From the NCBI RefSeq assembly GCF_020034665.1, contig NZ_JAIQDI010000001.1:3720001-3784000 (forward strand): a stretch of DNA of 64,000 nt, in the 5' to 3' direction. This stretch comes from Niabella beijingensis. GTDB taxonomy: Bacteria; Bacteroidota; Bacteroidia; Chitinophagales; Chitinophagaceae. Shown one piece after another: positions 1-64,000 of the stretch. Below the pieces are notes generated by a model. It was not told where the DNA came from, did no database searches, and was given only the letters and a program-made list of their open reading frames with translations. Made by a program: the position numbers and the translations under genes. How positions within the stretch are numbered: position 1 is the first letter of the stretch; every line of letters begins with the position of its first letter.

Positions 1-857
1 CTGTACCCTTTGCCGATCATATTGCCAAAGGTACGGTTGCGGCTGTGCAGGGAATAGCAGGTTACCAGCAGGTCGCCCAGGTAAACAGATGCCGAATAGT
101 TGGCATATTTTTTTTCGGGATCATCGAGGTCCGCGTGTTCTCCTACCACGATATGTTCGGCACCGAATTTTCGAAGGAAGCCTGCCATTTCATCCGCGCT
201 GTTTGCGATATAAACGCTTTGGAAGTTATCACCATAATCGAGTCCGTGCGCGATACCTGCACCCAGTGCATAGATGTTCTTCAGTACGGCTGCATATTGA
301 ACACCCAGTATGTCCGTGTTGACCACGGTATTGATAAATGGCGACCGGAAATAACCGGATATTTTGATGGCCAGTGCCTCGTCGACTCCTGAAAAGGTAA
401 GATAGGAAAGTTTTTCTGCTGCAACTTCTTCTGCATGGCAGGGACCAAGTACTGCGAAATAATCTTTCAGTGAAACATCAAAATGACGTTCGAGGTATTC
501 ATTAAGCAGAATATTCTCTCCCGGGAGGATGCCTTTGATCGCAGAGAGGATCTTTTTATTTTTAAATACGGTGGTTGGCAATTCGTGAAGACTTTCCGCT
601 ACGTAAGCGGAAGGCATTGCCAGTATAATGATGTCCGACCGTTCGGCAATGTTTTCCAGGTCGGTGGTAAGATGTAACAGTTTGGTGTTTAAAACCGCAC
701 TGGTAAGGTGTTTGGGATTGTGATGCCGCTGTTTTATAAAGCCGGCGGTTGTATCACTGCGTACGCACCAGTTTACCCTGTGTCCGTTATCTGTAAGGAT
801 CTTTACCAATGCTGTTGCCCAGCTGCCGCTTCCTGCTACACCGAATTTAATTGCCAA
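1..857 (-). CDS. gpsA: glycerol-3-phosphate dehydrogenase [NAD(P)+], 3' end cut by window edge
   Basis: Reading the minus strand from a TTG at 857 gives a GpsA-type protein that is open to the window edge. It starts with the Rossmann motif GVAGSGSWATAL. Family signatures follow: SDIIILAMPS, LSAIKGI, GPCHAEEVA, and the catalytic region AVLKNIYALGAGIAHGLDYGDN with its lysine, then RNRTFGNMIGKGY. About 285 of the usual ~330 residues are present; the C-terminus lies outside. The enzyme reduces dihydroxyacetone phosphate to sn-glycerol 3-phosphate for phospholipid synthesis in the cytoplasm. No ATG lies in frame near the N-terminus. TTG at 857 places the Rossmann motif as in the family, and TTG at 866 is an alternative. 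A CATATTTG box (minus, 887-894) upstream is one mismatch from the Bacteroidota -7 box. Confidence 0.93.
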   Translation of the reverse strand, partial: MAIKFGVAGSGSWATALVKILTDNGHRVNWCVRSDTTAGFIKQRHHNPKHLTSAVLNTKLLHLTTDLENIAERSDIIILAMPSAYVAESLHELPTTVFKNKKILSAIKGILPGENILLNEYLERHFDVSLKDYFAVLGPCHAEEVAAEKLSYLTFSGVDEALAIKISGYFRSPFINTVVNTDILGVQYAAVLKNIYALGAGIAHGLDYGDNFQSVYIANSADEMAGFLRKFGAEHIVVGEHADLDDPEKKYANYSASVYLGDLLVTCYSLHSRNRTFGNMIGKGY

Positions 858-956
858 TAGATTCAATATTTGATCGGTAAAGGTAACAAATATGAGAAAA
901 CCAAAGGGGGATGCCAGGTCTTTCAGCAGTCAGGGAAAAAAATAAAAAAAATAAAG

Positions 957-982
957 TTGGTTTTAAAAAATGTGTATATTTG
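957..982 (+). promoter_or_regulatory. candidate promoter of the SusC operon
   Basis: TATATTTG at 975-982 is a perfect match to the Bacteroidota -7 box TAnnTTTG. A TTG at 957-959 lies 15 nt upstream, shorter than the usual 19-21 nt, so the -33 element is doubtful. It would leave a leader of about 165 nt before the SusC start. That leader contains a small inverted repeat (CGACC at about 1062, GGTCG at about 1073) followed by a T-rich run, which may be a weak attenuator. Confidence 0.4.
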
Positions 983-1150
983 GTTAGAGACTTTAAGCCA
1001 AAAAACGTTGTTTAGCCATTTACGTTTATTAATTATTTAAAACGATTGTATTTATTGAACGACCGCGCGGGTCGGTTTTCTTTTTCCGTAACTATTGGAT
1101 AGGATGGGGACGCCCTTACCTAGCTGGACATTTATTTTAAAAACTGGTTT

Positions 1151-4100
1151 ATGTTTAAAAAAATAAGCATTCCCTTATTGAATAGGGGACGTTTAAGCGG
1201 GTGCTTTTTGTTTTTTATCAGCCTGTTTCTAGTCGCTCCTGCTTCTCTGTCTGCACAATCTGAAGGAATAACAATTGAAGGTACCCACACAGTAAAAGCC
1301 GCATTAAAATTGATTGAACAACAATCGGATGCACGGTTTATTTACAATGATAATTTTATTGATTATGATAAAGAGGTAAAACTCGCCCTTAAAGCAGTGT
1401 CTGTAGCAGAAGCCCTGACCCATGTGCTGCAGGGCCAGCGGGTCCGTTATGACCGGCAGGAGAACGGGGTTTATCTTTTTGCGCCGGGAGAAGCGGAGGC
1501 TCCTGTTCCACAGCAACAGAATGCCGCCACGGGAAACATGATGATCTCCGGCACGGTGCAGGATCGAACAGGATCGCCGCTCTCAAATGTATCGGTCAGT
1601 ATACGGGGCTCACAGACGGGTACCACGACCAATAACAAAGGTGAATTCCGTTTGCAGGTAAGTCGTTATGACAGTCTTGATTTTTCCTATGTGGGGTATA
1701 AGGATCTTTCGATATTTATTTCTGATATAAAGCCGCTCACGATCATAATGGATGCAGAAGCCGGTAGTTTAAACGAGGTTTCTGTGGTAGCTTATTCCCG
1801 GCAAAAAAAGGCGAGCGTTCTGGGATCGATCACCACCATTAAGCCGGAGGAACTGCGGGTGCCCAGCAGCAACCTCACCACGGCATTTGCCGGAAGAGTG
1901 GCAGGTATGATCTCATACCAGCGAAGCGGTGAGCCCGGCCGGGACAACGCCAGCTTCTTTATAAGAGGTATCACCACTTTTGGTGCAGAGGCCAAGAAGG
2001 ATCCGCTGATATTGATTGACGGCATAGAACTGGGGCCGGATGACCTGGCACGGTTAAACACCGATGATATTGCCAGTTTCAGTATTATGAAGGATGCTAC
2101 TGCCACGTCGCTGTATGGTGCCAGGGGTGCCAACGGCGTAATATTCGTTACCACCAAGGAGGGCCGTGAAGGCAAAGTGCAGGTGAATCTGAGAATTGAG
2201 AATTCATCTTCATCGGCAACGGAAAAGGTCCAGATCGCTGATCCGGTCACCTTTATGCGCATGCAGAACGAAGCGGTTAAAACAAGGGATCCGCTTGGGC
2301 TGGCCCTTTATTCTGAAGAAAAAATAACCATGACGGAAATGGGATTGCATCGTGATATCTATCCGTCAACAGACTGGAATAAGGCAATGTTCAGGGATCA
2401 CATCATCAATAACCGGGTGAATGTTAACCTGAGAGGCGGCGGCAATGTGGCACGGTACTATGTAGGGGCAAGCGTTACCAAGGATAACGGGAATATGATC
2501 GTAGACAAACGGAACAATTTCAATTCCAATATCAGCCTGATGAAATACCAGTTCCGGTCAAATGTCAATATCAATCTTACGAAGACAACAGAGATGATCA
2601 CCCGTTTTGCCGCAACATTCGATGACTATACCGGACCGATCGACGGAGGAGCCGCTATGTATCGCAAAGTGTTGCAGGCTAACCCGGTATTGTTTAAACC
2701 TTACTATGAGCCGGATTCGGTATTTTCTTATGCAAAGCACATTCTGTTTGGAAATTTCGGAGATGCCAATTATCTTAATCCTTATGCGGAGTCATTAAAG
2801 GGATACAGAGATTACAGCAAGAATACGATGTTCGTTACTTTTGAATTCAAACAGAATCTGAAATCGATCTTAAAAGGTCTTACAGCGCGTACACTGATAA
2901 ATTTTGACCGGTATTCAGAATATAATGTCACCCGGGCCTACTTTCCCTTCTATTATAATTTAAAGTCCTTCGACCTGATCCGCGATACGTACACGTTAAT
3001 GCGTCTGAACCCCGCCCAGGGAACGGAATACATTAACTACCTGCCGGGGCAGCGATTCATTAATAATGTCTTTTATTTTGAGGGTGCCACGGAATACAAC
3101 GGTTCATTCGGCCGGCATAATATCAACAGTTTGCTGGTATTTACGGCACGGCAGGAACGAAAGGGAATTGCGGATAATCTCCAGTTGTCATTGCCCGGAA
3201 GGAATGCAGGGCTGGCAGGGCGTTTTGCCTACAACTATGATACCCGGTATTTTGCAGAACTGAACTTTGGTTATAACGGGTCGGAGCGTTTCTCAAAGAA
3301 CAATCGCTGGGGCTTCTTTCCTTCTGTAAGTGCGGGATGGATGCTTTCCAACGAAAAATTCTTTGAGCCGTTACGCTCGGTGGTGAAGCAGCTAAAATTG
3401 AGAGGTTCTTACGGGATGGTGGGCAATGATGCTATAGGAAGCTCACTTGACCGCTTCTTTTATTTGTCGCAGGTAACGCTTAATGCTCCCTATATGGTAA
3501 ACTGGGGCATCAATATGAACGAAAACCCTTTGGGTGTGCGCGTAGACCGTTACGCCAATGATCAGATCGGATGGGAGACCTCCTATAAAAAGAACCTGGG
3601 ACTGGAGATCAACCTGGTCAACGGCATTTCCTCCATTATTGAAGTATATCATGAACGAAGAACAAATATTCTTTTGAGCCGGATCATTCCCGCTACAATG
3701 GGTATCATACCGGAAGTGAAAGCCAATCTGGGAGAAGCGGAAGGAAAAGGGATTGATATCGAACTGAATTACGATAAGTCGTTCAGCAGCGGGCTCTGGA
3801 TCAACGGCCGGGGAACATTTACCTATGCTACAAACAAAGTACTGAAATGGGAAGAACCCGATTACTCCACTACGCCCTGGAAGTCGCGTGTAGGGCATCC
3901 GATAGGGCAGGTTTGGGGCTATGTGGCGGATCGTTTATTTATCGATTCACTCGAGGTAAAGAACTCACCGTTGCAGACGTTTGGTGCCTATTCTGCGGGG
4001 GATATCAAATATCACGACATCAACCGCGACGGTAAGATCGATGAACTGGATATGGTGCCGATCGGTCATCCGGTAACACCGGAGATCGTTTATGGTTTTG

Positions 4101-4582
4101 GAACCTCACTGGGATATAGGGGATTTGATCTGTCGGTGTTTTTCCAGGGAACAGCCCGGCAGTCGTTCTGGTTCAACATGCAGAATGTAACACCTTTTAT
4201 TGATGGTGATTCAGACGATGGACGGATCGGGCAAAATGCGGTGCTAAAGGTTTTTGCCGACAGCTACTGGTCGGAGTCCAACCGCAACCCCTATGCCTTG
4301 TGGCCACGCCTGTCCAATTACACGATTAACAATAATACGCAAACCAGCACCTGGTTTATGCAAAATGCCGGATTCATCCGGTTAAAGTCGGCGGAGATTG
4401 GCTATACGGTTCCCAAAACGTTGCTGAACCGGTATAAGATCGCCAACCTGAGGATTTATTTCAGCGGACTAAATCTGTTCTACTGGAGTTCGTTTAAACT
4501 CTGGGATCCGGAAATGGCCGGGGAAGGGTTGGGATATCCTGTTCAGAAAGTATACAATATAGGCTTAAATATTGGCTTTTAA
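1151..4582 (+). CDS. SusC/RagA-family TonB-linked outer membrane transporter with N-terminal STN domain
   Basis: 1143 aa. A signal peptide (hydrophobic core GCFLFFISLFLVAPASLSA) is followed by a secretin/TonB short N-terminal (STN) domain at about 38-108. Next come a carboxypeptidase-regulatory-like beta domain (about 130-205, SGTVQDRTGSPLSNVSVSIRG), a TonB plug (about 215-340, with LIDGIELGPDDLARLNTDDIASFSIMKDA) and a long barrel ending in an aromatic residue (NIGLNIGF). SusC-type proteins import oligosaccharides or other nutrients across the outer membrane with a SusD lipoprotein lid and TonB energy. The SusD partner begins 11 nt downstream. STN domains usually signal to a FecR-type anti-sigma factor, but no sigma/FecR pair is visible in this window. 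The substrate cannot be deduced. Confidence 0.95.
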   Translation: MFKKISIPLLNRGRLSGCFLFFISLFLVAPASLSAQSEGITIEGTHTVKAALKLIEQQSDARFIYNDNFIDYDKEVKLALKAVSVAEALTHVLQGQRVRYDRQENGVYLFAPGEAEAPVPQQQNAATGNMMISGTVQDRTGSPLSNVSVSIRGSQTGTTTNNKGEFRLQVSRYDSLDFSYVGYKDLSIFISDIKPLTIIMDAEAGSLNEVSVVAYSRQKKASVLGSITTIKPEELRVPSSNLTTAFAGRVAGMISYQRSGEPGRDNASFFIRGITTFGAEAKKDPLILIDGIELGPDDLARLNTDDIASFSIMKDATATSLYGARGANGVIFVTTKEGREGKVQVNLRIENSSSSATEKVQIADPVTFMRMQNEAVKTRDPLGLALYSEEKITMTEMGLHRDIYPSTDWNKAMFRDHIINNRVNVNLRGGGNVARYYVGASVTKDNGNMIVDKRNNFNSNISLMKYQFRSNVNINLTKTTEMITRFAATFDDYTGPIDGGAAMYRKVLQANPVLFKPYYEPDSVFSYAKHILFGNFGDANYLNPYAESLKGYRDYSKNTMFVTFEFKQNLKSILKGLTARTLINFDRYSEYNVTRAYFPFYYNLKSFDLIRDTYTLMRLNPAQGTEYINYLPGQRFINNVFYFEGATEYNGSFGRHNINSLLVFTARQERKGIADNLQLSLPGRNAGLAGRFAYNYDTRYFAELNFGYNGSERFSKNNRWGFFPSVSAGWMLSNEKFFEPLRSVVKQLKLRGSYGMVGNDAIGSSLDRFFYLSQVTLNAPYMVNWGINMNENPLGVRVDRYANDQIGWETSYKKNLGLEINLVNGISSIIEVYHERRTNILLSRIIPATMGIIPEVKANLGEAEGKGIDIELNYDKSFSSGLWINGRGTFTYATNKVLKWEEPDYSTTPWKSRVGHPIGQVWGYVADRLFIDSLEVKNSPLQTFGAYSAGDIKYHDINRDGKIDELDMVPIGHPVTPEIVYGFGTSLGYRGFDLSVFFQGTARQSFWFNMQNVTPFIDGDSDDGRIGQNAVLKVFADSYWSESNRNPYALWPRLSNYTINNNTQTSTWFMQNAGFIRLKSAEIGYTVPKTLLNRYKIANLRIYFSGLNLFYWSSFKLWDPEMAGEGLGYPVQKVYNIGLNIGF

Positions 4583-4593
4583 ATTCAACGAAT

Positions 4594-6528
4594 ATGAAGC
4601 AGTTTATTCAAAAAATAATTGTTTGTCTGGTATGGCTGCCGGTGATCAGTTCCTGCAGTAAATACCTCGATGTTGTTCCGGACAATATTGCAACACTGGA
4701 CAATGCTTTTGCAGACCGATATACTACTTTAAAATTTCTCGCCACCTGCTATTGGGGAACGCCCAAATCTGCCGGCTGGAATGAGAACCCGGGAATGTTG
4801 GGTGCTTTTGAGATAACCCTTAATAAGGACCGTAGAAACCAGGGAGGGATGCAGGCCGCGCTGGGAGAGAACAGCGCCTCTTTAAATCTTATTAATTACT
4901 GGAGTTCCAAAGGAGAGTTCATCCGGTCGCTGTATGCCGGGGTCCGCGATTGTAATACTTTCCTGGAGCGCGTGGATGGGGTAAAGGATCTCAATCAATA
5001 TGAAAAAGAGCGGATGAAGGCGGAGGTGAAGTTGCTGAAAGCCTATTATCATTTCTATCTTATCAAGTATTACGGCCCTATCTGCCCTTTACGGACCAAT
5101 ATTCCTGTAAATGAATCTACACAAGGGGTTAGGGTATATCGTGAGAAAATAGATGATTGTTTTAAATATGTTCTGGACCTGATCAATGAAGCGATCAGCA
5201 GCAACGCATTGCCGAAGATAATCGAAGACCGGGCTACCGAGATCGGAAGGTTTACACTTCCCGTGGCACATTTTATGAAGGCCCTGGTTTCGGTTTATTG
5301 GGCCAGTCCCCTATTCAACGGGAATACGGATTACAATGGTTTTGTCAACCAGGATAACGAGCCGTTCTTTAACCAGACGTATGATGCGAAACGATGGGAC
5401 AGTGCGGCAGCTGCATGCCGGGCGGCAGTAATGGTTTGCGAGGAAGCCGGTATCCGTTTGTATCAAAGGGAGGATTACCTTGCGGTAAGCGCAAAAAAAA
5501 TGTCTGATACAACACTTGTGATCAATACGCTGAGAAGTGCTGTGACACAGAAGTGGAATCCGGAGATCATTTGGGGTAATTCGTCCTATCCCGCAAATTG
5601 GGGATATCAGATAGCTGCTATTACCCGGTTTGAGCAGGGAACCTCCACACCTTCTTCCAATACGGGTACCCTAAGCGTTCCCTTATCGACGGTGGAGGTC
5701 TTTTATTCAGACAAAGGAATACCTATTAATGAGGATCGGACGTACCCTTATGCTACACGTTATAATACCCGTGTTGGCGACGAAGCGCACAACCTGCTGA
5801 TCGCCAAAGATGGCGTAACCGCTTCGCTGAACTTTGACCGGGAGCTTCGGTACTATGCCACACTGGGGTTCGACCGCGGGAGATGGTACGGCAATTCTTA
5901 TAAGAACTATCCGGATAACGACGCCGAAGCCCTGTATCCGCGAAACCGTTTTGGAGAATTTTCATCCGTATTCAATCCGGGAGAATACAATGCAACGGGG
6001 TACTGGCCAAAAAAATTGATTTCGATGAATACCACCTGGCGCGATGCCAATAGTGTATCGGAAGAAACCTATCCGTATCCGGATATGCGTTTTGCTGATC
6101 TGCTGCTGCTCTGTGCCGAGGCCCTGAATGAGTCCAAACCGGCTCCTGATGCAGAGGTGTTTCAGCTCATTGACAGGATACGCGCCCGCGCCGGACTGAA
6201 AGGAGTGGTAGAAAGCTGGTCCGGTTTTTCAAACCAGCCGCAGAAGCCAGCTACAAAGGCCGGTATGCGGGAGATCATTCAGCAGGAGCGGAAGATCGAA
6301 TTGGCTTGTGAATCCTCCTATTACTGGGACAGCCGCAGATGGAAAACGGCCATCAGGGAACAGAACAGGCCGATACAGGGGTGGAATGTATATGCCTCCG
6401 TGCCCGAAGAGTACTATACAGTTACGACCATTTATACTCAGAAATTTACCGTACGGGATTATTTTGCTCCTGTTCCGCTGGACGATATTATTAAAAATCC
6501 TCTATTGGTTCAAAATCCGGGATGGTAG
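4594..6528 (+). CDS. SusD/RagB-family nutrient-binding outer membrane lipoprotein
   Basis: 644 aa. The signal peptide ends in a lipobox (VISSC, Cys about residue 21), followed by the SusD-typical KYLDVVPD. Helical TPR-like segments include AEVKLLKAYYHFYLIKYYGP, and the C-terminal part has the family features DMRFADLLLLCAEALNE, IDRIRARAGLKG and IIQQERKIELACE. It should sit on the cell surface as the lid and binding subunit of the SusC-like transporter encoded 11 nt upstream, almost certainly in the same operon. Confidence 0.95.
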   Translation: MKQFIQKIIVCLVWLPVISSCSKYLDVVPDNIATLDNAFADRYTTLKFLATCYWGTPKSAGWNENPGMLGAFEITLNKDRRNQGGMQAALGENSASLNLINYWSSKGEFIRSLYAGVRDCNTFLERVDGVKDLNQYEKERMKAEVKLLKAYYHFYLIKYYGPICPLRTNIPVNESTQGVRVYREKIDDCFKYVLDLINEAISSNALPKIIEDRATEIGRFTLPVAHFMKALVSVYWASPLFNGNTDYNGFVNQDNEPFFNQTYDAKRWDSAAAACRAAVMVCEEAGIRLYQREDYLAVSAKKMSDTTLVINTLRSAVTQKWNPEIIWGNSSYPANWGYQIAAITRFEQGTSTPSSNTGTLSVPLSTVEVFYSDKGIPINEDRTYPYATRYNTRVGDEAHNLLIAKDGVTASLNFDRELRYYATLGFDRGRWYGNSYKNYPDNDAEALYPRNRFGEFSSVFNPGEYNATGYWPKKLISMNTTWRDANSVSEETYPYPDMRFADLLLLCAEALNESKPAPDAEVFQLIDRIRARAGLKGVVESWSGFSNQPQKPATKAGMREIIQQERKIELACESSYYWDSRRWKTAIREQNRPIQGWNVYASVPEEYYTVTTIYTQKFTVRDYFAPVPLDDIIKNPLLVQNPGW

Positions 6529-6551
6529 CCCGCAACTAAAATATTGCTCGT

Positions 6552-7727
6552 ATGAAAAAAAGTACTGTTTTATTATTGATCCTTTCCTTTCTGCTGCATG
6601 CGTGCACTAAAAAGGTAAATGAGCCCATTTCCAAAAGTCTTGGAAAACCCCAACCGGTAACGGATATCGCTGTTCAAAACCTGCCCGGGGGAGCTGTGAT
6701 CAGTTATAAGATACCGAACCAGGAAGATATCCTGAGTGTGAAAGCCGTTTATAAACTCCCCAATGGCCGAACATTCGAATCCAGCTCTTCTTATTATGAG
6801 AATAAGCTCAATATTATGGGGTTTAACGATATAGAAATGCATGAGGTAACCCTTTTTACTGTGAACCGGGCACAGGAATTATCCGATCCTGTAATTGTAA
6901 AAATCCAACCGCTGGAATCGGGACTTAACAAGTTGATCAAAACCATGAATATCATCAGCGACTTTGGCGGTGCACAGTACAGCTGGAAGAACGAATATCA
7001 GGCACCGCTTACTTTTGAATTTTTCACACCGGACTCACTGGGCCGCATGCAGCTGGTAAAAGTGATCACATCAAAAGCTGATTCTGCAACACAAAGTATC
7101 AGGGGATATGATCCGGTTCCCCGTAGATTCAGTGTTGTGGTTAAAGATAACTATGGTAACCGTTCCGATTCGCTGATGCCTGCCGGAGGCAAGATAACGC
7201 CCCTGTATGAAGAGAAGCTGGGGAAATCAAGGATGACCGTGATGAAGCTTGCAAACGACCAGAATTTCACGAATTGGGAAGGAAAAGACAACTATATTAT
7301 AGATGATGACCATAATACATTTGGACATTCAGCTGCCAATTCACTGCCTGCGGCGTTTACGGTCGATCTGTCGCTGATGGCAAAGATCAGCCGGATCGTT
7401 ATTTTTCAACGTAAGTTTTCCGATACCTATTATAACTGGGGAAACCCGCAGCAATTTGATGTATACGGCCGGGCAGACCGGCCGTCACAAAACGGAGACT
7501 GGAATGAATGGACCAAGATCATGAGCAGTGAGATAGTGAAGCCCTCAGCGTCGCCGGGAGGAACTGTAACAGATGAAGACTTCCGGGTAGCGGAGAATGG
7601 ACACGAATTTGTGTTTGGGCTGGATCAGCCGGCGATGCGCTATATCCGGATCGTGATCCGCTCTACCTGGGGAGGAACAACATTTACACATCCGGCTGAT
7701 GTGGATTTCTACGGCCAGCCAAAATAA
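6552..7727 (+). CDS. surface lipoprotein of the DUF4959/DUF5126/DUF5000 type
   Basis: 391 aa. The signal peptide ends in a lipobox (LLHAC). An N-terminal fibronectin-like segment (GKPQPVTDIAVQNLPGGAVISYKIP) is followed by a middle beta domain. The C-terminal discoidin-like (F5/8 type C) domain begins around residue 235 (NWEGKDNYIIDDDHNTFGHS) and ends MRYIRIVIRSTWG..ADVDFYGQ. This domain order matches lipoproteins usually encoded just after SusC/SusD pairs. The domain names are from memory of the family. It probably binds glycan or assists the SusCD complex. It follows susD by 23 nt. Confidence 0.8.
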   Translation: MKKSTVLLLILSFLLHACTKKVNEPISKSLGKPQPVTDIAVQNLPGGAVISYKIPNQEDILSVKAVYKLPNGRTFESSSSYYENKLNIMGFNDIEMHEVTLFTVNRAQELSDPVIVKIQPLESGLNKLIKTMNIISDFGGAQYSWKNEYQAPLTFEFFTPDSLGRMQLVKVITSKADSATQSIRGYDPVPRRFSVVVKDNYGNRSDSLMPAGGKITPLYEEKLGKSRMTVMKLANDQNFTNWEGKDNYIIDDDHNTFGHSAANSLPAAFTVDLSLMAKISRIVIFQRKFSDTYYNWGNPQQFDVYGRADRPSQNGDWNEWTKIMSSEIVKPSASPGGTVTDEDFRVAENGHEFVFGLDQPAMRYIRIVIRSTWGGTTFTHPADVDFYGQPK

Positions 7728-7736
7728 TCATGTGTT

Positions 7737-8861
7737 ATGAAAGCATTAATCATTATCTGTAGTTTTATTATCGGCGCCCTGATCCTTTCAGGATGCGACA
7801 AATACACGGATGTACATAAAGAGTTTATCAAAGACGGAGAACTTGTGTATGCGCCCAAACCCGACTCCGTTGCATTTATTGCAGGACATAACCGGATGAA
7901 GATGCGGTTGTGGATGTATAACGGCGTAAATGTAAAACAGCTTGTGGTACTTTGGAACAGCCATAAGGACTCCCTGGTAATTCCCGTACAATTTAAAAAT
8001 GGAAAGGACTCCATCGAAGCTCTCATAACCAATATGACGGAGAGAAGTTATTCCTTTGATATCTATGCCGTAGATAATTTCGGGCACCGGTCCCTGTTCT
8101 ACAATCAGTTTGGCTCATCTTATGGAGCATTATATGCCAGTACATTACTGAACAGACGGGTAAAAGATATGATGCTTACAGACCGGGAAGGCACCGTTAA
8201 CTGGTACGCCGCACCGCAGGGCCTTGTATTTACCGAAGTAAGGTATACAGGAAAAGATGGATCCCTGCATACAACGCGCATGCCGTCCGCTTCTTTTGAT
8301 GTGGCCATTGAAGTAAAACCCGGTACCACCTTTGAACACCGCTCGCTTTATATTCCCGAAGCAGAAGCCATCGATACCTTTACAACAGAATGGGTTACCC
8401 ATACGGAAGCCTTTCCTGCCACTTTCCTGTATTCCCGGGATCAGTGGTCGGTGCCGGTTGTGTCCGACGAAACCGCCAGTGACGGTGGTGGCAAAGCAAC
8501 ATTGCTGGATGGTGATCTGAGCACCTACTGGCATTCGCAATGGGATCCTTCAAATGCACCCCTGCCGCATTGGGCCGTCGTCGATATGACTTCACCTAAA
8601 AAGATCGCTTACCTGGACGTCTACCGGAGAGCCGGCAATACGGACGCTAAGCACATACAGATCTATCTTGGAAACAGTAATGACCCTGACGCCCCGGATT
8701 GGCTGCTTATCGGGGAGGGAACCTATCCGTCAACAGTAAGTGACAAACTTACGATTAATGCGGCGGCGGTAACACCCGGGCGTTACCTGAAACTTATAGT
8801 GACGGATAGTTACCGTATACCGTTCTCCAGTATTGCGGAGGTCTTTGTATACGGGAACTGA
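7737..8861 (+). CDS. surface lipoprotein, DUF4998-like N-terminus with C-terminal discoidin-like domain
   Basis: 374 aa. The lipobox is LILSGC (Cys about residue 20), followed by DKYTDVHKEFIKDGE, typical of DUF4998 proteins located in SusCD operons. The N-terminal half has the repeated beta features of that family (NRMKMRLWMYNGVNVKQLVVLWN, RSYSFDIYAVDNFGHRS). The C-terminal half (about 240-374) reads as a galactose-binding-like fold with LLDGDLSTYWHSQWD and ARYLKL-like ends (GRYLKLIVTDSYR). It is the last gene of the operon, 9 nt after the previous one. The function is inferred to be substrate binding at the surface. Confidence 0.75.
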   Translation: MKALIIICSFIIGALILSGCDKYTDVHKEFIKDGELVYAPKPDSVAFIAGHNRMKMRLWMYNGVNVKQLVVLWNSHKDSLVIPVQFKNGKDSIEALITNMTERSYSFDIYAVDNFGHRSLFYNQFGSSYGALYASTLLNRRVKDMMLTDREGTVNWYAAPQGLVFTEVRYTGKDGSLHTTRMPSASFDVAIEVKPGTTFEHRSLYIPEAEAIDTFTTEWVTHTEAFPATFLYSRDQWSVPVVSDETASDGGGKATLLDGDLSTYWHSQWDPSNAPLPHWAVVDMTSPKKIAYLDVYRRAGNTDAKHIQIYLGNSNDPDAPDWLLIGEGTYPSTVSDKLTINAAAVTPGRYLKLIVTDSYRIPFSSIAEVFVYGN

Positions 8862-8911
8862 GACGAACGGGTACCGGTGGAATAATATTTTATGATGTTC
8901 TCTGTGGATGC

Positions 8912-9670
8912 CTATCCCCGGTCGTAATAAAAACAATCCGCCTGTTGTGTGCACGTGATCACCAGGTCGTTGATACAAACATGGTCCGGCAGGCCGGCAC
9001 AATAAAAAATGGTTTCGGCCACATCAGCTGCCACCAACGGAATCAATCCTTCGTATACTTTGTCGGCGGCGATGCGGTCGCCTTTGAAACGGACTGTGGA
9101 GAATTCGGTATTGGCAGCACCGGGATGAATGGCAGTTACCTTGATGTGATAAGGCAGCAGATCGATCCGCATGGCCTGGGAAAGTGCTTCCACGGCATGT
9201 TTGGTAGCACAATACATATTGCCCTGTGCATAAACCTGTTTAGCCGCCACCGAACCGAGGTTGATAATATGTCCGCGTTTATGCGGGATCATCAAGTTGG
9301 ATACCGCCTGCGCCACGTAGGCGAAGCCTTTGATATTGGTATCTACCATCGTATCCCAGTCGTCCAGGCTTGCCTGGGCAAAGTCATCCTTTCCTGCAGC
9401 CAGGCCGGCATTATTGATCAGCACGTCGATCCGTTTCCATTGTTCAGGTATCGAGCCGATCATTTCCAGCACCTGTTCCCGGTTTCTCACATCAAAAACA
9501 AGTGGCAGCACTGCTACGGGATAGGTACCCGTCAGTTCTTCCGCCAGTTGCTGCAGCCGTTCCTGTCTTCGTCCTGTAATAATGAGGTTATGGTTATTGG
9601 CGGCAAATTTCCGGGCACAGGCTTCACCAAAGCCTGCTGTTGCCCCTGTTATAAAAACGATCTTATCCAT
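8912..9670 (-). CDS. SDR-family NAD(P)-dependent oxidoreductase (YdfG-like)
   Basis: 252 aa, the full length of a classical short-chain dehydrogenase. The cofactor motif TGATAGFG lies at 8-15, NNAG at 86-89, and the catalytic triad is Ser140, Tyr153 and Lys157 (YCATK). The closest recognisable subgroup is the YdfG/serine 3-dehydrogenase-like SDRs, but the substrate is not evident. It is encoded downstream of the alpha/beta hydrolase with a 71-nt gap, so it probably belongs to the lnt operon. The long antisense reading frame over it is a shadow. Confidence 0.9.
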   Translation of the reverse strand: MDKIVFITGATAGFGEACARKFAANNHNLIITGRRQERLQQLAEELTGTYPVAVLPLVFDVRNREQVLEMIGSIPEQWKRIDVLINNAGLAAGKDDFAQASLDDWDTMVDTNIKGFAYVAQAVSNLMIPHKRGHIINLGSVAAKQVYAQGNMYCATKHAVEALSQAMRIDLLPYHIKVTAIHPGAANTEFSTVRFKGDRIAADKVYEGLIPLVAADVAETIFYCAGLPDHVCINDLVITCTQQADCFYYDRG

Positions 9671-9741
9671 CTTTTATTTTCAGCTTTAGATAGCCGCTTT
9701 ATGCGCGGCCGCGTTCAAAATTGTGTGGTGGGGTCCGCTCC

Positions 9742-10539
9742 TTACTTCAGTGCCATCAGGAATTCCTCGATAGCCGTGGTTGCTTTCTCCGCCTCCTCCA
9801 GCATTCCCATATGTCCGGATTTCCGCAGGATATGAATGTGGGAGATCCTGGGAATTGACGCCTGTTTCAATACATCTTCAAAGGAAATGAGGGTATCTTT
9901 TTCCCCGATGATAAAAAGTACGGGCAATTCCGTTCCGGAAAAAAGACGGGTACGTTCCGGCCGCGCGATCATTGCTTCATAGTAGTTTTTGAGTGCGGCT
10001 TTGGAGAACGGAGGCAGCGACGCTTCAAAATTTTTAATAAGCTCCGGCTGTTCCTGTTTCGTCGTATCGGAAAACAGGTTAGGGATCGTGGAGCGGAGGA
10101 ATTCGGCCGCCCCGTTCTTTTCAATAAATGCAATGCCCTTCCGTCTTGCTTCCTTTTTCTCTTCCGTATCCGCTGCTGCCGTGGAATGAAAAAGCCCGAA
10201 ACCATCGAGTGAATGCGGGTATTTTTCTGCGAACGCAAGAGTGGTGTATCCTCCCATGCTATGACCGATCAACGTCACCGACTCCAGCTCTTCTTCATCA
10301 ATGATACGTTTGACCATGTCCGCAATACCGTCCATGCTGACATCGGTGGTCAGCTCAGACTGGCCGCTGCCGGGGATATCCGGCACGATGACCTGGTAAT
10401 TATGCCGCAGGTATTCGACCTGGTTGTCCCACACCGTGCCGTCTTCTCCAAAACCATGGAGCAGTACCACGGGCCGCCCCACGCCTTCAATGACATAATG
10501 GATAATGCTGTTATTGATCGTGATTGTTTTTGTTCCCAT
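9742..10539 (-). CDS. alpha/beta-fold hydrolase
   Basis: 265 aa. The protein shows the HG oxyanion motif (LLHGFGEDG, about 27-34), the nucleophile elbow GHSMGG with Ser94, the acid Asp215 (GEKDTL) and His243 (SGHMG). There is no signal peptide, so it is probably cytoplasmic. Its start codon overlaps the lnt stop codon by one base (TGATG at 10537-10541), which predicts translational coupling to lnt. The substrate is unknown; the family covers esterases, haloperoxidase-like enzymes and C-C hydrolases. Confidence 0.9.
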   Translation of the reverse strand: MGTKTITINNSIIHYVIEGVGRPVVLLHGFGEDGTVWDNQVEYLRHNYQVIVPDIPGSGQSELTTDVSMDGIADMVKRIIDEEELESVTLIGHSMGGYTTLAFAEKYPHSLDGFGLFHSTAAADTEEKKEARRKGIAFIEKNGAAEFLRSTIPNLFSDTTKQEQPELIKNFEASLPPFSKAALKNYYEAMIARPERTRLFSGTELPVLFIIGEKDTLISFEDVLKQASIPRISHIHILRKSGHMGMLEEAEKATTAIEEFLMALK

Positions 10540-12131
10540 CAGGAAGGTTTTATTGATGATTGCTTCTGGATGAATTGCTTATAAACAGCGAGCAATAAAA
10601 GTGCCACGCCGATACCGGCTGCTGTTTTATAAAGCCAGTCCCCGTATCTCGTATAAAAAGTTTCTGACACAAAAGCGGCAACGGTCTGCTTCAATGTGCC
10701 CTGCCGGTTCCAGGGTAGCTGCTGGATAATATTACCATAAGGGTCGATAAAGCAGCTGATGCCTGTATTGGCACTGCGAATCACCCATTTGCGGCTTTCG
10801 ATGGCGCGGAGGCGTGCATACTGCATATGCTGCCGGTATCCCTGGGTATCGCCCCACCAGCCGTCATTGGTGATCACACAGATCAGATCGGCTCCTTTGC
10901 GGTTGAACCGGGAAAGATAATCGCCATAGATGCTTTCATAACAGACGGCCGGCGTGACGCGGAATGTGTGACTGGAAGTTTGCAGCACCCGTTCGGTAGT
11001 GTCGCGTGCATAGCCACCCATCGTGCCTCCGAACTTCTCAAATACAGGTCCCATAAAACTGAGAAAAGCCGGCAATACTTCCGGGCCGGGTACAAGTTTG
11101 GACTTATGATAGATCTGTGCAGCGGTGCTGTCAAAAAGTGCGGCACTGTTATAGCCTTCCACAAAGCTGCCGTCCGGTAATTTTTGGGCATACCGGCTGA
11201 CGCGTGTGTTAAAGAGCCGGCGTCCTTCAAGTCCGGTTAAAAGATTCGCCTGCGGATGCCGCTTCAGGAAACCCCATAGTGGTGTGAGGAACCGGTTCTC
11301 CCCAAGCTGGTCTTCCAGCACGGTATAGGGAACGGCGGTCTCCGGCCACACCACCAGTGTAGTGTTGGCGTCCAGTTGTTTTTCAGACAGGGTGATCAGC
11401 TCCTGCAGCTGCATTTCCTCCCGGCCTGCCACAAACTTGGTATCCCAGGGATCATAATTGGGCTGAACGGTGACTACATTGTATTTGTTATGCAGCAGGG
11501 TCAGTGGTTGTTTGATCAGCCGGCTGAGAAAAACAGGCAGACAAAGCGTGAGTACCCAGGCCGCTGCCAGTTTAAAGTAACCGGTGCTGCGGCCTTCCTC
11601 CCGGTAACGGAGCAACACATTAAAAACAAGTACATTGCTGAGCAGGATCCAAAGGCTTCCGCCAGCTGCGCCCGTATATTCATACCATTGCACCCAGTTG
11701 GGGTGCAGTGCAAAAGCATTACCCAGCGTCAGCCAGGGCCAGCTCAGGTCCCAGTTGAGATGGATCCATTCAAAGGTCATCCAGAACGCGATCAGGGACA
11801 TACCCGAAATGAACCGGTTAAAACGGATGCGGGTAAAAAAATACGCCAGCCAGGGCACACACATGATCAGGCTGTTGGCCAGGAAGGCACTGATCCCGCC
11901 GGGGACACTCGCCTTAGCCACCCACCAGGTGGTAAGCACATTCCATAAAAGAAGCACAATATAGCTCAGCAAAAAGAACCGCTTCCAGGATGCGGTTGTT
12001 TCTGCCAGGTACAGCAACGGTATCCAGGCTACAAACAACAACAGCGTAAGAGGGGAGGTGGGCCAGCCCGCCCACAGCAGAAGTCCACCCAGCAGGGCCA
12101 TCCATAAACCGGAACTGTTCTTTAGATTCAT
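10539..12131 (-). CDS. lnt: apolipoprotein N-acyltransferase
   Basis: 530 aa. An N-terminal multi-pass membrane region (about 8-205) is followed by a CN-hydrolase (nitrilase-like) domain (about 218-500) and a final C-terminal membrane helix. The catalytic set is visible: Glu264 in VVWPETAVPY, Lys343 in YHKSKLVPGPE and Cys397 in PAVCYESIYGD. The enzyme adds the third acyl chain to lipoprotein N-termini in the inner membrane, which suits the many lipoproteins in this genome. It is the first gene of a minus-strand operon, and its stop overlaps the hydrolase start. Confidence 0.95.
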   Translation of the reverse strand: MNLKNSSGLWMALLGGLLLWAGWPTSPLTLLLFVAWIPLLYLAETTASWKRFFLLSYIVLLLWNVLTTWWVAKASVPGGISAFLANSLIMCVPWLAYFFTRIRFNRFISGMSLIAFWMTFEWIHLNWDLSWPWLTLGNAFALHPNWVQWYEYTGAAGGSLWILLSNVLVFNVLLRYREEGRSTGYFKLAAAWVLTLCLPVFLSRLIKQPLTLLHNKYNVVTVQPNYDPWDTKFVAGREEMQLQELITLSEKQLDANTTLVVWPETAVPYTVLEDQLGENRFLTPLWGFLKRHPQANLLTGLEGRRLFNTRVSRYAQKLPDGSFVEGYNSAALFDSTAAQIYHKSKLVPGPEVLPAFLSFMGPVFEKFGGTMGGYARDTTERVLQTSSHTFRVTPAVCYESIYGDYLSRFNRKGADLICVITNDGWWGDTQGYRQHMQYARLRAIESRKWVIRSANTGISCFIDPYGNIIQQLPWNRQGTLKQTVAAFVSETFYTRYGDWLYKTAAGIGVALLLLAVYKQFIQKQSSIKPS

Positions 12132-12149
12132 GTACCGTTACTTAGAACC

Positions 12150-12157
12150 CAAATGTA
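12150..12157 (-). promoter_or_regulatory. candidate -7 box of lnt
   Basis: The minus strand carries TACATTTG, a perfect TAnnTTTG box, 18 nt before the lnt start codon. No convincing -33 TTTG is seen at the expected spacing. Confidence 0.45.
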
Positions 12158-12237
12158 GCAAAAGATCAGGAATGCGGCAGCCGGAACGTTTTTTATAGTC
12201 CCTTATCCTGTTGTGCTGAATGCTGACGGGCTGAAAG

Positions 12238-12762
12238 CTAAAATCTAAATTGCAGCTTCCGTTCCGGATAACTCAGTTTATTGCTTTTACGTGTACCGTC
12301 CACAATAAAATGTACAATATTCATCTGGTCGCTGAAAAGATCATAGAGGATGGTATTCTCAACAAGAATATTGCCTGTGTTCAGTGATGCATTGGTGACC
12401 ACAGTATAAACATACACGGCTTCGTGGTCGATCTCCCAGCCAAAAAGTTTCAGCTGCTGCGCCCGCCCGTTGCTTTGAATGCTCAGATGGGTGGTAAGGT
12501 ACCGGGTAACCAGCGTATCCATTTTAGCTTTAAGGGCTTTGTTACTAAAGTCCACCGGTGTTTTATAAACCCTGGAAAGAATGGCCTCAAAGTCGTCGGT
12601 AAAAATCTTTGTACTGATCTCCAGGCGTTGTTGTTTGCTGTTATATTCGATCTCCGAGGCGCTTACATGAAACGGATGCCATCCCGGAAGAGAGAACCCG
12701 GCCAGCAGCATTCCCGCCAGTACTACCAGTAACATGCTCCTTTTATAGCAGCCCCAAGCCAT
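12238..12762 (-). CDS. DUF6702-like exported protein
   Basis: About 174 aa from the ATG at 12762. After a short basic start (CYKR) there is a hydrophobic segment (MLLVVLAGMLLAGFSL), then HPFHVSASEIEYN, EISTKIFTDDFEAILS and LFGWEIDHEAVYVYTV. This is the pattern of the conserved Bacteroidota DUF6702 family of unknown function. The longer reading frame to 12840 would touch the divergent gene and leave no promoter space. A TTTATTTG box (one mismatch from TAnnTTTG) at 12768-12775 lies 5 nt upstream of the 12762 start and supports it. HupE-like and M1 peptidase genes are divergent neighbours. Confidence 0.75.
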   Translation of the reverse strand: MAWGCYKRSMLLVVLAGMLLAGFSLPGWHPFHVSASEIEYNSKQQRLEISTKIFTDDFEAILSRVYKTPVDFSNKALKAKMDTLVTRYLTTHLSIQSNGRAQQLKLFGWEIDHEAVYVYTVVTNASLNTGNILVENTILYDLFSDQMNIVHFIVDGTRKSNKLSYPERKLQFRF

Positions 12763-12800
12763 TGATACAAATAAAAGGATAATATTTGAATAGGGTAAAT

Positions 12801-12808
12801 TATATTTG
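12801..12808 (+). promoter_or_regulatory. candidate -7 box of the hupE-like/M1 peptidase operon
   Basis: TATATTTG is a perfect Bacteroidota -7 box, 34 nt before the start codon at 12843. It lies between the two divergent genes. The -33 position is not clear; a TTTG at 12785-12788 is too close. Confidence 0.5.
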
Positions 12809-12842
12809 ATGACTGACCGTATTAAATCCGGCGCCGCCATTT

Positions 12843-13424
12843 ATGAACAGCTTTTGGTTTTATTTTATTGAGGGATGGAAGCACATCATCAGCCTGGATG
12901 CGCTGGATCATCAGCTGTTCATCCTTGCGTTGGCGGTGATCTATACCTTTAACGACTGGAAGCGGGTGCTGGTGCTGGTTACGGCTTTTACCATCGGGCA
13001 TTCATTAACCCTGGCACTCAGTGTTTTCGACCTTATCCGGGTGTCCTCATCCTGGGTGGAGTTCCTGATCCCCCTTACCATTGTCTGTACGGCTTTATGG
13101 AACATCCTCCGGCGGAACAAACCGCAACGGATCAATGTCAATTATTTTCTGGCGCTGTTTTTCGGACTGATCCATGGCCTTGGGTTCGCCAATACCATCC
13201 GGCTGATGCTGGCAAGCGATGAATCGGTCGGCACCGGATTGCTGGGCTTCAACCTGGGACTGGAGGCCGGACAGGTACTTGTGGTACTGCTGATCCTCGT
13301 GGTAACAAATCTGGTGGTAGGCCGTATGAAAATCCCCCAAAGAATGTATATTTTCGTGGTGTCCGCGCTTGTTTTCCTGCTTTCATTGAAAATGGCGCTG
13401 GAGCGGATCCCTTCATTATCATAA
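12843..13424 (+). CDS. HupE/UreJ-like membrane protein
   Basis: 193 aa with about six hydrophobic segments. It has the family signatures GWKHIISLDALDHQLF near the N-terminus, FTIGHSLTLALS (about 58-69) and FFGLIHGLGFANT (about 112-124), which carry conserved histidines. HupE/UreJ proteins are associated with nickel or cobalt uptake. Bacteroidota members often occur without hydrogenase or urease and their cargo is unproven. The M1 peptidase gene begins 9 nt downstream, so the two are probably co-transcribed. Confidence 0.8.
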   Translation: MNSFWFYFIEGWKHIISLDALDHQLFILALAVIYTFNDWKRVLVLVTAFTIGHSLTLALSVFDLIRVSSSWVEFLIPLTIVCTALWNILRRNKPQRINVNYFLALFFGLIHGLGFANTIRLMLASDESVGTGLLGFNLGLEAGQVLVVLLILVVTNLVVGRMKIPQRMYIFVVSALVFLLSLKMALERIPSLS

Positions 13425-13433
13425 ATCGCGCGC

Positions 13434-15791
13434 ATGAGAAAAATTTTATTAGCCGTTATCTGTTTTTGGTACGTAACAGGAAATGCCCAGGATATCCAGA
13501 ACAATCCCGGCAGCAATCATGGTAATAAATTTGAACAGCTGGGAACGATCCTGCCCACACCCAATGAATACCGCACCGCAAGTGGCGCGCCTGGTCCGAA
13601 ATACTGGCAGCAGCGCTGCGACTATGTGATCAAATGTACGCTGGATGAAGAAAAACAGCAATTGACAGGCAGTGAAACACTGAATTATTTTAACAATTCA
13701 CCGGATGTACTGACCTATATATGGCTGCAGCTGGATGAGAACGAACACAGCAACCGCAACAATGCCGGTTATGAAGATAACAGCAGGCTTCCGGCTATGC
13801 TCACCGACAAAGCACTGAATCAGATGGAGGAAGCGTCCGGTCCGGATAACGGATACGGACATAAGATCGGATCCATAACAGATATGACCGGAAAGCCCCT
13901 GTCTTATACGATCAATAAAACTATGATGCGGGTTGACCTGCCGGCAGCTTTGAAACCCGGACAGCGGTTCCAGTTCAGGATCGACTGGTCCTATAAGATC
14001 TCTGATCGTATGGTTTATGGCGGACGGGGAGGATATGAACTGTTCCCTGAGGACGGGAACTGTTTATATACCATTACGCAATGGTATCCCCGGGTATGTG
14101 TATACAGCGATTTCCAGGGATGGCAGAACCACCAGTTCACCGGCCGCGGGGAATTTGCACTGACCTTCGGAAATTTTGATGTTCAGATGACGGTACCCGC
14201 AGATCATATTGTGGGAAGCACCGGGGAATGCCAGAACTACCAGCAGGTGTTAACACCGGCACAGCAGGCGCGTTACCAGCAGGCGGCCAATGCAAAGGAG
14301 CCGGTGGAGATCGTTACCCTGGAGGAAGCCAGGGCTGCCGAGCGGAACAAAAGTACCAAGACCCAGACCTGGCATTTCAAGGCGGATAACGTAAGGGATT
14401 TTGCCTGGACCTCCTCCCGGAAATTTATATGGGACGCCATGCCGCAGCTGATCAACGGGAAAAAAGTGATGTGCATGAGCTTCTACGGAAAAGAGGCGTA
14501 TGGTCTGTACCGTAAATTTTCAACAAGGGCAGTAGCGCATACGATCAAGACCTACTCCGCCTTTACGATACCCTATCCCTATCCCGTAGCCCAAAGTGTG
14601 GAGGCTGCCAACGGGATGGAATATCCGATGATCTGTTTTAACTATGGCCGTACCGAAAAGGATGGTACTTACAGTGAAGCTACAAAGAATGGAATGCTGG
14701 GCGTGGTGATCCATGAGGTGGGGCATAATTTTTTCCCGATGATCGTCAACAGTGACGAGCGTCAGTGGACCTGGATGGATGAAGGATTGAACACGTTTGT
14801 ACAATACCTGACCGAAGAACTGTGGGATAACAAATTCCCCAGCAAACGCGGACCGGCATGGACGATCGTAGATTATATGAAGCTGCCAAAGGATCAGCTG
14901 GAACCGATCATGACCAACTCGGAGAATATTGTGCAATTTGGGCCCAATGCTTATGCCAAACCCGCAACCGGTCTTAATATCTTAAGGGAAACAATTATGG
15001 GGCGGGAGCTTTTTGATTTTTCTTTTAAGGAGTATGCCCACCGCTGGGCGTTTAAGCACCCAACACCGGCAGACCTGTTCCGCACGCTGGAAGACGCCAG
15101 CGGGGAGGACCTGGACTGGTTCTGGAGGGGATGGTTCTACAACACCAACCCGGTGGATATTTCACTGGACTCCGTGAAGGTGGCCCGGGCGGATATAGAT
15201 GCAGTGCCGCCAGCGGCAAAAACGGTTACCAAAAAAATCGATGCACCCGCGGTGCCCGAGTTTGATGATATTTCAAAAATAAGGAACCGGGATGACCGGA
15301 ACATTACGTTCTATACAGACGCAGACCAGGGGGCAAGAGATTTCTACTGGCGTTATGCCCGCGGTCAGGAACGGTACGACTCTACACAGACCTACACAAC
15401 AGAACTGAGACCTCCTGTTGTTCCTCTCACACCGGAAGCAAAACAACGGTTCGCCGGCAAATATTTTTATGAACTGGTCTTTTCCAACAAAGGGGGAATG
15501 GTAATGCCGCTCATTATTGAATGGACCTTTAAGGACGGCAGCCGGCAGGTCGACCGCATCCCGGCACAGATCTGGCGCCACAATGAAAACCGGGTCAATA
15601 AATTATTTGTAAAGGATAAGGAAGTACAGTCGATCCGCCTGGATCCGCTCCGGGAGACCGCCGATATTGATGAAAGCAATAATGTATGGAACCAGTTGCC
15701 GGAACCTACCCGGTTTAAGGCATTCTCGCAACGGACCGGTGCTGCCCGGGGCCAAAGCACGGGTTCCAATCCGATGCAGCAGCAGAAATAA
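13434..15791 (+). CDS. M1-family zinc metallopeptidase, secreted
   Basis: 785 aa with a signal peptide (LLAVICFWYVTGNA). The zinc site HEVGH (His427, Glu428, His431) is followed 18 residues later by Glu450 in WMDEGLNTF, the gluzincin arrangement. The N-terminal domain contains GSETLNYFNNSPDVLTYIWLQL, typical of M1 aminopeptidase-type beta domains. The C-terminal ~170 residues are a further beta-rich region. It probably acts in the periplasm or at the surface on peptides. It is transcribed with the hupE-like gene. Confidence 0.9.
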   Translation: MRKILLAVICFWYVTGNAQDIQNNPGSNHGNKFEQLGTILPTPNEYRTASGAPGPKYWQQRCDYVIKCTLDEEKQQLTGSETLNYFNNSPDVLTYIWLQLDENEHSNRNNAGYEDNSRLPAMLTDKALNQMEEASGPDNGYGHKIGSITDMTGKPLSYTINKTMMRVDLPAALKPGQRFQFRIDWSYKISDRMVYGGRGGYELFPEDGNCLYTITQWYPRVCVYSDFQGWQNHQFTGRGEFALTFGNFDVQMTVPADHIVGSTGECQNYQQVLTPAQQARYQQAANAKEPVEIVTLEEARAAERNKSTKTQTWHFKADNVRDFAWTSSRKFIWDAMPQLINGKKVMCMSFYGKEAYGLYRKFSTRAVAHTIKTYSAFTIPYPYPVAQSVEAANGMEYPMICFNYGRTEKDGTYSEATKNGMLGVVIHEVGHNFFPMIVNSDERQWTWMDEGLNTFVQYLTEELWDNKFPSKRGPAWTIVDYMKLPKDQLEPIMTNSENIVQFGPNAYAKPATGLNILRETIMGRELFDFSFKEYAHRWAFKHPTPADLFRTLEDASGEDLDWFWRGWFYNTNPVDISLDSVKVARADIDAVPPAAKTVTKKIDAPAVPEFDDISKIRNRDDRNITFYTDADQGARDFYWRYARGQERYDSTQTYTTELRPPVVPLTPEAKQRFAGKYFYELVFSNKGGMVMPLIIEWTFKDGSRQVDRIPAQIWRHNENRVNKLFVKDKEVQSIRLDPLRETADIDESNNVWNQLPEPTRFKAFSQRTGAARGQSTGSNPMQQQK

Positions 15792-15796
15792 TGCTG

Positions 15797-15828
15797 CTGC
15801 TAATGCGGCAACTGGTGTATATTAGCAG
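15797..15828. repeat. inverted repeat after the M1 peptidase gene
   Basis: CTGCTAAT at 15797-15804 and ATTAGCAG at 15821-15828 form a perfect 8-bp stem with a 16-nt loop. No T-run follows, so it is not a typical intrinsic terminator. It may stabilise the mRNA end. Confidence 0.4.
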
Positions 15829-15860
15829 TAACCTATCTGGTATACCGAAAATATAACGTT

Positions 15861-16604
15861 ATGAGAAAGTTTTTATTAAAGCTGTGCTTACCGATGGCCT
15901 TGCTGTTGTCCGGTACCGTATTATTCACAACGGCAACTGCCGGAGTGATCCCGCAGGTCAGGGATACTGCAGACGAAATACTGGTATTTGATCTGAACAA
16001 AGAAATCCCTGCAACAGCAAAAACGATCGGACAGTTTAAGATCGGGGATAAAGGATTTACCACTGACTGCCAGTATCAGCGGGTCATTGAAAAAGCCCAG
16101 GAGAAAGCAAGAAAGGCCGGCGGTAATGCGATACAACTCACAGAGGTGAAAGAGCCGGATATCTGGAGCACCTGTTACCGGATCAAAGGCAATATTTTAT
16201 CAATAGAGCACATCGACTCTTTACGCCAGGCTACGGCTGCAGCCGTACCGGAGCCTGTTGCCGGTTCTGACACGGCTACCTATGCCACTATTTATTTTTA
16301 CCGGCCGAAAAGTTTCACAGGCGCGGCTATCGGATATAATATCAACCTGGATGATAGTGTGGTATGGCGGGCTGTGAACAATTCCCGTTATGAGGTACGG
16401 GTGTATAAGGAAGGAAAACAGAAAGTATGGGCCAAAACCGAAGCAAAGGCGATCATTCCGCTGAATATACAATTTGGAAAGACCTACTACATCAAATGCG
16501 CGATCGCTATGGGGGTATGGGTGGGACAACCCTCTCTTAATCTTATAGATCCTGAGCAGGGCAGGGATGAATATGAAAGGGTAAGGCCCAGAACCCCCAA
16601 ATAA
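15861..16604 (+). CDS. exported protein with DUF2846-like C-terminal domain
   Basis: 247 aa with an N-terminal signal peptide (FLLKLCLPMALLLSGTVLFTTATA). Residues about 30-115 hold a small domain with TDCQYQRVIEKAQEKARKAGGN and two cysteines, reminiscent of RcsF/DUF4156-type periplasmic domains. Residues about 135-245 (ATIYFYRPKSFTGAAIGYNINLDD, and FGKTYYIKCAI) match the DUF2846 pattern. The function is unknown. It is a single gene 70 nt after the M1 peptidase. Confidence 0.7.
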   Translation: MRKFLLKLCLPMALLLSGTVLFTTATAGVIPQVRDTADEILVFDLNKEIPATAKTIGQFKIGDKGFTTDCQYQRVIEKAQEKARKAGGNAIQLTEVKEPDIWSTCYRIKGNILSIEHIDSLRQATAAAVPEPVAGSDTATYATIYFYRPKSFTGAAIGYNINLDDSVVWRAVNNSRYEVRVYKEGKQKVWAKTEAKAIIPLNIQFGKTYYIKCAIAMGVWVGQPSLNLIDPEQGRDEYERVRPRTPK

Positions 16605-16635
16605 AAGCAGGTGGGAGCTGTTAAAAATCGGGTAA

Positions 16636-16852
16636 CCACAAAGCCTCAAAGAAGCACAAAGTTTTGAAGCACTTAATGATTCTTAATGCCTGAATGTTTC
16701 AAGAACTGACCGGCCCCAGGGTACACAAAATTATCCTTAATAGTTCCTGGCGTGTTCGTGTATTTGCGTCAGTCAGCCACAAAGCCTTAAAGACACAAAG
16801 AAGCACAAAGTTTCGGAGTACTTAATGACCCTTAACGCCTTAATGTTTCAAA
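16636..16852. repeat. two imperfect copies of a CACAAAG-type intergenic repeat
   Basis: Copy 1 (16636-16703) and copy 2 (16777-16852) share the order CCACAAAGCC, AGAAGCACAAAG, ACTTAATGA, CTTAA and AATGTTTCA. Copy 2 has about 10 extra bases. The same kind of CACAAAG repeat occurs at 55899-56170. The 286-bp gap between the DUF2846-like gene and hpt holds nothing else. Confidence 0.6.
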
Positions 16853-16890
16853 AATTTAATCCCCTTAAGTTCCGCACTATAAAGTACCGC

Positions 16891-17433
16891 TTATTCTTCA
16901 TCCGCCAGCTGGTAGATGTCCTTATAGTTCCGGCCCAGTCCGTCATAGTCCAGACCATAGCCTACCACAAATTTATTGGGGATGACAAAACCTGTATAAT
17001 CGATCGGCACTTCGTATTTGGTCATTTCCTGCTTATGCAGCAGGGCAACGATCTTCAGCGAGCTGGGTTGCTGGTGCAGAAGTTGTGGCAGAAAATAATG
17101 AAGGGTTTTTCCGGTGTCGATAATATCTTCAAGTATCACTACATTCTTTCCGTGAAGGTCTTCTTCCAGTCCGATCGCTGTGGTAACCTCGCCCGAGGAT
17201 TTTAATCCCTTATAGGAAACCAGCTTGATAAAACAGATCTCACTGTCGATGGTAAGGTATTTGAAAAAATCGGCGGCGAACATAAAGGAACCATTGAGAA
17301 TGGCCAGGAAGTATACCTTTTTGCCGGCATAGTCCGCGTTGATGGCAGCTGCCAGTTCCCGGATGCGTTTTTGTAACACTTCGTCCGAAAGATAAACCGA
17401 AAAACGTTTTTCGTGTATGGTGATTGAGGCCAT
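16891..17433 (-). CDS. hpt: hypoxanthine phosphoribosyltransferase
   Basis: 180 aa, the typical length. The PRPP-binding motif VVILEDIIDTGKTLH and the purine-contact region FVVGYGLDYDGLGRNYKDIY are present, as are YFLAILNGSFMFAADFF and KLVSYKGLKSSG. It salvages hypoxanthine (and guanine) to IMP/GMP in the cytoplasm. It is the last gene of a four-gene minus-strand cluster, 2 nt after the glucosaminidase gene. Confidence 0.93.
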   Translation of the reverse strand: MASITIHEKRFSVYLSDEVLQKRIRELAAAINADYAGKKVYFLAILNGSFMFAADFFKYLTIDSEICFIKLVSYKGLKSSGEVTTAIGLEEDLHGKNVVILEDIIDTGKTLHYFLPQLLHQQPSSLKIVALLHKQEMTKYEVPIDYTGFVIPNKFVVGYGLDYDGLGRNYKDIYQLADEE

Positions 17434-17435
17434 AT

Positions 17436-18419
17436 TTAAGGAGTGTTTTGAGCCACGGAACTTTTCGCGGTGCTCATATCCTGCAAATATAGCTTAGACC
17501 CTATTGCCGGCGAAGCAAATTTTGTAAGGTTATTGTATTTTAACAACGACTCCATCCGGATGCCTTCTTCCTGGGCAATATTGTAAAGGGTTTCCCCGGC
17601 TTCCACTTCATGAAAAGCTTTTGGGCTTTCGGTTCTTTTCAGCTGCAGAAAAACCAGGGCGTCCTGCTGCAACTGCCGGTCTTCCTGAAGGTCGTTATAC
17701 AGGAAAAGGCGCGTCAGGGGAATGTTGTATTTTGCTGCTATTGCTTCATAGGCGGTACCCTGTTTTGCAAAGACCACCCGGGCCTGGTTGATCAGGAAAT
17801 CGCCCTGCGGGTATTGCCGGGGAGCTTTTTTTACAACCACTTCTTCCTCTTTTGCCACTGCAAATGCCGCTTTCAGCTCCTGTGGCATTTCTTTTTTACC
17901 CATTGCGATCAGGGTATAGTCTTCGAGATTATAACGCTCGATGAGACCGATCAGCAGCTGCGGGTATTTGGGATTGGTGGCATAGCCGGCTTTTTTTAAC
18001 CCCAATGCCCAGGCTTTATAGTCGGTGGGATCCAGCTGGAACAGGAATGCATACCGGTCGCGTCCCTTCAGAAAATCGGAATGATCGCGGAAGGAGGCTT
18101 CCGGCTGCTCATACTTTATAAAGCGTTCCTGCGGACGGTCGTCATCATGCAATACATAAGGGCCGGTATAGCCGGTTTTACATTTAATGCCAAAATGGTT
18201 GTTAGACCGTAATGCCAGATCTCCGTCACCCGCATTGGACTCCAGGATGGCCTGGGCCAGTTTGATAGCGGCGGGTACCCCGGTGCGCTGCATCTCCTGT
18301 ATGGCGATGCCCCGGTATTGTTGGATATAAGCCGCAACTTTCTCGGATTGTTGGGCGGCAGCAGTAATTGTTATAAACAAGGTGGTTGCTAAAAATAACT
18401 TTCGCATCATCTGAATCAA
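17436..18419 (-). CDS. glucosaminidase (GH73-like) with two LysM domains
   Basis: 327 aa with a signal peptide. The catalytic domain (about 30-165) has the GH73 pattern AIKLAQAILESNAGDGDLALRSNNHFGIKC, with Glu in the AILES motif as the likely acid, and the end GYATNPKYPQLLIGLIERYNL. Two LysM repeats follow (about 212-255 and about 268-312), which bind peptidoglycan. It acts in the periplasm on murein. The gene abuts the O-methyltransferase gene with no spacer, implying co-transcription. Confidence 0.9.
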   Translation of the reverse strand: MIQMMRKLFLATTLFITITAAAQQSEKVAAYIQQYRGIAIQEMQRTGVPAAIKLAQAILESNAGDGDLALRSNNHFGIKCKTGYTGPYVLHDDDRPQERFIKYEQPEASFRDHSDFLKGRDRYAFLFQLDPTDYKAWALGLKKAGYATNPKYPQLLIGLIERYNLEDYTLIAMGKKEMPQELKAAFAVAKEEEVVVKKAPRQYPQGDFLINQARVVFAKQGTAYEAIAAKYNIPLTRLFLYNDLQEDRQLQQDALVFLQLKRTESPKAFHEVEAGETLYNIAQEEGIRMESLLKYNNLTKFASPAIGSKLYLQDMSTAKSSVAQNTP

Positions 18420-19058
18420 TTACAATTTACGCAATAAATAAAGCCCGTCTCTGATGGTCAGAACCAGTTTATCGATATCCTCCCTTTGGTGAACAAAATC
18501 GTTAAATGCCTTGATGGCTTTTGCACTTTTCCCCTTTGGATTTTCGTCAAAAACCTGTCCGTGGAAAAAAATGTTATCCGCTAAGATAAAACCATTTTTC
18601 CGAACAGAAGGCAATACCAGCTTAAAATAATCCATATAACCCGGTTTATCGGCATCGATAAAGACCAGGTCCCAGGTTTCATTTAAAGACGGGATAATGT
18701 CCAGCGCGTTGCCCACATGCAGTTTTATTTTAGAAAAACAGGTTGATTTCCGGAAAAAACGGTCTGCAATCGCGGCTGTTTCGGCTCTGAACTCGATCGT
18801 GTGAAGCTCACCGTCGTTTGTTAGCCCCTCGGCAAGGCTCAACCCACTGTAGCCGGTAAAAGTGCCGATTTCCAGGATCCGTCGGGGGCGGATCATATGG
18901 CTGATCATTTCCAGCAATTTTCCCTGCACCGGACCGCTCAGCATGTGTGGTTCCGCATGATTTTTTTGGGTATACGCCTCCACCTCCTGTCGTAACGGAT
19001 CGGGAGTTGTGGAAAAATTAACCGCAAACTGCTCTAATTCAAGAGGTAGTAGTTCCAT
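18420..19058 (-). CDS. O-methyltransferase (class I SAM-dependent, caffeoyl-CoA OMT-like)
   Basis: 212 aa. The SAM-binding motif is ILEIGTFTGYSGLSLAEGL, followed by ELHTIEF, KLHVGNALDIIPSL and the metal/SAM motif WDLVFIDADKPGYMDYF. This matches cation-dependent O-methyltransferases of the YrrM/COMT-like group; the substrate is unknown. It lies 18 nt after the symporter gene and directly before the glucosaminidase gene. Confidence 0.9.
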   Translation of the reverse strand: MELLPLELEQFAVNFSTTPDPLRQEVEAYTQKNHAEPHMLSGPVQGKLLEMISHMIRPRRILEIGTFTGYSGLSLAEGLTNDGELHTIEFRAETAAIADRFFRKSTCFSKIKLHVGNALDIIPSLNETWDLVFIDADKPGYMDYFKLVLPSVRKNGFILADNIFFHGQVFDENPKGKSAKAIKAFNDFVHQREDIDKLVLTIRDGLYLLRKL

Positions 19059-19076
19059 TTTGTGTTCTTTGGATCA

Positions 19077-20555
19077 TTAATGAACCGAATCCTGCTCCAG
19101 CTGTGAGAGGTCAGAAACAGGCTTCGAGATGATCAACAGTCCTATAAACGTCAGTGTCGCATTAATTATTATCAGTTCCAGCCCGATTTTAAAATCACCG
19201 AAAAGTTCCTGCTGATACCGGTCGATAAAGAAACAGATGATGGGAGCGATAAAGCATACATAAGGCACCAGGCGGTCCTGCGGGCGGCGTTTGGTAAAAA
19301 TTCCGAAGGCGAAAAGTCCCAGCAGCGGGCCATAGGTGTATCCGGCCAGTTTCAGGATAATTCCGATCATGCTGTTGTCATTGATCCAGTAAAACATCAG
19401 TACCAACAGCAGGAAAGAGAAGGCCACCAGCAAGTGTACTTTCTGACGGAACCGTTTCTTTTGTGCCTCGTTCATGTCTTTACGCCGCTGTAATCCTGCT
19501 ATATCGATACAAAAAGAAGAGGTCAGGGCCGTCATGGCGCCGTCAGCACTGGGAAACAGGGCCGAGATCAGCGCCACAATAAAAATAATGGAAATATAGG
19601 GCGGCATGTGGTTGACCGCCACATCCGGGAACAAAGCATCTCCTTTCGCGGTAAGATTTTCCTGTGCAGCAAACAGGTGCAGCAGTCCGCCCAGGTACAG
19701 GAAAAGCCCGATCACCACCACCATGATAAACGCCAGTGATATCATGTTCTTCTGGGAATCTTTCAGGTTGGTCACCGAAATACTTTTCTGCATCATTTCC
19801 TGGTCGATACCGGTCATGCTAAGTGTGATAAAAGCACCTGCTAGGATCTGTTTGATAAAGAAATCATTTTTGGAAGGGTCGGTCTTGAATATCTGTGAAA
19901 GTCCGTTGTTACGCATGGCTTCCAGGCTTTCGCCCACCCCCATATTCATATGGTTCAGCAGGTAAATGGTGCAGATGATCAATCCCAGCAGCATACAGGT
20001 GGTTTGCAGGGTATCGGTCCACACGATGGTTTTCACACCGCCTTCAAAAGTGTACAGAATGATCATTACAAGGATAATAAGTGTAGAAACCCAGAAGGGG
20101 ATGCCAAAACTATCGAGGATGGTAATCTGTAATATATGCACCACGAGGTAAAGTCTTGCAGTGGCGCCAACCAGACGGGACAGGATAAAAAACCAGGCAC
20201 CGGTCTTATAGGACAGCATGCCCATCCGCGTTTTTAAATAACCATAAATAGAAGTAAGCTGCAGCCGGTAATACAAAGGAAGCAATACATAAGCGATCAG
20301 CAGGTATCCGATCATATAACCCAGTACCACCTGCATATAACCAAAAGCATCCTTGCCTACAGCACCGGGTACACTTACAAAGGTAACACCACTCAGCGAG
20401 GTGCCGATCATTCCAAAGGCTACCAGCATCCAGTTGCTGTTGCGGTTACCGATAAAGAAGGATTCGTTATTGCTGTTTTTGCTGGTTTTCCAGGCTACAG
20501 CCAGCAGTAGTATAAAGTAGGCGATAACAATTGAGAATAAGAAACCTGCAGACAT
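19077..20555 (-). CDS. sodium:solute symporter (SSS family)
   Basis: 492 aa with about 13 hydrophobic helices. Family motifs include FFIGNRNSNWMLVAFGMIGTSLSGVTFVSVPG near the N-terminus and LISALFPSADGAMTALTSSFCIDI in the middle. It is an inner-membrane Na+-coupled importer with unknown cargo. It is the first gene of the minus-strand cluster symporter/OMT/glucosaminidase/hpt and is divergent from the LOG-family gene. Confidence 0.9.
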   Translation of the reverse strand: MSAGFLFSIVIAYFILLLAVAWKTSKNSNNESFFIGNRNSNWMLVAFGMIGTSLSGVTFVSVPGAVGKDAFGYMQVVLGYMIGYLLIAYVLLPLYYRLQLTSIYGYLKTRMGMLSYKTGAWFFILSRLVGATARLYLVVHILQITILDSFGIPFWVSTLIILVMIILYTFEGGVKTIVWTDTLQTTCMLLGLIICTIYLLNHMNMGVGESLEAMRNNGLSQIFKTDPSKNDFFIKQILAGAFITLSMTGIDQEMMQKSISVTNLKDSQKNMISLAFIMVVVIGLFLYLGGLLHLFAAQENLTAKGDALFPDVAVNHMPPYISIIFIVALISALFPSADGAMTALTSSFCIDIAGLQRRKDMNEAQKKRFRQKVHLLVAFSFLLLVLMFYWINDNSMIGIILKLAGYTYGPLLGLFAFGIFTKRRPQDRLVPYVCFIAPIICFFIDRYQQELFGDFKIGLELIIINATLTFIGLLIISKPVSDLSQLEQDSVH

Positions 20556-20593
20556 GTGTATGTATTAAACTTTGGTTATCAGTTGAAATAATT

Positions 20594-20624
20594 TTTGAAG
20601 ATAGGGAAAATTGAGTTCCTTTTG
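20594..20624 (+). promoter_or_regulatory. candidate promoter of the LOG-family gene
   Basis: TTTG at 20594-20597, 19 nt of spacer, then TCCTTTTG at 20617-20624 (one mismatch to TAnnTTTG). The spacing is ideal for the Bacteroidota housekeeping sigma. The start site would be near 20630, downstream of the ATG at 20595, so translation must use the ATG at 20643. Confidence 0.5.
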
Positions 20625-20642
20625 CAACAAAAGTATCGAATC

Positions 20643-21179
20643 ATGACCATAAAATCAGTTGCGGTTTTTTGCGGGTCAAAAGAAGGACGGGATCCACTGT
20701 TTACAACACATACAGCGGAATTGGGGGCCATCATGGCGGCACGCAGTATAACGCTTGTTTACGGAGGCGGAAACGTGGGGTTAATGGGTACGATCGCCAA
20801 CGCGGTACTGGCCGGAGGGGGAACTGCTATCGGCGTGATCCCGCAGTTGCTGGCCGACCGCGAACGGTCGCACAAGGGACTGACCCAGCTGGAGATCGTG
20901 CCCGACATGCATATCCGCAAACGGCGAATGTATGAGCTCTGTGATGCTGCTGTGATCCTGCCCGGTGGCTATGGCACTCTTGATGAATTTTTCGAGATGA
21001 TCACCTGGAATAACCTGGCCATTCACGATAAAACCATTTTTGTACTGAATACCAATGATTACTATACACACCTGTTGATGCATATCCGGAAAATGTATGA
21101 AGAAGGCTTCCTGTACGAGGACCCCTGGGAGAAGATCCGGGTGCTTTCCTCCCCACAGGAATTGGAAAGATATCTTTGA
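20643..21179 (+). CDS. LOG-family protein (TIGR00730), cytokinin riboside monophosphate phosphoribohydrolase-like
   Basis: 178 aa from ATG 20643. The LOG motifs are present: VAVFCGSKEG at the N-terminus, YGGGNVGLMG, and PGGYGTLDEFFEMITW (equivalent to the PGGxGTxxE signature). Members hydrolyse nucleoside monophosphates to base and ribose 5-phosphate. The in-frame ATG at 20595 is rejected because the promoter-like element at 20594-20624 overlaps it and the extra residues are not family-like. Confidence 0.9.
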   Translation: MTIKSVAVFCGSKEGRDPLFTTHTAELGAIMAARSITLVYGGGNVGLMGTIANAVLAGGGTAIGVIPQLLADRERSHKGLTQLEIVPDMHIRKRRMYELCDAAVILPGGYGTLDEFFEMITWNNLAIHDKTIFVLNTNDYYTHLLMHIRKMYEEGFLYEDPWEKIRVLSSPQELERYL

Positions 21180-21385
21180 ATTGCCGCTCAAATACAGGCG
21201 ACTCAGTGTTTCTGAATCGCTTATGCGTGTTGTCTTATCTGTTTTTGAGCGCTGCGTATCAGTAAAATAACGGTCCGGTGGCCGCTGCTGCACTGAAAAC
21301 CCGGATATTTGGGACTGTGTTTCAGCGTTTCAATGGTTTTTTTGGAAAAACTTTTGCATTTTTGCAGAAACCTCCCTTATACCTG

Positions 21386-22144
21386 ATGAAGATGAATATT
21401 TATAGCGGCTTGGTGGAAAAGAAATTGAATGCCCGGAAATCCTTTGCGGTATTGCTCGACCCCGATTCAGTTGACCCTTCTTCATTAAACAGCCTGGTAA
21501 ACCTTTCAGAAAAAGCCGGGGTGGATTATTTTTTTGTAGGAGGAAGCCTGGTTCTTTCCACACATCTGGACGAAGTGATCCTGAAAATCAAAGAACTTAC
21601 GGATATACCGGTGGTATTATTTCCCGGAAGCCCTTCGCAGGTAAGCAAGTACGCAGATGCCCTTTTATACCTTTCCCTGATCTCCGGGAGGAACCCGGAA
21701 TTGCTCATCGGTCAGCATGTGGTTTCAGCTCCTGTTGTAAAAAAGAGCGGACTGGAAGTGATCCCGACCGGTTATATCGTGGTGGACGGAGGAGCTCCCA
21801 CAACGGTTTCCTATATCAGCAATGCGGCGCCGGTACCTTCCGATAAGAATGATATTGCGCTTTGCACAGCCATGGCCGGTGAAATGCTGGGTATGAAACT
21901 GATCTACATGGATGCCGGAAGCGGCGCCCGGATGCCGATAACGGAATCCATGATCCGGGCAGTGGCACAGAGCATTGAAGTTCCCCTGATTGTGGGTGGC
22001 GGGATCTCGGATCCTGAAAAAGCGTACCGGAACTGCAAAGCAGGCGCCGATGTGATCGTTGTGGGCAATGCCATTGAAAAAGCACCCTCCCTGATCACCG
22101 AGATCAGCAACGCCGTTCATTCTGTAAAGAAAGAAACGGTTTAG
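21386..22144 (+). CDS. pcrB: geranylgeranylglyceryl/heptaprenylglyceryl phosphate synthase family protein
   Basis: About 252 aa from ATG 21386. This TIM-barrel prenyltransferase has the signatures FAVLLDPDSVDPSS, FFVGGSLVL, VVLFPGSPSQVSKYADALLYLSLISGRNPELLIGQHV, YMDAGSGARMPI and VGGGISDPEKA. The family joins a polyprenyl diphosphate to glycerol 1-phosphate; PcrB-like members occur in Bacteroidota. The ATG at 21278 would add 36 non-family residues, while a CATTTTTG near-match to a -7 box at 21357-21364 fits the shorter start. Confidence 0.9.
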   Translation: MKMNIYSGLVEKKLNARKSFAVLLDPDSVDPSSLNSLVNLSEKAGVDYFFVGGSLVLSTHLDEVILKIKELTDIPVVLFPGSPSQVSKYADALLYLSLISGRNPELLIGQHVVSAPVVKKSGLEVIPTGYIVVDGGAPTTVSYISNAAPVPSDKNDIALCTAMAGEMLGMKLIYMDAGSGARMPITESMIRAVAQSIEVPLIVGGGISDPEKAYRNCKAGADVIVVGNAIEKAPSLITEISNAVHSVKKETV

Positions 22145-22222
22145 GTACTGATGTTGAAGTGAAAAGCTATAAGTGAAATATTCTTCAGGTGATTGCTGAA
22201 ATCTCAAAGCTGACAGCCTGCC

Positions 22223-22957
22223 TCAAAGACTCATCATCTCTTTAAATTTTACAGCCTGCCGCCGGCTGACTTCGATCTTTTCGCCATCCTTTAGCTCGAT
22301 CAGCAGCCCGTTATTAAAATAGGGCTCAATTTTTTCGATCATCCTCAGATTGATGATGTGTTTGCGGTTGGCCCTGAAAAAAGACTTGGGATCCAGCCGT
22401 TCTTCAAGCGCATTCAGCGATTTAAGGATCAGCGGTTTGTTAGGTCCAAAAAACACTTTTGCATAATTCCCCACACTTTCAAACAGGCGGATATCACTCA
22501 GTTTTACAAACCAGCAGCGATCGCCGTCCTTTACAAATACCTGGCTGTTTTCATTCAGCACTTCATGATTGGTGAAAGAAGCCGCTTCACTTTCTTCATA
22601 ATCCGGTATGTTGAGCTTTTTGACGGCATCTTCCAGTCGCTTCGAATCGATGGGTTTTAAAAGGTAATCCAGCGCATTAACCTCAAAAGCCTTCAGCGCA
22701 TATTCGTCGTAAGCCGTGGTGAAAATGACCAGGGGTGTATATTCCAGTTCCTCCAGCATTTCAAATCCTGACTTGCCCGGCATCTGTATATCCAGGAAGA
22801 TCAGGTCGGGTTGCTGCGAGTTGATCTTACGCATTCCTTCTTCTGCATTGCCTGCTTCATCAATCACCCGGATCTCGGGGAAATCATGAAGCAGTTTCTT
22901 TAGTTCTGCACGGGCCAGCCGTTCGTCATCAATGATTATCGTACGCATATGTTTCAT
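22223..22957 (-). CDS. LytTR-family response regulator
   Basis: 244 aa. The receiver domain (1-about 120) has phospho-acceptor Asp56 in LIFLDIQMPGKSG, acidic IDDE at 9-12 and Lys in DYLLKPID. The LytTR DNA-binding domain (about 140-240) contains SVGNYAKVFF, FFRANRKHIINL and VSRRQAVKFKEMM. It is the output partner of the sensor kinase encoded 26 nt upstream. Start could also be Met4 (22948). Targets are unknown. Confidence 0.93.
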   Translation of the reverse strand: MKHMRTIIIDDERLARAELKKLLHDFPEIRVIDEAGNAEEGMRKINSQQPDLIFLDIQMPGKSGFEMLEELEYTPLVIFTTAYDEYALKAFEVNALDYLLKPIDSKRLEDAVKKLNIPDYEESEAASFTNHEVLNENSQVFVKDGDRCWFVKLSDIRLFESVGNYAKVFFGPNKPLILKSLNALEERLDPKSFFRANRKHIINLRMIEKIEPYFNNGLLIELKDGEKIEVSRRQAVKFKEMMSL

Positions 22958-22983
22958 CCGTATTTTTTTGCGAAGTATACTGT

Positions 22984-24048
22984 TTATACCGGCAACTCTA
23001 TTTTTGCTTCAACGGTACCGGGGGTCAGCTGGTGGATCTGAAAACCGCTTCTGCCCGGGTACAACAGCTTCAGCCGGTCGCGGATGCTGCTCAGCCCGAA
23101 TCCGGAATCCTCTTTTTCTCCTGTAAATGTGCCGGTGTTCCGGACGCAAAGTTCAATAAAATTATTTTTGAGCCGTGCCGCTATTGATACCAGCCCTCCC
23201 TGTAATTCCCTGCTGATGCCGTGTTTGATCGCGTTCTCCACCAGGGTTTGCAGCATCATCGGAGGGATCTGCTGTTCCAGCGTCCGGCTGTCGATATCAT
23301 ACCGTACGGTCAGCCGGTCTTCAAAACGGACCTGCTCCAGGGCCAGGTAATCTTCAATGATATCCAGTTCGTTCTTCAGGCTCACCGATTCTGTTTTATG
23401 CATGGTGATGCTGCTACGCAGGATATTGCTCAGTTCGGTAATGGCCTCACGTGCCCGGCCTGGATTTTCATCTACCAGGGCCCGGATGCTGTTGAGCGCA
23501 TTAAAGATAAAATGAGGATTGATATTGGATTTAATGGTCTTCAGCTCCAGCTCCCGCACCAGTGATTTTAACTGGAGCGTATCGATCTGCTGCTGCTGGT
23601 ATTCACGCGCATAATGATAAATGATATAGATCGCATTCCAGATAAAAATATAGATGAACCAGGAGATCATATTATTGAACGAAACCAGCCAGATACCGCG
23701 CCGCTTTAATACCTCGATCTCCCGCTGGGTGAATAGTTCAAACTGTTTGTATACCTGTTGTTCGATGATCCCGCAGATGGACGCCGTTATGATGGAAAGC
23801 AAGATAAAATTGAGGAGCTGGATGCCCCAGTTGTGCTTCAGCAGGTGCAGCCGGATAATGAACAGCCGCATAAAATGGGTCAGGATCACCCCGATGATCA
23901 CAAAACTCACGGCCCGCATGAAAAATAATGCACGGTCTTCGGGAGTATCGAATTTTCCATAGAACCAGGCAAAGAACAGGTGGATGAGAAAGAGCCCGCC
24001 CCATCCAATGAGTTGAAACCACCAGTAATGCTTTTTACCTGAAAACAT
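22984..24048 (-). CDS. LytS/YehU-type sensor histidine kinase
   Basis: 354 aa. Four membrane helices (about 11-30, 43-65, 76-95, 120-146) are followed by a coiled linker, the His_kinase domain with His179 in NINPHFIFNALNSI, and a HATPase region (QTLVENAIKHGI, GFGLSSIRDRL). No periplasmic sensor domain is evident, so sensing probably occurs in the membrane. It forms a two-component system with the LytTR regulator encoded immediately downstream. Confidence 0.93.
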   Translation of the reverse strand: MFSGKKHYWWFQLIGWGGLFLIHLFFAWFYGKFDTPEDRALFFMRAVSFVIIGVILTHFMRLFIIRLHLLKHNWGIQLLNFILLSIITASICGIIEQQVYKQFELFTQREIEVLKRRGIWLVSFNNMISWFIYIFIWNAIYIIYHYAREYQQQQIDTLQLKSLVRELELKTIKSNINPHFIFNALNSIRALVDENPGRAREAITELSNILRSSITMHKTESVSLKNELDIIEDYLALEQVRFEDRLTVRYDIDSRTLEQQIPPMMLQTLVENAIKHGISRELQGGLVSIAARLKNNFIELCVRNTGTFTGEKEDSGFGLSSIRDRLKLLYPGRSGFQIHQLTPGTVEAKIELPV

Positions 24049-24052
24049 GCTG

Positions 24053-24060
24053 CAAAGCTA
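24053..24060 (-). promoter_or_regulatory. -7 box at the sensor kinase start codon
   Basis: The minus strand reads TAGCTTTG, a perfect TAnnTTTG, only 4 nt before the ATG at 24048. If used, the transcript would be leaderless or nearly so. No clear -33 element is seen. Confidence 0.45.
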
Positions 24061-24150
24061 ATTAATAAAATCACCGTTTGCCGCGAAAATAAGTAAGTGG
24101 CGATAATCATCTATAAAAGGAAAAGAACCCGCAGGTTGGGAATTACAGGT

Positions 24151-24195
24151 CAAAATCTCAGTTCTCAATTCTCAGCTCCCCAATCTGAAATCTCA
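24151..24195. repeat. TCTCA-type low-complexity intergenic repeat
   Basis: Repeated words of the form TCTCAGTTCTCAATTCTCAG and AAATCTCA; a related tract lies at 43352-43400 before thrB. The rest of the 24061-24534 gap shows no gene or RNA I can recognise. Confidence 0.45.
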
Positions 24196-24534
24196 TCCCG
24201 ATGGCTATTGCATATGCGTCAGGTTGATTTTTACTGTTTAAGAAGCTGCAATGCTGCGTTGATCTTTGCAGTAAATAACAGGAGCTGACAATAGAGGTGC
24301 AGCGCACGGGTCATAGCGCAGGGTTTACACAGATCCGGTGTATGAAAATTACCGCCGCGCTGCGCCGTCGTCCGCTTATTTCCCTTGATAAGGTGTGCAG
24401 GAAGGTGCCGGTTTTCGGAGTTTGATCTGAAATGGCTTTGCTCTGACGCGTATGCGATTACTATCCGAACTCAAATCCAGACCCTGGACTCTGTTCCAGC
24501 TGATTGCTCATGGCTGAAAGCTGAAAAACTTCGC

Positions 24535-24542
24535 TACATTTG
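24535..24542 (+). promoter_or_regulatory. candidate -7 box of the 24560 gene
   Basis: TACATTTG is a perfect TAnnTTTG box 17 nt before the ATG at 24560. The -33 region has only a weak TGG at 24511-24513. Confidence 0.45.
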
Positions 24543-24559
24543 CCGCAACTGCATACAGT

Positions 24560-25594
24560 ATGTACAGATTCTTCCTGCTATTGGTGCTGCTGCCGGTGTG
24601 TTGCTGTACCGCATGTAAAACCCGTCCGGCGCCGCATACCACCGAACGGGCTTTTTATTACTGGAAGAGTGTCTTTGCGCCTACGGACTATGAAAAACAA
24701 AAAGCAGACAGCCTGGGGATCACCACGGTTTATCTCCGGCTGTTTGATGTGGTCCGGAATAAAAGAACCGGGGTTCCGGAGCCGGCAGCCAAGTTGCTGG
24801 TAAAAGATAGCGCCTGGCTGCTCAAAAAAAAGGTGGTGCCGGTTGTGTTTATCACAAATGAATGCCTTTACCAGCTGGACAGCGCGGCGATCCGGCAGCT
24901 TGGCGGGCACGTCACGGGCCTGGTATCCCGGCTGGCAGAACAGGGCGGCTTTGGCAATTATAAGGAACTGCAGATCGATTGCGACTGGTCGGCATCTACA
25001 AGGGACCGGTATTTTGATCTGTTGCGGCTGATAAAGGAGATCAATAAGACCCAACTGCTTTCCGCCACTATCCGGCTGCACCAGGTAAAATACAAACAAA
25101 GTGCGGGCATACCTCCTGTAGACCGGGGACTGCTGATGTGTTATAATATGGGCGATCTGCAGCAGGTGAATGTAAGGAACTCTATCATCGATGTGCAGGA
25201 ATTTCAGCGTTACGTCCGGCAACTTTCTTCTTATCCGTTGCCGCTGGATGCAGGACTGCCGCTGTTTTCCTGGATCGTGATCTTTGATAAAGGACGATTC
25301 GCCGGGCTGATCCGCAATGAAACGGCATCGCTTGAGGGACGGCCTGCATTCCGCAAATCAGGCTGGGGATATGAAGTACAGAAAGACACCGTTCTTGGTG
25401 GCCGCCTGGTGAAACGCGGCCAGTTCCTCCGACCCGAAAACAGTGACTTTTCAACCGTTAAAACGGTAGGAAAACAGTTGTCAGAACGGATCAGTAACCG
25501 GGAATTGCGGGTCGCTTTGTATCACCTGGATTCATTAACTTTAAATAAATATTCGTTCTATGAACTGGAAAACATCTTTAACGGCCTGCATTAG
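24560..25594 (+). CDS. putative lipoprotein, possibly DUF3142-like
   Basis: 344 aa. The N-terminus is a hydrophobic signal with a cysteine cluster (PVCCCTACK) that could serve as a lipobox. The conserved-looking core LQIDCDWSASTRDRYFDLL, LSATIRLHQVKY, PPVDRGLLMCYNMG resembles DUF3142 proteins as I remember them, and the alternating beta/alpha pattern suggests a TIM-barrel-like fold. No function is known to me. Its 3' end overlaps the next gene by 35 nt, so the two are probably translated together. Confidence 0.75.
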   Translation: MYRFFLLLVLLPVCCCTACKTRPAPHTTERAFYYWKSVFAPTDYEKQKADSLGITTVYLRLFDVVRNKRTGVPEPAAKLLVKDSAWLLKKKVVPVVFITNECLYQLDSAAIRQLGGHVTGLVSRLAEQGGFGNYKELQIDCDWSASTRDRYFDLLRLIKEINKTQLLSATIRLHQVKYKQSAGIPPVDRGLLMCYNMGDLQQVNVRNSIIDVQEFQRYVRQLSSYPLPLDAGLPLFSWIVIFDKGRFAGLIRNETASLEGRPAFRKSGWGYEVQKDTVLGGRLVKRGQFLRPENSDFSTVKTVGKQLSERISNRELRVALYHLDSLTLNKYSFYELENIFNGLH

Positions 25595-27902
25595 CTGTTT
25601 GGTTCTGCTAATTCCCAATAATATTTTCAGCTGTGCGGATGTGGAAGACTCTTTTAGTTCCTTTGTATCCTTTTTTAACCGGTCTGCTGCCGAAACACCT
25701 GCATATGCTCCTTTTTATTTTGCCGATCTTCAGTTCTTAAGAGATGATGAAGAGCACCCTTCTACAACAAAAGCTGTTGTAAAGGAATGGTGCGCTTTTA
25801 CCGGGAACCAGGTTTCCGAAACGGATGCGAATGCCTTTGTTATGAAGTTCGACCGCAGGGAACTGACGGCCCTGTATTACCATCTTGAAGAGGGGAAGCC
25901 GCTGGTGCTCCCCGATTCTGTTAAAAAAAACGGGATGACCCGCTTCTTCCTGGAGCATAAGGATTTGGAGGCCCTGGGCTACCTGATGTATGCCAAGCAG
26001 GTAGAACCCTATGTGACCGTCGAGTACAACAGCTGGAACGCGACACCGCGGGACAGTATCAAAATGAACGGACTGCTGAAGAACGGACTTCAGTTGTATA
26101 AAGCGGCAAAGTCGCCCCTGTTCCAATTGAAGTACGGGTATCAGGTAGTGCGGCTGGCACATTACAATCATCAGTATGCGGACGCAGTGCGGTACTACGA
26201 CGAGCTGGTGAGCTCCAATCCAACGCCGGGCGTGTTGCAGTTCTTAAGCCGCGGGTTAAAAGCAGGCGCGCTCTACTGGCTCGATCGCAAACCGGAGGCA
26301 GCCTATATTTTTTCGCAGGTCTTTAATGAAACGGATATCAAGAAGATCGCCAATTTCAACAGTTTTGCCTGGGCAATGCCGGACCGGGAGCAATTCCGCA
26401 AAACCTATCTTCCTCTTTGTAAAACGGATAAGGAAAAAGCAAATATGCTGGCATTGTACAGCCTGAATACCACTGAGCCGGATGTGGCGGTGCTGGCAGA
26501 GATCCACCGGCTGAACCCGGGTATGGATGTAGTGCCCACGCTGGTGGTACGGGAGATCAACAAGATCGAAATGGCGCTGTTGCCGGAATTCGGAATAAGC
26601 CGGAGCGCTGTCGGGCAGAAAAATTTTTATGGTGGTGCCGGTGCTTTTTCAGCTGACGAGACCGCGATGCTGACCAGCTTTGTAAAAACACTGGAGGCGA
26701 TCTCGGGCAGTGGAAAGTATCCCGAAAATGCCCTGTATCCTATTGGCGCAGCCTATATTTCCTGCTTGCTGAAAGATTACACCAGTGCCAACCGGCTGCT
26801 GGCTGCAGCAAAGAAGATGAAATCTTCCCGGGTGCTTGAAGATCAGTGGATGTTGACCAGCCTGTTGGTTGCCATCAATGAAAGTCCGAAACTGAATGCA
26901 GCAGCCGAGCAAAAGATACTGCCTGCATTACAATGGATACAGAAAAAAGCAGCCGCAGAAAAGACAGAAGAATATAATCAGCAGCAGTACCAATGGAGTA
27001 ATTTTTATAAAAATATACTGGTGGAGGTAATGTCCGCCCGCTATGCCGCCCAGGGAGATATTAACCGGATGGTACTGGCCTATGGGGCTGCAGACCGCAC
27101 CAGCTGGACCTATCCGGCCGCTATTAATTATATAAGAGATTCGTTTACAGTAAAGGAAGCAGAAGGATTGTATGATTTTCTGACCCAAAAACGATTTACC
27201 TCATTCGAGTCGTTCCTGCTTCATACCGGAACGGTCGACCGTAAAGGGGTAGCTGATTATGTAGGCACCGCCTATCTGCGGGATTACAATTACGACAAGG
27301 CCATCGAATGGCTCGGCAAAGAAGAGAACAAACTGATCGAAAAAGATCCGTTCAAAGAACTGTTGTTCGACCGGGAAGAACGGCTCCCCGGGGATGCGGT
27401 GACCACCACAAAGCTGGACTATGCAAAAAAAATGAAGGCCCTGCTGGCGAAACAAAATGACCCGGAGGCCCTGTATCAGCTCGGGCTTGGGTATTATAAC
27501 ATCACCTACTACGGGTATGCATGGGAGCTGACCACTTATTACAGAAGTGGCGCCGATGGTTATTGTATCCCGGAAAAGGCCAGCACATTTGAGAAAGATT
27601 ATTACGGCTGTTACAAAGCCAAAGCCTGTTTTGAAAAGGCCCTGGCTGCCGCATCGGATGCAGAGTTAAAGGCCAGGTGTCTGTTTATGATGGCCCGCTG
27701 CGGACAAAAGGAGTTGCGAAAACCCCAGTATGCCGACTTTAATTACAACTATGATCTGTATGATAAAAAAGTAAAAGAGTATTACGATGTATTTAAAGCC
27801 AATGTCTATTTCCCGAAATACAAAAACGAATATTCCGGTACAAAATTTTACCGGGAAACGCTGACCCGGTGTTCATACCTGGCGGATTTTGTGGCGAAAT
27901 GA
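25560..27902 (+). CDS. large exported helical-repeat protein of unknown function
   Basis: 780 aa with an N-terminal signal (SLTACISCLVLLIPNNIFSC) that may be lipidated at the last cysteine. The body is almost entirely helical with TPR/SEL1-like stretches (for example AVRYYDELVSSNPTPGVLQFLSRGLKAGALYWL, and KAKACFEKALAAASDAELKARCLFMMARCG near the end). I do not recognise the family. Because it overlaps the DUF3142-like gene by 35 nt, the two probably act together in the periplasm or at the outer membrane. Confidence 0.8.
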   Translation: MNWKTSLTACISCLVLLIPNNIFSCADVEDSFSSFVSFFNRSAAETPAYAPFYFADLQFLRDDEEHPSTTKAVVKEWCAFTGNQVSETDANAFVMKFDRRELTALYYHLEEGKPLVLPDSVKKNGMTRFFLEHKDLEALGYLMYAKQVEPYVTVEYNSWNATPRDSIKMNGLLKNGLQLYKAAKSPLFQLKYGYQVVRLAHYNHQYADAVRYYDELVSSNPTPGVLQFLSRGLKAGALYWLDRKPEAAYIFSQVFNETDIKKIANFNSFAWAMPDREQFRKTYLPLCKTDKEKANMLALYSLNTTEPDVAVLAEIHRLNPGMDVVPTLVVREINKIEMALLPEFGISRSAVGQKNFYGGAGAFSADETAMLTSFVKTLEAISGSGKYPENALYPIGAAYISCLLKDYTSANRLLAAAKKMKSSRVLEDQWMLTSLLVAINESPKLNAAAEQKILPALQWIQKKAAAEKTEEYNQQQYQWSNFYKNILVEVMSARYAAQGDINRMVLAYGAADRTSWTYPAAINYIRDSFTVKEAEGLYDFLTQKRFTSFESFLLHTGTVDRKGVADYVGTAYLRDYNYDKAIEWLGKEENKLIEKDPFKELLFDREERLPGDAVTTTKLDYAKKMKALLAKQNDPEALYQLGLGYYNITYYGYAWELTTYYRSGADGYCIPEKASTFEKDYYGCYKAKACFEKALAAASDAELKARCLFMMARCGQKELRKPQYADFNYNYDLYDKKVKEYYDVFKANVYFPKYKNEYSGTKFYRETLTRCSYLADFVAK

Positions 27903-27997
27903 GCGCCCGGTTCCGCTTTTGGACCTTCGCCTGACCGGATATAACGGCGCTCAATCGGTTGCACAAAAAAGATCAGGAACCGCGCATACATTTTTTA

Positions 27998-28021
27998 TAG
28001 ATTTGTTTGTCCCCGGACAAA
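27998..28021 (+). promoter_or_regulatory. -7 box followed by a palindrome upstream of the 28119 gene
   Basis: TAGATTTG at 27998-28005 is a perfect -7 box. It is followed at once by the palindrome TTTGTCC-CC-GGACAAA (28006-28021), which covers the expected start site and looks like an operator more than a hairpin because the loop is only 2 nt. No -33 TTTG is visible. The leader would be about 108 nt. Confidence 0.4.
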
Positions 28022-28118
28022 TGATAGGAATGTTCATGTAAAAATTTCATCCGGAATTTGCGATGTATGAAAATTTTGCCTGAAAGGTTCCCGCCTTTAT
28101 AACAATAAAACATTACGG

Positions 28119-31100
28119 ATGAGATATCTTTTTCCAGCGCTGCTGCTTTTTTTGTTCACCGCATCGGCGGCACAGGAGCTGCCCTATACTTCGGCAAGCG
28201 GGCAGTGGAATACGGACTCCCTGGGAGATCACCGGGCTGTGATCCGGTTTAACGGCACAAGAAACGTGGCCAGGGTTGAGGTTGAATGGAGAAGACGTGA
28301 TCGCGATCCTGAAGCGAAACGGATCGTAATACAGGATGCACAGACCGGCAAAGAAATTGTCAATGTGAAGACCGGGGCGATGAATAACGAGAAGGGAACC
28401 GTGTTCTTTGAGCCGGTTTCGGGAAAGGGTACTTATTACCTCTATTATCTTGTTTCCAGGAATTCGGGTTCGCCCAATTATCCCACCGTAAACTATCTCA
28501 AGCCGGTGACCACGGCATCGGATAGCTGGCTGGCAAAACTGCCTGCACACCTGGCCGCTAATGCTGTGGTGGTAAAAATGGAATCCAGCGATGCCTTTAA
28601 CAGTTTCTACCCGATGGAGGTTACCGCAACCGGGGCTGAAACCCGTGCCTTGTTAGATAAGTATCAGCGCAACGATTATATTGTTTTTCCGGAAGACCGG
28701 CAATATCCGGTGAAGATGTTTGCACAGTTGCCCTACTGCTGGGTCCGGAGAGGCGTGGTAAAAGGCTTTAAAGGCAGTGCCATGCGTGGCGAGAACTATT
28801 CATTCCAGCTGGCCGTGTATGGGTTGCGGAATATAGAAAATATTCAGGTCCGCTTCTCGGACCTGAAAGACGGGAAGGGGAATCTGATCCCGGCTTCGGG
28901 AATGACCTGCATCAATACAGAAGGGATCGATTATACCGGGAAGCCATTTTCAAAAGTAGTGCATGTTTCCAGAGACAGCCTGCAGCCGCTGTGGTGCCTG
29001 GTGGATATTCCTTCCGGCGCCCGGCCGGGCAGTTACAAAGGGCAGGTGATCATCAATGCCACGGGTGCTGCTGAAACGGTGGTTCCTGTTCAGCTTACTA
29101 TTTTACCGCAGCTAGCAAAAGAAGGAAATAGTGGCGCACCCTGGAACCAGACCCGACTGAAATGGCTCAATTCTACCATTGCCCAGGAGAATACGGTGAT
29201 CGCTCCTTATACACCGCTGGTTGTAAAAAATAACACCGTCGATCTGCTGGGAAGGCGGGTTACTGTGGATCCGTCGGGGTTCCCGGCGCAGTTGCAGACG
29301 TTTTTTACCGAGGAAATGACCAGCATCAAACCAACACCGAACAATATCATCACGGAGCCCATTCATTTTCATTTTACGGGAACGGATGGTAAAGATCTGA
29401 AATTGGAGAACGGACCGATGCAGTATACACAACAGTCGGCGGGCACTGTTGCATGGAAAGCCACCAACAAACATCCCCTGGTACAGATGGATGTGGCCGC
29501 ATCACTTGAGTTCGACGGGTTTCTTTCCTATACGGTAAAAGTAACCGCGCTGCAGGATGTGGATTTTAAGAACATCTCCCTGCACATCCCGTTTACACCG
29601 GAGGCTGCTTCGTACTTAATGGGATTGGGGGAAAAGGGAAGGACCCGGCCGGATAGTCTTTCCTGGAAATGGGATGTAACGCATAAGAACCAGGACGGGG
29701 TTTGGGTAGGCGCGGTAAATGCCGGCTTACAATATACGCTGCGCGATGAAAAATATGTACGCCCGTTGAATACCAATTTTTATTTGCAGAAACCTTTATT
29801 GCTCCCGGCTTCATGGGGCAATGAAAATAAGGGCGGCATTACCATTGCCCAAAAAGGAAAATCGATCCTTGCAGATAACTATACCGGGGCCCGCAGCATG
29901 AAAAAAGGCGATACACTTTATTTTAATTTCAATCTGCTGATCACTCCTTTTCATACCTTGAATACCGATTTTCAATGGGCCACACGATTCTATCACCGCT
30001 ACGACAGTATCAGCAAGATAAAGAATACCGGTGCTACGGTAGTGAACATTCATCATGGGAATGCCATCAATCCCTGGATCAACTATCCCTTTATCGAATG
30101 GCAGAAGATGAAGCAGTATATCGATCAGGCGCATCAGAATGGATTAAAAGTGAAGATCTATAACACAGTGCGGGAATTGTCGAACCACGCTTATGAGCTC
30201 TTTCCTTTGCGCAGTCTTGGTCACGAAGTATATTCGCCCGGCAAAGGGGGCGGGTTCCGCTGGCTGCAGGAGCATGTAGGCTCGGATTATATTGCTGCCT
30301 GGTTTGTGCCGGAGGTGAAGGATGCCGCGATCATCAACAGCGGTATGAGCCGCTGGCATAATTATTATGTGGAAGGTATGAACTGGCTTACAAAGAACGT
30401 GGGCATCGATGGCATCTATCTGGATGATGTGGCATTTGACCGCATTACGATGAAACGGATCAAAAGAGTGTTAACCGCTAATGGCCATCCGGGCATTATT
30501 GATCTGCACTCTGCCAACCAGTATAATAAAAGCGATGGCTTTATTAACAGTGCCAACCTGTACATGGAACACTTTCCCTATTTAAACCGCTTGTGGTTCG
30601 GTGAATATTTCGATTATGAAAACAACAGTCCCGATTTTTTCCTGACAGAAGTGAGCGGTATTCCGTTCGGGCTGATGGGAGAGATGCTTCAGGATGGCGG
30701 AAATGCCTGGAGGGGAATGGTGTACGGAATGACCTGCCGGATCCCCTGGACGGAGAATGCAGACCCCACCGGCATCTGGAAGCTCTGGGATGATTTCGGA
30801 ATGCAGGGTTCGGCAATGATCGGTTACTGGGTACACAATAACCCCGTGAAGACGGATAACGAAAAAGTAAAGGCCACCGTTTACAAAAAGAATGGAAAGG
30901 CACTGGTGTCCATTGCCAGCTGGAATGAAACAGATACGGATGTTTTGTTGCATATCGATTGGAAACAACTGGGCATCGATCCTGCAACAGCAGTTATTGA
31001 AGCACCCGCCGTTAAAAAATTCCAGGAGGCCCGGCAATTCCGTCCCGGTGAAAAGATACCTGTTCCAAAAAATAAAGGCTGGTTGCTGGTGATCCATTGA
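28119..31100 (+). CDS. secreted glycoside-hydrolase-like protein (DUF6067/GH123-like)
   Basis: 993 aa with a signal peptide (YLFPALLLFLFTASAAQ). Residues about 20-330 are beta-rich. The C-terminal half contains a barrel-like segment with NIHHGNAINPWINYPF, LKVKIYNTVRELSNHAYELFPLRSLG, VGIDGIYLDDVAFDRITMKRI and IIDLHSANQYN. Its acidic residues in IYLDDVAFD and LTEVSG would suit an active site. The layout recalls large Bacteroidota proteins annotated as DUF6067 or GH123-like; this is from memory and the substrate is unknown. It is a monocistronic gene in a carbohydrate-using genome. Confidence 0.7.
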   Translation: MRYLFPALLLFLFTASAAQELPYTSASGQWNTDSLGDHRAVIRFNGTRNVARVEVEWRRRDRDPEAKRIVIQDAQTGKEIVNVKTGAMNNEKGTVFFEPVSGKGTYYLYYLVSRNSGSPNYPTVNYLKPVTTASDSWLAKLPAHLAANAVVVKMESSDAFNSFYPMEVTATGAETRALLDKYQRNDYIVFPEDRQYPVKMFAQLPYCWVRRGVVKGFKGSAMRGENYSFQLAVYGLRNIENIQVRFSDLKDGKGNLIPASGMTCINTEGIDYTGKPFSKVVHVSRDSLQPLWCLVDIPSGARPGSYKGQVIINATGAAETVVPVQLTILPQLAKEGNSGAPWNQTRLKWLNSTIAQENTVIAPYTPLVVKNNTVDLLGRRVTVDPSGFPAQLQTFFTEEMTSIKPTPNNIITEPIHFHFTGTDGKDLKLENGPMQYTQQSAGTVAWKATNKHPLVQMDVAASLEFDGFLSYTVKVTALQDVDFKNISLHIPFTPEAASYLMGLGEKGRTRPDSLSWKWDVTHKNQDGVWVGAVNAGLQYTLRDEKYVRPLNTNFYLQKPLLLPASWGNENKGGITIAQKGKSILADNYTGARSMKKGDTLYFNFNLLITPFHTLNTDFQWATRFYHRYDSISKIKNTGATVVNIHHGNAINPWINYPFIEWQKMKQYIDQAHQNGLKVKIYNTVRELSNHAYELFPLRSLGHEVYSPGKGGGFRWLQEHVGSDYIAAWFVPEVKDAAIINSGMSRWHNYYVEGMNWLTKNVGIDGIYLDDVAFDRITMKRIKRVLTANGHPGIIDLHSANQYNKSDGFINSANLYMEHFPYLNRLWFGEYFDYENNSPDFFLTEVSGIPFGLMGEMLQDGGNAWRGMVYGMTCRIPWTENADPTGIWKLWDDFGMQGSAMIGYWVHNNPVKTDNEKVKATVYKKNGKALVSIASWNETDTDVLLHIDWKQLGIDPATAVIEAPAVKKFQEARQFRPGEKIPVPKNKGWLLVIH

Positions 31101-31113
31101 TCTGTATAAAACG

Positions 31114-31168
31114 GGACCATATCAAGGATGGTCCTTGGGATGCGGATAACGGCTGAAACGGTTCAGCC
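31114..31168. terminator. two hairpins between convergent genes
   Basis: Stem 1 pairs GGACCAT (31114-31120) with ATGGTCC (31128-31134). Stem 2 pairs GGCTGAA (31151-31157) with TTCAGCC (31162-31168) around the loop ACGG. Neither is followed by a long T-run, so termination is inferred only from the convergent position. Confidence 0.45.
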
Positions 31169-31232
31169 TGGTTATTCCCCGGAAGGGCGGTGATGAATTT
31201 GATACAGTCCCGCTTTTACAGGCACTGCCGGG

Positions 31233-32315
31233 TCATTCCGGTGTTACCGTAATGCCTTCCTCTATTTCGTCATTTGCCTGTGCAATTACTTTTTCACCGG
31301 GTTGCAGGTTGCCAAATACTTCAATGGCCCCATTGCTGCTGTTGCCGGTGCTTACATCAATCTTGGTTGTCCGGCCATTTCTTTCAGCCAGCACGTATTT
31401 CCGTTCTGTGGAAGTGACCACCGCTGTTTGCGGCAGGCGGAAACTGTTGCGGCTTCCCGGTACATCAATCACCACGTCGGCGTACATACCGGGTGAGAGG
31501 AGGTGCGCTTTATTGGGAATATCTATTTCAACGCGCTCGCTGCGCAGCCGGGGATCTACATTCATCGATTTGCGGCTGATGAACCCGGTTTGCCGCTCGC
31601 CCGGAAGGGCACTCACGTAAAAGTGTACGGTATCTTTTTGGTTCAGTGCCGGTGCCATGGTTTCGGGGATATCGATCTGCAGCCGCAGATGGTCCACTTC
31701 TTTTAGTTCCAGCATGGGCGTATTGGTTTCCGAAGCGCTTACAAGTGTACCCACGCTTACATTGCGTTGGGTGATCACGCCGGAAAAAGGCGCCCGCACA
31801 TTTAAATAGGAAAGCATGGTCTGCTGCATCTGCCAGTTGTTCTTCCGCGCATTGCTCAATGCAAGGCCGGAGTTTACCTTGGCCTTTGATGTTGACAGGT
31901 CCATGGGCGAGATGGCTCCTTCTGTGCGGGCCGCTTCCTGCAACCGGCGATAGCGCTCTTCATCGATGTTGAAAGCGGCCTTCGATTGTTCAAACTCTTC
32001 TTTTGCCCGGAGCGAGGCCTGTTCCAGTTCGGGCGCGTCAAGCGTCATTAGCAGGTCCCCTTTGTGCACCTTCGCACCGATATCTACCCGCACGGATTTT
32101 ACATAGCCATTTACTTTGGGGAAAATGCTGACCTCCTGGTAGGCCGCCAGCTGGGCAGGTAACTTTAATTGTGCGGATATTCCTCCCCTTACTACTGTCG
32201 CCAGTTCAAAGTGGCCGGCAGATGAAGTTCCGGTCGTCTTTGCTTTTTTTTCCGCACTCGCAGAACAGGCCGTTAGTGATAATACGGTTAATGTATAAAG
32301 GATGTATTGTTTCAT
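31233..32315 (-). CDS. RND efflux periplasmic adaptor subunit (membrane fusion protein)
   Basis: 360 aa lipoprotein (LTACSASA, Cys about residue 17). Barrel-sandwich/lipoyl halves (QEVSIFPKVNGYVKSVRVDIGAKVHKGDLL and VRAPFSGVITQRNVSVGTLV) flank an alpha hairpin (about 85-150), followed by beta-barrel and membrane-proximal domains. It bridges the RND pump and TolC. It is the last gene of the operon, separated from the permease by a 57-nt gap containing a strong hairpin. Confidence 0.93.
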   Translation of the reverse strand: MKQYILYTLTVLSLTACSASAEKKAKTTGTSSAGHFELATVVRGGISAQLKLPAQLAAYQEVSIFPKVNGYVKSVRVDIGAKVHKGDLLMTLDAPELEQASLRAKEEFEQSKAAFNIDEERYRRLQEAARTEGAISPMDLSTSKAKVNSGLALSNARKNNWQMQQTMLSYLNVRAPFSGVITQRNVSVGTLVSASETNTPMLELKEVDHLRLQIDIPETMAPALNQKDTVHFYVSALPGERQTGFISRKSMNVDPRLRSERVEIDIPNKAHLLSPGMYADVVIDVPGSRNSFRLPQTAVVTSTERKYVLAERNGRTTKIDVSTGNSSNGAIEVFGNLQPGEKVIAQANDEIEEGITVTPE

Positions 32316-32338
32316 GTTATTGTATTTTTAGGATTTTC

Positions 32339-32364
32339 AGGATACCGGCTTCAGCCGGTATCCT
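32339..32364. repeat. intercistronic hairpin between RND permease and adaptor
   Basis: AGGATACCGGCT (32339-32350) and AGCCGGTATCCT (32353-32364) are perfect inverted repeats of 12 bp with a 2-nt centre, effectively 11 bp with a 4-nt loop. No T-run follows on the minus strand, so it probably affects mRNA stability or stoichiometry and not termination. Confidence 0.7.
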
Positions 32365-32372
32365 GCGTTGAT

Positions 32373-35300
32373 TTATTGCTTGTCGGGTAATAATGAAGGA
32401 GCCTTGTACGGCGATTTTTCCCGGACCCACGCGTATACCAGCGGCACGATGTACAATGCTGCCCAGGTAGAGGCAATGATACCGCCGATTACAGCCCTGC
32501 CCAGCGGAGCCGACTGATCTCCTGCCTCGCCCAGTCCGCTGGCCATCGGGATCATTCCAGCGATCATAGCAAAGCTGGTCATAAGGATCGGCCGCAACCG
32601 GATCGATGCTGCTGTACGTGCTGCGCGGGCTGCGTCCCGGTATTCCGGTCTCAAGGTCTCGGCATTGGTCACAATCAGGATGGCATTGGCCACGGAAACG
32701 CCTACGGCCATAATAATACCCATATAAGACTGGAGGTTCAATGTGGCGCCGGTGGCGAGCAGCAGCAGCAGGGAACCGGCCAGTACTGCGGGTATTGTGA
32801 CGAGCACGGTTACTGCCAGTCCGAAAGACTGGAAGTTGGCGGTAAGCAGCAAAAGGATTACCACGATCGCAACCAGCAGTCCGTTTTGCAGGGAGCTTAG
32901 TGTTTCGATGAGCAGGGAAGACATGCCTTTTATTTTGGCCACCAGGCCTTGTGGGGGAGTTCCCTGTTCATCAATGGCCTTTTGTACGGCGGCCGTGGCA
33001 GTACCCAGGTCTTTTCTGAAAATATTGGCGCTTATTGTAAGGAATCTTCTCGGGCCGGAGCGGTCGTATTCGCCGGGAAGATGTTCTACCGAAAAATGCG
33101 CCACATCAGATAATACCGGCCTGGCCTGGCCTTTGATGAGGGGTACAGACCGGAGCTGCTCCAGCGAGTTCATCAGGTATTCCGGCACCTGCACCTGTAC
33201 CTGGTAGGTGTAAGCCACCTTGGGATCCAGCCACTGGATCTTCTCCGTAAAACGGCTGGAAGAGGTAACATCGGTGATACTCCGTGCGACCTCGTTCAGA
33301 TTAAGTCCCATCTGTGCGAGTGCCAGCCGGTCGATATTGATCTTTATGGTCGGAAACTTCAGCGGCTGGGCGATCTGAACATCCCGAAGGAAATCTACTT
33401 TTTTCAACCGGTTTACCAGCGCATTGGCATAGCTGGTGATGTCCTTAAAGTTTTTTCCGGCTACCCGTACCTCCACCGGAGTAGCGGCGCCCTGTGCCAT
33501 GATCTTTTCTGTCAATTCGATCGGTTCAAATGATATCGTTACCCCCGGGTACTGTTGCCGGATGCAGGTGCGGAGCCGGTCTTTTAATGCATCGAGGTTT
33601 ACCTTGTACGTCTCATTCAGATTTAGCTGCATTACGGCCTCATGGGTGCCGCTGTTGAACACGTACAGGTTGCTGGTACCATAGCTGCTGGGCACCAGCC
33701 CCACATAAGCGGAGCTAATAGCCACGTTGCCATCGGTTACCGAATCGATCAGCCGGAGGATGCCTTTTGTTACGCCTTCTGTTCTTTCAAGCCTCGTGCC
33801 ATTGGCTTCACGGATCCGCACCTGCAGCTGGCCATTATTGGTTTTGGGCAGCAGGTCCTTACCGATGATAAAAAAACAAAGCGCTACCACGGCAATGCAT
33901 CCGGCACAATAGACCAGCACGGCCGTTCTTTTCCGGGAGAGCAGCGACCGGAGCTGTTTGCTGAAGCGGAGCTTCAGCCGCTGGAAGAAACCATTTTCTT
34001 CCGGATGCTGCTGGTCCTCCTGTTCATGTTTATTCACCTGCCGGGTTTCAGCCGGGTCCAGGGCCAGACCGGCATGGGCATGTTCTTTATCGTGATGATA
34101 CCGGAAATGTTCTGCCTTCAGTAACCAGTTGGAGATCACCGGAACCAGCGTCTGGGCAGCGATATAAGAGAGGATCATGGCAAAGCCGATAGAAAGGGAA
34201 AGCGGCAGGAACATGGCCCTGGGAACCCCGTTCATCACAAAAGACGGCGCGAATACGGCCAGTATACAAAGCAGGATCAGCAGGAGGGGGAAGGAAATTT
34301 CCTTGCAGGCATCGAGGATCGCCTGTCGTTTGTTCTTTCCCATTTCCAGGTGCTGGTGTATATTCTCAATGGTAACCGTAGCCTGGTCTACCAGTACACC
34401 TATGGCCAGTGCCAGTCCGCTCAGCGTCATAATATTGATCGTCTGGCCCGAGAAATTCAGGAGCAGCACCGCACCCAATACGGACACCGGTATCGTAATG
34501 ATCACTACAAGACTGCTGCGCCAGTCCCGGAGAAAAAGCAATACCATCAGCCCTGTCAGCAAGGCCCCCAGTATGCCTTCGGTCATCAGGCTTTTTACCG
34601 CATTCATTACAAACACGGATTGATCAAAAGCGTAGCTGATATTCATGTCGTCGGGAAGCAGGCTTTTCATTTCGGGAAGTTCTTTTTTCAAGGCCTGCAC
34701 CACCGACCAGGTGGAGGCGTCGGCAGTTTTTACAACGGGGATATAGACCGAGCGCTTGCCGTTGATCAGCGCATAGTCTACCGTAACATCTGCAGCATCC
34801 GATACTGTGGCGATCTGGTTCATAAAAACGGCGCTGGTACCGCCGGTAACCACGGGTATCTTTCCAAATGCGGCAACTTCATCTTCCAATGTATTTACAG
34901 TGGTTACATACATCAGGCTGTCGATACGCAGGTTGCCGGAAGGGCTCATACTGTTGTTTCGGGTGATGGCTGCCACTACCTGCTCGGGTGAAAGATTGTA
35001 CTGCCGCAGTTTCTGGGGATCCACATTCACAACAATCGAGCGGGAGTTGGCACCAAAGGGCGGCGGTGCCGATAATCCGGGAATCGTTGCAAACATAGGC
35101 CGCACACGTGTTACTGCCAGGTCATAGATCTCTTTAAGGGATTTGGTCTTGCTGCTGAAAACGAGTTCCCCCACAGGAAGGGAAGAGGCGTCGAACCGGA
35201 TCACCTGCGGCGGCAGGGCACCGGGAGGAAAGAATTTGGAGGCACGGTTTACCTGTAACGCTACCTGGGCAGAGGCTTCTGCCATATTGGTACCCTCATA

Positions 35301-35579
35301 AAATGAAAGCTTGATCAGGGTAAGTCCCTGGATGTTCTTGCTTTCGATGTTCCTGATCCCGTTTACATACAGGAACTGATCCTGCAAACGGGTGGCAAAA
35401 AAGCCTTCCATCTGTTGCGGGCTCATGCCTCCGTAAGATTCGATAACATAGATGGTGGGTAAATTCAGCCGGGGAAAAATATCAATGGGAATGGTGCGCA
35501 GCGCCATTACGGAAAATAATAACAGGCCGGTAAAAAGGACCATGATCGTCACCGGCCGCTTTAATGCAGCTTTTACCAT
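32373..35579 (-). CDS. RND efflux permease (AcrB/MexB-like superfamily)
   Basis: 1068 aa with the usual 12-helix, two-repeat layout. The N-terminus is RPVTIMVLFTGLLLFSVMAL and the first TM bundle contains LSGLALAIGVLVDQATVTIENI, the conserved acid region of the proton relay. The second half has SYMGIIMAVGVSVANAILIV and RLRPILMTSFAMIAGMIPMA. Unusually, a histidine- and glutamine-rich hydrophilic insert (about residues 490-525, with HHDKEHAHAG) follows TM6. Its ATG overlaps the tolC stop (TAATG). Substrates are unknown. Confidence 0.95.
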   Translation of the reverse strand: MVKAALKRPVTIMVLFTGLLLFSVMALRTIPIDIFPRLNLPTIYVIESYGGMSPQQMEGFFATRLQDQFLYVNGIRNIESKNIQGLTLIKLSFYEGTNMAEASAQVALQVNRASKFFPPGALPPQVIRFDASSLPVGELVFSSKTKSLKEIYDLAVTRVRPMFATIPGLSAPPPFGANSRSIVVNVDPQKLRQYNLSPEQVVAAITRNNSMSPSGNLRIDSLMYVTTVNTLEDEVAAFGKIPVVTGGTSAVFMNQIATVSDAADVTVDYALINGKRSVYIPVVKTADASTWSVVQALKKELPEMKSLLPDDMNISYAFDQSVFVMNAVKSLMTEGILGALLTGLMVLLFLRDWRSSLVVIITIPVSVLGAVLLLNFSGQTINIMTLSGLALAIGVLVDQATVTIENIHQHLEMGKNKRQAILDACKEISFPLLLILLCILAVFAPSFVMNGVPRAMFLPLSLSIGFAMILSYIAAQTLVPVISNWLLKAEHFRYHHDKEHAHAGLALDPAETRQVNKHEQEDQQHPEENGFFQRLKLRFSKQLRSLLSRKRTAVLVYCAGCIAVVALCFFIIGKDLLPKTNNGQLQVRIREANGTRLERTEGVTKGILRLIDSVTDGNVAISSAYVGLVPSSYGTSNLYVFNSGTHEAVMQLNLNETYKVNLDALKDRLRTCIRQQYPGVTISFEPIELTEKIMAQGAATPVEVRVAGKNFKDITSYANALVNRLKKVDFLRDVQIAQPLKFPTIKINIDRLALAQMGLNLNEVARSITDVTSSSRFTEKIQWLDPKVAYTYQVQVQVPEYLMNSLEQLRSVPLIKGQARPVLSDVAHFSVEHLPGEYDRSGPRRFLTISANIFRKDLGTATAAVQKAIDEQGTPPQGLVAKIKGMSSLLIETLSSLQNGLLVAIVVILLLLTANFQSFGLAVTVLVTIPAVLAGSLLLLLATGATLNLQSYMGIIMAVGVSVANAILIVTNAETLRPEYRDAARAARTAASIRLRPILMTSFAMIAGMIPMASGLGEAGDQSAPLGRAVIGGIIASTWAALYIVPLVYAWVREKSPYKAPSLLPDKQ

Positions 35580-36982
35580 TATTTGTCTAAGTTTAAAGAT
35601 TGAATAAATTGATCCAGGGTACCGGTTGCCACGGCCTTGTTCAGCAGTGCCAGGTACCAGTCGGTGTGGGCCTCTGTAAAATCGATCTGGGAACGGTACA
35701 ATACAAAGGAGGCATTTGTAAGATCGATCAGCGAGATCAGGCCTGCCTTGTATTGCGCCATTTTCTGACGGTATACCGTTTCGGCAGAATGCAGTTGCTC
35801 GGGAATCTGTGTGAGGTTCGCCGCTGCCGTGTGAAGGTCGTTGGCGGCCTGCCGGGCCCGGGTTTGCAGGGCCAGCCGTTCCTGACTGAACTCCTGATAG
35901 CTGGCTTCCAGGGCTGCCCGGTTTTCCTGCAGTTGATCTTTTTTATGCACTTCGCTGAGCAGGTTATAGGTGAGCGCAATACCGGCCAGGTAATTATAGC
36001 GCTGGTATCCCAGTCCGGTGGTCAGCGGATCATAGCGATTGTTGTACCGGATGCTGGAGCCCCGCGCCCAGCTGCCGGCCATCAGATGCACACGGGGCAG
36101 GTAGCGTTTGCGGATCAGCTGATCGTTGATCTGTAATAACTGTGTGCGGGTACTGAAATAATGCAACGCAGGATGCTGTATCGAATCCAGCGGAAAATTG
36201 ATCACGGGAAGCAGCGGGTGGAGGTGACTATAGAACGACGTATCAATATGGATATTACCCGAGGGGATGCCGGCAATAAATGAAAGTTGTTCTTTGTACT
36301 GATTGATAATACCCAATGTCTGATTATAGCCGATACGGGCCTTGGCCAGTTCTGCATTTGCCATCGATGAGTCCGCTCCTGCGATGAGCCCGCTTGCACT
36401 CAGCGCCCGGATCACATTCCGGATACTGCTGTACCGGTCGATGTTCTGCCGGTCGGTTGTCAGGCGGATCTCATATTTCAGCAGGTTCAGGTAAAGCTGC
36501 ACCACGTTTGACTTTACCTGGTAAAGATCTTTATCAAAGTCAGCCTGGTGCATGGAGATATTAAGGCCGCCCTCTTCTACCTGTGTGTGACGGAGACCAA
36601 AATTAAAGAGCTCGTATTCGCTGTAGAGGCCAACAATATTTCCTGTGGCGGGCTGCAGGTTATTGCCAGCTGTAATGCCACCGGAGGCAGAAGGGAAAAT
36701 CCCCATTCCGAAAAGGGCGCCGGGCAGGGAATTGTCGGTTCCGATATTGACCTGTTCCGCCAGCTTTATCTCCGGTAAAAAAGAATGCCTGGTGGTTGTA
36801 AGTTGCGCTTCTGCTGCCTTTTTTAAAGCAGCTTTCTGTTTTAGTAAAGGAAAGTGCGCGCTGGAAGAGTCGATCAGGTTGATCAGACTAAGGTGCTGCT
36901 GGGCCGCTGCGGGATGAAAACCTGTTAAAAGGATCCATATACCTGCAAAGACACAGCACCTTCTGCATAAGAAAGTACTCAT
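35579..36982 (-). CDS. TolC-family outer membrane efflux protein
   Basis: 467 aa with a signal peptide ending AAAQQ. Two OEP repeats are visible (about 35-240 and about 250-460), including QVKSNVVQLYLNLLKYEIRLTTDRQNIDRY and YRQKMAQYKAGLISLIDLTNASFVLYRSQIDF. It forms the outer-membrane channel for the adjacent RND pump. It is the first gene of the operon; the permease start overlaps its stop by one base. Confidence 0.93.
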   Translation of the reverse strand: MSTFLCRRCCVFAGIWILLTGFHPAAAQQHLSLINLIDSSSAHFPLLKQKAALKKAAEAQLTTTRHSFLPEIKLAEQVNIGTDNSLPGALFGMGIFPSASGGITAGNNLQPATGNIVGLYSEYELFNFGLRHTQVEEGGLNISMHQADFDKDLYQVKSNVVQLYLNLLKYEIRLTTDRQNIDRYSSIRNVIRALSASGLIAGADSSMANAELAKARIGYNQTLGIINQYKEQLSFIAGIPSGNIHIDTSFYSHLHPLLPVINFPLDSIQHPALHYFSTRTQLLQINDQLIRKRYLPRVHLMAGSWARGSSIRYNNRYDPLTTGLGYQRYNYLAGIALTYNLLSEVHKKDQLQENRAALEASYQEFSQERLALQTRARQAANDLHTAAANLTQIPEQLHSAETVYRQKMAQYKAGLISLIDLTNASFVLYRSQIDFTEAHTDWYLALLNKAVATGTLDQFIQSLNLDK

Positions 36983-37007
36983 GAAGGAATTTTAAAATGA
37001 AAACGAA

Positions 37008-37403
37008 TTAGAATAACACGGATGAAAGGCCTGCAGGTGGTCCGCGTTGCGACCAGGAAGAACTGGTGATGGATTGCAGATGTTCGGCAACAAAACGGTG
37101 TTTTCGTGTCACCACAAAAAAGAGGGGTGCCAGCAGGAAAAGGATCAGTGCTGCCAGCAGGAAAAGCGGCTGCACCTCAAACCGCTTGTTTAAACGTTTG
37201 GATGCAACTGTTCCGTTTTGAGTGGTGGCCTGTGTTTTGCCTTTTACTGTTGCAGTGATTTTCTTAAAAGAATGATGGCCGAACTCTTTTGCACTGAATG
37301 CACGGGGACTGAAGTGCACCAGGAAAAAACAGGTATAAAGAAGCACTACTGCTGCTCTGAAAAAAACAGACCCTGTATTGCTTTCCTTTTTTGTACGAAC
37401 CAT
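37008..37403 (-). CDS. small hypothetical membrane protein upstream of the efflux operon
   Basis: 131 aa from ATG 37403. It has two hydrophobic segments (AAVVLLYTCFFLVHF and PLFLLAALILFLLAPLFFVV) joined by a basic hydrophilic loop, and a C-terminus ending RGPPAGLSSVLF. No family is recognised. It lies 25 nt before tolC on the same strand, so it may belong to the efflux operon. The upstream ATG at 37463 would lie before the TACCTTTG promoter box at 37410-37417, which favours the 37403 start. Confidence 0.6.
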   Translation of the reverse strand: MVRTKKESNTGSVFFRAAVVLLYTCFFLVHFSPRAFSAKEFGHHSFKKITATVKGKTQATTQNGTVASKRLNKRFEVQPLFLLAALILFLLAPLFFVVTRKHRFVAEHLQSITSSSWSQRGPPAGLSSVLF

Positions 37404-37409
37404 TACGTG

Positions 37410-37417
37410 CAAAGGTA
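37410..37417 (-). promoter_or_regulatory. -7 box immediately before the small membrane protein
   Basis: The minus strand reads TACCTTTG, a perfect TAnnTTTG box ending 6 nt before the ATG at 37403. A leaderless transcript for this gene and the efflux operon is implied. A -33 element is not clear. Confidence 0.45.
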
Positions 37418-37542
37418 GAAAAATAGCAAGGGATGAAGGGGCCGGGTAATTACCGCTCATCATTTTTTAAATAAATTTATTTGCGGTGCCGGTTGTTTTT
37501 GAAACTTTCAACAACACGCTGTTGCTGCTGCCTGCAGCAGGG

Positions 37543-37899
37543 TCAGCGTTTTTGATCAAGCAGCTCTTTCAGTACCACAGCCTGGTTGCGGGCTTCATCC
37601 CGGGCGCCAAACAACAGGGTGATCTTACGATGTTTTTTTAAACCGGCCAGGAAGGCGGGCAGTGCCGGATTCTCTTTCAGTTCCGCGTGGTATTTTTCCC
37701 GGAAGACGGGCCATTTCTCCGGATCATGATTAAACCATTTCCGGAGCGCGGTGGAGGGGGCCACTTCCTTTGCCCATTCATCAACACCCGCTGCTTCTTT
37801 TTTCAGACCTCTTGGCCACAGACGGTCCACCAGTACCCGGTAGCCGTCGTTGTCACCAGGCGGTTCATACACTCTTTTAAGAAGAAAGGTTGTGTGCAT
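37543..37899 (-). CDS. DUF488-family protein
   Basis: 118 aa, the full length of the family. Signature residues are RVYEPPGDNDGYRVLVDRLWPRGLKKE, WFNHDPEKWPVFREKY and ITLLFGARDEARNQAVVL. The function is unknown; similar genes often sit near stress or haem-related genes. It is divergent from the Rrf2 regulator with a shared 121-bp spacer that holds the palindromic operator, so it may be controlled by it. Confidence 0.9.
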   Translation of the reverse strand: MHTTFLLKRVYEPPGDNDGYRVLVDRLWPRGLKKEAAGVDEWAKEVAPSTALRKWFNHDPEKWPVFREKYHAELKENPALPAFLAGLKKHRKITLLFGARDEARNQAVVLKELLDQKR

Positions 37900-37965
37900 A
37901 TGTATTGCTTTAGATCAGGATATGCCGCCAGGAAGCACGCATTTATTGTTTTAAAGGTACAAAAA

Positions 37966-38012
37966 ATAATAAAAGACATTTTTGTCTTTTATTATCAATA
38001 AGGGTAACTTTG
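37966..38012 (+). promoter_or_regulatory. promoter with palindromic Rrf2-type operator
   Basis: The arms ATAATAAAAGAC (37966-37977) and GTCTTTTATTAT (37984-37995) form a perfect 12-bp inverted repeat around a 6-nt AT centre. The right arm overlaps the -33 TTTG (37981-37984). After 20 nt comes TAACTTTG (38005-38012), a perfect -7 box, 8 nt before the ATG at 38021. This layout predicts autorepression of the Rrf2/globin operon. The spacing and box match are both ideal. Confidence 0.8.
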
Positions 38013-38020
38013 CGTTGTTC

Positions 38021-38464
38021 ATGTTTTCAAAAACCTGCGAATATGCAATAAGGGCAATGATCTACATTGCACAACAAACCCGCAACGGTGCCCGTGTGGG
38101 CATTCAGCAGATCTCCGCCGGCATTGACTCCCCCGCGCATTTTACGGCGAAGATCCTCCAGGAGCTGCGTCGTAAAGGATTGGTAAAGTCGCTGAAGGGA
38201 CCATCCGGTGGCTTTTACCTGGAAGAGGCTGCCTTGAACCAGTCCCTGGCATCCATTGTGCGACTGGTAGACGGGGAGCAATTGTTCTCCGGCTGCGGAC
38301 TGGGTTTAAAGCAATGTTCGGAAACCAATCCCTGTCCCATTCATTCCAGTTTTAAAAAAGTGCGTAAGGAAATGCAGACCCTGCTGGAAAGTGCGGTCCT
38401 CGGTGAATTTGTGGACCAGCTCAACCGGAAGGAAACGTTTTTAAAACGCCACCAGGGACGATAG
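38021..38464 (+). CDS. Rrf2-family transcriptional regulator, NsrR/IscR-like with cluster cysteines
   Basis: 147 aa from ATG 38021 (MFSKTCEYAIRAMIYIAQ). A winged-helix DNA-binding region is followed by three cysteines, Cys92, Cys99 and Cys105, in GCGLGLKQCSETNPCPIH. These could ligate an Fe-S cluster as in NsrR and IscR, though the first spacing is six residues, one more than I recall for those proteins. The ATG at 37982 lies inside the operator and is rejected. The gene begins right after its own palindromic operator and precedes a truncated haemoglobin, so a nitric-oxide sensor role is likely but inferred. Confidence 0.9.
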   Translation: MFSKTCEYAIRAMIYIAQQTRNGARVGIQQISAGIDSPAHFTAKILQELRRKGLVKSLKGPSGGFYLEEAALNQSLASIVRLVDGEQLFSGCGLGLKQCSETNPCPIHSSFKKVRKEMQTLLESAVLGEFVDQLNRKETFLKRHQGR

Positions 38465-38485
38465 CATAGCGCACATTCAACAGAT

Positions 38486-38884
38486 ATGTCCGGAATAACA
38501 AAAGACATTACAACAAGGGAGGATATACAGGTGCTGGTGGATGCCTTCTATACAAAGGTCCGCAGGCATCCGGAAATCGGACCCATTTTTGATGCGGTGA
38601 TCGGCGACCGGTGGCCGCAGCACCTGGAAAAGATGTATGCTTTCTGGGAGACGGTGCTCCTGGAGCGGCATACTTATTTTGGAAGCCCTTTTCCGCCCCA
38701 CGCAAAACTACCGGTGGATCAGCTGCATTTTGATGCATGGCTGGATCTCTGGCGGGAGACGATCGATGCGCATTTTCAGGGTACCGTTGCGGCAGAAGCC
38801 AAATGGCGGGCAGGAAAGATGGCCGCAATGTTCCTTTCGAAGATCCGGTATTACAGGGATTCCGGCAAAACCCCTTTGATATGA
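38486..38884 (+). CDS. group III truncated haemoglobin
   Basis: 132 aa. The globin core includes DIQVLVDAFYTKVRRHPEIGPIF, HLEKMYAFWETVLLERHTYFGSPFPPHAKLP and FDAWLDLWRETIDAHF, with the histidine of the QLHFDAW segment as probable haem ligand. Such globins bind O2 or NO in the cytoplasm. The start lies 21 nt after the Rrf2 gene, and its stop overlaps the next start (ATGA at 38881-38884), so the three genes are coupled. Confidence 0.92.
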   Translation: MSGITKDITTREDIQVLVDAFYTKVRRHPEIGPIFDAVIGDRWPQHLEKMYAFWETVLLERHTYFGSPFPPHAKLPVDQLHFDAWLDLWRETIDAHFQGTVAAEAKWRAGKMAAMFLSKIRYYRDSGKTPLI

Positions 38885-39333
38885 AAAGACGGTCTGTTCC
38901 GGCAGCTATAACGATTGCTGTTATTTTTATCTGGGTTGGTTTTGTAGGAGCCATCAGTTTTTTTGAATCCTGGCTGAAATTCCGCGCCCCGGGAGTTACC
39001 CTGAATACCGGCCTGAGTATCGGCCGCCTGGTATTTACCACGATGAACCGTATCGAATGGGTGTTCCTGAGTATAGCGATCCTTTGCACCGCAATCCAAC
39101 AGCAGAAAAAATGTTTCCTGCTGGCGCTGCCTTTTCTGATGCTGCTGCTGCAAACCGTTTGGTTGCTCCCCGCGCTGAACCGGCAGGTGGCCTTGTATTT
39201 AGAGAACCGGTTATCCGGACCGGCTGTTCATCACATCCTGTTCGTGATCGCCGAACTTATAAAATGGCTGTCATTGCTGGCAGCCGGTATTTATTTACTG
39301 CGCCGGACCGGTATACAACATGAACCGCAATAA
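38881..39333 (+). CDS. four-helix membrane protein of the globin operon
   Basis: 150 aa from the ATG at 38881 that overlaps the globin stop codon. About four hydrophobic segments are seen (AAITIAVIFIWVGFVGAI, WVFLSIAILC, FLLALPFLMLLLQTVWLL, HILFVIAELIKWLSLLAAGIYLL). The family is not recognised. Its position behind Rrf2 and a truncated haemoglobin suggests a membrane partner in nitrosative or oxidative stress. An upstream ATG at 38737 inside the globin gene is rejected. An intrinsic terminator follows. Confidence 0.8.
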   Translation: MKRRSVPAAITIAVIFIWVGFVGAISFFESWLKFRAPGVTLNTGLSIGRLVFTTMNRIEWVFLSIAILCTAIQQQKKCFLLALPFLMLLLQTVWLLPALNRQVALYLENRLSGPAVHHILFVIAELIKWLSLLAAGIYLLRRTGIQHEPQ

Positions 39334-39363
39334 AAAAGCCCCGGCCGGACCGGAGCTTTTTTA
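39332..39363. terminator. bidirectional intrinsic terminator
   Basis: A-tract plus GC, then CCGG..CCGG, closing GC and a run of six T (39358-39362 region), with one C/A mismatch in the stem. It separates the convergent globin-operon membrane protein and OmpA-like gene and works in both directions because both flanks are A/T tracts. Confidence 0.8.
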
Positions 39364-39384
39364 TATATGTAACTTCTATCAGTT

Positions 39385-40284
39385 TTATTGTAATACCGGA
39401 GCAGCGGTTTGCGTAGTGTCCTTGCTTTTTTCCGGTGCTTTGTCGATCAGCTCCATGAACTGATCCAGCTTCGGAGTGATAATGATCTGCGTTCTCCGGT
39501 TACGGGATTTACCTTCTTCGGTATTGTTATCCGCTACAGGGTTGTATTCCCCGCGGCCACCGGCTGTAAGGCGTTTGGGTTCGATGCCATATTGATTTTG
39601 CAATGCCTGTACCACCGAAGATGCCCGCAGAGAACTCAGGTCCCAGTTGTTGCGGATATTGGGCCGGTTGATCGGTACATTATCTGTATTACCTTCCACA
39701 AGTACTTCGTAGTCCTTGTAATCCTGGATGATCTTGGCGATCTTGCTCAGGATATCACCGGCGCGGTCAGAAATTTCATAACTGCCCGATTTATAAAGCA
39801 TGTTATCTGCAAGTGAAATATACACAACACCCTTCAGCACTTTGATGTCCACATCCCGGAGTTCATCGCGGCTAAGAGAGCGGGTAAGGTTGTTGGTAAG
39901 CACCATCAGCAGCGAATCACTCTTGTTCTTTTCATTCACCAGGTGCTGGATGTATTTGTTGGAAGAATTGATCTCATCCACCAGCTTGGAAATATTGACA
40001 TTTCCCTGGGTGTTTTGATTGATGCTTTTGTCCAGCGTACCCTGCAGGGCAGCCAGTGCCTTTTTTAAAGAGGCATTGTTGGCCCGTTCCTGGGCCAGCT
40101 GGTCTTCCAGGCTTTTTACTCTTGATTTGCTTTCAGCCAGATCGATCTGACTGGTTTGATAACGTTCGTTCAGGTTCCGGTAATCGGACTGCAGGGTTGT
40201 AAATTTCTTGTTGCTGACACAACCCGACATGAATAATGCCGCTAGAATAATCCCCAAGGGTAAAAAAAGTGTTCGTTTCGTCAT
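39385..40284 (-). CDS. OmpA-family lipoprotein with coiled-coil stalk
   Basis: 299 aa. The lipobox is ALFMSGC (Cys about residue 22), followed by a coiled coil (about 30-135, for example DLAESKSRVKSLEDQLAQERANNASLKKAL). The OmpA-like peptidoglycan-binding domain (about 165-285) contains VLVEGNTDNVPI, NNWDLSSLRASSVVQAL, LTAGGRGEYNPVADN and GKSRNRRTQIII. It anchors the outer membrane to murein. Confidence 0.93.
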   Translation of the reverse strand: MTKRTLFLPLGIILAALFMSGCVSNKKFTTLQSDYRNLNERYQTSQIDLAESKSRVKSLEDQLAQERANNASLKKALAALQGTLDKSINQNTQGNVNISKLVDEINSSNKYIQHLVNEKNKSDSLLMVLTNNLTRSLSRDELRDVDIKVLKGVVYISLADNMLYKSGSYEISDRAGDILSKIAKIIQDYKDYEVLVEGNTDNVPINRPNIRNNWDLSSLRASSVVQALQNQYGIEPKRLTAGGRGEYNPVADNNTEEGKSRNRRTQIIITPKLDQFMELIDKAPEKSKDTTQTAAPVLQ

Positions 40285-40447
40285 AATTGCTTTCTTTTAA
40301 AATAATAGTTCGTCAGTTTTGAACATCCGGTCGCCCAATAACAACAAAACGGATGCCTAAGTTCAGGAACTGCTGTTTTATCTGTTTCAGATGCAGCAGG
40401 CGCCGTCTATTTTAAGGAATTATTAGGGTTTGACAGAACCGGGTTCT

Positions 40448-40491
40448 AACAACCTGATCCGTCGCAGAATAAGACGGCCTTTCCGGTTGTT
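40448..40491. repeat. nested inverted repeat upstream of the thr leader
   Basis: AACAACC (40448-40454) pairs with GGTTGTT (40485-40491), and inside it CCGTC (40459-40463) pairs with GACGG (40473-40477). No T-run follows. The role is unknown. The remaining 40285-40600 stretch shows nothing else recognisable. Confidence 0.45.
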
Positions 40492-40608
40492 CCGTTGCAA
40501 CTGCGGGGAACGTTTTGTTTAAGGACCTGTTAATTAAGGAACGGGGAGCAGCCTGTAGCTGCTGGACTTATGGTGCTGCTCGCCCCGTTTGAAAAAAAAT
40601 CAGAAGGC

Positions 40609-40641
40609 TTTGTAATATTTCAAACATTCTTCCTTATCTTG
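40609..40641 (+). promoter_or_regulatory. candidate promoter of the thr operon
   Basis: TTTG at 40609-40612 and a TATCTTG (imperfect -7 box) at 40635-40641, separated by 22 nt. The start site would be near 40647, about 12 nt before the leader peptide ATG. Confidence 0.35.
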
Positions 40642-40658
40642 CGGTGGTATCTAAGGAA

Positions 40659-40739
40659 ATGGAATACAATTTTAAAAATATCCAATCAATTTTGAGTTTC
40701 AGTATCGAAACCACAACTACCATTACCACAACCCCTTGA
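40659..40739 (+). CDS. threonine operon leader peptide
   Basis: 26-codon ORF (ATG 40659, TGA 40737) ending in ETTTTITTTP: seven threonine and one isoleucine codons among the last ten. This is the composition of the enterobacterial thr leader, which senses charged Thr and Ile tRNA. A purine-rich AAGGAA lies just before the ATG. It is followed by a stem made partly from its own Thr codons and by a terminator-like hairpin, then thrA at 40825. It is too short for ordinary ORF calling. Confidence 0.8.
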   Translation: MEYNFKNIQSILSFSIETTTTITTTP

Positions 40740-40785
40740 GGGTTGTACGCTGCTATATCATCTTCTGGGCATTCTGCCGTTTTTT
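40728..40785 (+). promoter_or_regulatory. thr operon attenuator-like structure
   Basis: Stem 1 pairs ACAACCC (40728-40734) with GGGTTGT (40740-40746); its 5' arm covers the last leader codons and its loop the stop codon. Stem 2 pairs GGCA (40768-40771) with TGCC (40775-40778), followed by a run of six T (40780-40785), like a short intrinsic terminator. Ribosome position on the Thr codons would control stem 1. The antiterminator pairing was not worked out, so the mechanism is inferred. Confidence 0.6.
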
Positions 40786-40824
40786 CCGGGGTTATTTATT
40801 TTCCTTTATCACTAAATCAAATTC

Positions 40825-43281
40825 ATGCAGGTTTTTAAGTTTGGGGGCTCCTCTGTAGCCAATGCCGACAATATAAAAAAGGTGGCTGCAATCGTAGACC
40901 ATGCGGCCAAAAAAAATTCCATTGTTGTGGTTGTTTCCGCCTTGGGAGGTATCACGGATCTGCTGCTGTTGTCCGGTAAAGAAGCGGCAGAAGGTAATGA
41001 AGATTTCAGGGCCAAGATCACGACCATTGAACAACGCCATTTCGAAACAATAAAAGAGCTCATCCCCATCGCTTCACAGAGCTCATTGCTGAGTCTTGTT
41101 AAAAAAACGATCAATGAAATCGAAGAGGTCTGTAATGGTATTTTTCTGTTGCGGGAGATCACACCCAAAAACCAGGACCGCCTGGCAGCCTACGGGGAAT
41201 GGCTGTCTTCCCAGATCATTGCGGAATCGTTTAAACATCTGGGCCTGCTGACCCTCTGGAAAGATGCGCGGCAATTTATTTTTACGAACAATGATTTCAC
41301 GCATGCGGAAGTACGATTGGAAGCCACCGAAAAAGAAATAAAAAAATATTTCAAAGAAAATAAAAGCAATGTCTTTGTTGTGCCCGGTTTTATCGGCAGT
41401 GATGAGCAGGGCGTGACGACCACGCTGGGACGGGGTGGCTCCGACTATACGGCGGCCCTTATCGCGGCGGCGATCGATGCAGAATCCCTGCAGGTATGGA
41501 AGGATGTGAACGGAATGATGACGGCAGATCCCCGCCTGGCGGCCAATGCAAAAGTAATTGAGCGGATCTCTTACAGCGAGGCTATGGAGCTTTCCCATTT
41601 TGGCGCGAAAGTCCTGTATCCACCCACGATCCAGCCGGTGATGAGTAAGAATATACCGCTTTTTGTAAAGAATACTTTTGCCCCCGAAATGCCCGGAACC
41701 ATAGTAGGCGGAAAAACCAAAGATGTGAAAGTGGTACGGGAGCACATTGTAAGCGGTATCTCCAGCGTCAATAATATCGCGCTTCTGAGCCTGGAAGGAA
41801 GCGGTATGATCGGTATTCCCGGTTTTTCCAAGCGGCTGTTTGAAGCATTAAGCAAAGAGCGGATCAACGTAGTGCTGATCACCCAAAGCTCTTCGGAGCA
41901 TTCCATTTGTGTGGCGATTGACCAGAAATACCTTCCGGCGGCAAGAAACGTGGTGGATAAAACATTTGCAGATGAGATCGCACTGAACAAAGTGGAACCG
42001 CTGAAAGCGGAGACCCATCTTTCCATTGTGGCCCTGGTAGGGGAGAACATGAAAAGCCTGCCGGGTGTAAGCGGCCGGATGTTTGGTGCACTTGGCCGCA
42101 ACGGGATCAATATCCGGGCGATCGCGCAGGGCTCTTCCGAAAAGAATATCAGCACGGTGATTGCCACCGATGATGTGCGGAAGGCCATCAACGTATTGCA
42201 TGAGGAGTTTTTTGAAACCGTACATAAACAACTGAATATTTTTATCATCGGACTGGGCAATGTAGGCTCCAAGCTGATGGAGCAGCTGAAACAGCAGCAT
42301 GCATTCCTGATCCAGCACCTGAAGCTGAACGTAAGTGTGGTGGGGATCAGCAACAGCCGGAAAATGATCTTTAAGGAAAGGGGGATCTCGCTCAGCGGCT
42401 GGAAGGAATCACTGGCCGCAGGCGAACCGGCGTCTCTCACAGAATTTACCAGTGAGATCATTAAACGGAATATGCGGAATTCTATTTTTGTAGATATTAC
42501 TGCGAATAAAGAAGTGGCAAAGATCTATGACAAGATGCTGCAGAAAAGTATTTCGGTAGTGGCCTGTAACAAAATAGCCGCAGCCTCGCCGTTCTCCGAG
42601 TACAAAAAATTGAAAGAACTGGCGCATGTATTCAATGCCCGCTTCCTGTTTGAAACCAATGTGGGTGCAGCACTTCCGGTGATCGGCACCCTGAATGACC
42701 TGCGCCGCAGCGGTGATGAGATCAAGCGCATCGAAGCCGTATTAAGCGGTACGCTGAATTTTGTATTCAATCATTATGACGGCTCCCGGCCGTTTGCCGC
42801 GGTGGTAAAGCAGGCGCAGGAAGAAGGATACACAGAGCCGGATCCCCGCCTCGATCTCAGCGGTGTGGATGTAATGCGTAAGATACTGATCCTGGCGCGC
42901 GAAGCAGGGTTTGAAATGGAAATGGAGGACATCAAAAATCATTCGTTTATGCCGGCTTCCTGCATGGAGGGCTCTGTAGAGGATTTTTACAAAGCAATGG
43001 CAGCCGAAGAAGCGCATTTTAAAGCATTGCTGGATGCGGCTTCAGCAGACAACAGTAAACTCAAATTTGTAGCTACGTTTAAGGATGGTAAGGCCTCCGT
43101 AGGTCTGCAACATATAAAACCCGGGAACGACCTGTACCACTTATACGGAAAAGATAATGTGGTGCTGTTTTATACCGCGCGTTATACCGAACAGCCGCTT
43201 GTAGTAAAGGGTGCCGGTGCCGGTGCGGATATAACGGCGAGCGGAGTGTTTGCAGACATTATGCGTGCTGTGAACGAATGA
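40825..43281 (+). CDS. thrA: bifunctional aspartate kinase / homoserine dehydrogenase
   Basis: 818 aa. The aspartate kinase domain (1-about 290) starts QVFKFGGSSVANADNI and contains TTLGRGGSDYTAALIA. ACT regulatory segments (about 310-460) include GMIGIPGFSKRLFEALSKERINVVLITQSSSEHSI. The homoserine dehydrogenase domain (about 470-818) has FIIGLGNVGSKL, VACNKIA, FETNVGAALPVI, LSGTLNFVFNHYDGS and GYTEPDPRLDLSGVDVMRKI. It performs the first and third steps of threonine and methionine synthesis. It is first in the thrABC operon, behind the Thr leader. Confidence 0.96.
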   Translation: MQVFKFGGSSVANADNIKKVAAIVDHAAKKNSIVVVVSALGGITDLLLLSGKEAAEGNEDFRAKITTIEQRHFETIKELIPIASQSSLLSLVKKTINEIEEVCNGIFLLREITPKNQDRLAAYGEWLSSQIIAESFKHLGLLTLWKDARQFIFTNNDFTHAEVRLEATEKEIKKYFKENKSNVFVVPGFIGSDEQGVTTTLGRGGSDYTAALIAAAIDAESLQVWKDVNGMMTADPRLAANAKVIERISYSEAMELSHFGAKVLYPPTIQPVMSKNIPLFVKNTFAPEMPGTIVGGKTKDVKVVREHIVSGISSVNNIALLSLEGSGMIGIPGFSKRLFEALSKERINVVLITQSSSEHSICVAIDQKYLPAARNVVDKTFADEIALNKVEPLKAETHLSIVALVGENMKSLPGVSGRMFGALGRNGINIRAIAQGSSEKNISTVIATDDVRKAINVLHEEFFETVHKQLNIFIIGLGNVGSKLMEQLKQQHAFLIQHLKLNVSVVGISNSRKMIFKERGISLSGWKESLAAGEPASLTEFTSEIIKRNMRNSIFVDITANKEVAKIYDKMLQKSISVVACNKIAAASPFSEYKKLKELAHVFNARFLFETNVGAALPVIGTLNDLRRSGDEIKRIEAVLSGTLNFVFNHYDGSRPFAAVVKQAQEEGYTEPDPRLDLSGVDVMRKILILAREAGFEMEMEDIKNHSFMPASCMEGSVEDFYKAMAAEEAHFKALLDAASADNSKLKFVATFKDGKASVGLQHIKPGNDLYHLYGKDNVVLFYTARYTEQPLVVKGAGAGADITASGVFADIMRAVNE

Positions 43282-43351
43282 GCGGGCAGAAAAGTGAATA
43301 GCGAACGATGAACAGTTAAAAAAGAAACGTTGAAAGCGGGATGCCGCCGGG

Positions 43352-43400
43352 CACTCACTTCTCATATCTCACGTCTCAATTCTCATATTTCATATCTCAA
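43352..43400. repeat. TCTCA-type low-complexity repeat before thrB
   Basis: Reiterated ACTTCTCATATCTCACGTCTC and CATATTTCATATCTCAA, related to the tract at 24151-24195. It ends directly at the thrB ATG, in a region where the ribosome would bind, so the copy may have inserted into the thrA-thrB spacer. Confidence 0.45.
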
Positions 43401-44321
43401 ATGAAACAAGTAACAATAAAATCCCCGGGCACCGTAGCCAACCTGGTTTGCGGATTTGATATCCTGGGACTTGCGCTGAATGATCCTTATGATATCATGG
43501 AATTCCGCCTGCTCGATGAACCGCGGGTGATCATTCACAACAGGGATAATTTCGGATTGCCTACGGATCCGGAACAGAATGTAGCCGGTGTGGTGCTGCT
43601 GGCGGCCATGGAGAAAGCCGGAGGGAACATTGGCTTTGAAGTAACGATCGAAAAGCGCATCAAACCGGGCAGCGGACTGGGGTCCAGTGCCGCCAGTGCC
43701 GCAGGTGCCGCCGTAGGGGCCAACCTGCTGCTGGAGAACCGTTTTACAACGGACGAGCTGGTACAGCTGGCCATGATCGGGGAGAAACTGGCAAGCGGGG
43801 TAAAGCATGCGGATAATATTACTCCTTGTATATTAGGCGGGATAACACTTATCCGTTCGATCCATCCAATAGATATTGTGCCGCTGGCCGCACCGGAGCT
43901 TTTTGTAACGGTGGTGCATCCGCAGATCGAAGTGCGTACTGCCGATGCCCGCCAGATATTAAAACAAAAAGTGCTGCTGAAGGATGCCATAAAACAATGG
44001 GGGAACATCGCTGGCTTGGTTGCAGGGTTTATGCGGAATGACAAGGCGCTGATCAGCCGTTCCCTGGAGGACGTGATCATCGAACCGGTGCGAAGCATCC
44101 TGATCCCCGGATTTGATGAGGTAAAGCGGCAATGTAAAGAGGCCGGTGCGCTTGGAGGCGGGATCTCCGGTTCGGGACCTTCCATCTTTATGCTGAGTGA
44201 AACGGAAGCAATTGCCCAGGACGTTGCGGGTATCATGAAGACGGTCTACTCCGGAATCGGGATCGATCACAATGTATACGTGACCACCATTAACAACAGG
44301 GGGGCAGAAGAAATAAACTGA
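43401..44321 (+). CDS. thrB: homoserine kinase
   Basis: 306 aa from ATG 43401. This is a GHMP-kinase: N-terminal VTIKSPGTVANLVCGFDILGLAL, the ATP loop PGSGLGSSAASAAGAAVGANLLL, and the C-terminal GALGGGISGSGPSIFML. It phosphorylates homoserine. The frame can be read from an ATG at 43341, but those 20 residues come from the TCTCA repeat tract and are not family-like. It is the middle gene of thrABC. Confidence 0.95.
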   Translation: MKQVTIKSPGTVANLVCGFDILGLALNDPYDIMEFRLLDEPRVIIHNRDNFGLPTDPEQNVAGVVLLAAMEKAGGNIGFEVTIEKRIKPGSGLGSSAASAAGAAVGANLLLENRFTTDELVQLAMIGEKLASGVKHADNITPCILGGITLIRSIHPIDIVPLAAPELFVTVVHPQIEVRTADARQILKQKVLLKDAIKQWGNIAGLVAGFMRNDKALISRSLEDVIIEPVRSILIPGFDEVKRQCKEAGALGGGISGSGPSIFMLSETEAIAQDVAGIMKTVYSGIGIDHNVYVTTINNRGAEEIN

Positions 44322-44389
44322 TACAGCTTTCAGCAATCAGCCTTCAGCTGTTAGCTGTTGTCGTAAACAGGAATACTAAAAGAGGAGCA

Positions 44390-45688
44390 ATGAATTATTA
44401 CAGTTTAAATCAGGGGGCACCAAAAGTAAGTTTTAAAGAAGCAGCAATAAGTGGCCAGGCCCCGGATAAAGGATTATATTTTCCCGAAACGATCCCGGCC
44501 TTGGAGCCGGATCTGATCCGGGATATTGAAACATTGCCGGAGGCGGAGATCGCATTCCGGGTGATCCGCCCTTACACCGGCGGTACCCTGCCGGACGATG
44601 TGCTTTTTGATATTGTATCCCAAACGGTGAACTTCCCGTTCCCCCTGGTACCGGTCACAGACAGCATCGCCTCGCTGGAGCTGTTTCATGGTCCTACACT
44701 GGCTTTTAAAGATGTGGGGGCACGTTTTATGAGCCGTTGTCTCGGCTATTTTTTAAAGGATCAGCAGAAAGAGGTTACCGTGCTCGTTGCTACCTCCGGT
44801 GACACCGGCGGCGCGGTAGCCAGTGGCTTTTACGGAGTGGAAGGAGTAAAAGTGGTGATCCTGTACCCCAGGGGACGTGTGAGCCCGGTTCAGGAAAAAC
44901 AACTGACGGCACTGGGAAATAATATCACAGCGCTCGAAATAGAAGGTAGCTTTGATGACTGCCAGCGGCTGGTAAAACAGGCGTTTACCGATGAAGGGAT
45001 CAACGCAAAACATTTTCTTACCTCTGCCAATTCCATCAATGTGGCGCGGTGGCTGCCGCAGCAGTTCTATTATTTCTTTGCATACAAACAATGGAGGGAA
45101 AAATCGATGGCACCTGTTGTTACGGTCCCCAGCGGCAACTTCGGGAATATATGCGCCGGATTGCTCGCAAAGGCAACCGGATTGCCGCTTGGTCATTTTA
45201 TTGCCGCCTGCAATGCCAACGATGTGGTCCCTTCTTTCTTGCAAACTGCAGACTGGCAGCCCCGGAAGGCGGTGGCTACCCTGTCCAATGCAATGGATGT
45301 AGGCGATCCCAGCAATTTTGTACGGATCATGGAGCTTTTTGATCAGCAGTTGCTGAAACTGAAGGATAATCTGTCCGCAGTAAGTATTTCGGATGCCGAT
45401 ACGATTGCCACCATCAGTTCGGTTTTTAGCAAGACCGGTTATACCCTGGATCCGCACGGAGCTGTGGCTTACAGGGCACTGGAAAACTACCGGGAAGGGC
45501 ACCCGCAGGCAAAAGGGTTTATCCTGGAAACCGCCCATCCGGTAAAGTTCCCGGAAGCCGTGAAAGCGGCTACGGGAGCGGATATTGACATCCCCGGCGC
45601 CTTAGGCGGACTGATGCGCCGGCCCAAACAGGCAATAACCATGCCGCCGGATTATGAAGCATTTAAGAGCTACCTGATGAGCCGGTAA
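44390..45688 (+). CDS. thrC: threonine synthase
   Basis: 432 aa. The N-terminus (MNYYSLNQGAPKVSFKEAAISGQAPDKGLYFPE) is typical of short-type threonine synthases. The PLP-lysine motif is LELFHGPTLAFKDVGARF, and the phosphate-binding regions are VATSGDTGGAVASGFYG and VTVPSGNFGN. It converts O-phosphohomoserine to threonine. A purine-rich AAAAGAGGAG precedes the start. The spacing of 68 nt to thrB keeps it in the operon. Confidence 0.96.
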   Translation: MNYYSLNQGAPKVSFKEAAISGQAPDKGLYFPETIPALEPDLIRDIETLPEAEIAFRVIRPYTGGTLPDDVLFDIVSQTVNFPFPLVPVTDSIASLELFHGPTLAFKDVGARFMSRCLGYFLKDQQKEVTVLVATSGDTGGAVASGFYGVEGVKVVILYPRGRVSPVQEKQLTALGNNITALEIEGSFDDCQRLVKQAFTDEGINAKHFLTSANSINVARWLPQQFYYFFAYKQWREKSMAPVVTVPSGNFGNICAGLLAKATGLPLGHFIAACNANDVVPSFLQTADWQPRKAVATLSNAMDVGDPSNFVRIMELFDQQLLKLKDNLSAVSISDADTIATISSVFSKTGYTLDPHGAVAYRALENYREGHPQAKGFILETAHPVKFPEAVKAATGADIDIPGALGGLMRRPKQAITMPPDYEAFKSYLMSR

Positions 45689-45784
45689 CCGCGCCGTTCC
45701 GGCAGGTATCTCAAAAGAAGGGGAGATAAAAAGAGCAGATACGGGATGGATGTACCCGGGCGGATCCCTGAAAATAACAGGAAC

Positions 45785-46258
45785 CTATAAAGGCGGCCGT
45801 GTCACATCTACCCAACCCTGGTGTGCCACGATCTGTTCCAGTTCATCAACGGAGAGCCTGATTGAGGTGTGGAGCGATCCGCAGGCAGGGTAAACATATT
45901 CATAATCTTTTAATGAATGATCAAGGTAGATCGCTACCTGTTCTTTCACACCAAAAGGACAAACGCCTCCAACGGGATGGCCCACCATTTTCTCCACATC
46001 GTCATAGGCCAGCATATTGGCTTTAAAACCAAAGTGATCCCTGAATTTTTTGCTGTCTATTTTCCGGTGTCCGGCCGTCACAATCAAAAGGGCTCCTCCT
46101 TCCTTGTTATATAAAGACACCGATTTGGCAATTTCATTCCCGGACACACCCAGGGCGCTGGCCGCAGTGTCTACGGTAGCTGTGGTAGCAGAGAGCTGAA
46201 TAATCTCCTGCTCCTTCCCGAATTTTCTCAACCAGGCTTTTGCGGTTTCCAGGCTCAT
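45785..46258 (-). CDS. YbaK/EbsC-family aminoacyl-tRNA deacylase
   Basis: 157 aa. Family hallmarks are SALGVSGNEIAKSVSLY, LLIVTAGHRKIDSKKFR and VGHPVGGVCPFGVKEQVAIYLD with the conserved GGVxPFG loop. These trans-editing proteins hydrolyse misacylated tRNA (Cys-tRNA-Pro or related) in the cytoplasm. It is a single gene, convergent with thrC and divergent from the 46367 gene. Confidence 0.9.
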   Translation of the reverse strand: MSLETAKAWLRKFGKEQEIIQLSATTATVDTAASALGVSGNEIAKSVSLYNKEGGALLIVTAGHRKIDSKKFRDHFGFKANMLAYDDVEKMVGHPVGGVCPFGVKEQVAIYLDHSLKDYEYVYPACGSLHTSIRLSVDELEQIVAHQGWVDVTRPPL

Positions 46259-46366
46259 AAAATAAATAAGTTGTTGAAACGTTCAAATGTAATAAAAAGC
46301 AGGCAACATATTTTATCAGGGGGGACACTACCTGTAATGCTTCATAAAAAACAGTAAATTCGCACC

Positions 46367-46933
46367 GTGCACGACATAGAACCATATTACAACTGGCAGC
46401 ACATCTATTTAAGCGAGGAAGACGAACGTTCTCCTTTCTACGGGATCGAACATTCGCAGTTTGAATATAAAGATGCCGTTTACAATTATTATATCCACCC
46501 CCAGTGGGATTATTTTGGCAGCCGCACGCTTTACCTGAAGGTGCTGATGGCAGATTATGAGGAAGGGTATGCCATTATCGAGCTGATCGGGGAGTGGAAC
46601 GATGCCGTGGAAAATGATATCATGACACTCAAGCGTGATGTGCTGGAAGTATTCATGCAGGAAGGGATCTACAAATTCATTCTCGTCGCAGAAAATGTAT
46701 TGAACTTTCACAGTGGTGACCGGGATTATTATGAAGAGCTGCACGAAGAGCTGAGTGATGCGGAAGGCTGGATCGTGTGCCTGAATATGCCATCCCAGAC
46801 GCAGTACGATTTTAAGCAGGCAAAACTGAACCAGCTGATCGAACTGATGGAGATCAATAACTGGAGAGTATATAAACCCTATCATCTTTATAAAAAAATC
46901 AATGACCAGTTGACGGCCCGCTTAACCGGATAG
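46367..46933 (+). CDS. conserved protein of unknown function next to pssA
   Basis: 188 aa starting with GTG at 46367 (next residues HDIEPYYNWQHIYLSEEDE). It is rich in acidic and aromatic residues, with a mixed alpha/beta pattern and no signal peptide. I believe homologues are widespread in Bacteroidota but cannot name a domain. Three nucleotides separate it from pssA, so a shared transcript is likely. TAAATTCG at 46355-46362 is one mismatch from a -7 box and sits 4 nt before the start. Confidence 0.75.
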   Translation: MHDIEPYYNWQHIYLSEEDERSPFYGIEHSQFEYKDAVYNYYIHPQWDYFGSRTLYLKVLMADYEEGYAIIELIGEWNDAVENDIMTLKRDVLEVFMQEGIYKFILVAENVLNFHSGDRDYYEELHEELSDAEGWIVCLNMPSQTQYDFKQAKLNQLIELMEINNWRVYKPYHLYKKINDQLTARLTG

Positions 46934-46936
46934 CTT

Positions 46937-47692
46937 ATGAAACAGATCCCTAATTTATTCACGCTGCTGAATCTTGTTTTCGGCTGTATTGCGATCCGGT
47001 TCATCCTGCAGCCGGAGCCGTTGTTTTTTAGCAGCGGGGAGAAGGGTGTTACAACCGGTATGCTGGTGGGGAGCTTTTTCCTGCTGCTGGCGGCCATAGT
47101 GGATTTCCTGGATGGTTTTGTAGCGCGCCTTTTTAAGGCTACCTCCGCAATGGGGGAACAGCTGGATTCTCTTGCTGATGCAGTAAGTTTTGGAGTGGCG
47201 CCGGGAATGATCCTTTACCGGATGCTGGAAGCAGGGTGGGCCGGTCAGGCGGGGATGAGCCAGTGGGTACTGCTGCCGGCAGTTATTTTTCCCTGTGCCG
47301 CCGTTTGGCGCCTGGCAAAATTTAACCTGGATAAAGAGCAGCACTATTATTTTAAGGGCATACCCACTCCGGCCGCGGGTCTTACGGTGGCTTCATTCCC
47401 TGTGATCGCTTATTACGGAACGGCAACAGTAAATGATCTTGTTTTCAACCCTGTTTTTGTATATACCTCGGTTGTTGTGATCAGTATACTCATGGTCAGC
47501 AATCTGCCCATCATCAGCCTGAAGTTCCGGGAGTACACACTGAAAGCCAATGCCGATAAGCTGTTGCTGGTATTGATAGCAGTGCTTGCAGCGATCTTTT
47601 TTAAATGGATGGCTGTTCCCTTGGTATTTGTAGCCTATGTTATTGTATCTTTGATTTTTAAGCCGGACCGGAACAATGCTCCTCCCGTTTAA
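46937..47692 (+). CDS. pssA: CDP-diacylglycerol-serine O-phosphatidyltransferase
   Basis: 251 aa with about eight hydrophobic segments. The CDP-alcohol phosphotransferase motif is visible in VDFLDGFVARLFKATSAMGEQLDSLADAVSFGVAPG, matching DG..AR..G..LD..AD. It makes phosphatidylserine in the inner membrane, the precursor of phosphatidylethanolamine. It follows the unknown 46367 gene by 3 nt. Confidence 0.94.
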   Translation: MKQIPNLFTLLNLVFGCIAIRFILQPEPLFFSSGEKGVTTGMLVGSFFLLLAAIVDFLDGFVARLFKATSAMGEQLDSLADAVSFGVAPGMILYRMLEAGWAGQAGMSQWVLLPAVIFPCAAVWRLAKFNLDKEQHYYFKGIPTPAAGLTVASFPVIAYYGTATVNDLVFNPVFVYTSVVVISILMVSNLPIISLKFREYTLKANADKLLLVLIAVLAAIFFKWMAVPLVFVAYVIVSLIFKPDRNNAPPV

Positions 47693-47763
47693 AAGCCAGG
47701 CAGGACGGAAATGGCTTTCCGGCATGCGAAAAATAAACTATTTAAGAGTAATAAAGAAAAAGT

Positions 47764-48009
47764 ATGAGTTATACAGTACAGGTGGTTATTATGCCGTTGA
47801 AAGAGTTGTTGGATCCGCAGGGAAAGGCGGTATTGGGTGGCCTGAAAAACCTTGAGCTGGGAAGTGTTACAGATGTGCGGGTGGGCAAGAATATCACCCT
47901 CCAGGTAGATGCGGCTTCGCCTGAAGATGCCAAAGGTATTGGCGAAGAGGCAGCAAAAAAATTACTGGCGAATGCAGTAATGGAATACTTTGAGGTGACG
48001 GTATTGTAA
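47764..48009 (+). CDS. purS: phosphoribosylformylglycinamidine synthase subunit PurS
   Basis: 81 aa, the full length of PurS. VVIMPLKELLDPQGKAVLGGLKNLELGSVTDVRVGKNITLQV is the family core, ending NAVMEYFEVTVL. It is the small scaffold subunit of the PurS/PurL/PurQ enzyme of purine synthesis; purL and purQ are not in this window. Confidence 0.93.
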   Translation: MSYTVQVVIMPLKELLDPQGKAVLGGLKNLELGSVTDVRVGKNITLQVDAASPEDAKGIGEEAAKKLLANAVMEYFEVTVL

Positions 48010-48090
48010 TTGCGCTGCCGTTTATCACTGATCGTCGGGTGCTGCACCAGACGGTTGTTTCTTCTTTAAGTTTACATTTTTGATTCCCGG

Positions 48091-48759
48091 ATGCTTTACC
48101 TCATTCCCACCCCCATCGGAAACTTAAAAGACATTACGCTCCGCGCCCTGGAGGTATTGAAAGAGGTGGATGTTATTTTAGCAGAGGACACCCGGAATAC
48201 CGCCCACCTGCTGAACCACTACCAGATCAGCAGACCACTGACGCCCTATCATCAGCACAATGAACATAAGATAACCGCCTACCTGGTAGACCAGTTGCTT
48301 GCGGGGAGGAGAATGGCCCTGGTAACGGATGCGGGTACTCCCGGTATTTCAGACCCGGCGTTCCTGCTCGTAAGGGCCTGTGTGAAAGCAGGAGTAAATG
48401 TGGAATCATTACCGGGTGCCACAGCCTTTGTTCCTGCGCTGGTCAACAGCGGGCTTCCTGCCAACCGTTTTTGTTTTGAAGGATTCCTGCCGTTGAAAAA
48501 GGGGCGGCACAGCCTGCTGGAGGCCCTGAAGACCGAAACCCGTACCATGATCTTTTATGAATCCCCCCTGCGTCTTGTAAAAACACTGAACGACCTGGCT
48601 GCTTATTTCGGCGCCGACCGGGAATGCAGCGTAAGCCGGGAGCTGACCAAATTATATGAAGAAACCCGAAGGGGAACATTGACAGAAGTCGCCACCTACT
48701 TTTCACAAAAAACGGTAAAGGGGGAAATTGTCATTGTGGTAAAAGGAACAGAAGGGTAA
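48091..48759 (+). CDS. rsmI: 16S rRNA (cytidine1402-2'-O)-methyltransferase
   Basis: 222 aa. Hallmarks are LYLIPTPIGNLKDITLRALEVL at the N-terminus, DVILAEDTRNTAHLLNHY, LVTDAGTPGISDPAFLLVR and LPGATAFVPALVNSGLP. It methylates C1402 of 16S rRNA. It is slightly shorter than enterobacterial RsmI because the C-terminal extension is absent. Confidence 0.95.
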   Translation: MLYLIPTPIGNLKDITLRALEVLKEVDVILAEDTRNTAHLLNHYQISRPLTPYHQHNEHKITAYLVDQLLAGRRMALVTDAGTPGISDPAFLLVRACVKAGVNVESLPGATAFVPALVNSGLPANRFCFEGFLPLKKGRHSLLEALKTETRTMIFYESPLRLVKTLNDLAAYFGADRECSVSRELTKLYEETRRGTLTEVATYFSQKTVKGEIVIVVKGTEG

Positions 48760-48813
48760 TGATCGTTTGAGGTCCTGTTTTTGCTAACAGCTGTTTGTTT
48801 TAAATGATTTTAT

Positions 48814-49045
48814 ATGAAGCGAAAACTGACCCCGGTTAAAGGCCTGAGCCTGCTGTGCTTTTTGTTGACCAATCTCCTGCTGACTGCCCAGGTAAGCCTG
48901 ACCGATTCCATACCAGTGGATCCCGTTTTCTGAACGCCGGTAAATACATCAATGCCCGACTGTAGAAAGTGTAAAAGCTGCGGCGCAAAAGATCTTTGCC
49001 AGCGGCAATGTTGTGACGGCTGTTTTACAGCCAGAGAAGAAGTAA
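48814..49045 (+). pseudogene. remnant of an M16-family (insulinase-like) secreted peptidase
   Basis: An ATG at 48814 opens a 39-codon frame with a signal peptide and SLTDSIPVDPVF, the usual N-terminus of Bacteroidota M16 peptidases, then stops at 48931. From 48942 the sequence reads KYINA and, after a one-base shift near 48956, LTVESVKAAAQKIFASGN and VVTAVLQPEKK with a stop at 49043. That is the usual C-terminal end of the same family. A large internal deletion has therefore fused the two ends, and a frameshift followed. The gene is dead; the family assignment is from memory of the motifs. Confidence 0.7.
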
Positions 49046-49058
49046 AACAAAATTTTTT

Positions 49059-49139
49059 ACCGCAAGGCGCGTAAAGAGGTGACGATTATTTTATTGTTTT
49101 TTTTGTAAATCCCTTGCGTCCCGCTGCGTCCTTTGCGGT
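49059..49139. repeat. palindromic intergenic repeat with ACCGCAA / TTGCGGT ends
   Basis: ACCGCAA at 49059-49065 and TTGCGGT at 49133-49139 bracket an 81-bp element with further partial symmetry (GGCGC.. and ..GCGTC) and a T-rich centre. It resembles small palindromic repeats scattered in Bacteroidota genomes. The rest of the gap to 49353 holds nothing I can recognise. Confidence 0.5.
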
Positions 49140-49320
49140 TTATTGGTCATGCAGCGGCACTGCTTGTACAAACGATTGCACGGAAGCCGAAGGGATCCTG
49201 TGTTTTTTCCCGGAATGGGCTTCCGGAGGGCATTTCAGCCGTTGATGCGGTTATCTGAAATTGATGCCACCGGGAGGCCGGCAGAAAAAACCTCCCTGCT
49301 CCTAATGGCAATTTTTCTAA

Positions 49321-52512
<3,192 letters not shown>

Positions 52513-52697
52513 AACGGATGCCGGATGCGCAAACGGTTGCTCTTGAAAAACCGGCAAGGATTCTTTTTGTTGTGTGGGATTCATATTACCTTAGGCCGGC
52601 CGCTCCCGGATCATGGGATCATAGCAACGGTTTGCTGAAGCCGGACGGGCCTTCAACCCGCTGGTCCGGTAACAAAAAAGAAGCGCTGATAGAATAC

Positions 52698-52824
52698 AAA
52701 AAATATACGGATGAAACGAAGCATGAAAATTATTTTCAAACAGGGAATATATATGCGGTGTTCCATCCGGCAATTAAAAACAGTTCACCGGAGGTGGACA
52801 AATAAAAAATATACGGATGAAACG
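52698..52824. repeat. 21-bp direct repeat before the 52817 gene
   Basis: The 21 bases at 52698-52718 (six A, TATACGG, ATGAAACG) recur exactly at 52804-52824, where the ATG is the start codon of the next gene. The 85 bp between them carry a short ORF from the first ATG with no recognised relatives. A tandem duplication of the gene start is the simplest explanation. The rest of 52513-52697 shows nothing. Confidence 0.6.
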
Positions 52825-54172
52825 TAAGGATTTTGTAAAAAGCGCCGGTTTGGCAATGGCCTCGGTAGCGATTCTGCCATCAGAAGGTGTATTTAAACCT
52901 ACAGCGGCAACCAAGCTGAAAGTGGCTATCGTGGGCGTGGGAGCCCGCGGGATCTGGCACCTCGACCTCTTGCTGAAACGCGATGATGTAGAAGTGGTGG
53001 GTGTTTGTGATATTGACCCCCGGACGATTGAAGCCGCCAAAGAAAAGTTTTCCAAGGCAAAGAAAAAGCAACCGGTATACTATTCTAAAAACGCAGACGA
53101 CTGGAAGAATATGTTTGCCAAAAAGGGTATCGAGGCCGTAGTGATCGCAACACCCTGGGAGCTGCACAAACCAATGATCATCGGGGCGCTGGAATCCGGG
53201 ATTAAATATGTGGGCACAGAAGTGATCCTGGGGATCTCTCTTCAGGACCACTGGGATGTGGTACGCGCTGCCGAGCAGTACAACGGCCATGTAATGATGC
53301 TGGAAAATGTTTGTTACCGGCGGGATGTAATGGCGGTTTTAAATATGGTACGCCAGAATATATTCGGAGAGCTGATCCATTTGCAGGGCGGCTACCAGCA
53401 TGATCTGCGTGGTGTAAAATTCAATGATGGTAAAACACCTTATGGAAAAGGAGCCGAATTTGGTCATACCGACGGGTATTCCGAAGCCAGGTGGCGTACC
53501 GATCATTCCGTATGGCGTAACGGGGATCTTTATCCCACACACGGTATCGGACCGGTGGCGCATTATATCAATATCAACCGCGGCAACCGCTTTGTTTCCC
53601 TGAATGCATTTTCTACAAAATCACGCGGATTGCACGAATACATTGTTGACGTAGGTGGCCCCACCCATAAAAATGCAAAAGTTAATTTTAAGCTGGGCGA
53701 TATTGTGACCACGCAGATCAGCTGTGTAAACGGGGAAACAGTGATCCTGCAACACGATACCAACCTGCCGCGTCCCTATTCGCTGGGCTTTCGTGTTCAG
53801 GGTACAAAAGGACTGTGGATGGATGTAAACAGTGGTATCTATGTAGAAGGCGTTTCCAAACCGCATACCTGGGATAAGGCCCAGGAATGGCTGGATAAAT
53901 ATGACCACCCGTTATGGAAAAAATATGGGAAAGATGCGGCTGGTGCGGGTCACGGCGGAATGGACTTTTTTGTGATCCATTCATTTATTGAGTCTGCAAA
54001 AAGAAAAGAGCCTACCCAGATGGATGTATATGATGCTGCCACCTGGAGTGCGATCACACCACTGAGCGAACAATCCATCGCCCTGGGACACCAGACCGTT
54101 GAGTTCCCGGATTTTACGGGTGGTGACTGGATGTACCGCAAACCAACATTTGCGCTGAATGACGACTATTAA
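52817..54172 (+). CDS. Gfo/Idh/MocA-family oxidoreductase, GH109-like, with Tat-like leader
   Basis: 451 aa. The leader MKRKDFVKSAGLAMASVAIL resembles the degenerate twin-arginine signals of Bacteroidota. A Rossmann domain follows (VAIVGVGARGIWHLDLLL, CDIDPRTIEAAKEKF, VIATPWELHKPM), then a catalytic domain with GGYQHDLR, the HGIGPVAHYININRG region, GGMDFFVIHSFIESAKR and DVYDAATWSAITPLSEQSIALG. These C-terminal signatures resemble GH109 alpha-N-acetylgalactosaminidases, which hydrolyse glycosides with an NAD cofactor. The exact substrate is unproven. Confidence 0.85.
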   Translation: MKRKDFVKSAGLAMASVAILPSEGVFKPTAATKLKVAIVGVGARGIWHLDLLLKRDDVEVVGVCDIDPRTIEAAKEKFSKAKKKQPVYYSKNADDWKNMFAKKGIEAVVIATPWELHKPMIIGALESGIKYVGTEVILGISLQDHWDVVRAAEQYNGHVMMLENVCYRRDVMAVLNMVRQNIFGELIHLQGGYQHDLRGVKFNDGKTPYGKGAEFGHTDGYSEARWRTDHSVWRNGDLYPTHGIGPVAHYININRGNRFVSLNAFSTKSRGLHEYIVDVGGPTHKNAKVNFKLGDIVTTQISCVNGETVILQHDTNLPRPYSLGFRVQGTKGLWMDVNSGIYVEGVSKPHTWDKAQEWLDKYDHPLWKKYGKDAAGAGHGGMDFFVIHSFIESAKRKEPTQMDVYDAATWSAITPLSEQSIALGHQTVEFPDFTGGDWMYRKPTFALNDDY

Positions 54173-54199
54173 AAATTTCAGACTGTTCAATACGAAAAT

Positions 54200-54227
54200 G
54201 TCCGCCGCTGATGGCGGACTTTTTTTT
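54200..54227. terminator. intrinsic terminator
   Basis: GTCCGCC (54200-54206), loop GCTGAT, GGCGGAC (54213-54219), then eight T. It is a strong rho-independent terminator for the GH109-like gene, located just before the convergent esterase gene. Confidence 0.92.
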
Positions 54228-54229
54228 GG

Positions 54230-55069
54230 TTATTGTCCAAGCTGCCATTGCAATCCCTTGATAAAAGTGGGCAACTGTGTATCCATATGATCCAATGCCG
54301 AATAGATATCGGTCTTTTTTATGATGCTGCCGGATGGGAACAGGGATGAAAGCTGCCGATAAAGACTGTCCTGTTTTTCCAGTCCGCCAAAAGTAATGTA
54401 CACATTCAGGCTATCGGTTTTTGAAGGGACAGTTTTCTTTAATGCATCCAGCAAAAAATAATGATTGTAATGCAGGGACGGGCTGGCCGCAATATAATTC
54501 CGGAACCGGTGCTGTTTGCCGGACAGGCGCTGCAATAACGCATAGCAGGTAAAATAACCGCCCAGCGAATGTCCCATCAGTGTTTGCTGCAATGTATCTG
54601 TCCGGAATCTCCGGTCCAGGTCAGGAGCAAGTTCCTCATCGATAAAGGACAGGAATTTGTCGGCTCCGCCGCTCACGGGCATTTCGTAGTCGGGGATCGC
54701 TACAGGGTAGGTGTAATCCCTGTTCCGGAGTGAATCCATTTCCGGGAAATCCTTATAACCGATACCTGCCAGTATCACCTGTGGTGCAAGGCCTACTTCC
54801 GCATAGCGGTTGAGTACAGTGGCCATGATATCAAAATAAAGATTGGCATCCAGAAGATAGACAACAGGAAAGTGCTTGCTGCTGTCTGAGCGATAGCCGG
54901 CTGGAAGATTTATGTAAACAGTGAAAGAATCGTTCACATTTTTTGAAAAAAAGTGCAGGGTATCTTTAGCAGAAGGGAGGTTGTTCAGATCCGCAGGAGC
55001 CGGTGTGTTACAGGACAGTACAAATAATACCAGTCCAAATAAAATCGGGTATCTCATACATAAGCGCAT
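54230..55069 (-). CDS. alpha/beta-hydrolase-fold esterase, lipoprotein
   Basis: 279 aa with lipobox LFVLSC (Cys about residue 20). The esterase-D-like pattern is FTVYINLPAGYRSDSSKHFPVVYLLDANLYFD, TLMGHSLGGYFTCYALL with the nucleophile serine, and a late histidine in LDHMDTQLPTFIKGLQW. It belongs to the enterochelin-esterase/esterase D family and probably acts on ester-linked substrates at the outer membrane. The start could be Met5. Confidence 0.88.
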   Translation of the reverse strand: MRLCMRYPILFGLVLFVLSCNTPAPADLNNLPSAKDTLHFFSKNVNDSFTVYINLPAGYRSDSSKHFPVVYLLDANLYFDIMATVLNRYAEVGLAPQVILAGIGYKDFPEMDSLRNRDYTYPVAIPDYEMPVSGGADKFLSFIDEELAPDLDRRFRTDTLQQTLMGHSLGGYFTCYALLQRLSGKQHRFRNYIAASPSLHYNHYFLLDALKKTVPSKTDSLNVYITFGGLEKQDSLYRQLSSLFPSGSIIKKTDIYSALDHMDTQLPTFIKGLQWQLGQ

Positions 55070-55351
55070 TTAGGGGTTCAGCATAATTGGAAGCGTGAAG
55101 TTAACAAAGATGCCGGGCCTGCAGGTCCGGCATCTACGGCACAGGCATCATTTATAAGGATTTTAACAAAACGCGGTAGAAAACAGGAGGTCTCAAAAAT
55201 TGCTGCGCCCGGAATTGATTTTATGTCTGTCCTTTCAGGTCCTGAAACAAGTTCAGGGCGACAGTATGCGCTGGGTTATGCCGGATGGATTTCAGCTCTG
55301 GAATGGAGTCTGGCTGTTCGTCGATGCAGATCCGCGGCAGTTCTGATGACA

Positions 55352-55767
55352 CTACGGTGTAACGGTCTTTTGAGACCGCTTCCGGTTTCCCAGGTAAAGC
55401 ACCAGCGCTATCATACCAAACGTAGTTTCGATGGTGAGCCAGTTGCTGCCAAAGCTGCCCAGGGATCCGTTAGCCCAAATAGTAACAAGCCTTGACAGTG
55501 CATACAGCAGCCAGAACAGGCTCAGGAAAAGCAATGCAAGTGTCAGGTTCCTGCGCATCGCATAGATCAATACGGCGATCACCGAAACGCCCACACCGCC
55601 CCATATACGCCCCTGATGGAACTTAATGCATCGGTATTGTTCAGCGTTACATGCACCAGGTCCATAACCGACTGCGGATTGTACCAGGCCATTGCCGCAA
55701 CCCATGCAAGGCTCAATGCAGAAATACAAACAAACCCATAACCGGCATAACTGAATATTTTTTTCAT
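55352..55767 (-). pseudogene. DUF4345-like membrane protein with a frameshift
   Basis: Translation from the ATG at 55767 gives a signal/TM segment and SVMDLVHVTLNNTDALSSIRGVYG, then runs out of frame. The adjacent frame continues with GGVGVSVIAVLIYAMRRNL, LFWLLYALSRLVTIW and GSFGSNWLTIETTFGMIAL to a stop at 55352. Together they make a full DUF4345-like four-helix protein of about 138 residues. The break sits in a run of four C (plus strand 55599-55602) that would need one more base. It could be a real pseudogene, a slippage site or a sequencing error. The 55070-55351 gap holds no gene. Confidence 0.75.
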
Positions 55768-55898
55768 CTTGTTTTATTTTAGGATGCAAAACTATTCAGC
55801 CGTCTTTTAGAAATTAATGACATTCGTCAACAGTTTTGCGCAGGGGGAGGGATCTGCTTCCTGTCGGCGTCTCCTGTAAGGGGCGCTGACTGAAGATT

Positions 55899-56170
55899 CG
55901 CGAAGCAGCACTAAGATGATTTTGTTCTTTGTGTTTCTTGGTGCCTTCCTGTCTTCGTGGTTTACAGCGGTGCTGGTATTTGCCACAAAGGCACAAAGGC
56001 GCGAAGCAGCACTAAGGTGATTTTATTCTTCGTGTTTCTTAGTGCCTTCCTGTCTTCGTGGTTTACAGCGGTGCTGGTGTTTGCCACAAAGGTACAAAGG
56101 CGCGCAGCAGCACTAAGGTGATTTTATTCTTTGTGTTTATTGGTGCCTTCCTGTCTTTGTGGCTCGTTTT
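55899..56170. repeat. 101-bp tandem repeat, about 2.7 copies
   Basis: Copies start at 55899, 56000 and 56101, each beginning CGCG(A/C)AGCAGCACTAAG; the third is cut after about 70 bp. Each unit contains GCACTAAG and, in copy 2, CTTAGTGC as inverted arms, plus CACAAAGG words related to the 16636-16852 repeat. It is intergenic and may fold. Confidence 0.8.
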
Positions 56171-56199
56171 TCCCGTAGCTACGATCGCTTTGTGGGTAG

Positions 56200-56359
56200 C
56201 GCGTCATGTTGCTGGCTATAACTACTACCCCAATTTTAATATAAATCCTATAGAAAAATGGGTGGAAGCCTTGGACGAAATCAAAGATTAAACGCGGAAT
56301 TGTTGAAAGTAAAAGATGAGCAGATCAGGTTGCTGCAAAGTTTAGTGGAAAAGAAATAA
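56200..56359 (+). pseudogene. 3' remnant of a putative HTH regulator with C-terminal coiled coil
   Basis: One frame reads NFNINPIEKWVEALDEIK and stops at 56289. The +1 frame continues RLNAELLKVKDEQIRLLQ and SLVEKK to a stop at 56357. Joined by restoring one A in the AAA run at 56283-56285, they form a continuous helix of the kind found at the C-terminus of Bacteroidota XRE-type regulators. The 5' part is missing and replaced by the tandem repeat. The regulator assignment is inference. Confidence 0.45.
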
Positions 56360-56510
56360 ATGCGCATTGCATTTACAGAACAGCTCCCTGGATAGTATCC
56401 GGGGATCGACGCTCCGGGAACGGGGCGTTTCGCGTTTAAAAGCCTAAATTATATCGGAATGTTTAAATTAAAGTTCTGGTAATAGTTATATTACAGGGAG
56501 TCACAATAGT

Positions 56511-56605
56511 AAATAAAAAGGTTGACTTGTTATTCAAATCAACCTTTTGAGAAAGCAATTCACAACGCTCCAAATAAATATTTGAATTAATTTGAGGTTG
56601 AAAAA
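56511..56605 (-). ncRNA. crRNA-like RNA with half repeat and own terminator, candidate autorepressor guide
   Basis: On the minus strand the order is: promoter-like boxes (56611-56640), a spacer-like stretch (56567-about 56605), GTTGTGAATTGCTTTC (56551-56566), identical to the first 16 nt of the crRNA-strand repeat, and an intrinsic terminator. The terminator stem pairs AAAAGGTTGA with TCAACCTTTT (plus 56516-56525 and 56539-56548) and ends in five U. Only the tracrRNA-pairing part of the repeat is kept. The 12 nt next to the half repeat match the promoter region upstream of cas9 at 56718-56729 exactly, and the rest does not. This predicts Cas9 binding without cutting. The reading is inference from sequence only. 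Confidence 0.55.
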
Positions 56606-56683
56606 AGTTACAAACAATAAAGCACCCTTGGGAGAAACAATAGGTAGGGTTTGGACGCCTACCCCAAAAATTTGCAACTTTTT
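56602..56683. other. structured element between crRNA-like unit and cas9 promoter
   Basis: AAAAAGTTACAAA (56602-56614) pairs with TTTGCAACTTTTT (56671-56683) with one mismatch, enclosing a hairpin GGTAGG/CCTACC (56643-56648 and 56658-56663). Both strands end the outer helix in a T-run, so it could terminate transcripts either way. On the plus strand it would form the tail of an RNA carrying the 56551-56566 anti-repeat, an alternative second tracrRNA. Confidence 0.5.
56611..56640 (-). promoter_or_regulatory. candidate promoter of the crRNA-like RNA
   Basis: On the minus strand TTG (56638-56640), 18 nt, then TATTGTTTG (56611-56619), a -7 box with one extra base between TA and TTTG. The start would fall near 56605, giving a spacer portion of about 38 nt. 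Confidence 0.4.
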
Positions 56684-56721
56684 GTCTGTTTGCAGTATAA
56701 AGATAATAAAAATTTTTTTTA

Positions 56722-56752
56722 TTTGGAGCAAGTCCTATTTTTTGTAATTTTG
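56722..56752 (+). promoter_or_regulatory. promoter upstream of cas9
   Basis: TTTG (56722-56725), 19 nt, TAATTTTG (56745-56752): a perfect Bacteroidota promoter in box sequence and spacing. The start would be near 56757, giving a leader of about 280 nt that contains the complement of the tracrRNA. The -33 box lies inside the 12-nt match (56718-56729) to the crRNA-like RNA. Confidence 0.75.
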
Positions 56753-56800
56753 TGTATAGTGATTCCTTTAATTTTTAAGCAATAGCGTTGGTTGAAACAT

Positions 56801-56878
56801 AAAAAGGCTCCACGGAGTACGCAGAGCTAAGAAATTCTTCGGCTTATAGCCTTATTGTGAATTGTCTTTCAAAAACGA
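56801..56878 (-). ncRNA. tracrRNA
   Basis: On the minus strand: ATTCG and GAAAG-A-CAATTCACAAT (anti-repeat, 56854-56881) can pair with the crRNA-strand repeat over 16 positions with one bulged A and a terminal G-U, then an internal loop and a further 5-bp CGAAU/AUUCG stem. Next come AAGGCTATAAGCC (56841-56853), the AAGG nexus hairpin seen in type II-C tracrRNAs, a small AAGA/TCTT hairpin, and a terminator with stem GCTCTGCG/CGTGGAGC followed by five U (56801-56827). The position upstream of cas9 and the opposite strand are normal for type II-C. Length is about 78 nt. Confidence 0.82.
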
Positions 56879-56883
56879 ATATA

Positions 56884-56891
56884 CAAAGGAA
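56884..56891 (-). promoter_or_regulatory. candidate -7 box of the tracrRNA
   Basis: TTCCTTTG on the minus strand is one mismatch from TAnnTTTG and ends about 6 nt before the expected tracrRNA 5' end. A palindrome (TTTACGG-GAAT-CCGTAAA, 56904-56921) occupies the -33 region and could be an operator. On the plus strand the same palindrome is followed by ATTTTT, like a weak terminator in the cas9 leader. Confidence 0.45.
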
Positions 56892-57040
56892 ATTTATATA
56901 TGCTTTACGGGAATCCGTAAAATTTTTAGAATCAATTGTTTAGTTTAGAGATTTATTAGGTGTTAAATGGACTCTCCTAACAAATTTGGAGAATCATAAG
57001 ATAATTATTGTGGTTATAAATAATTTAAATTTTATATAGG

Positions 57041-60000
57041 ATGGGCAAAATTCTGGGACTAGACCTTGGCACGAATAGTATTGGATGGTCTATTAGAGAT
57101 ACACAGTTGCCGGGAAACCAAACTGAGAAAGTTGGGGTTATTACTTTTAATAAAGGGGTTGGTAATAGCAAAACCGGAGAATATTCTTATGCAGCAGAGC
57201 GTACTAAAAAACGCTCTACTAGACGTTTATATCAGTCTCGGAAATATAGATTATGGGCTACGCTTGAAGTTTTAATAGCTGAAGGATATTGCCCTTTGTC
57301 GTTGGAAGGATTAAATAAATGGAGGCATTACAATAAAGAGGAAGCTCGTGAAAATAAAAATGGAGGTAGGGTTTATCCTAAAGAAGAAGTGCTTTTTGAG
57401 CGATGGATAAAAATGGATTTTAATGAAGATGGCTTGCCCGATTTTAAAAGCCCTTATCAGCTAAGAAGAGTTTTAACAGAAAAGGAATTTGATTTCAACC
57501 AGGAGGCTGAACGTTATAAATTAGGAAGAGCGCTATATCATATTGCACAACGCAGAGGATTTAAGAGTAGTAGAAAAGGTAGTGATGATATAAAAGAAAG
57601 TGTAGATGGGGCTGATATTGATTTACAATATTCAGAAAAGAAAAAGAACAAAGAGATAATTGCCCAATTTGAAAAATATCCACAAGCAAAAACCATTGGT
57701 GCCTTGTTCGCCTATTTGGAAGATGATGGGATTCGTATTCGCGAAAATATGGCACAGTATGCCATACGTGAAAATTATAAGGAAGAAATCAACCAAATCT
57801 TTAAAATCCAGAATCTTTCTTTTGCCAGCCTGTTATACAAAGGCCTGGTAGAAACCGGAAAAAATAAAAACGATGGTGCTATTTTTTACAAACGCCCATT
57901 GCGTTCTCAAAAAGGTTTGATTGGACTATGTACTTTGGAACAGGAAACACGAATTGATCCCAAGACAAAAAAATCTTTCCAGGTTGGCAAGTATCGTGCT
58001 CCAATTAGTCATCCAAGCTTTGAATTATTCAGAGCCTGGCAATTTTTAAATAATATAAAGTTTAAAGAGGAGAACAATAAAAACAGTACTTGGCAGCCAT
58101 TGGGTTTGGAGTTGAAAAAAGAAATTCTCGAAGAGAAATTTTTCAGAAAATCTAAAGCATATTTTCCTTTTTCGGAAATAGTAGATATAATAAAAAAGAA
58201 AGGCCTCAGATGGGTATTAAATTATAAACCCAAGCAAACTGTAACCGGTTGCCCGGTTTCGGCAAGATTGAAAGATATTTTTGGTGATGATTATCTCAAT
58301 GTAAAGATTGACAAATTGCCATCACCTAAACAAAAGAAAAACTATTATGATATCTATGATATTTGGCATGTTCTATTTTCATTTGAAGACCAAGAGTTTG
58401 TTGCAGCGTTTGCATCAGAAAAACTGAAATTAGATGAAGAGAAGGCAAAACAATTTGTATTTGCCTGGAATGCAATGCCTGTGGGTTATGGAATGTTAAG
58501 CATTAACGCTATTGAAAAAATCAACCGTTTCTTGTTTAAAGGGATACAATACACAGAAGCTGTATTACTGGCTAATTTGCCGAGTTTAGTGGGCGAGGAT
58601 ATTTGGATTGAGAACGAAGCTACATTTTTGCAGAACATTGATGATATCATCAGAGAAAACAGAAGCGAAAAGCATATTATCCAAATCATTAATAGCTTAG
58701 TAGCAAAGTATAAAAGCCTAGACCAAAAGTTCGGCTATAAAGATGATGCTTATGCTTTAGATGGTAGTGATGTACAGGATATAACAGATGCTATCTTGGA
58801 ACACTATGGAGAGAGTGTTTGGCTGTCAAAAGAAAAAGCAGAAGCAGATAGGATTTTCTCCACTGTTAAAGATTGTTACCAGGCATTTTTCAAAACCATA
58901 GGGCTTGAACGTGTAAATCTTGATGGAGAAAGACATTTCTTAGTTTCTTCAAATGGGAAGAATTATTACAAAGCAGATTCTGGTTTTTACAAACAACCAA
59001 AACTTAAAGATACTTTAGCTGCATACTCTGTTAAGGTTTTGAAAGTTGATATTTCTAAGCTGAAAAAAATTTATCATGCATCAGATATCAGTATATATCC
59101 ACCTGCAATGCCTGATGAAAATGGTGAAATAAAAATGGGTAGTCCCCAAACTGGTTCATTTAAGAACCCTATGGCAATGCGTACATTACAGGAATTGAAA
59201 AAATTACTGAATTATCTGATAGAAACGAATCAGGTTGACTCAGATGCCCGCGTTGTTGTAGAAGTAGCCCGTCAACTAAACGATGCCAATAAACGTTGGG
59301 CGATTGAGGCCTGGCAGCGGCAAAGAGAGGCTGAGAATATGGAATTTGCTACTGCGATAGATGAACTAGTCAAACAAGAAGGAGCCGAGGCAAACAGCAA
59401 GAGTGAAGCGGATATTGACAAAATGCGTCTTTGGTATGAGCAGAACGGGGAAGAGTCTGTTCCCGAAATTTCCGAAACAAAAAAAGAGATTAAAGGCATT
59501 CGTTGGACAGAAAATAAAAAACAATCGTATAAGGATATTACAACAAAGAAGACTGCAATCGAAAAATATCGCCTGTGGCGCGAGCAAAATTGTATTTGCA
59601 TTTATACGGGAAAGCCAATCGGTGTAAGCGATTTATTTAATACCAATATAATAGATTTTGAGCACACTTTGCCGCGTAGTAAATCTTTTGATAACTCTTT
59701 AGCTAATAAAACGGTAGCTTTTATGGATTTCAACCGAACCATAAAAAAGAACAAAATCCCTTCTCAGTTATCTAAAGAGCAGTACGAATTAGTTCTGAAA
59801 AATATTAAGCTTTGGGAAGAGAAAATTGAGCGTATCAAACAACAAATAGATTTCTGGCAAACGAAATCAAAAAAGGCAGCTGATAAACAATGGAAAGATG
59901 ATGCTATCAGGCAAAAGCATCTTTGGAAGATGGAGTTGGAATATTGGAGTAGTAAAGTAGAACGATTTAAAATACAGGAGATTACTTCCGGGTTTAAAAA

Positions 60001-61375
60001 TAGCCAGTTGATAGATACTCAGCTGATTTCTAAATATGCACTACATTATCTGAAAACTTTCTTTGAAAAAGTAGATGTGCAGAAAGGAGAAGTAACGGCA
60101 ATTTTCAGGAAAATTTATGCTATTCAACCGCAGAATTTTGATGAGAAAAAAGACCGAAGTAAACATTCTCATCACGCAAAAGACGCAACAGTATTGACGC
60201 TGATCCCGCAAGCTGCAAAAAGGGAAGAAATTCTGAAAGAATATTTTGAAACTTTAGAAAATGGTTTAAAATTCCAAACTATAAAGCCGTATGCTACATT
60301 TAATGTAAACTCAATTTTTGAAATTGACGACAAGGTGCTCATCAACAGTTTGAATAACATTCAATTTCTATCGAAGGCCAAAAGGAAAGTTCGCAAAAGA
60401 GGAAAAGTGCAATTAATTGAAGGGACTAACAAAGAGAAAATTGCTACTGGAGATAGCGTTCGTGGGCAGTTACATCAGGAAACATTTTACGGTGCTATTA
60501 AGCCTGCCAAATTGGATGAAGCCGGTAAAATGCAGAAAGATGAAAATGGTAATTTTATTCAGGAGGATAAGCTAAGGTTTACTGTTCGCGTTCAATTTCA
60601 GTATAAGGCTAAACCTGATGTTCCGGGCTTTAAGACCTGGGAGGAAATTGAAAAACAGGTAGTAGATGAAGGTTTAAAAAGGCAGATAAAACAACAAATA
60701 GATAATGTGGGTGGGGTGAAAGAAGCTTTCGATGAAGGGATTTATATGTTTGATAAGAAGGGGAATAAAGTTAATAAAATCCGGCATATACGTGTATGGG
60801 CAAGCGTGTCTGAACCATTGCCGGTTAAGAAACATACTTATCTTTCTTCAAAAGACTACAAGCAGCACTATTATGCAGCTAATGCAACCAATAGCTATTT
60901 TGCATTGTATGAAGACAAGGAGAGAACAAAAAAAGACTTTGATTTCAGAAACCTAATGCAAGTCGCTCAGTCTTTGTCAGTTGAAAATATTGAAAGTGAA
61001 AAAGATTTGTTTACACCATTCATTACTATCAAAAAAGGAAAGACAGAAAAGCAGTTAGAGTTAAAATATATCCTTAATCCCGGAGCAAGAATTATCTTTT
61101 TAAAAGAAAATGAAACTAAAAATGAATTGAACGAGGCTGATTTTTTCAAGCGATTGTATATATATACGAACTTCGAGAAAAATGGGAGTTCTGCGAGGCT
61201 TAATTTTAGATTCCACATGGAGGCTCGTAGTAAAATTGAAGAATCGTATGTTGAATCTGAAGTAGATTGGGAAAATCCTAAGCCAACATTACGATTCGGC
61301 TATGCGAAATATGATTTTTTAGTTGAAGGGTACGATTTCATTATAGCGATGGACGGTACGATTAAACTAAAGTAA
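57041..61375 (+). CDS. cas9: type II-C CRISPR-associated endonuclease Cas9
   Basis: 1444 aa, within the size range of large Bacteroidota II-C Cas9. RuvC-I has Asp8 in ILGLDLGTNSIGW. An arginine-rich bridge helix lies at about 51-80 (AAERTKKRSTRRLYQSRKYR). RuvC-II has Glu741 in VVVEVARQLN. The HNH domain has Asp872, His875 (FEHTLPRS) and Asn898 (DFNRTIKKN). RuvC-III has His1045 and Asp1048 (HSHHAKDATVL). All catalytic residues are intact, so a working nuclease is expected. The gene is far more AT-rich than cas1, which begins one base after its stop. No csn2 or cas4 is present, hence II-C. Confidence 0.97.
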   Translation: MGKILGLDLGTNSIGWSIRDTQLPGNQTEKVGVITFNKGVGNSKTGEYSYAAERTKKRSTRRLYQSRKYRLWATLEVLIAEGYCPLSLEGLNKWRHYNKEEARENKNGGRVYPKEEVLFERWIKMDFNEDGLPDFKSPYQLRRVLTEKEFDFNQEAERYKLGRALYHIAQRRGFKSSRKGSDDIKESVDGADIDLQYSEKKKNKEIIAQFEKYPQAKTIGALFAYLEDDGIRIRENMAQYAIRENYKEEINQIFKIQNLSFASLLYKGLVETGKNKNDGAIFYKRPLRSQKGLIGLCTLEQETRIDPKTKKSFQVGKYRAPISHPSFELFRAWQFLNNIKFKEENNKNSTWQPLGLELKKEILEEKFFRKSKAYFPFSEIVDIIKKKGLRWVLNYKPKQTVTGCPVSARLKDIFGDDYLNVKIDKLPSPKQKKNYYDIYDIWHVLFSFEDQEFVAAFASEKLKLDEEKAKQFVFAWNAMPVGYGMLSINAIEKINRFLFKGIQYTEAVLLANLPSLVGEDIWIENEATFLQNIDDIIRENRSEKHIIQIINSLVAKYKSLDQKFGYKDDAYALDGSDVQDITDAILEHYGESVWLSKEKAEADRIFSTVKDCYQAFFKTIGLERVNLDGERHFLVSSNGKNYYKADSGFYKQPKLKDTLAAYSVKVLKVDISKLKKIYHASDISIYPPAMPDENGEIKMGSPQTGSFKNPMAMRTLQELKKLLNYLIETNQVDSDARVVVEVARQLNDANKRWAIEAWQRQREAENMEFATAIDELVKQEGAEANSKSEADIDKMRLWYEQNGEESVPEISETKKEIKGIRWTENKKQSYKDITTKKTAIEKYRLWREQNCICIYTGKPIGVSDLFNTNIIDFEHTLPRSKSFDNSLANKTVAFMDFNRTIKKNKIPSQLSKEQYELVLKNIKLWEEKIERIKQQIDFWQTKSKKAADKQWKDDAIRQKHLWKMELEYWSSKVERFKIQEITSGFKNSQLIDTQLISKYALHYLKTFFEKVDVQKGEVTAIFRKIYAIQPQNFDEKKDRSKHSHHAKDATVLTLIPQAAKREEILKEYFETLENGLKFQTIKPYATFNVNSIFEIDDKVLINSLNNIQFLSKAKRKVRKRGKVQLIEGTNKEKIATGDSVRGQLHQETFYGAIKPAKLDEAGKMQKDENGNFIQEDKLRFTVRVQFQYKAKPDVPGFKTWEEIEKQVVDEGLKRQIKQQIDNVGGVKEAFDEGIYMFDKKGNKVNKIRHIRVWASVSEPLPVKKHTYLSSKDYKQHYYAANATNSYFALYEDKERTKKDFDFRNLMQVAQSLSVENIESEKDLFTPFITIKKGKTEKQLELKYILNPGARIIFLKENETKNELNEADFFKRLYIYTNFEKNGSSARLNFRFHMEARSKIEESYVESEVDWENPKPTLRFGYAKYDFLVEGYDFIIAMDGTIKLK

Positions 61376-61376
61376 T

Positions 61377-62626
<1,250 letters not shown>

Positions 62627-62694
62627 AAAGGAAGGGAGTCCTTTTGCAAAATCAAACCGGTCTTGAAAAGCCGTAAAATGCCGGGCTGGAAATA

Positions 62695-62721
62695 AAAAAA
62701 CGGGGAATTTCCCCGTTTTTT
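62695..62721. terminator. bidirectional terminator between cas2 and the array
   Basis: A-tract plus CGGGGA (62695-62706), ATT, TCCCCG plus T-tract (62710-62721): a perfect 12-bp stem flanked by A and T runs. It can end the cas operon on the plus strand and pre-crRNA entering from the array on the minus strand. Confidence 0.92.
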
Positions 62722-62772
62722 ATCCTGTTGACAACCTGGAATCCTTTACTGTTGTGGGTTTTGACAAAACGT

Positions 62773-64000
62773 GTTGTCAAAGACCAAAGGTAATTCGAAA
62801 ATTGAAAGCAATTCACAACCCATCCTGATAAGCAGCAACAGGTTGTATAGTTGTCAAAGACCAAAGGTAATTCGAAAATTGAAAGCAATTCACAACTATG
62901 CAAGACTTTATGAAGCGCTTGCGTTAGTTGTCAAAGACCAAAGGTAATTCGAAAATTGAAAGCAATTCACAACAGATACCATGTTGGGGAACCAGTGGCC
63001 GAAGTTGTCAAAGACCAAAGGTAATTCGAAAATTGAAAGCAATTCACAACTGTTTGCGCCGCCTGGACTGAATACGCGGGTTGTCAAAGACCAAAGGTAA
63101 TTCGAAAATTGAAAGCAATTCACAACCCAATTACCAAAGCTATCACAAAAAGGAAAGTTGTCAAAGACCAAAGGTAATTCGAAAATTGAAAGCAATTCAC
63201 AACACCTACACGAAACAATTGCTTTCAACGATGTTGTCAAAGACCAAAGGTAATTCGAAAATTGAAAGCAATTCACAACCTTTGGCCGGTACACCTACAA
63301 AGAAACGGAGTTGTCAAAGACCAAAGGTAATTCGAAAATTGAAAGCAATTCACAACTACTATCTTCAGTGAAGACATTATGAACAAGTTGTCAAAGACCA
63401 AAGGTAATTCGAAAATTGAAAGCAATTCACAACTGCGCGGCCCCCGGACCCCCCGCGGGTGTAGTTGTCAAAGACCAAAGGTAATTCGAAAATTGAAAGC
63501 AATTCACAACCCTAATGTCTGGATTTGATGAAAGAAAAGGGTTGTCAAAGACCAAAGGTAATTCGAAAATTGAAAGCAATTCACAACAGTAGCCTATTTG
63601 GACAAAAAAGATGTAGGGTTGTCAAAGACCAAAGGTAATTCGAAAATTGAAAGCAATTCACAACTAGACAGGAATATTCCTCAAAAAATTAAAGTTGTCA
63701 AAGACCAAAGGTAATTCGAAAATTGAAAGCAATTCACAACTAAAATTTGTCACCTGGGTTATTTTTAGCGTTGTCAAAGACCAAAGGTAATTCGAAAATT
63801 GAAAGCAATTCACAACGGAAGACGCTGGATTTATCGAAATAAGATTGTTGTCAAAGACCAAAGGTAATTCGAAAATTGAAAGCAATTCACAACACAGGCC
63901 AAACGGTTGTTAAGAATCAACAAGTTGTCAAAGACCAAAGGTAATTCGAAAATTGAAAGCAATTCACAACTCTAGCTGGCAAAGGAACTGGTGTTGCTAC
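62773..64000 (-). CRISPR. type II-C CRISPR array, 16 repeats seen, continues past window edge
   Basis: Sixteen repeats of 47 bp, all identical by eye, at 62773, 62850, 62927, 63004, 63080, 63157, 63233, 63310, 63387, 63464, 63541, 63618, 63694, 63770, 63847 and 63924. Spacers are 30 nt except 29 nt at numbers 4, 6, 12 and 13; the 16th fills 63971-64000. The crRNA strand is minus, because the tracrRNA pairs with the half starting GTTGTGAATTGCTTTC. On that strand each repeat has a perfect -7 box TACCTTTG at repeat positions 28-35. The leader end, if any, is beyond the window. Spacers show no obvious match inside the window. Confidence 0.98.

Follow-up and report, generated by a model that had tools for sequence, protein, structure and literature searches.

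A candidate stand-alone autorepressor guide upstream of cas9 in a type II-C CRISPR-Cas locus of Niabella beijingensis

The accessible parts of published reports describe several RNAs, encoded outside CRISPR arrays, that resemble the element studied here. In Streptococcus pyogenes (type II-A), tracr-L represses Pcas by means of an 11-nt match adjoining a PAM, and cleavage appears to be prevented (PMC8616872, PMC11417352). A designed crRNA with 11 nt matching Pcas also gave low reporter levels (PMC11417352). In types I and V-A, autoregulation involves CreR, a separate crRNA-like RNA partly complementary to the cas promoter; its repression is described as relieved by crRNA load or anti-CRISPRs (PMC12737573). 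The scaRNA of Francisella novicida is separate from the tracrRNA, with which it pairs, and Cas9 binds without cutting (PMC8616872). A meningococcal type II-C scaRNA is reported to be a post-transcriptional regulator of efeO (PMC13431127). The noncanonical crRNAs of Campylobacter jejuni, also type II-C, arise outside the array; they pair with tracrRNA and are able to direct Cas9. They are fragments of cellular transcripts, and the accessible part of the report describes neither a dedicated gene nor a cas9 promoter target (PMC8224270). Racr and the solitary repeat units of phages are further repeat units found outside arrays (PMC10651486).

Here we analyse a 64,000-nt stretch of the Niabella beijingensis genome (the window). 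As with tracr-L, a non-array RNA is predicted whose short seed match (12 nt) lies in the proposed cas9 promoter; the PAM beside this match is a proposal drawn from relatives. Unlike tracr-L, which is one RNA, the guide and tracrRNA of the window are separate genes, the guide lying on the minus strand ~200 nt downstream of the tracrRNA. The one-RNA arrangement is absent from the window but found at two related loci, L174 and L194. The gene content between cas2 and the array also departs from that of tracr-L systems (II-A, with csn2). The likeness to CreR, judged by sequence, is a crRNA-like RNA gene outside the array with partial complementarity to the cas promoter. However, CreR works with Cascade or Cas12a and not with Cas9 and tracrRNA, and the window element has only half a repeat, plus a terminator. 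Francisella scaRNA is likewise a separate RNA able to pair with tracrRNA, here potentially over 16 bp, but scaRNA represses other genes, not cas9. The window element adjoins cas9 and has a guide, unlike the Racr units, which are viral CRISPR inhibitors. It also differs from ecrRNA, an extra repeat at the array end, since 6.2 kb separate it from the array. We found no II-C cas9 autorepressor guide in the part of the literature accessible to our searches. Hence, with tracr-L (II-A) and CreR (I, V-A) known before, partial-guide autorepression in a dual-RNA, stand-alone form in type II-C would appear to be new.

A half repeat, a putative guide and its matching site upstream of cas9

The window carries cas9 (57041–61375; TIGR01865, 351.6 bits, cut-off 100), a type II cas1 (61377–62285; TIGR03639, 306.3 bits, cut-off 120) and cas2 (62288–62626; TIGR01573, 78.5 bits, cut-off 24.5), all on the plus strand. 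These are followed by a minus strand array of 47-nt repeats (62773–64000) that runs past the window end and has 37 repeats in L203. The interval between cas2 and the array contains no ORF of at least 80 aa. Because the order is cas9-cas1-cas2-array, with no further ORF of this size in that interval, we call the system type II-C. Past the window end, the L203 array contains one spacer pair three times in succession and another spacer twice. Upstream of the CRISPR locus, at 55899–56201, a 101-nt repeat occurs in three tandem copies, of which the other two are 94% and 64% identical to the first. The tracrRNA, placed by sequence and folding at 56801–56875 of the minus strand with approximate ends, comprises an anti-repeat (56855–56870), a nexus and a terminator. 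It sits between the target and proposed promoter described below and cas9, with its terminator reaching ~56801.

The preliminary description of this DNA had pointed to an isolated half repeat upstream of cas9, 16 nt long and copied from the part that pairs with tracrRNA, and had called the terminator after it strong. Both features are borne out. The sequence GTTGTGAATTGCTTTC (56551–56566, minus strand) is identical, with 0 mismatches, to positions 1–16 of the array repeat. Folding it with the tracrRNA anti-repeat gives 16 pairs, one bulged base and −19.3 kcal/mol. Next on the minus strand is an intrinsic terminator hairpin (56516–56548) with a 14-bp stem, a T run at its end and a folding energy of −16.2 kcal/mol. 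A guide-like stretch precedes the half repeat, so that the order is guide, half repeat, then hairpin and T run. The 12-nt seed, TTTATTTGGAGC (56567–56578, minus strand), touches the half repeat. Its claimed identity to 56718–56729 of the plus strand was reproduced, as were the five mismatches within the next six bases. Only one of the eight positions beyond the seed pairs with the target. The PAM-distal guide is provisionally assigned to 56579–56598 of the minus strand (length estimated). The promoter of the guide RNA itself is weak by consensus (12/16), and an Rfam search returned nothing above thresholds. Between guide and target, at 56625–56690, there is a hairpin with a TTTGGA-like loop. 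A matching stretch is present in L185, L174 and L130 look alike by eye, and ARAGORN found no tRNA in the hairpin region.

The target (protospacer seed, 56718–56729, plus strand) overlaps a proposed cas9 promoter, TTTG-N19-TAATTTTG (56722–56752, plus strand). This promoter consists of TTTG at 56722–56725, the −33 box, which is covered by the 12-nt target, followed by 19 nt and TAATTTTG at 56745–56752. It had been called perfect, and it does match in full the consensus given for a Bacteroidota sigma factor in the accessible part of its source (PMC7366714). A score at least as high was obtained for 21 of 1020 random 81-nt upstream windows, and several relatives have a poor promoter consensus at the target. 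The 12-mer has three exact sites in the 6.6-Mb genome: the guide, the target and one distant site. The distant site has the flank GGGCTATG, which does not fit the proposed PAM. The window guide has the same sense as cas9 mRNA, and its target precedes the predicted transcription start. Hence, pairing with cas9 mRNA offers no explanation for the match in the window.

Matches, co-variation and flanking motifs in related loci

We retrieved 120 cas9 loci, almost all belonging to the family of the window; 118 had at least 500 nt upstream and were usable. Half repeats were sought from −600 to 0 with respect to cas9, allowing at most 3 mismatches in 16 to the repeat of the same locus. Copies continuing into the rest of the repeat, or preceded by the end of a tracrRNA nexus, were excluded. 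The choice was made by likeness to the repeat, regardless of the seed. This gave 18 solitary half repeats in 18 of the 118 loci. In 13 of the 18, the guide end matched DNA upstream of the same locus's cas9 over 10–13 nt. The preliminary description had proposed that orthologous loci keeping the half repeat but never the seed match would refute its reading; the match is in fact kept. Conversely, only 3 of 2927 array spacers matched the cas9 upstream DNA of their own locus, all at 10 nt and none longer (Fisher P = 2 × 10^-29). Among tracrRNA anti-repeats in the same region the figure was 1/98. Against the cas9 upstream DNA of other loci, 24 of 8717 spacer trials reached at least 10 nt and 1 of 8717 reached 12 nt. 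The latter, ~10^-4, agrees with the earlier estimate of 10^-4 or less for a chance 12-mer match. Thus, for the set, 13/18 against 3/2927 excludes coincidence; for the window alone, its probability is ~10^-4.

The five half repeats without a 10-nt match were those of L121 and L124 (0 each), L166 (9 nt), and L158 and L159 (8 nt each). L121, L124 and L166 resemble pieces of tracrRNA but stay in the count of 13/18. We left out 18 further rows of at least 10 nt as poor look-alikes with 5–9 mismatches to the half repeat. Those in L125, L141, L168, L154 and others are mostly array-repeat sequence. Also left out was L133, a tracrRNA anti-repeat with a 12-nt match.

For analysis of co-variation, the final guide set (n = 18) comprised the 15 half repeats remaining without L121, L124 and L166, plus L107 (14 nt), L174 (10 nt) and L155 (9 nt). 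These three were added by eye or with knowledge of the seed and are not among the 18 chosen blind. In the final set, 15 of 18 guides match their own locus at 10–14 nt; when guides were swapped onto other loci, 0 of 306 pairs reached 10 nt. Seeds vary from locus to locus. Since the seeds differ and most of them match their own locus, guide and promoter co-vary. The clearest case is the pair L164 and L183 (Cas9s 86% identical), where the seeds differ at two bases and the targets have changed in the same way at both. The Cas9s of the guide loci are 20–90% identical, and related loci are not independent (90% for L090/L093, 86% for L164/L183, 83% for L203/L185). Summed over 15 loci, the guide positions past the matched stretch, as far as position 20, agree with the target at 33 of 129, which is chance level. 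Such chance-level agreement beyond 10–14 nt is as expected if cutting is avoided.

The flank on the PAM side of the target follows the Cas9 tree. In the window this flank is AAGTCCTA (56730–56737, plus strand; proposed PAM NNGTCC), and the relative L185 has ATGTCCTC, which belongs to this class too. An NNGTYY flank is present in 5/5 chosen loci (L160, L164, L183, L203 and L185), and an NNRAAT flank in 7/8 loci of one Cas9 clade, L130 being the exception. For RAAT at flank positions 3–6, P is 2 × 10^-11, or 1 × 10^-6 corrected for the choice of motif. Like L130, L174 (NNCCCC) and L194 (NNAACC) fall outside both classes. At L158 and L155 (= L011), a short match bears the flank of the clade. This behaviour fits a PAM, and we propose the motifs as such; they were read from the same, partly related loci. 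Phage searches with the window array spacers yielded 5 records, in which the matches were short or weak. Spacers of L203, L164 and L137, searched against 294 genomes, hit their own three arrays and gave one short match in G283, a genome with no site within 5 mismatches of the spacer. Four spacer pieces of 21–22 nt gave 0 matches each to viral contigs. Thus, none of these searches yielded a protospacer that would confirm the motifs.

Distribution and arrangement of the guides

Solitary guides are patchily distributed: their presence changes at least 12 times over a tree of 112 Cas9s. Inspection of L184/L205, a relative with a Cas9 79% identical, revealed no solitary guide. At that locus (L032, 1260–1470), two adjacent tracrRNA-like genes with different nexus types lie upstream of cas9. 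We examined 61 of 63 named loci, omitting L239 and L250, which are without a cas9 start. Carriers were 2 of the 61, L204 (Terrimonas sp. NS-102) and L218 (Chitinophagaceae bacterium UBA2791), which correspond to L185 and L174; an L210 anti-repeat with a 10-nt match was left out. Outside these families, among 77 additional regions from families or orders of Bacteroidia, two carriers were counted: L334 (11-nt match, flank AGGTTCGC) and L350 (10-nt match, flank AGGAATGT). By judgement we omitted L355 (two tracrRNA-like copies) and L375 (repeated sequence, 4 mismatches), which also have matches of at least 10 nt.

Transcription of most guides leads away from cas9. The window, L185, L137, L142 and others have a divergent crRNA-like gene. 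The half repeat of L174 and L194 continues directly into an anti-repeat on the same, minus strand, roughly −160 to −300 before cas9. Hence, guide and tracrRNA can form a single folded RNA, as in tracr-L, which would make these loci candidates for a type II-C natural single guide. Guides that share the strand of cas9 occur 41–57 nt before it in L090, L093 and L109. They also occur in L155, L158 and L159, where a hairpin follows the guide and the short match is further upstream. Just upstream of the guide, between target and guide and on the guide strand, ARAGORN placed a tRNA-Ile in L158 and a tRNA-like gene of unassigned type in L109; tRNA processing could set the 5′ end of these guides.

In 18/18 loci of the final set, and in L334 and L350, the target occupies the strand opposite to that of the guide. 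Targeting by Cas9 does not demand this. One possible reason is that direct repeats would be prone to deletion.

Proposed autorepression and alternative readings

From the parts and comparisons above, we consider it very probable that the window element is a stand-alone, crRNA-like Cas9 autorepressor guide of a type II-C system. The half repeat would pair with the ordinary tracrRNA and the pair would load Cas9. The 12-nt seed would direct Cas9 to the promoter of its own gene, at the −33 region. As the PAM-distal guide does not match, Cas9 should bind without cutting, holding down cas9 transcription; cas1 and cas2, behind cas9, would probably be repressed too. By analogy with CreR, array crRNAs or anti-CRISPRs may relieve this repression. 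Anti-CRISPR-triggered Cas9 expression was reportedly described by Workman in 2024. From the described systems we infer, by analogy, RNA production, Cas9 loading and repression, whereas the sequence itself shows the parts, their pairing potential, the seed match, its co-variation with the promoter and a flank that follows the Cas9 tree. We grade the autorepressor guide put forward in the preliminary description as supported, short of proven, by the seed match kept in 13/18 relatives and by the contrast between own (15/18) and swapped (0/306) guides.

Isolated, degenerate repeats are common around arrays, and the accessible part of one report describes an extra repeat in type II-C arrays (PMC12080349). 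The window half repeat might be such an extraneous repeat (ecrRNA), or a relic of an old array, with a coincidental seed match. We regard this as extremely unlikely, given that the copy is exact, far from the array and directly followed by a terminator, and given the excess of own-locus matches over spacers and the ~10^-4 chance for the window itself. The guide RNA might instead act on another target, as Francisella scaRNA does, with the promoter match secondary. Although our scan for exact 12-nt sites found one further site in the genome, this site lacks the proposed PAM. Moreover, the match upstream of cas9 recurs with different seeds, and action elsewhere is very unlikely.

The opposite orientation of guide and target at all loci of the final set, and at L334 and L350, means that the two copies are inverted repeats. 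They could thus be operator sites of a protein regulator, or form an RNA hairpin, and not involve a Cas9 guide. However, the match is bounded exactly, by the half repeat at one end and by a flank specific to the clade at its far end, and the matched sequence itself is not conserved between loci. This makes the inverted-repeat explanation most improbable, and we favour an autorepressor guide.

A wider proposal, for and against which we see the case as evenly balanced, is that II-C Cas9s of the window's family and some other Bacteroidia have a rapidly re-targeting autorepressor. The autorepressor would take three or more forms: a crRNA-like gene transcribed divergently, a single guide fused to tracrRNA, and a guide in the cas9 leader, where the cas9 transcript could deliver its own repressing guide. 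Guide and promoter would co-evolve, with the match kept at 10–14 nt, and each pair would reveal the PAM of its Cas9. If true, these loci would be a natural source of guides for CRISPRi and would allow PAMs to be predicted for Cas9s that are uncharacterised. Repression by partial guides of 10–14 nt would be a general solution with several layouts. It would explain a low Cas9 level in these bacteria, and cas9 could respond to crRNA load and anti-CRISPRs.
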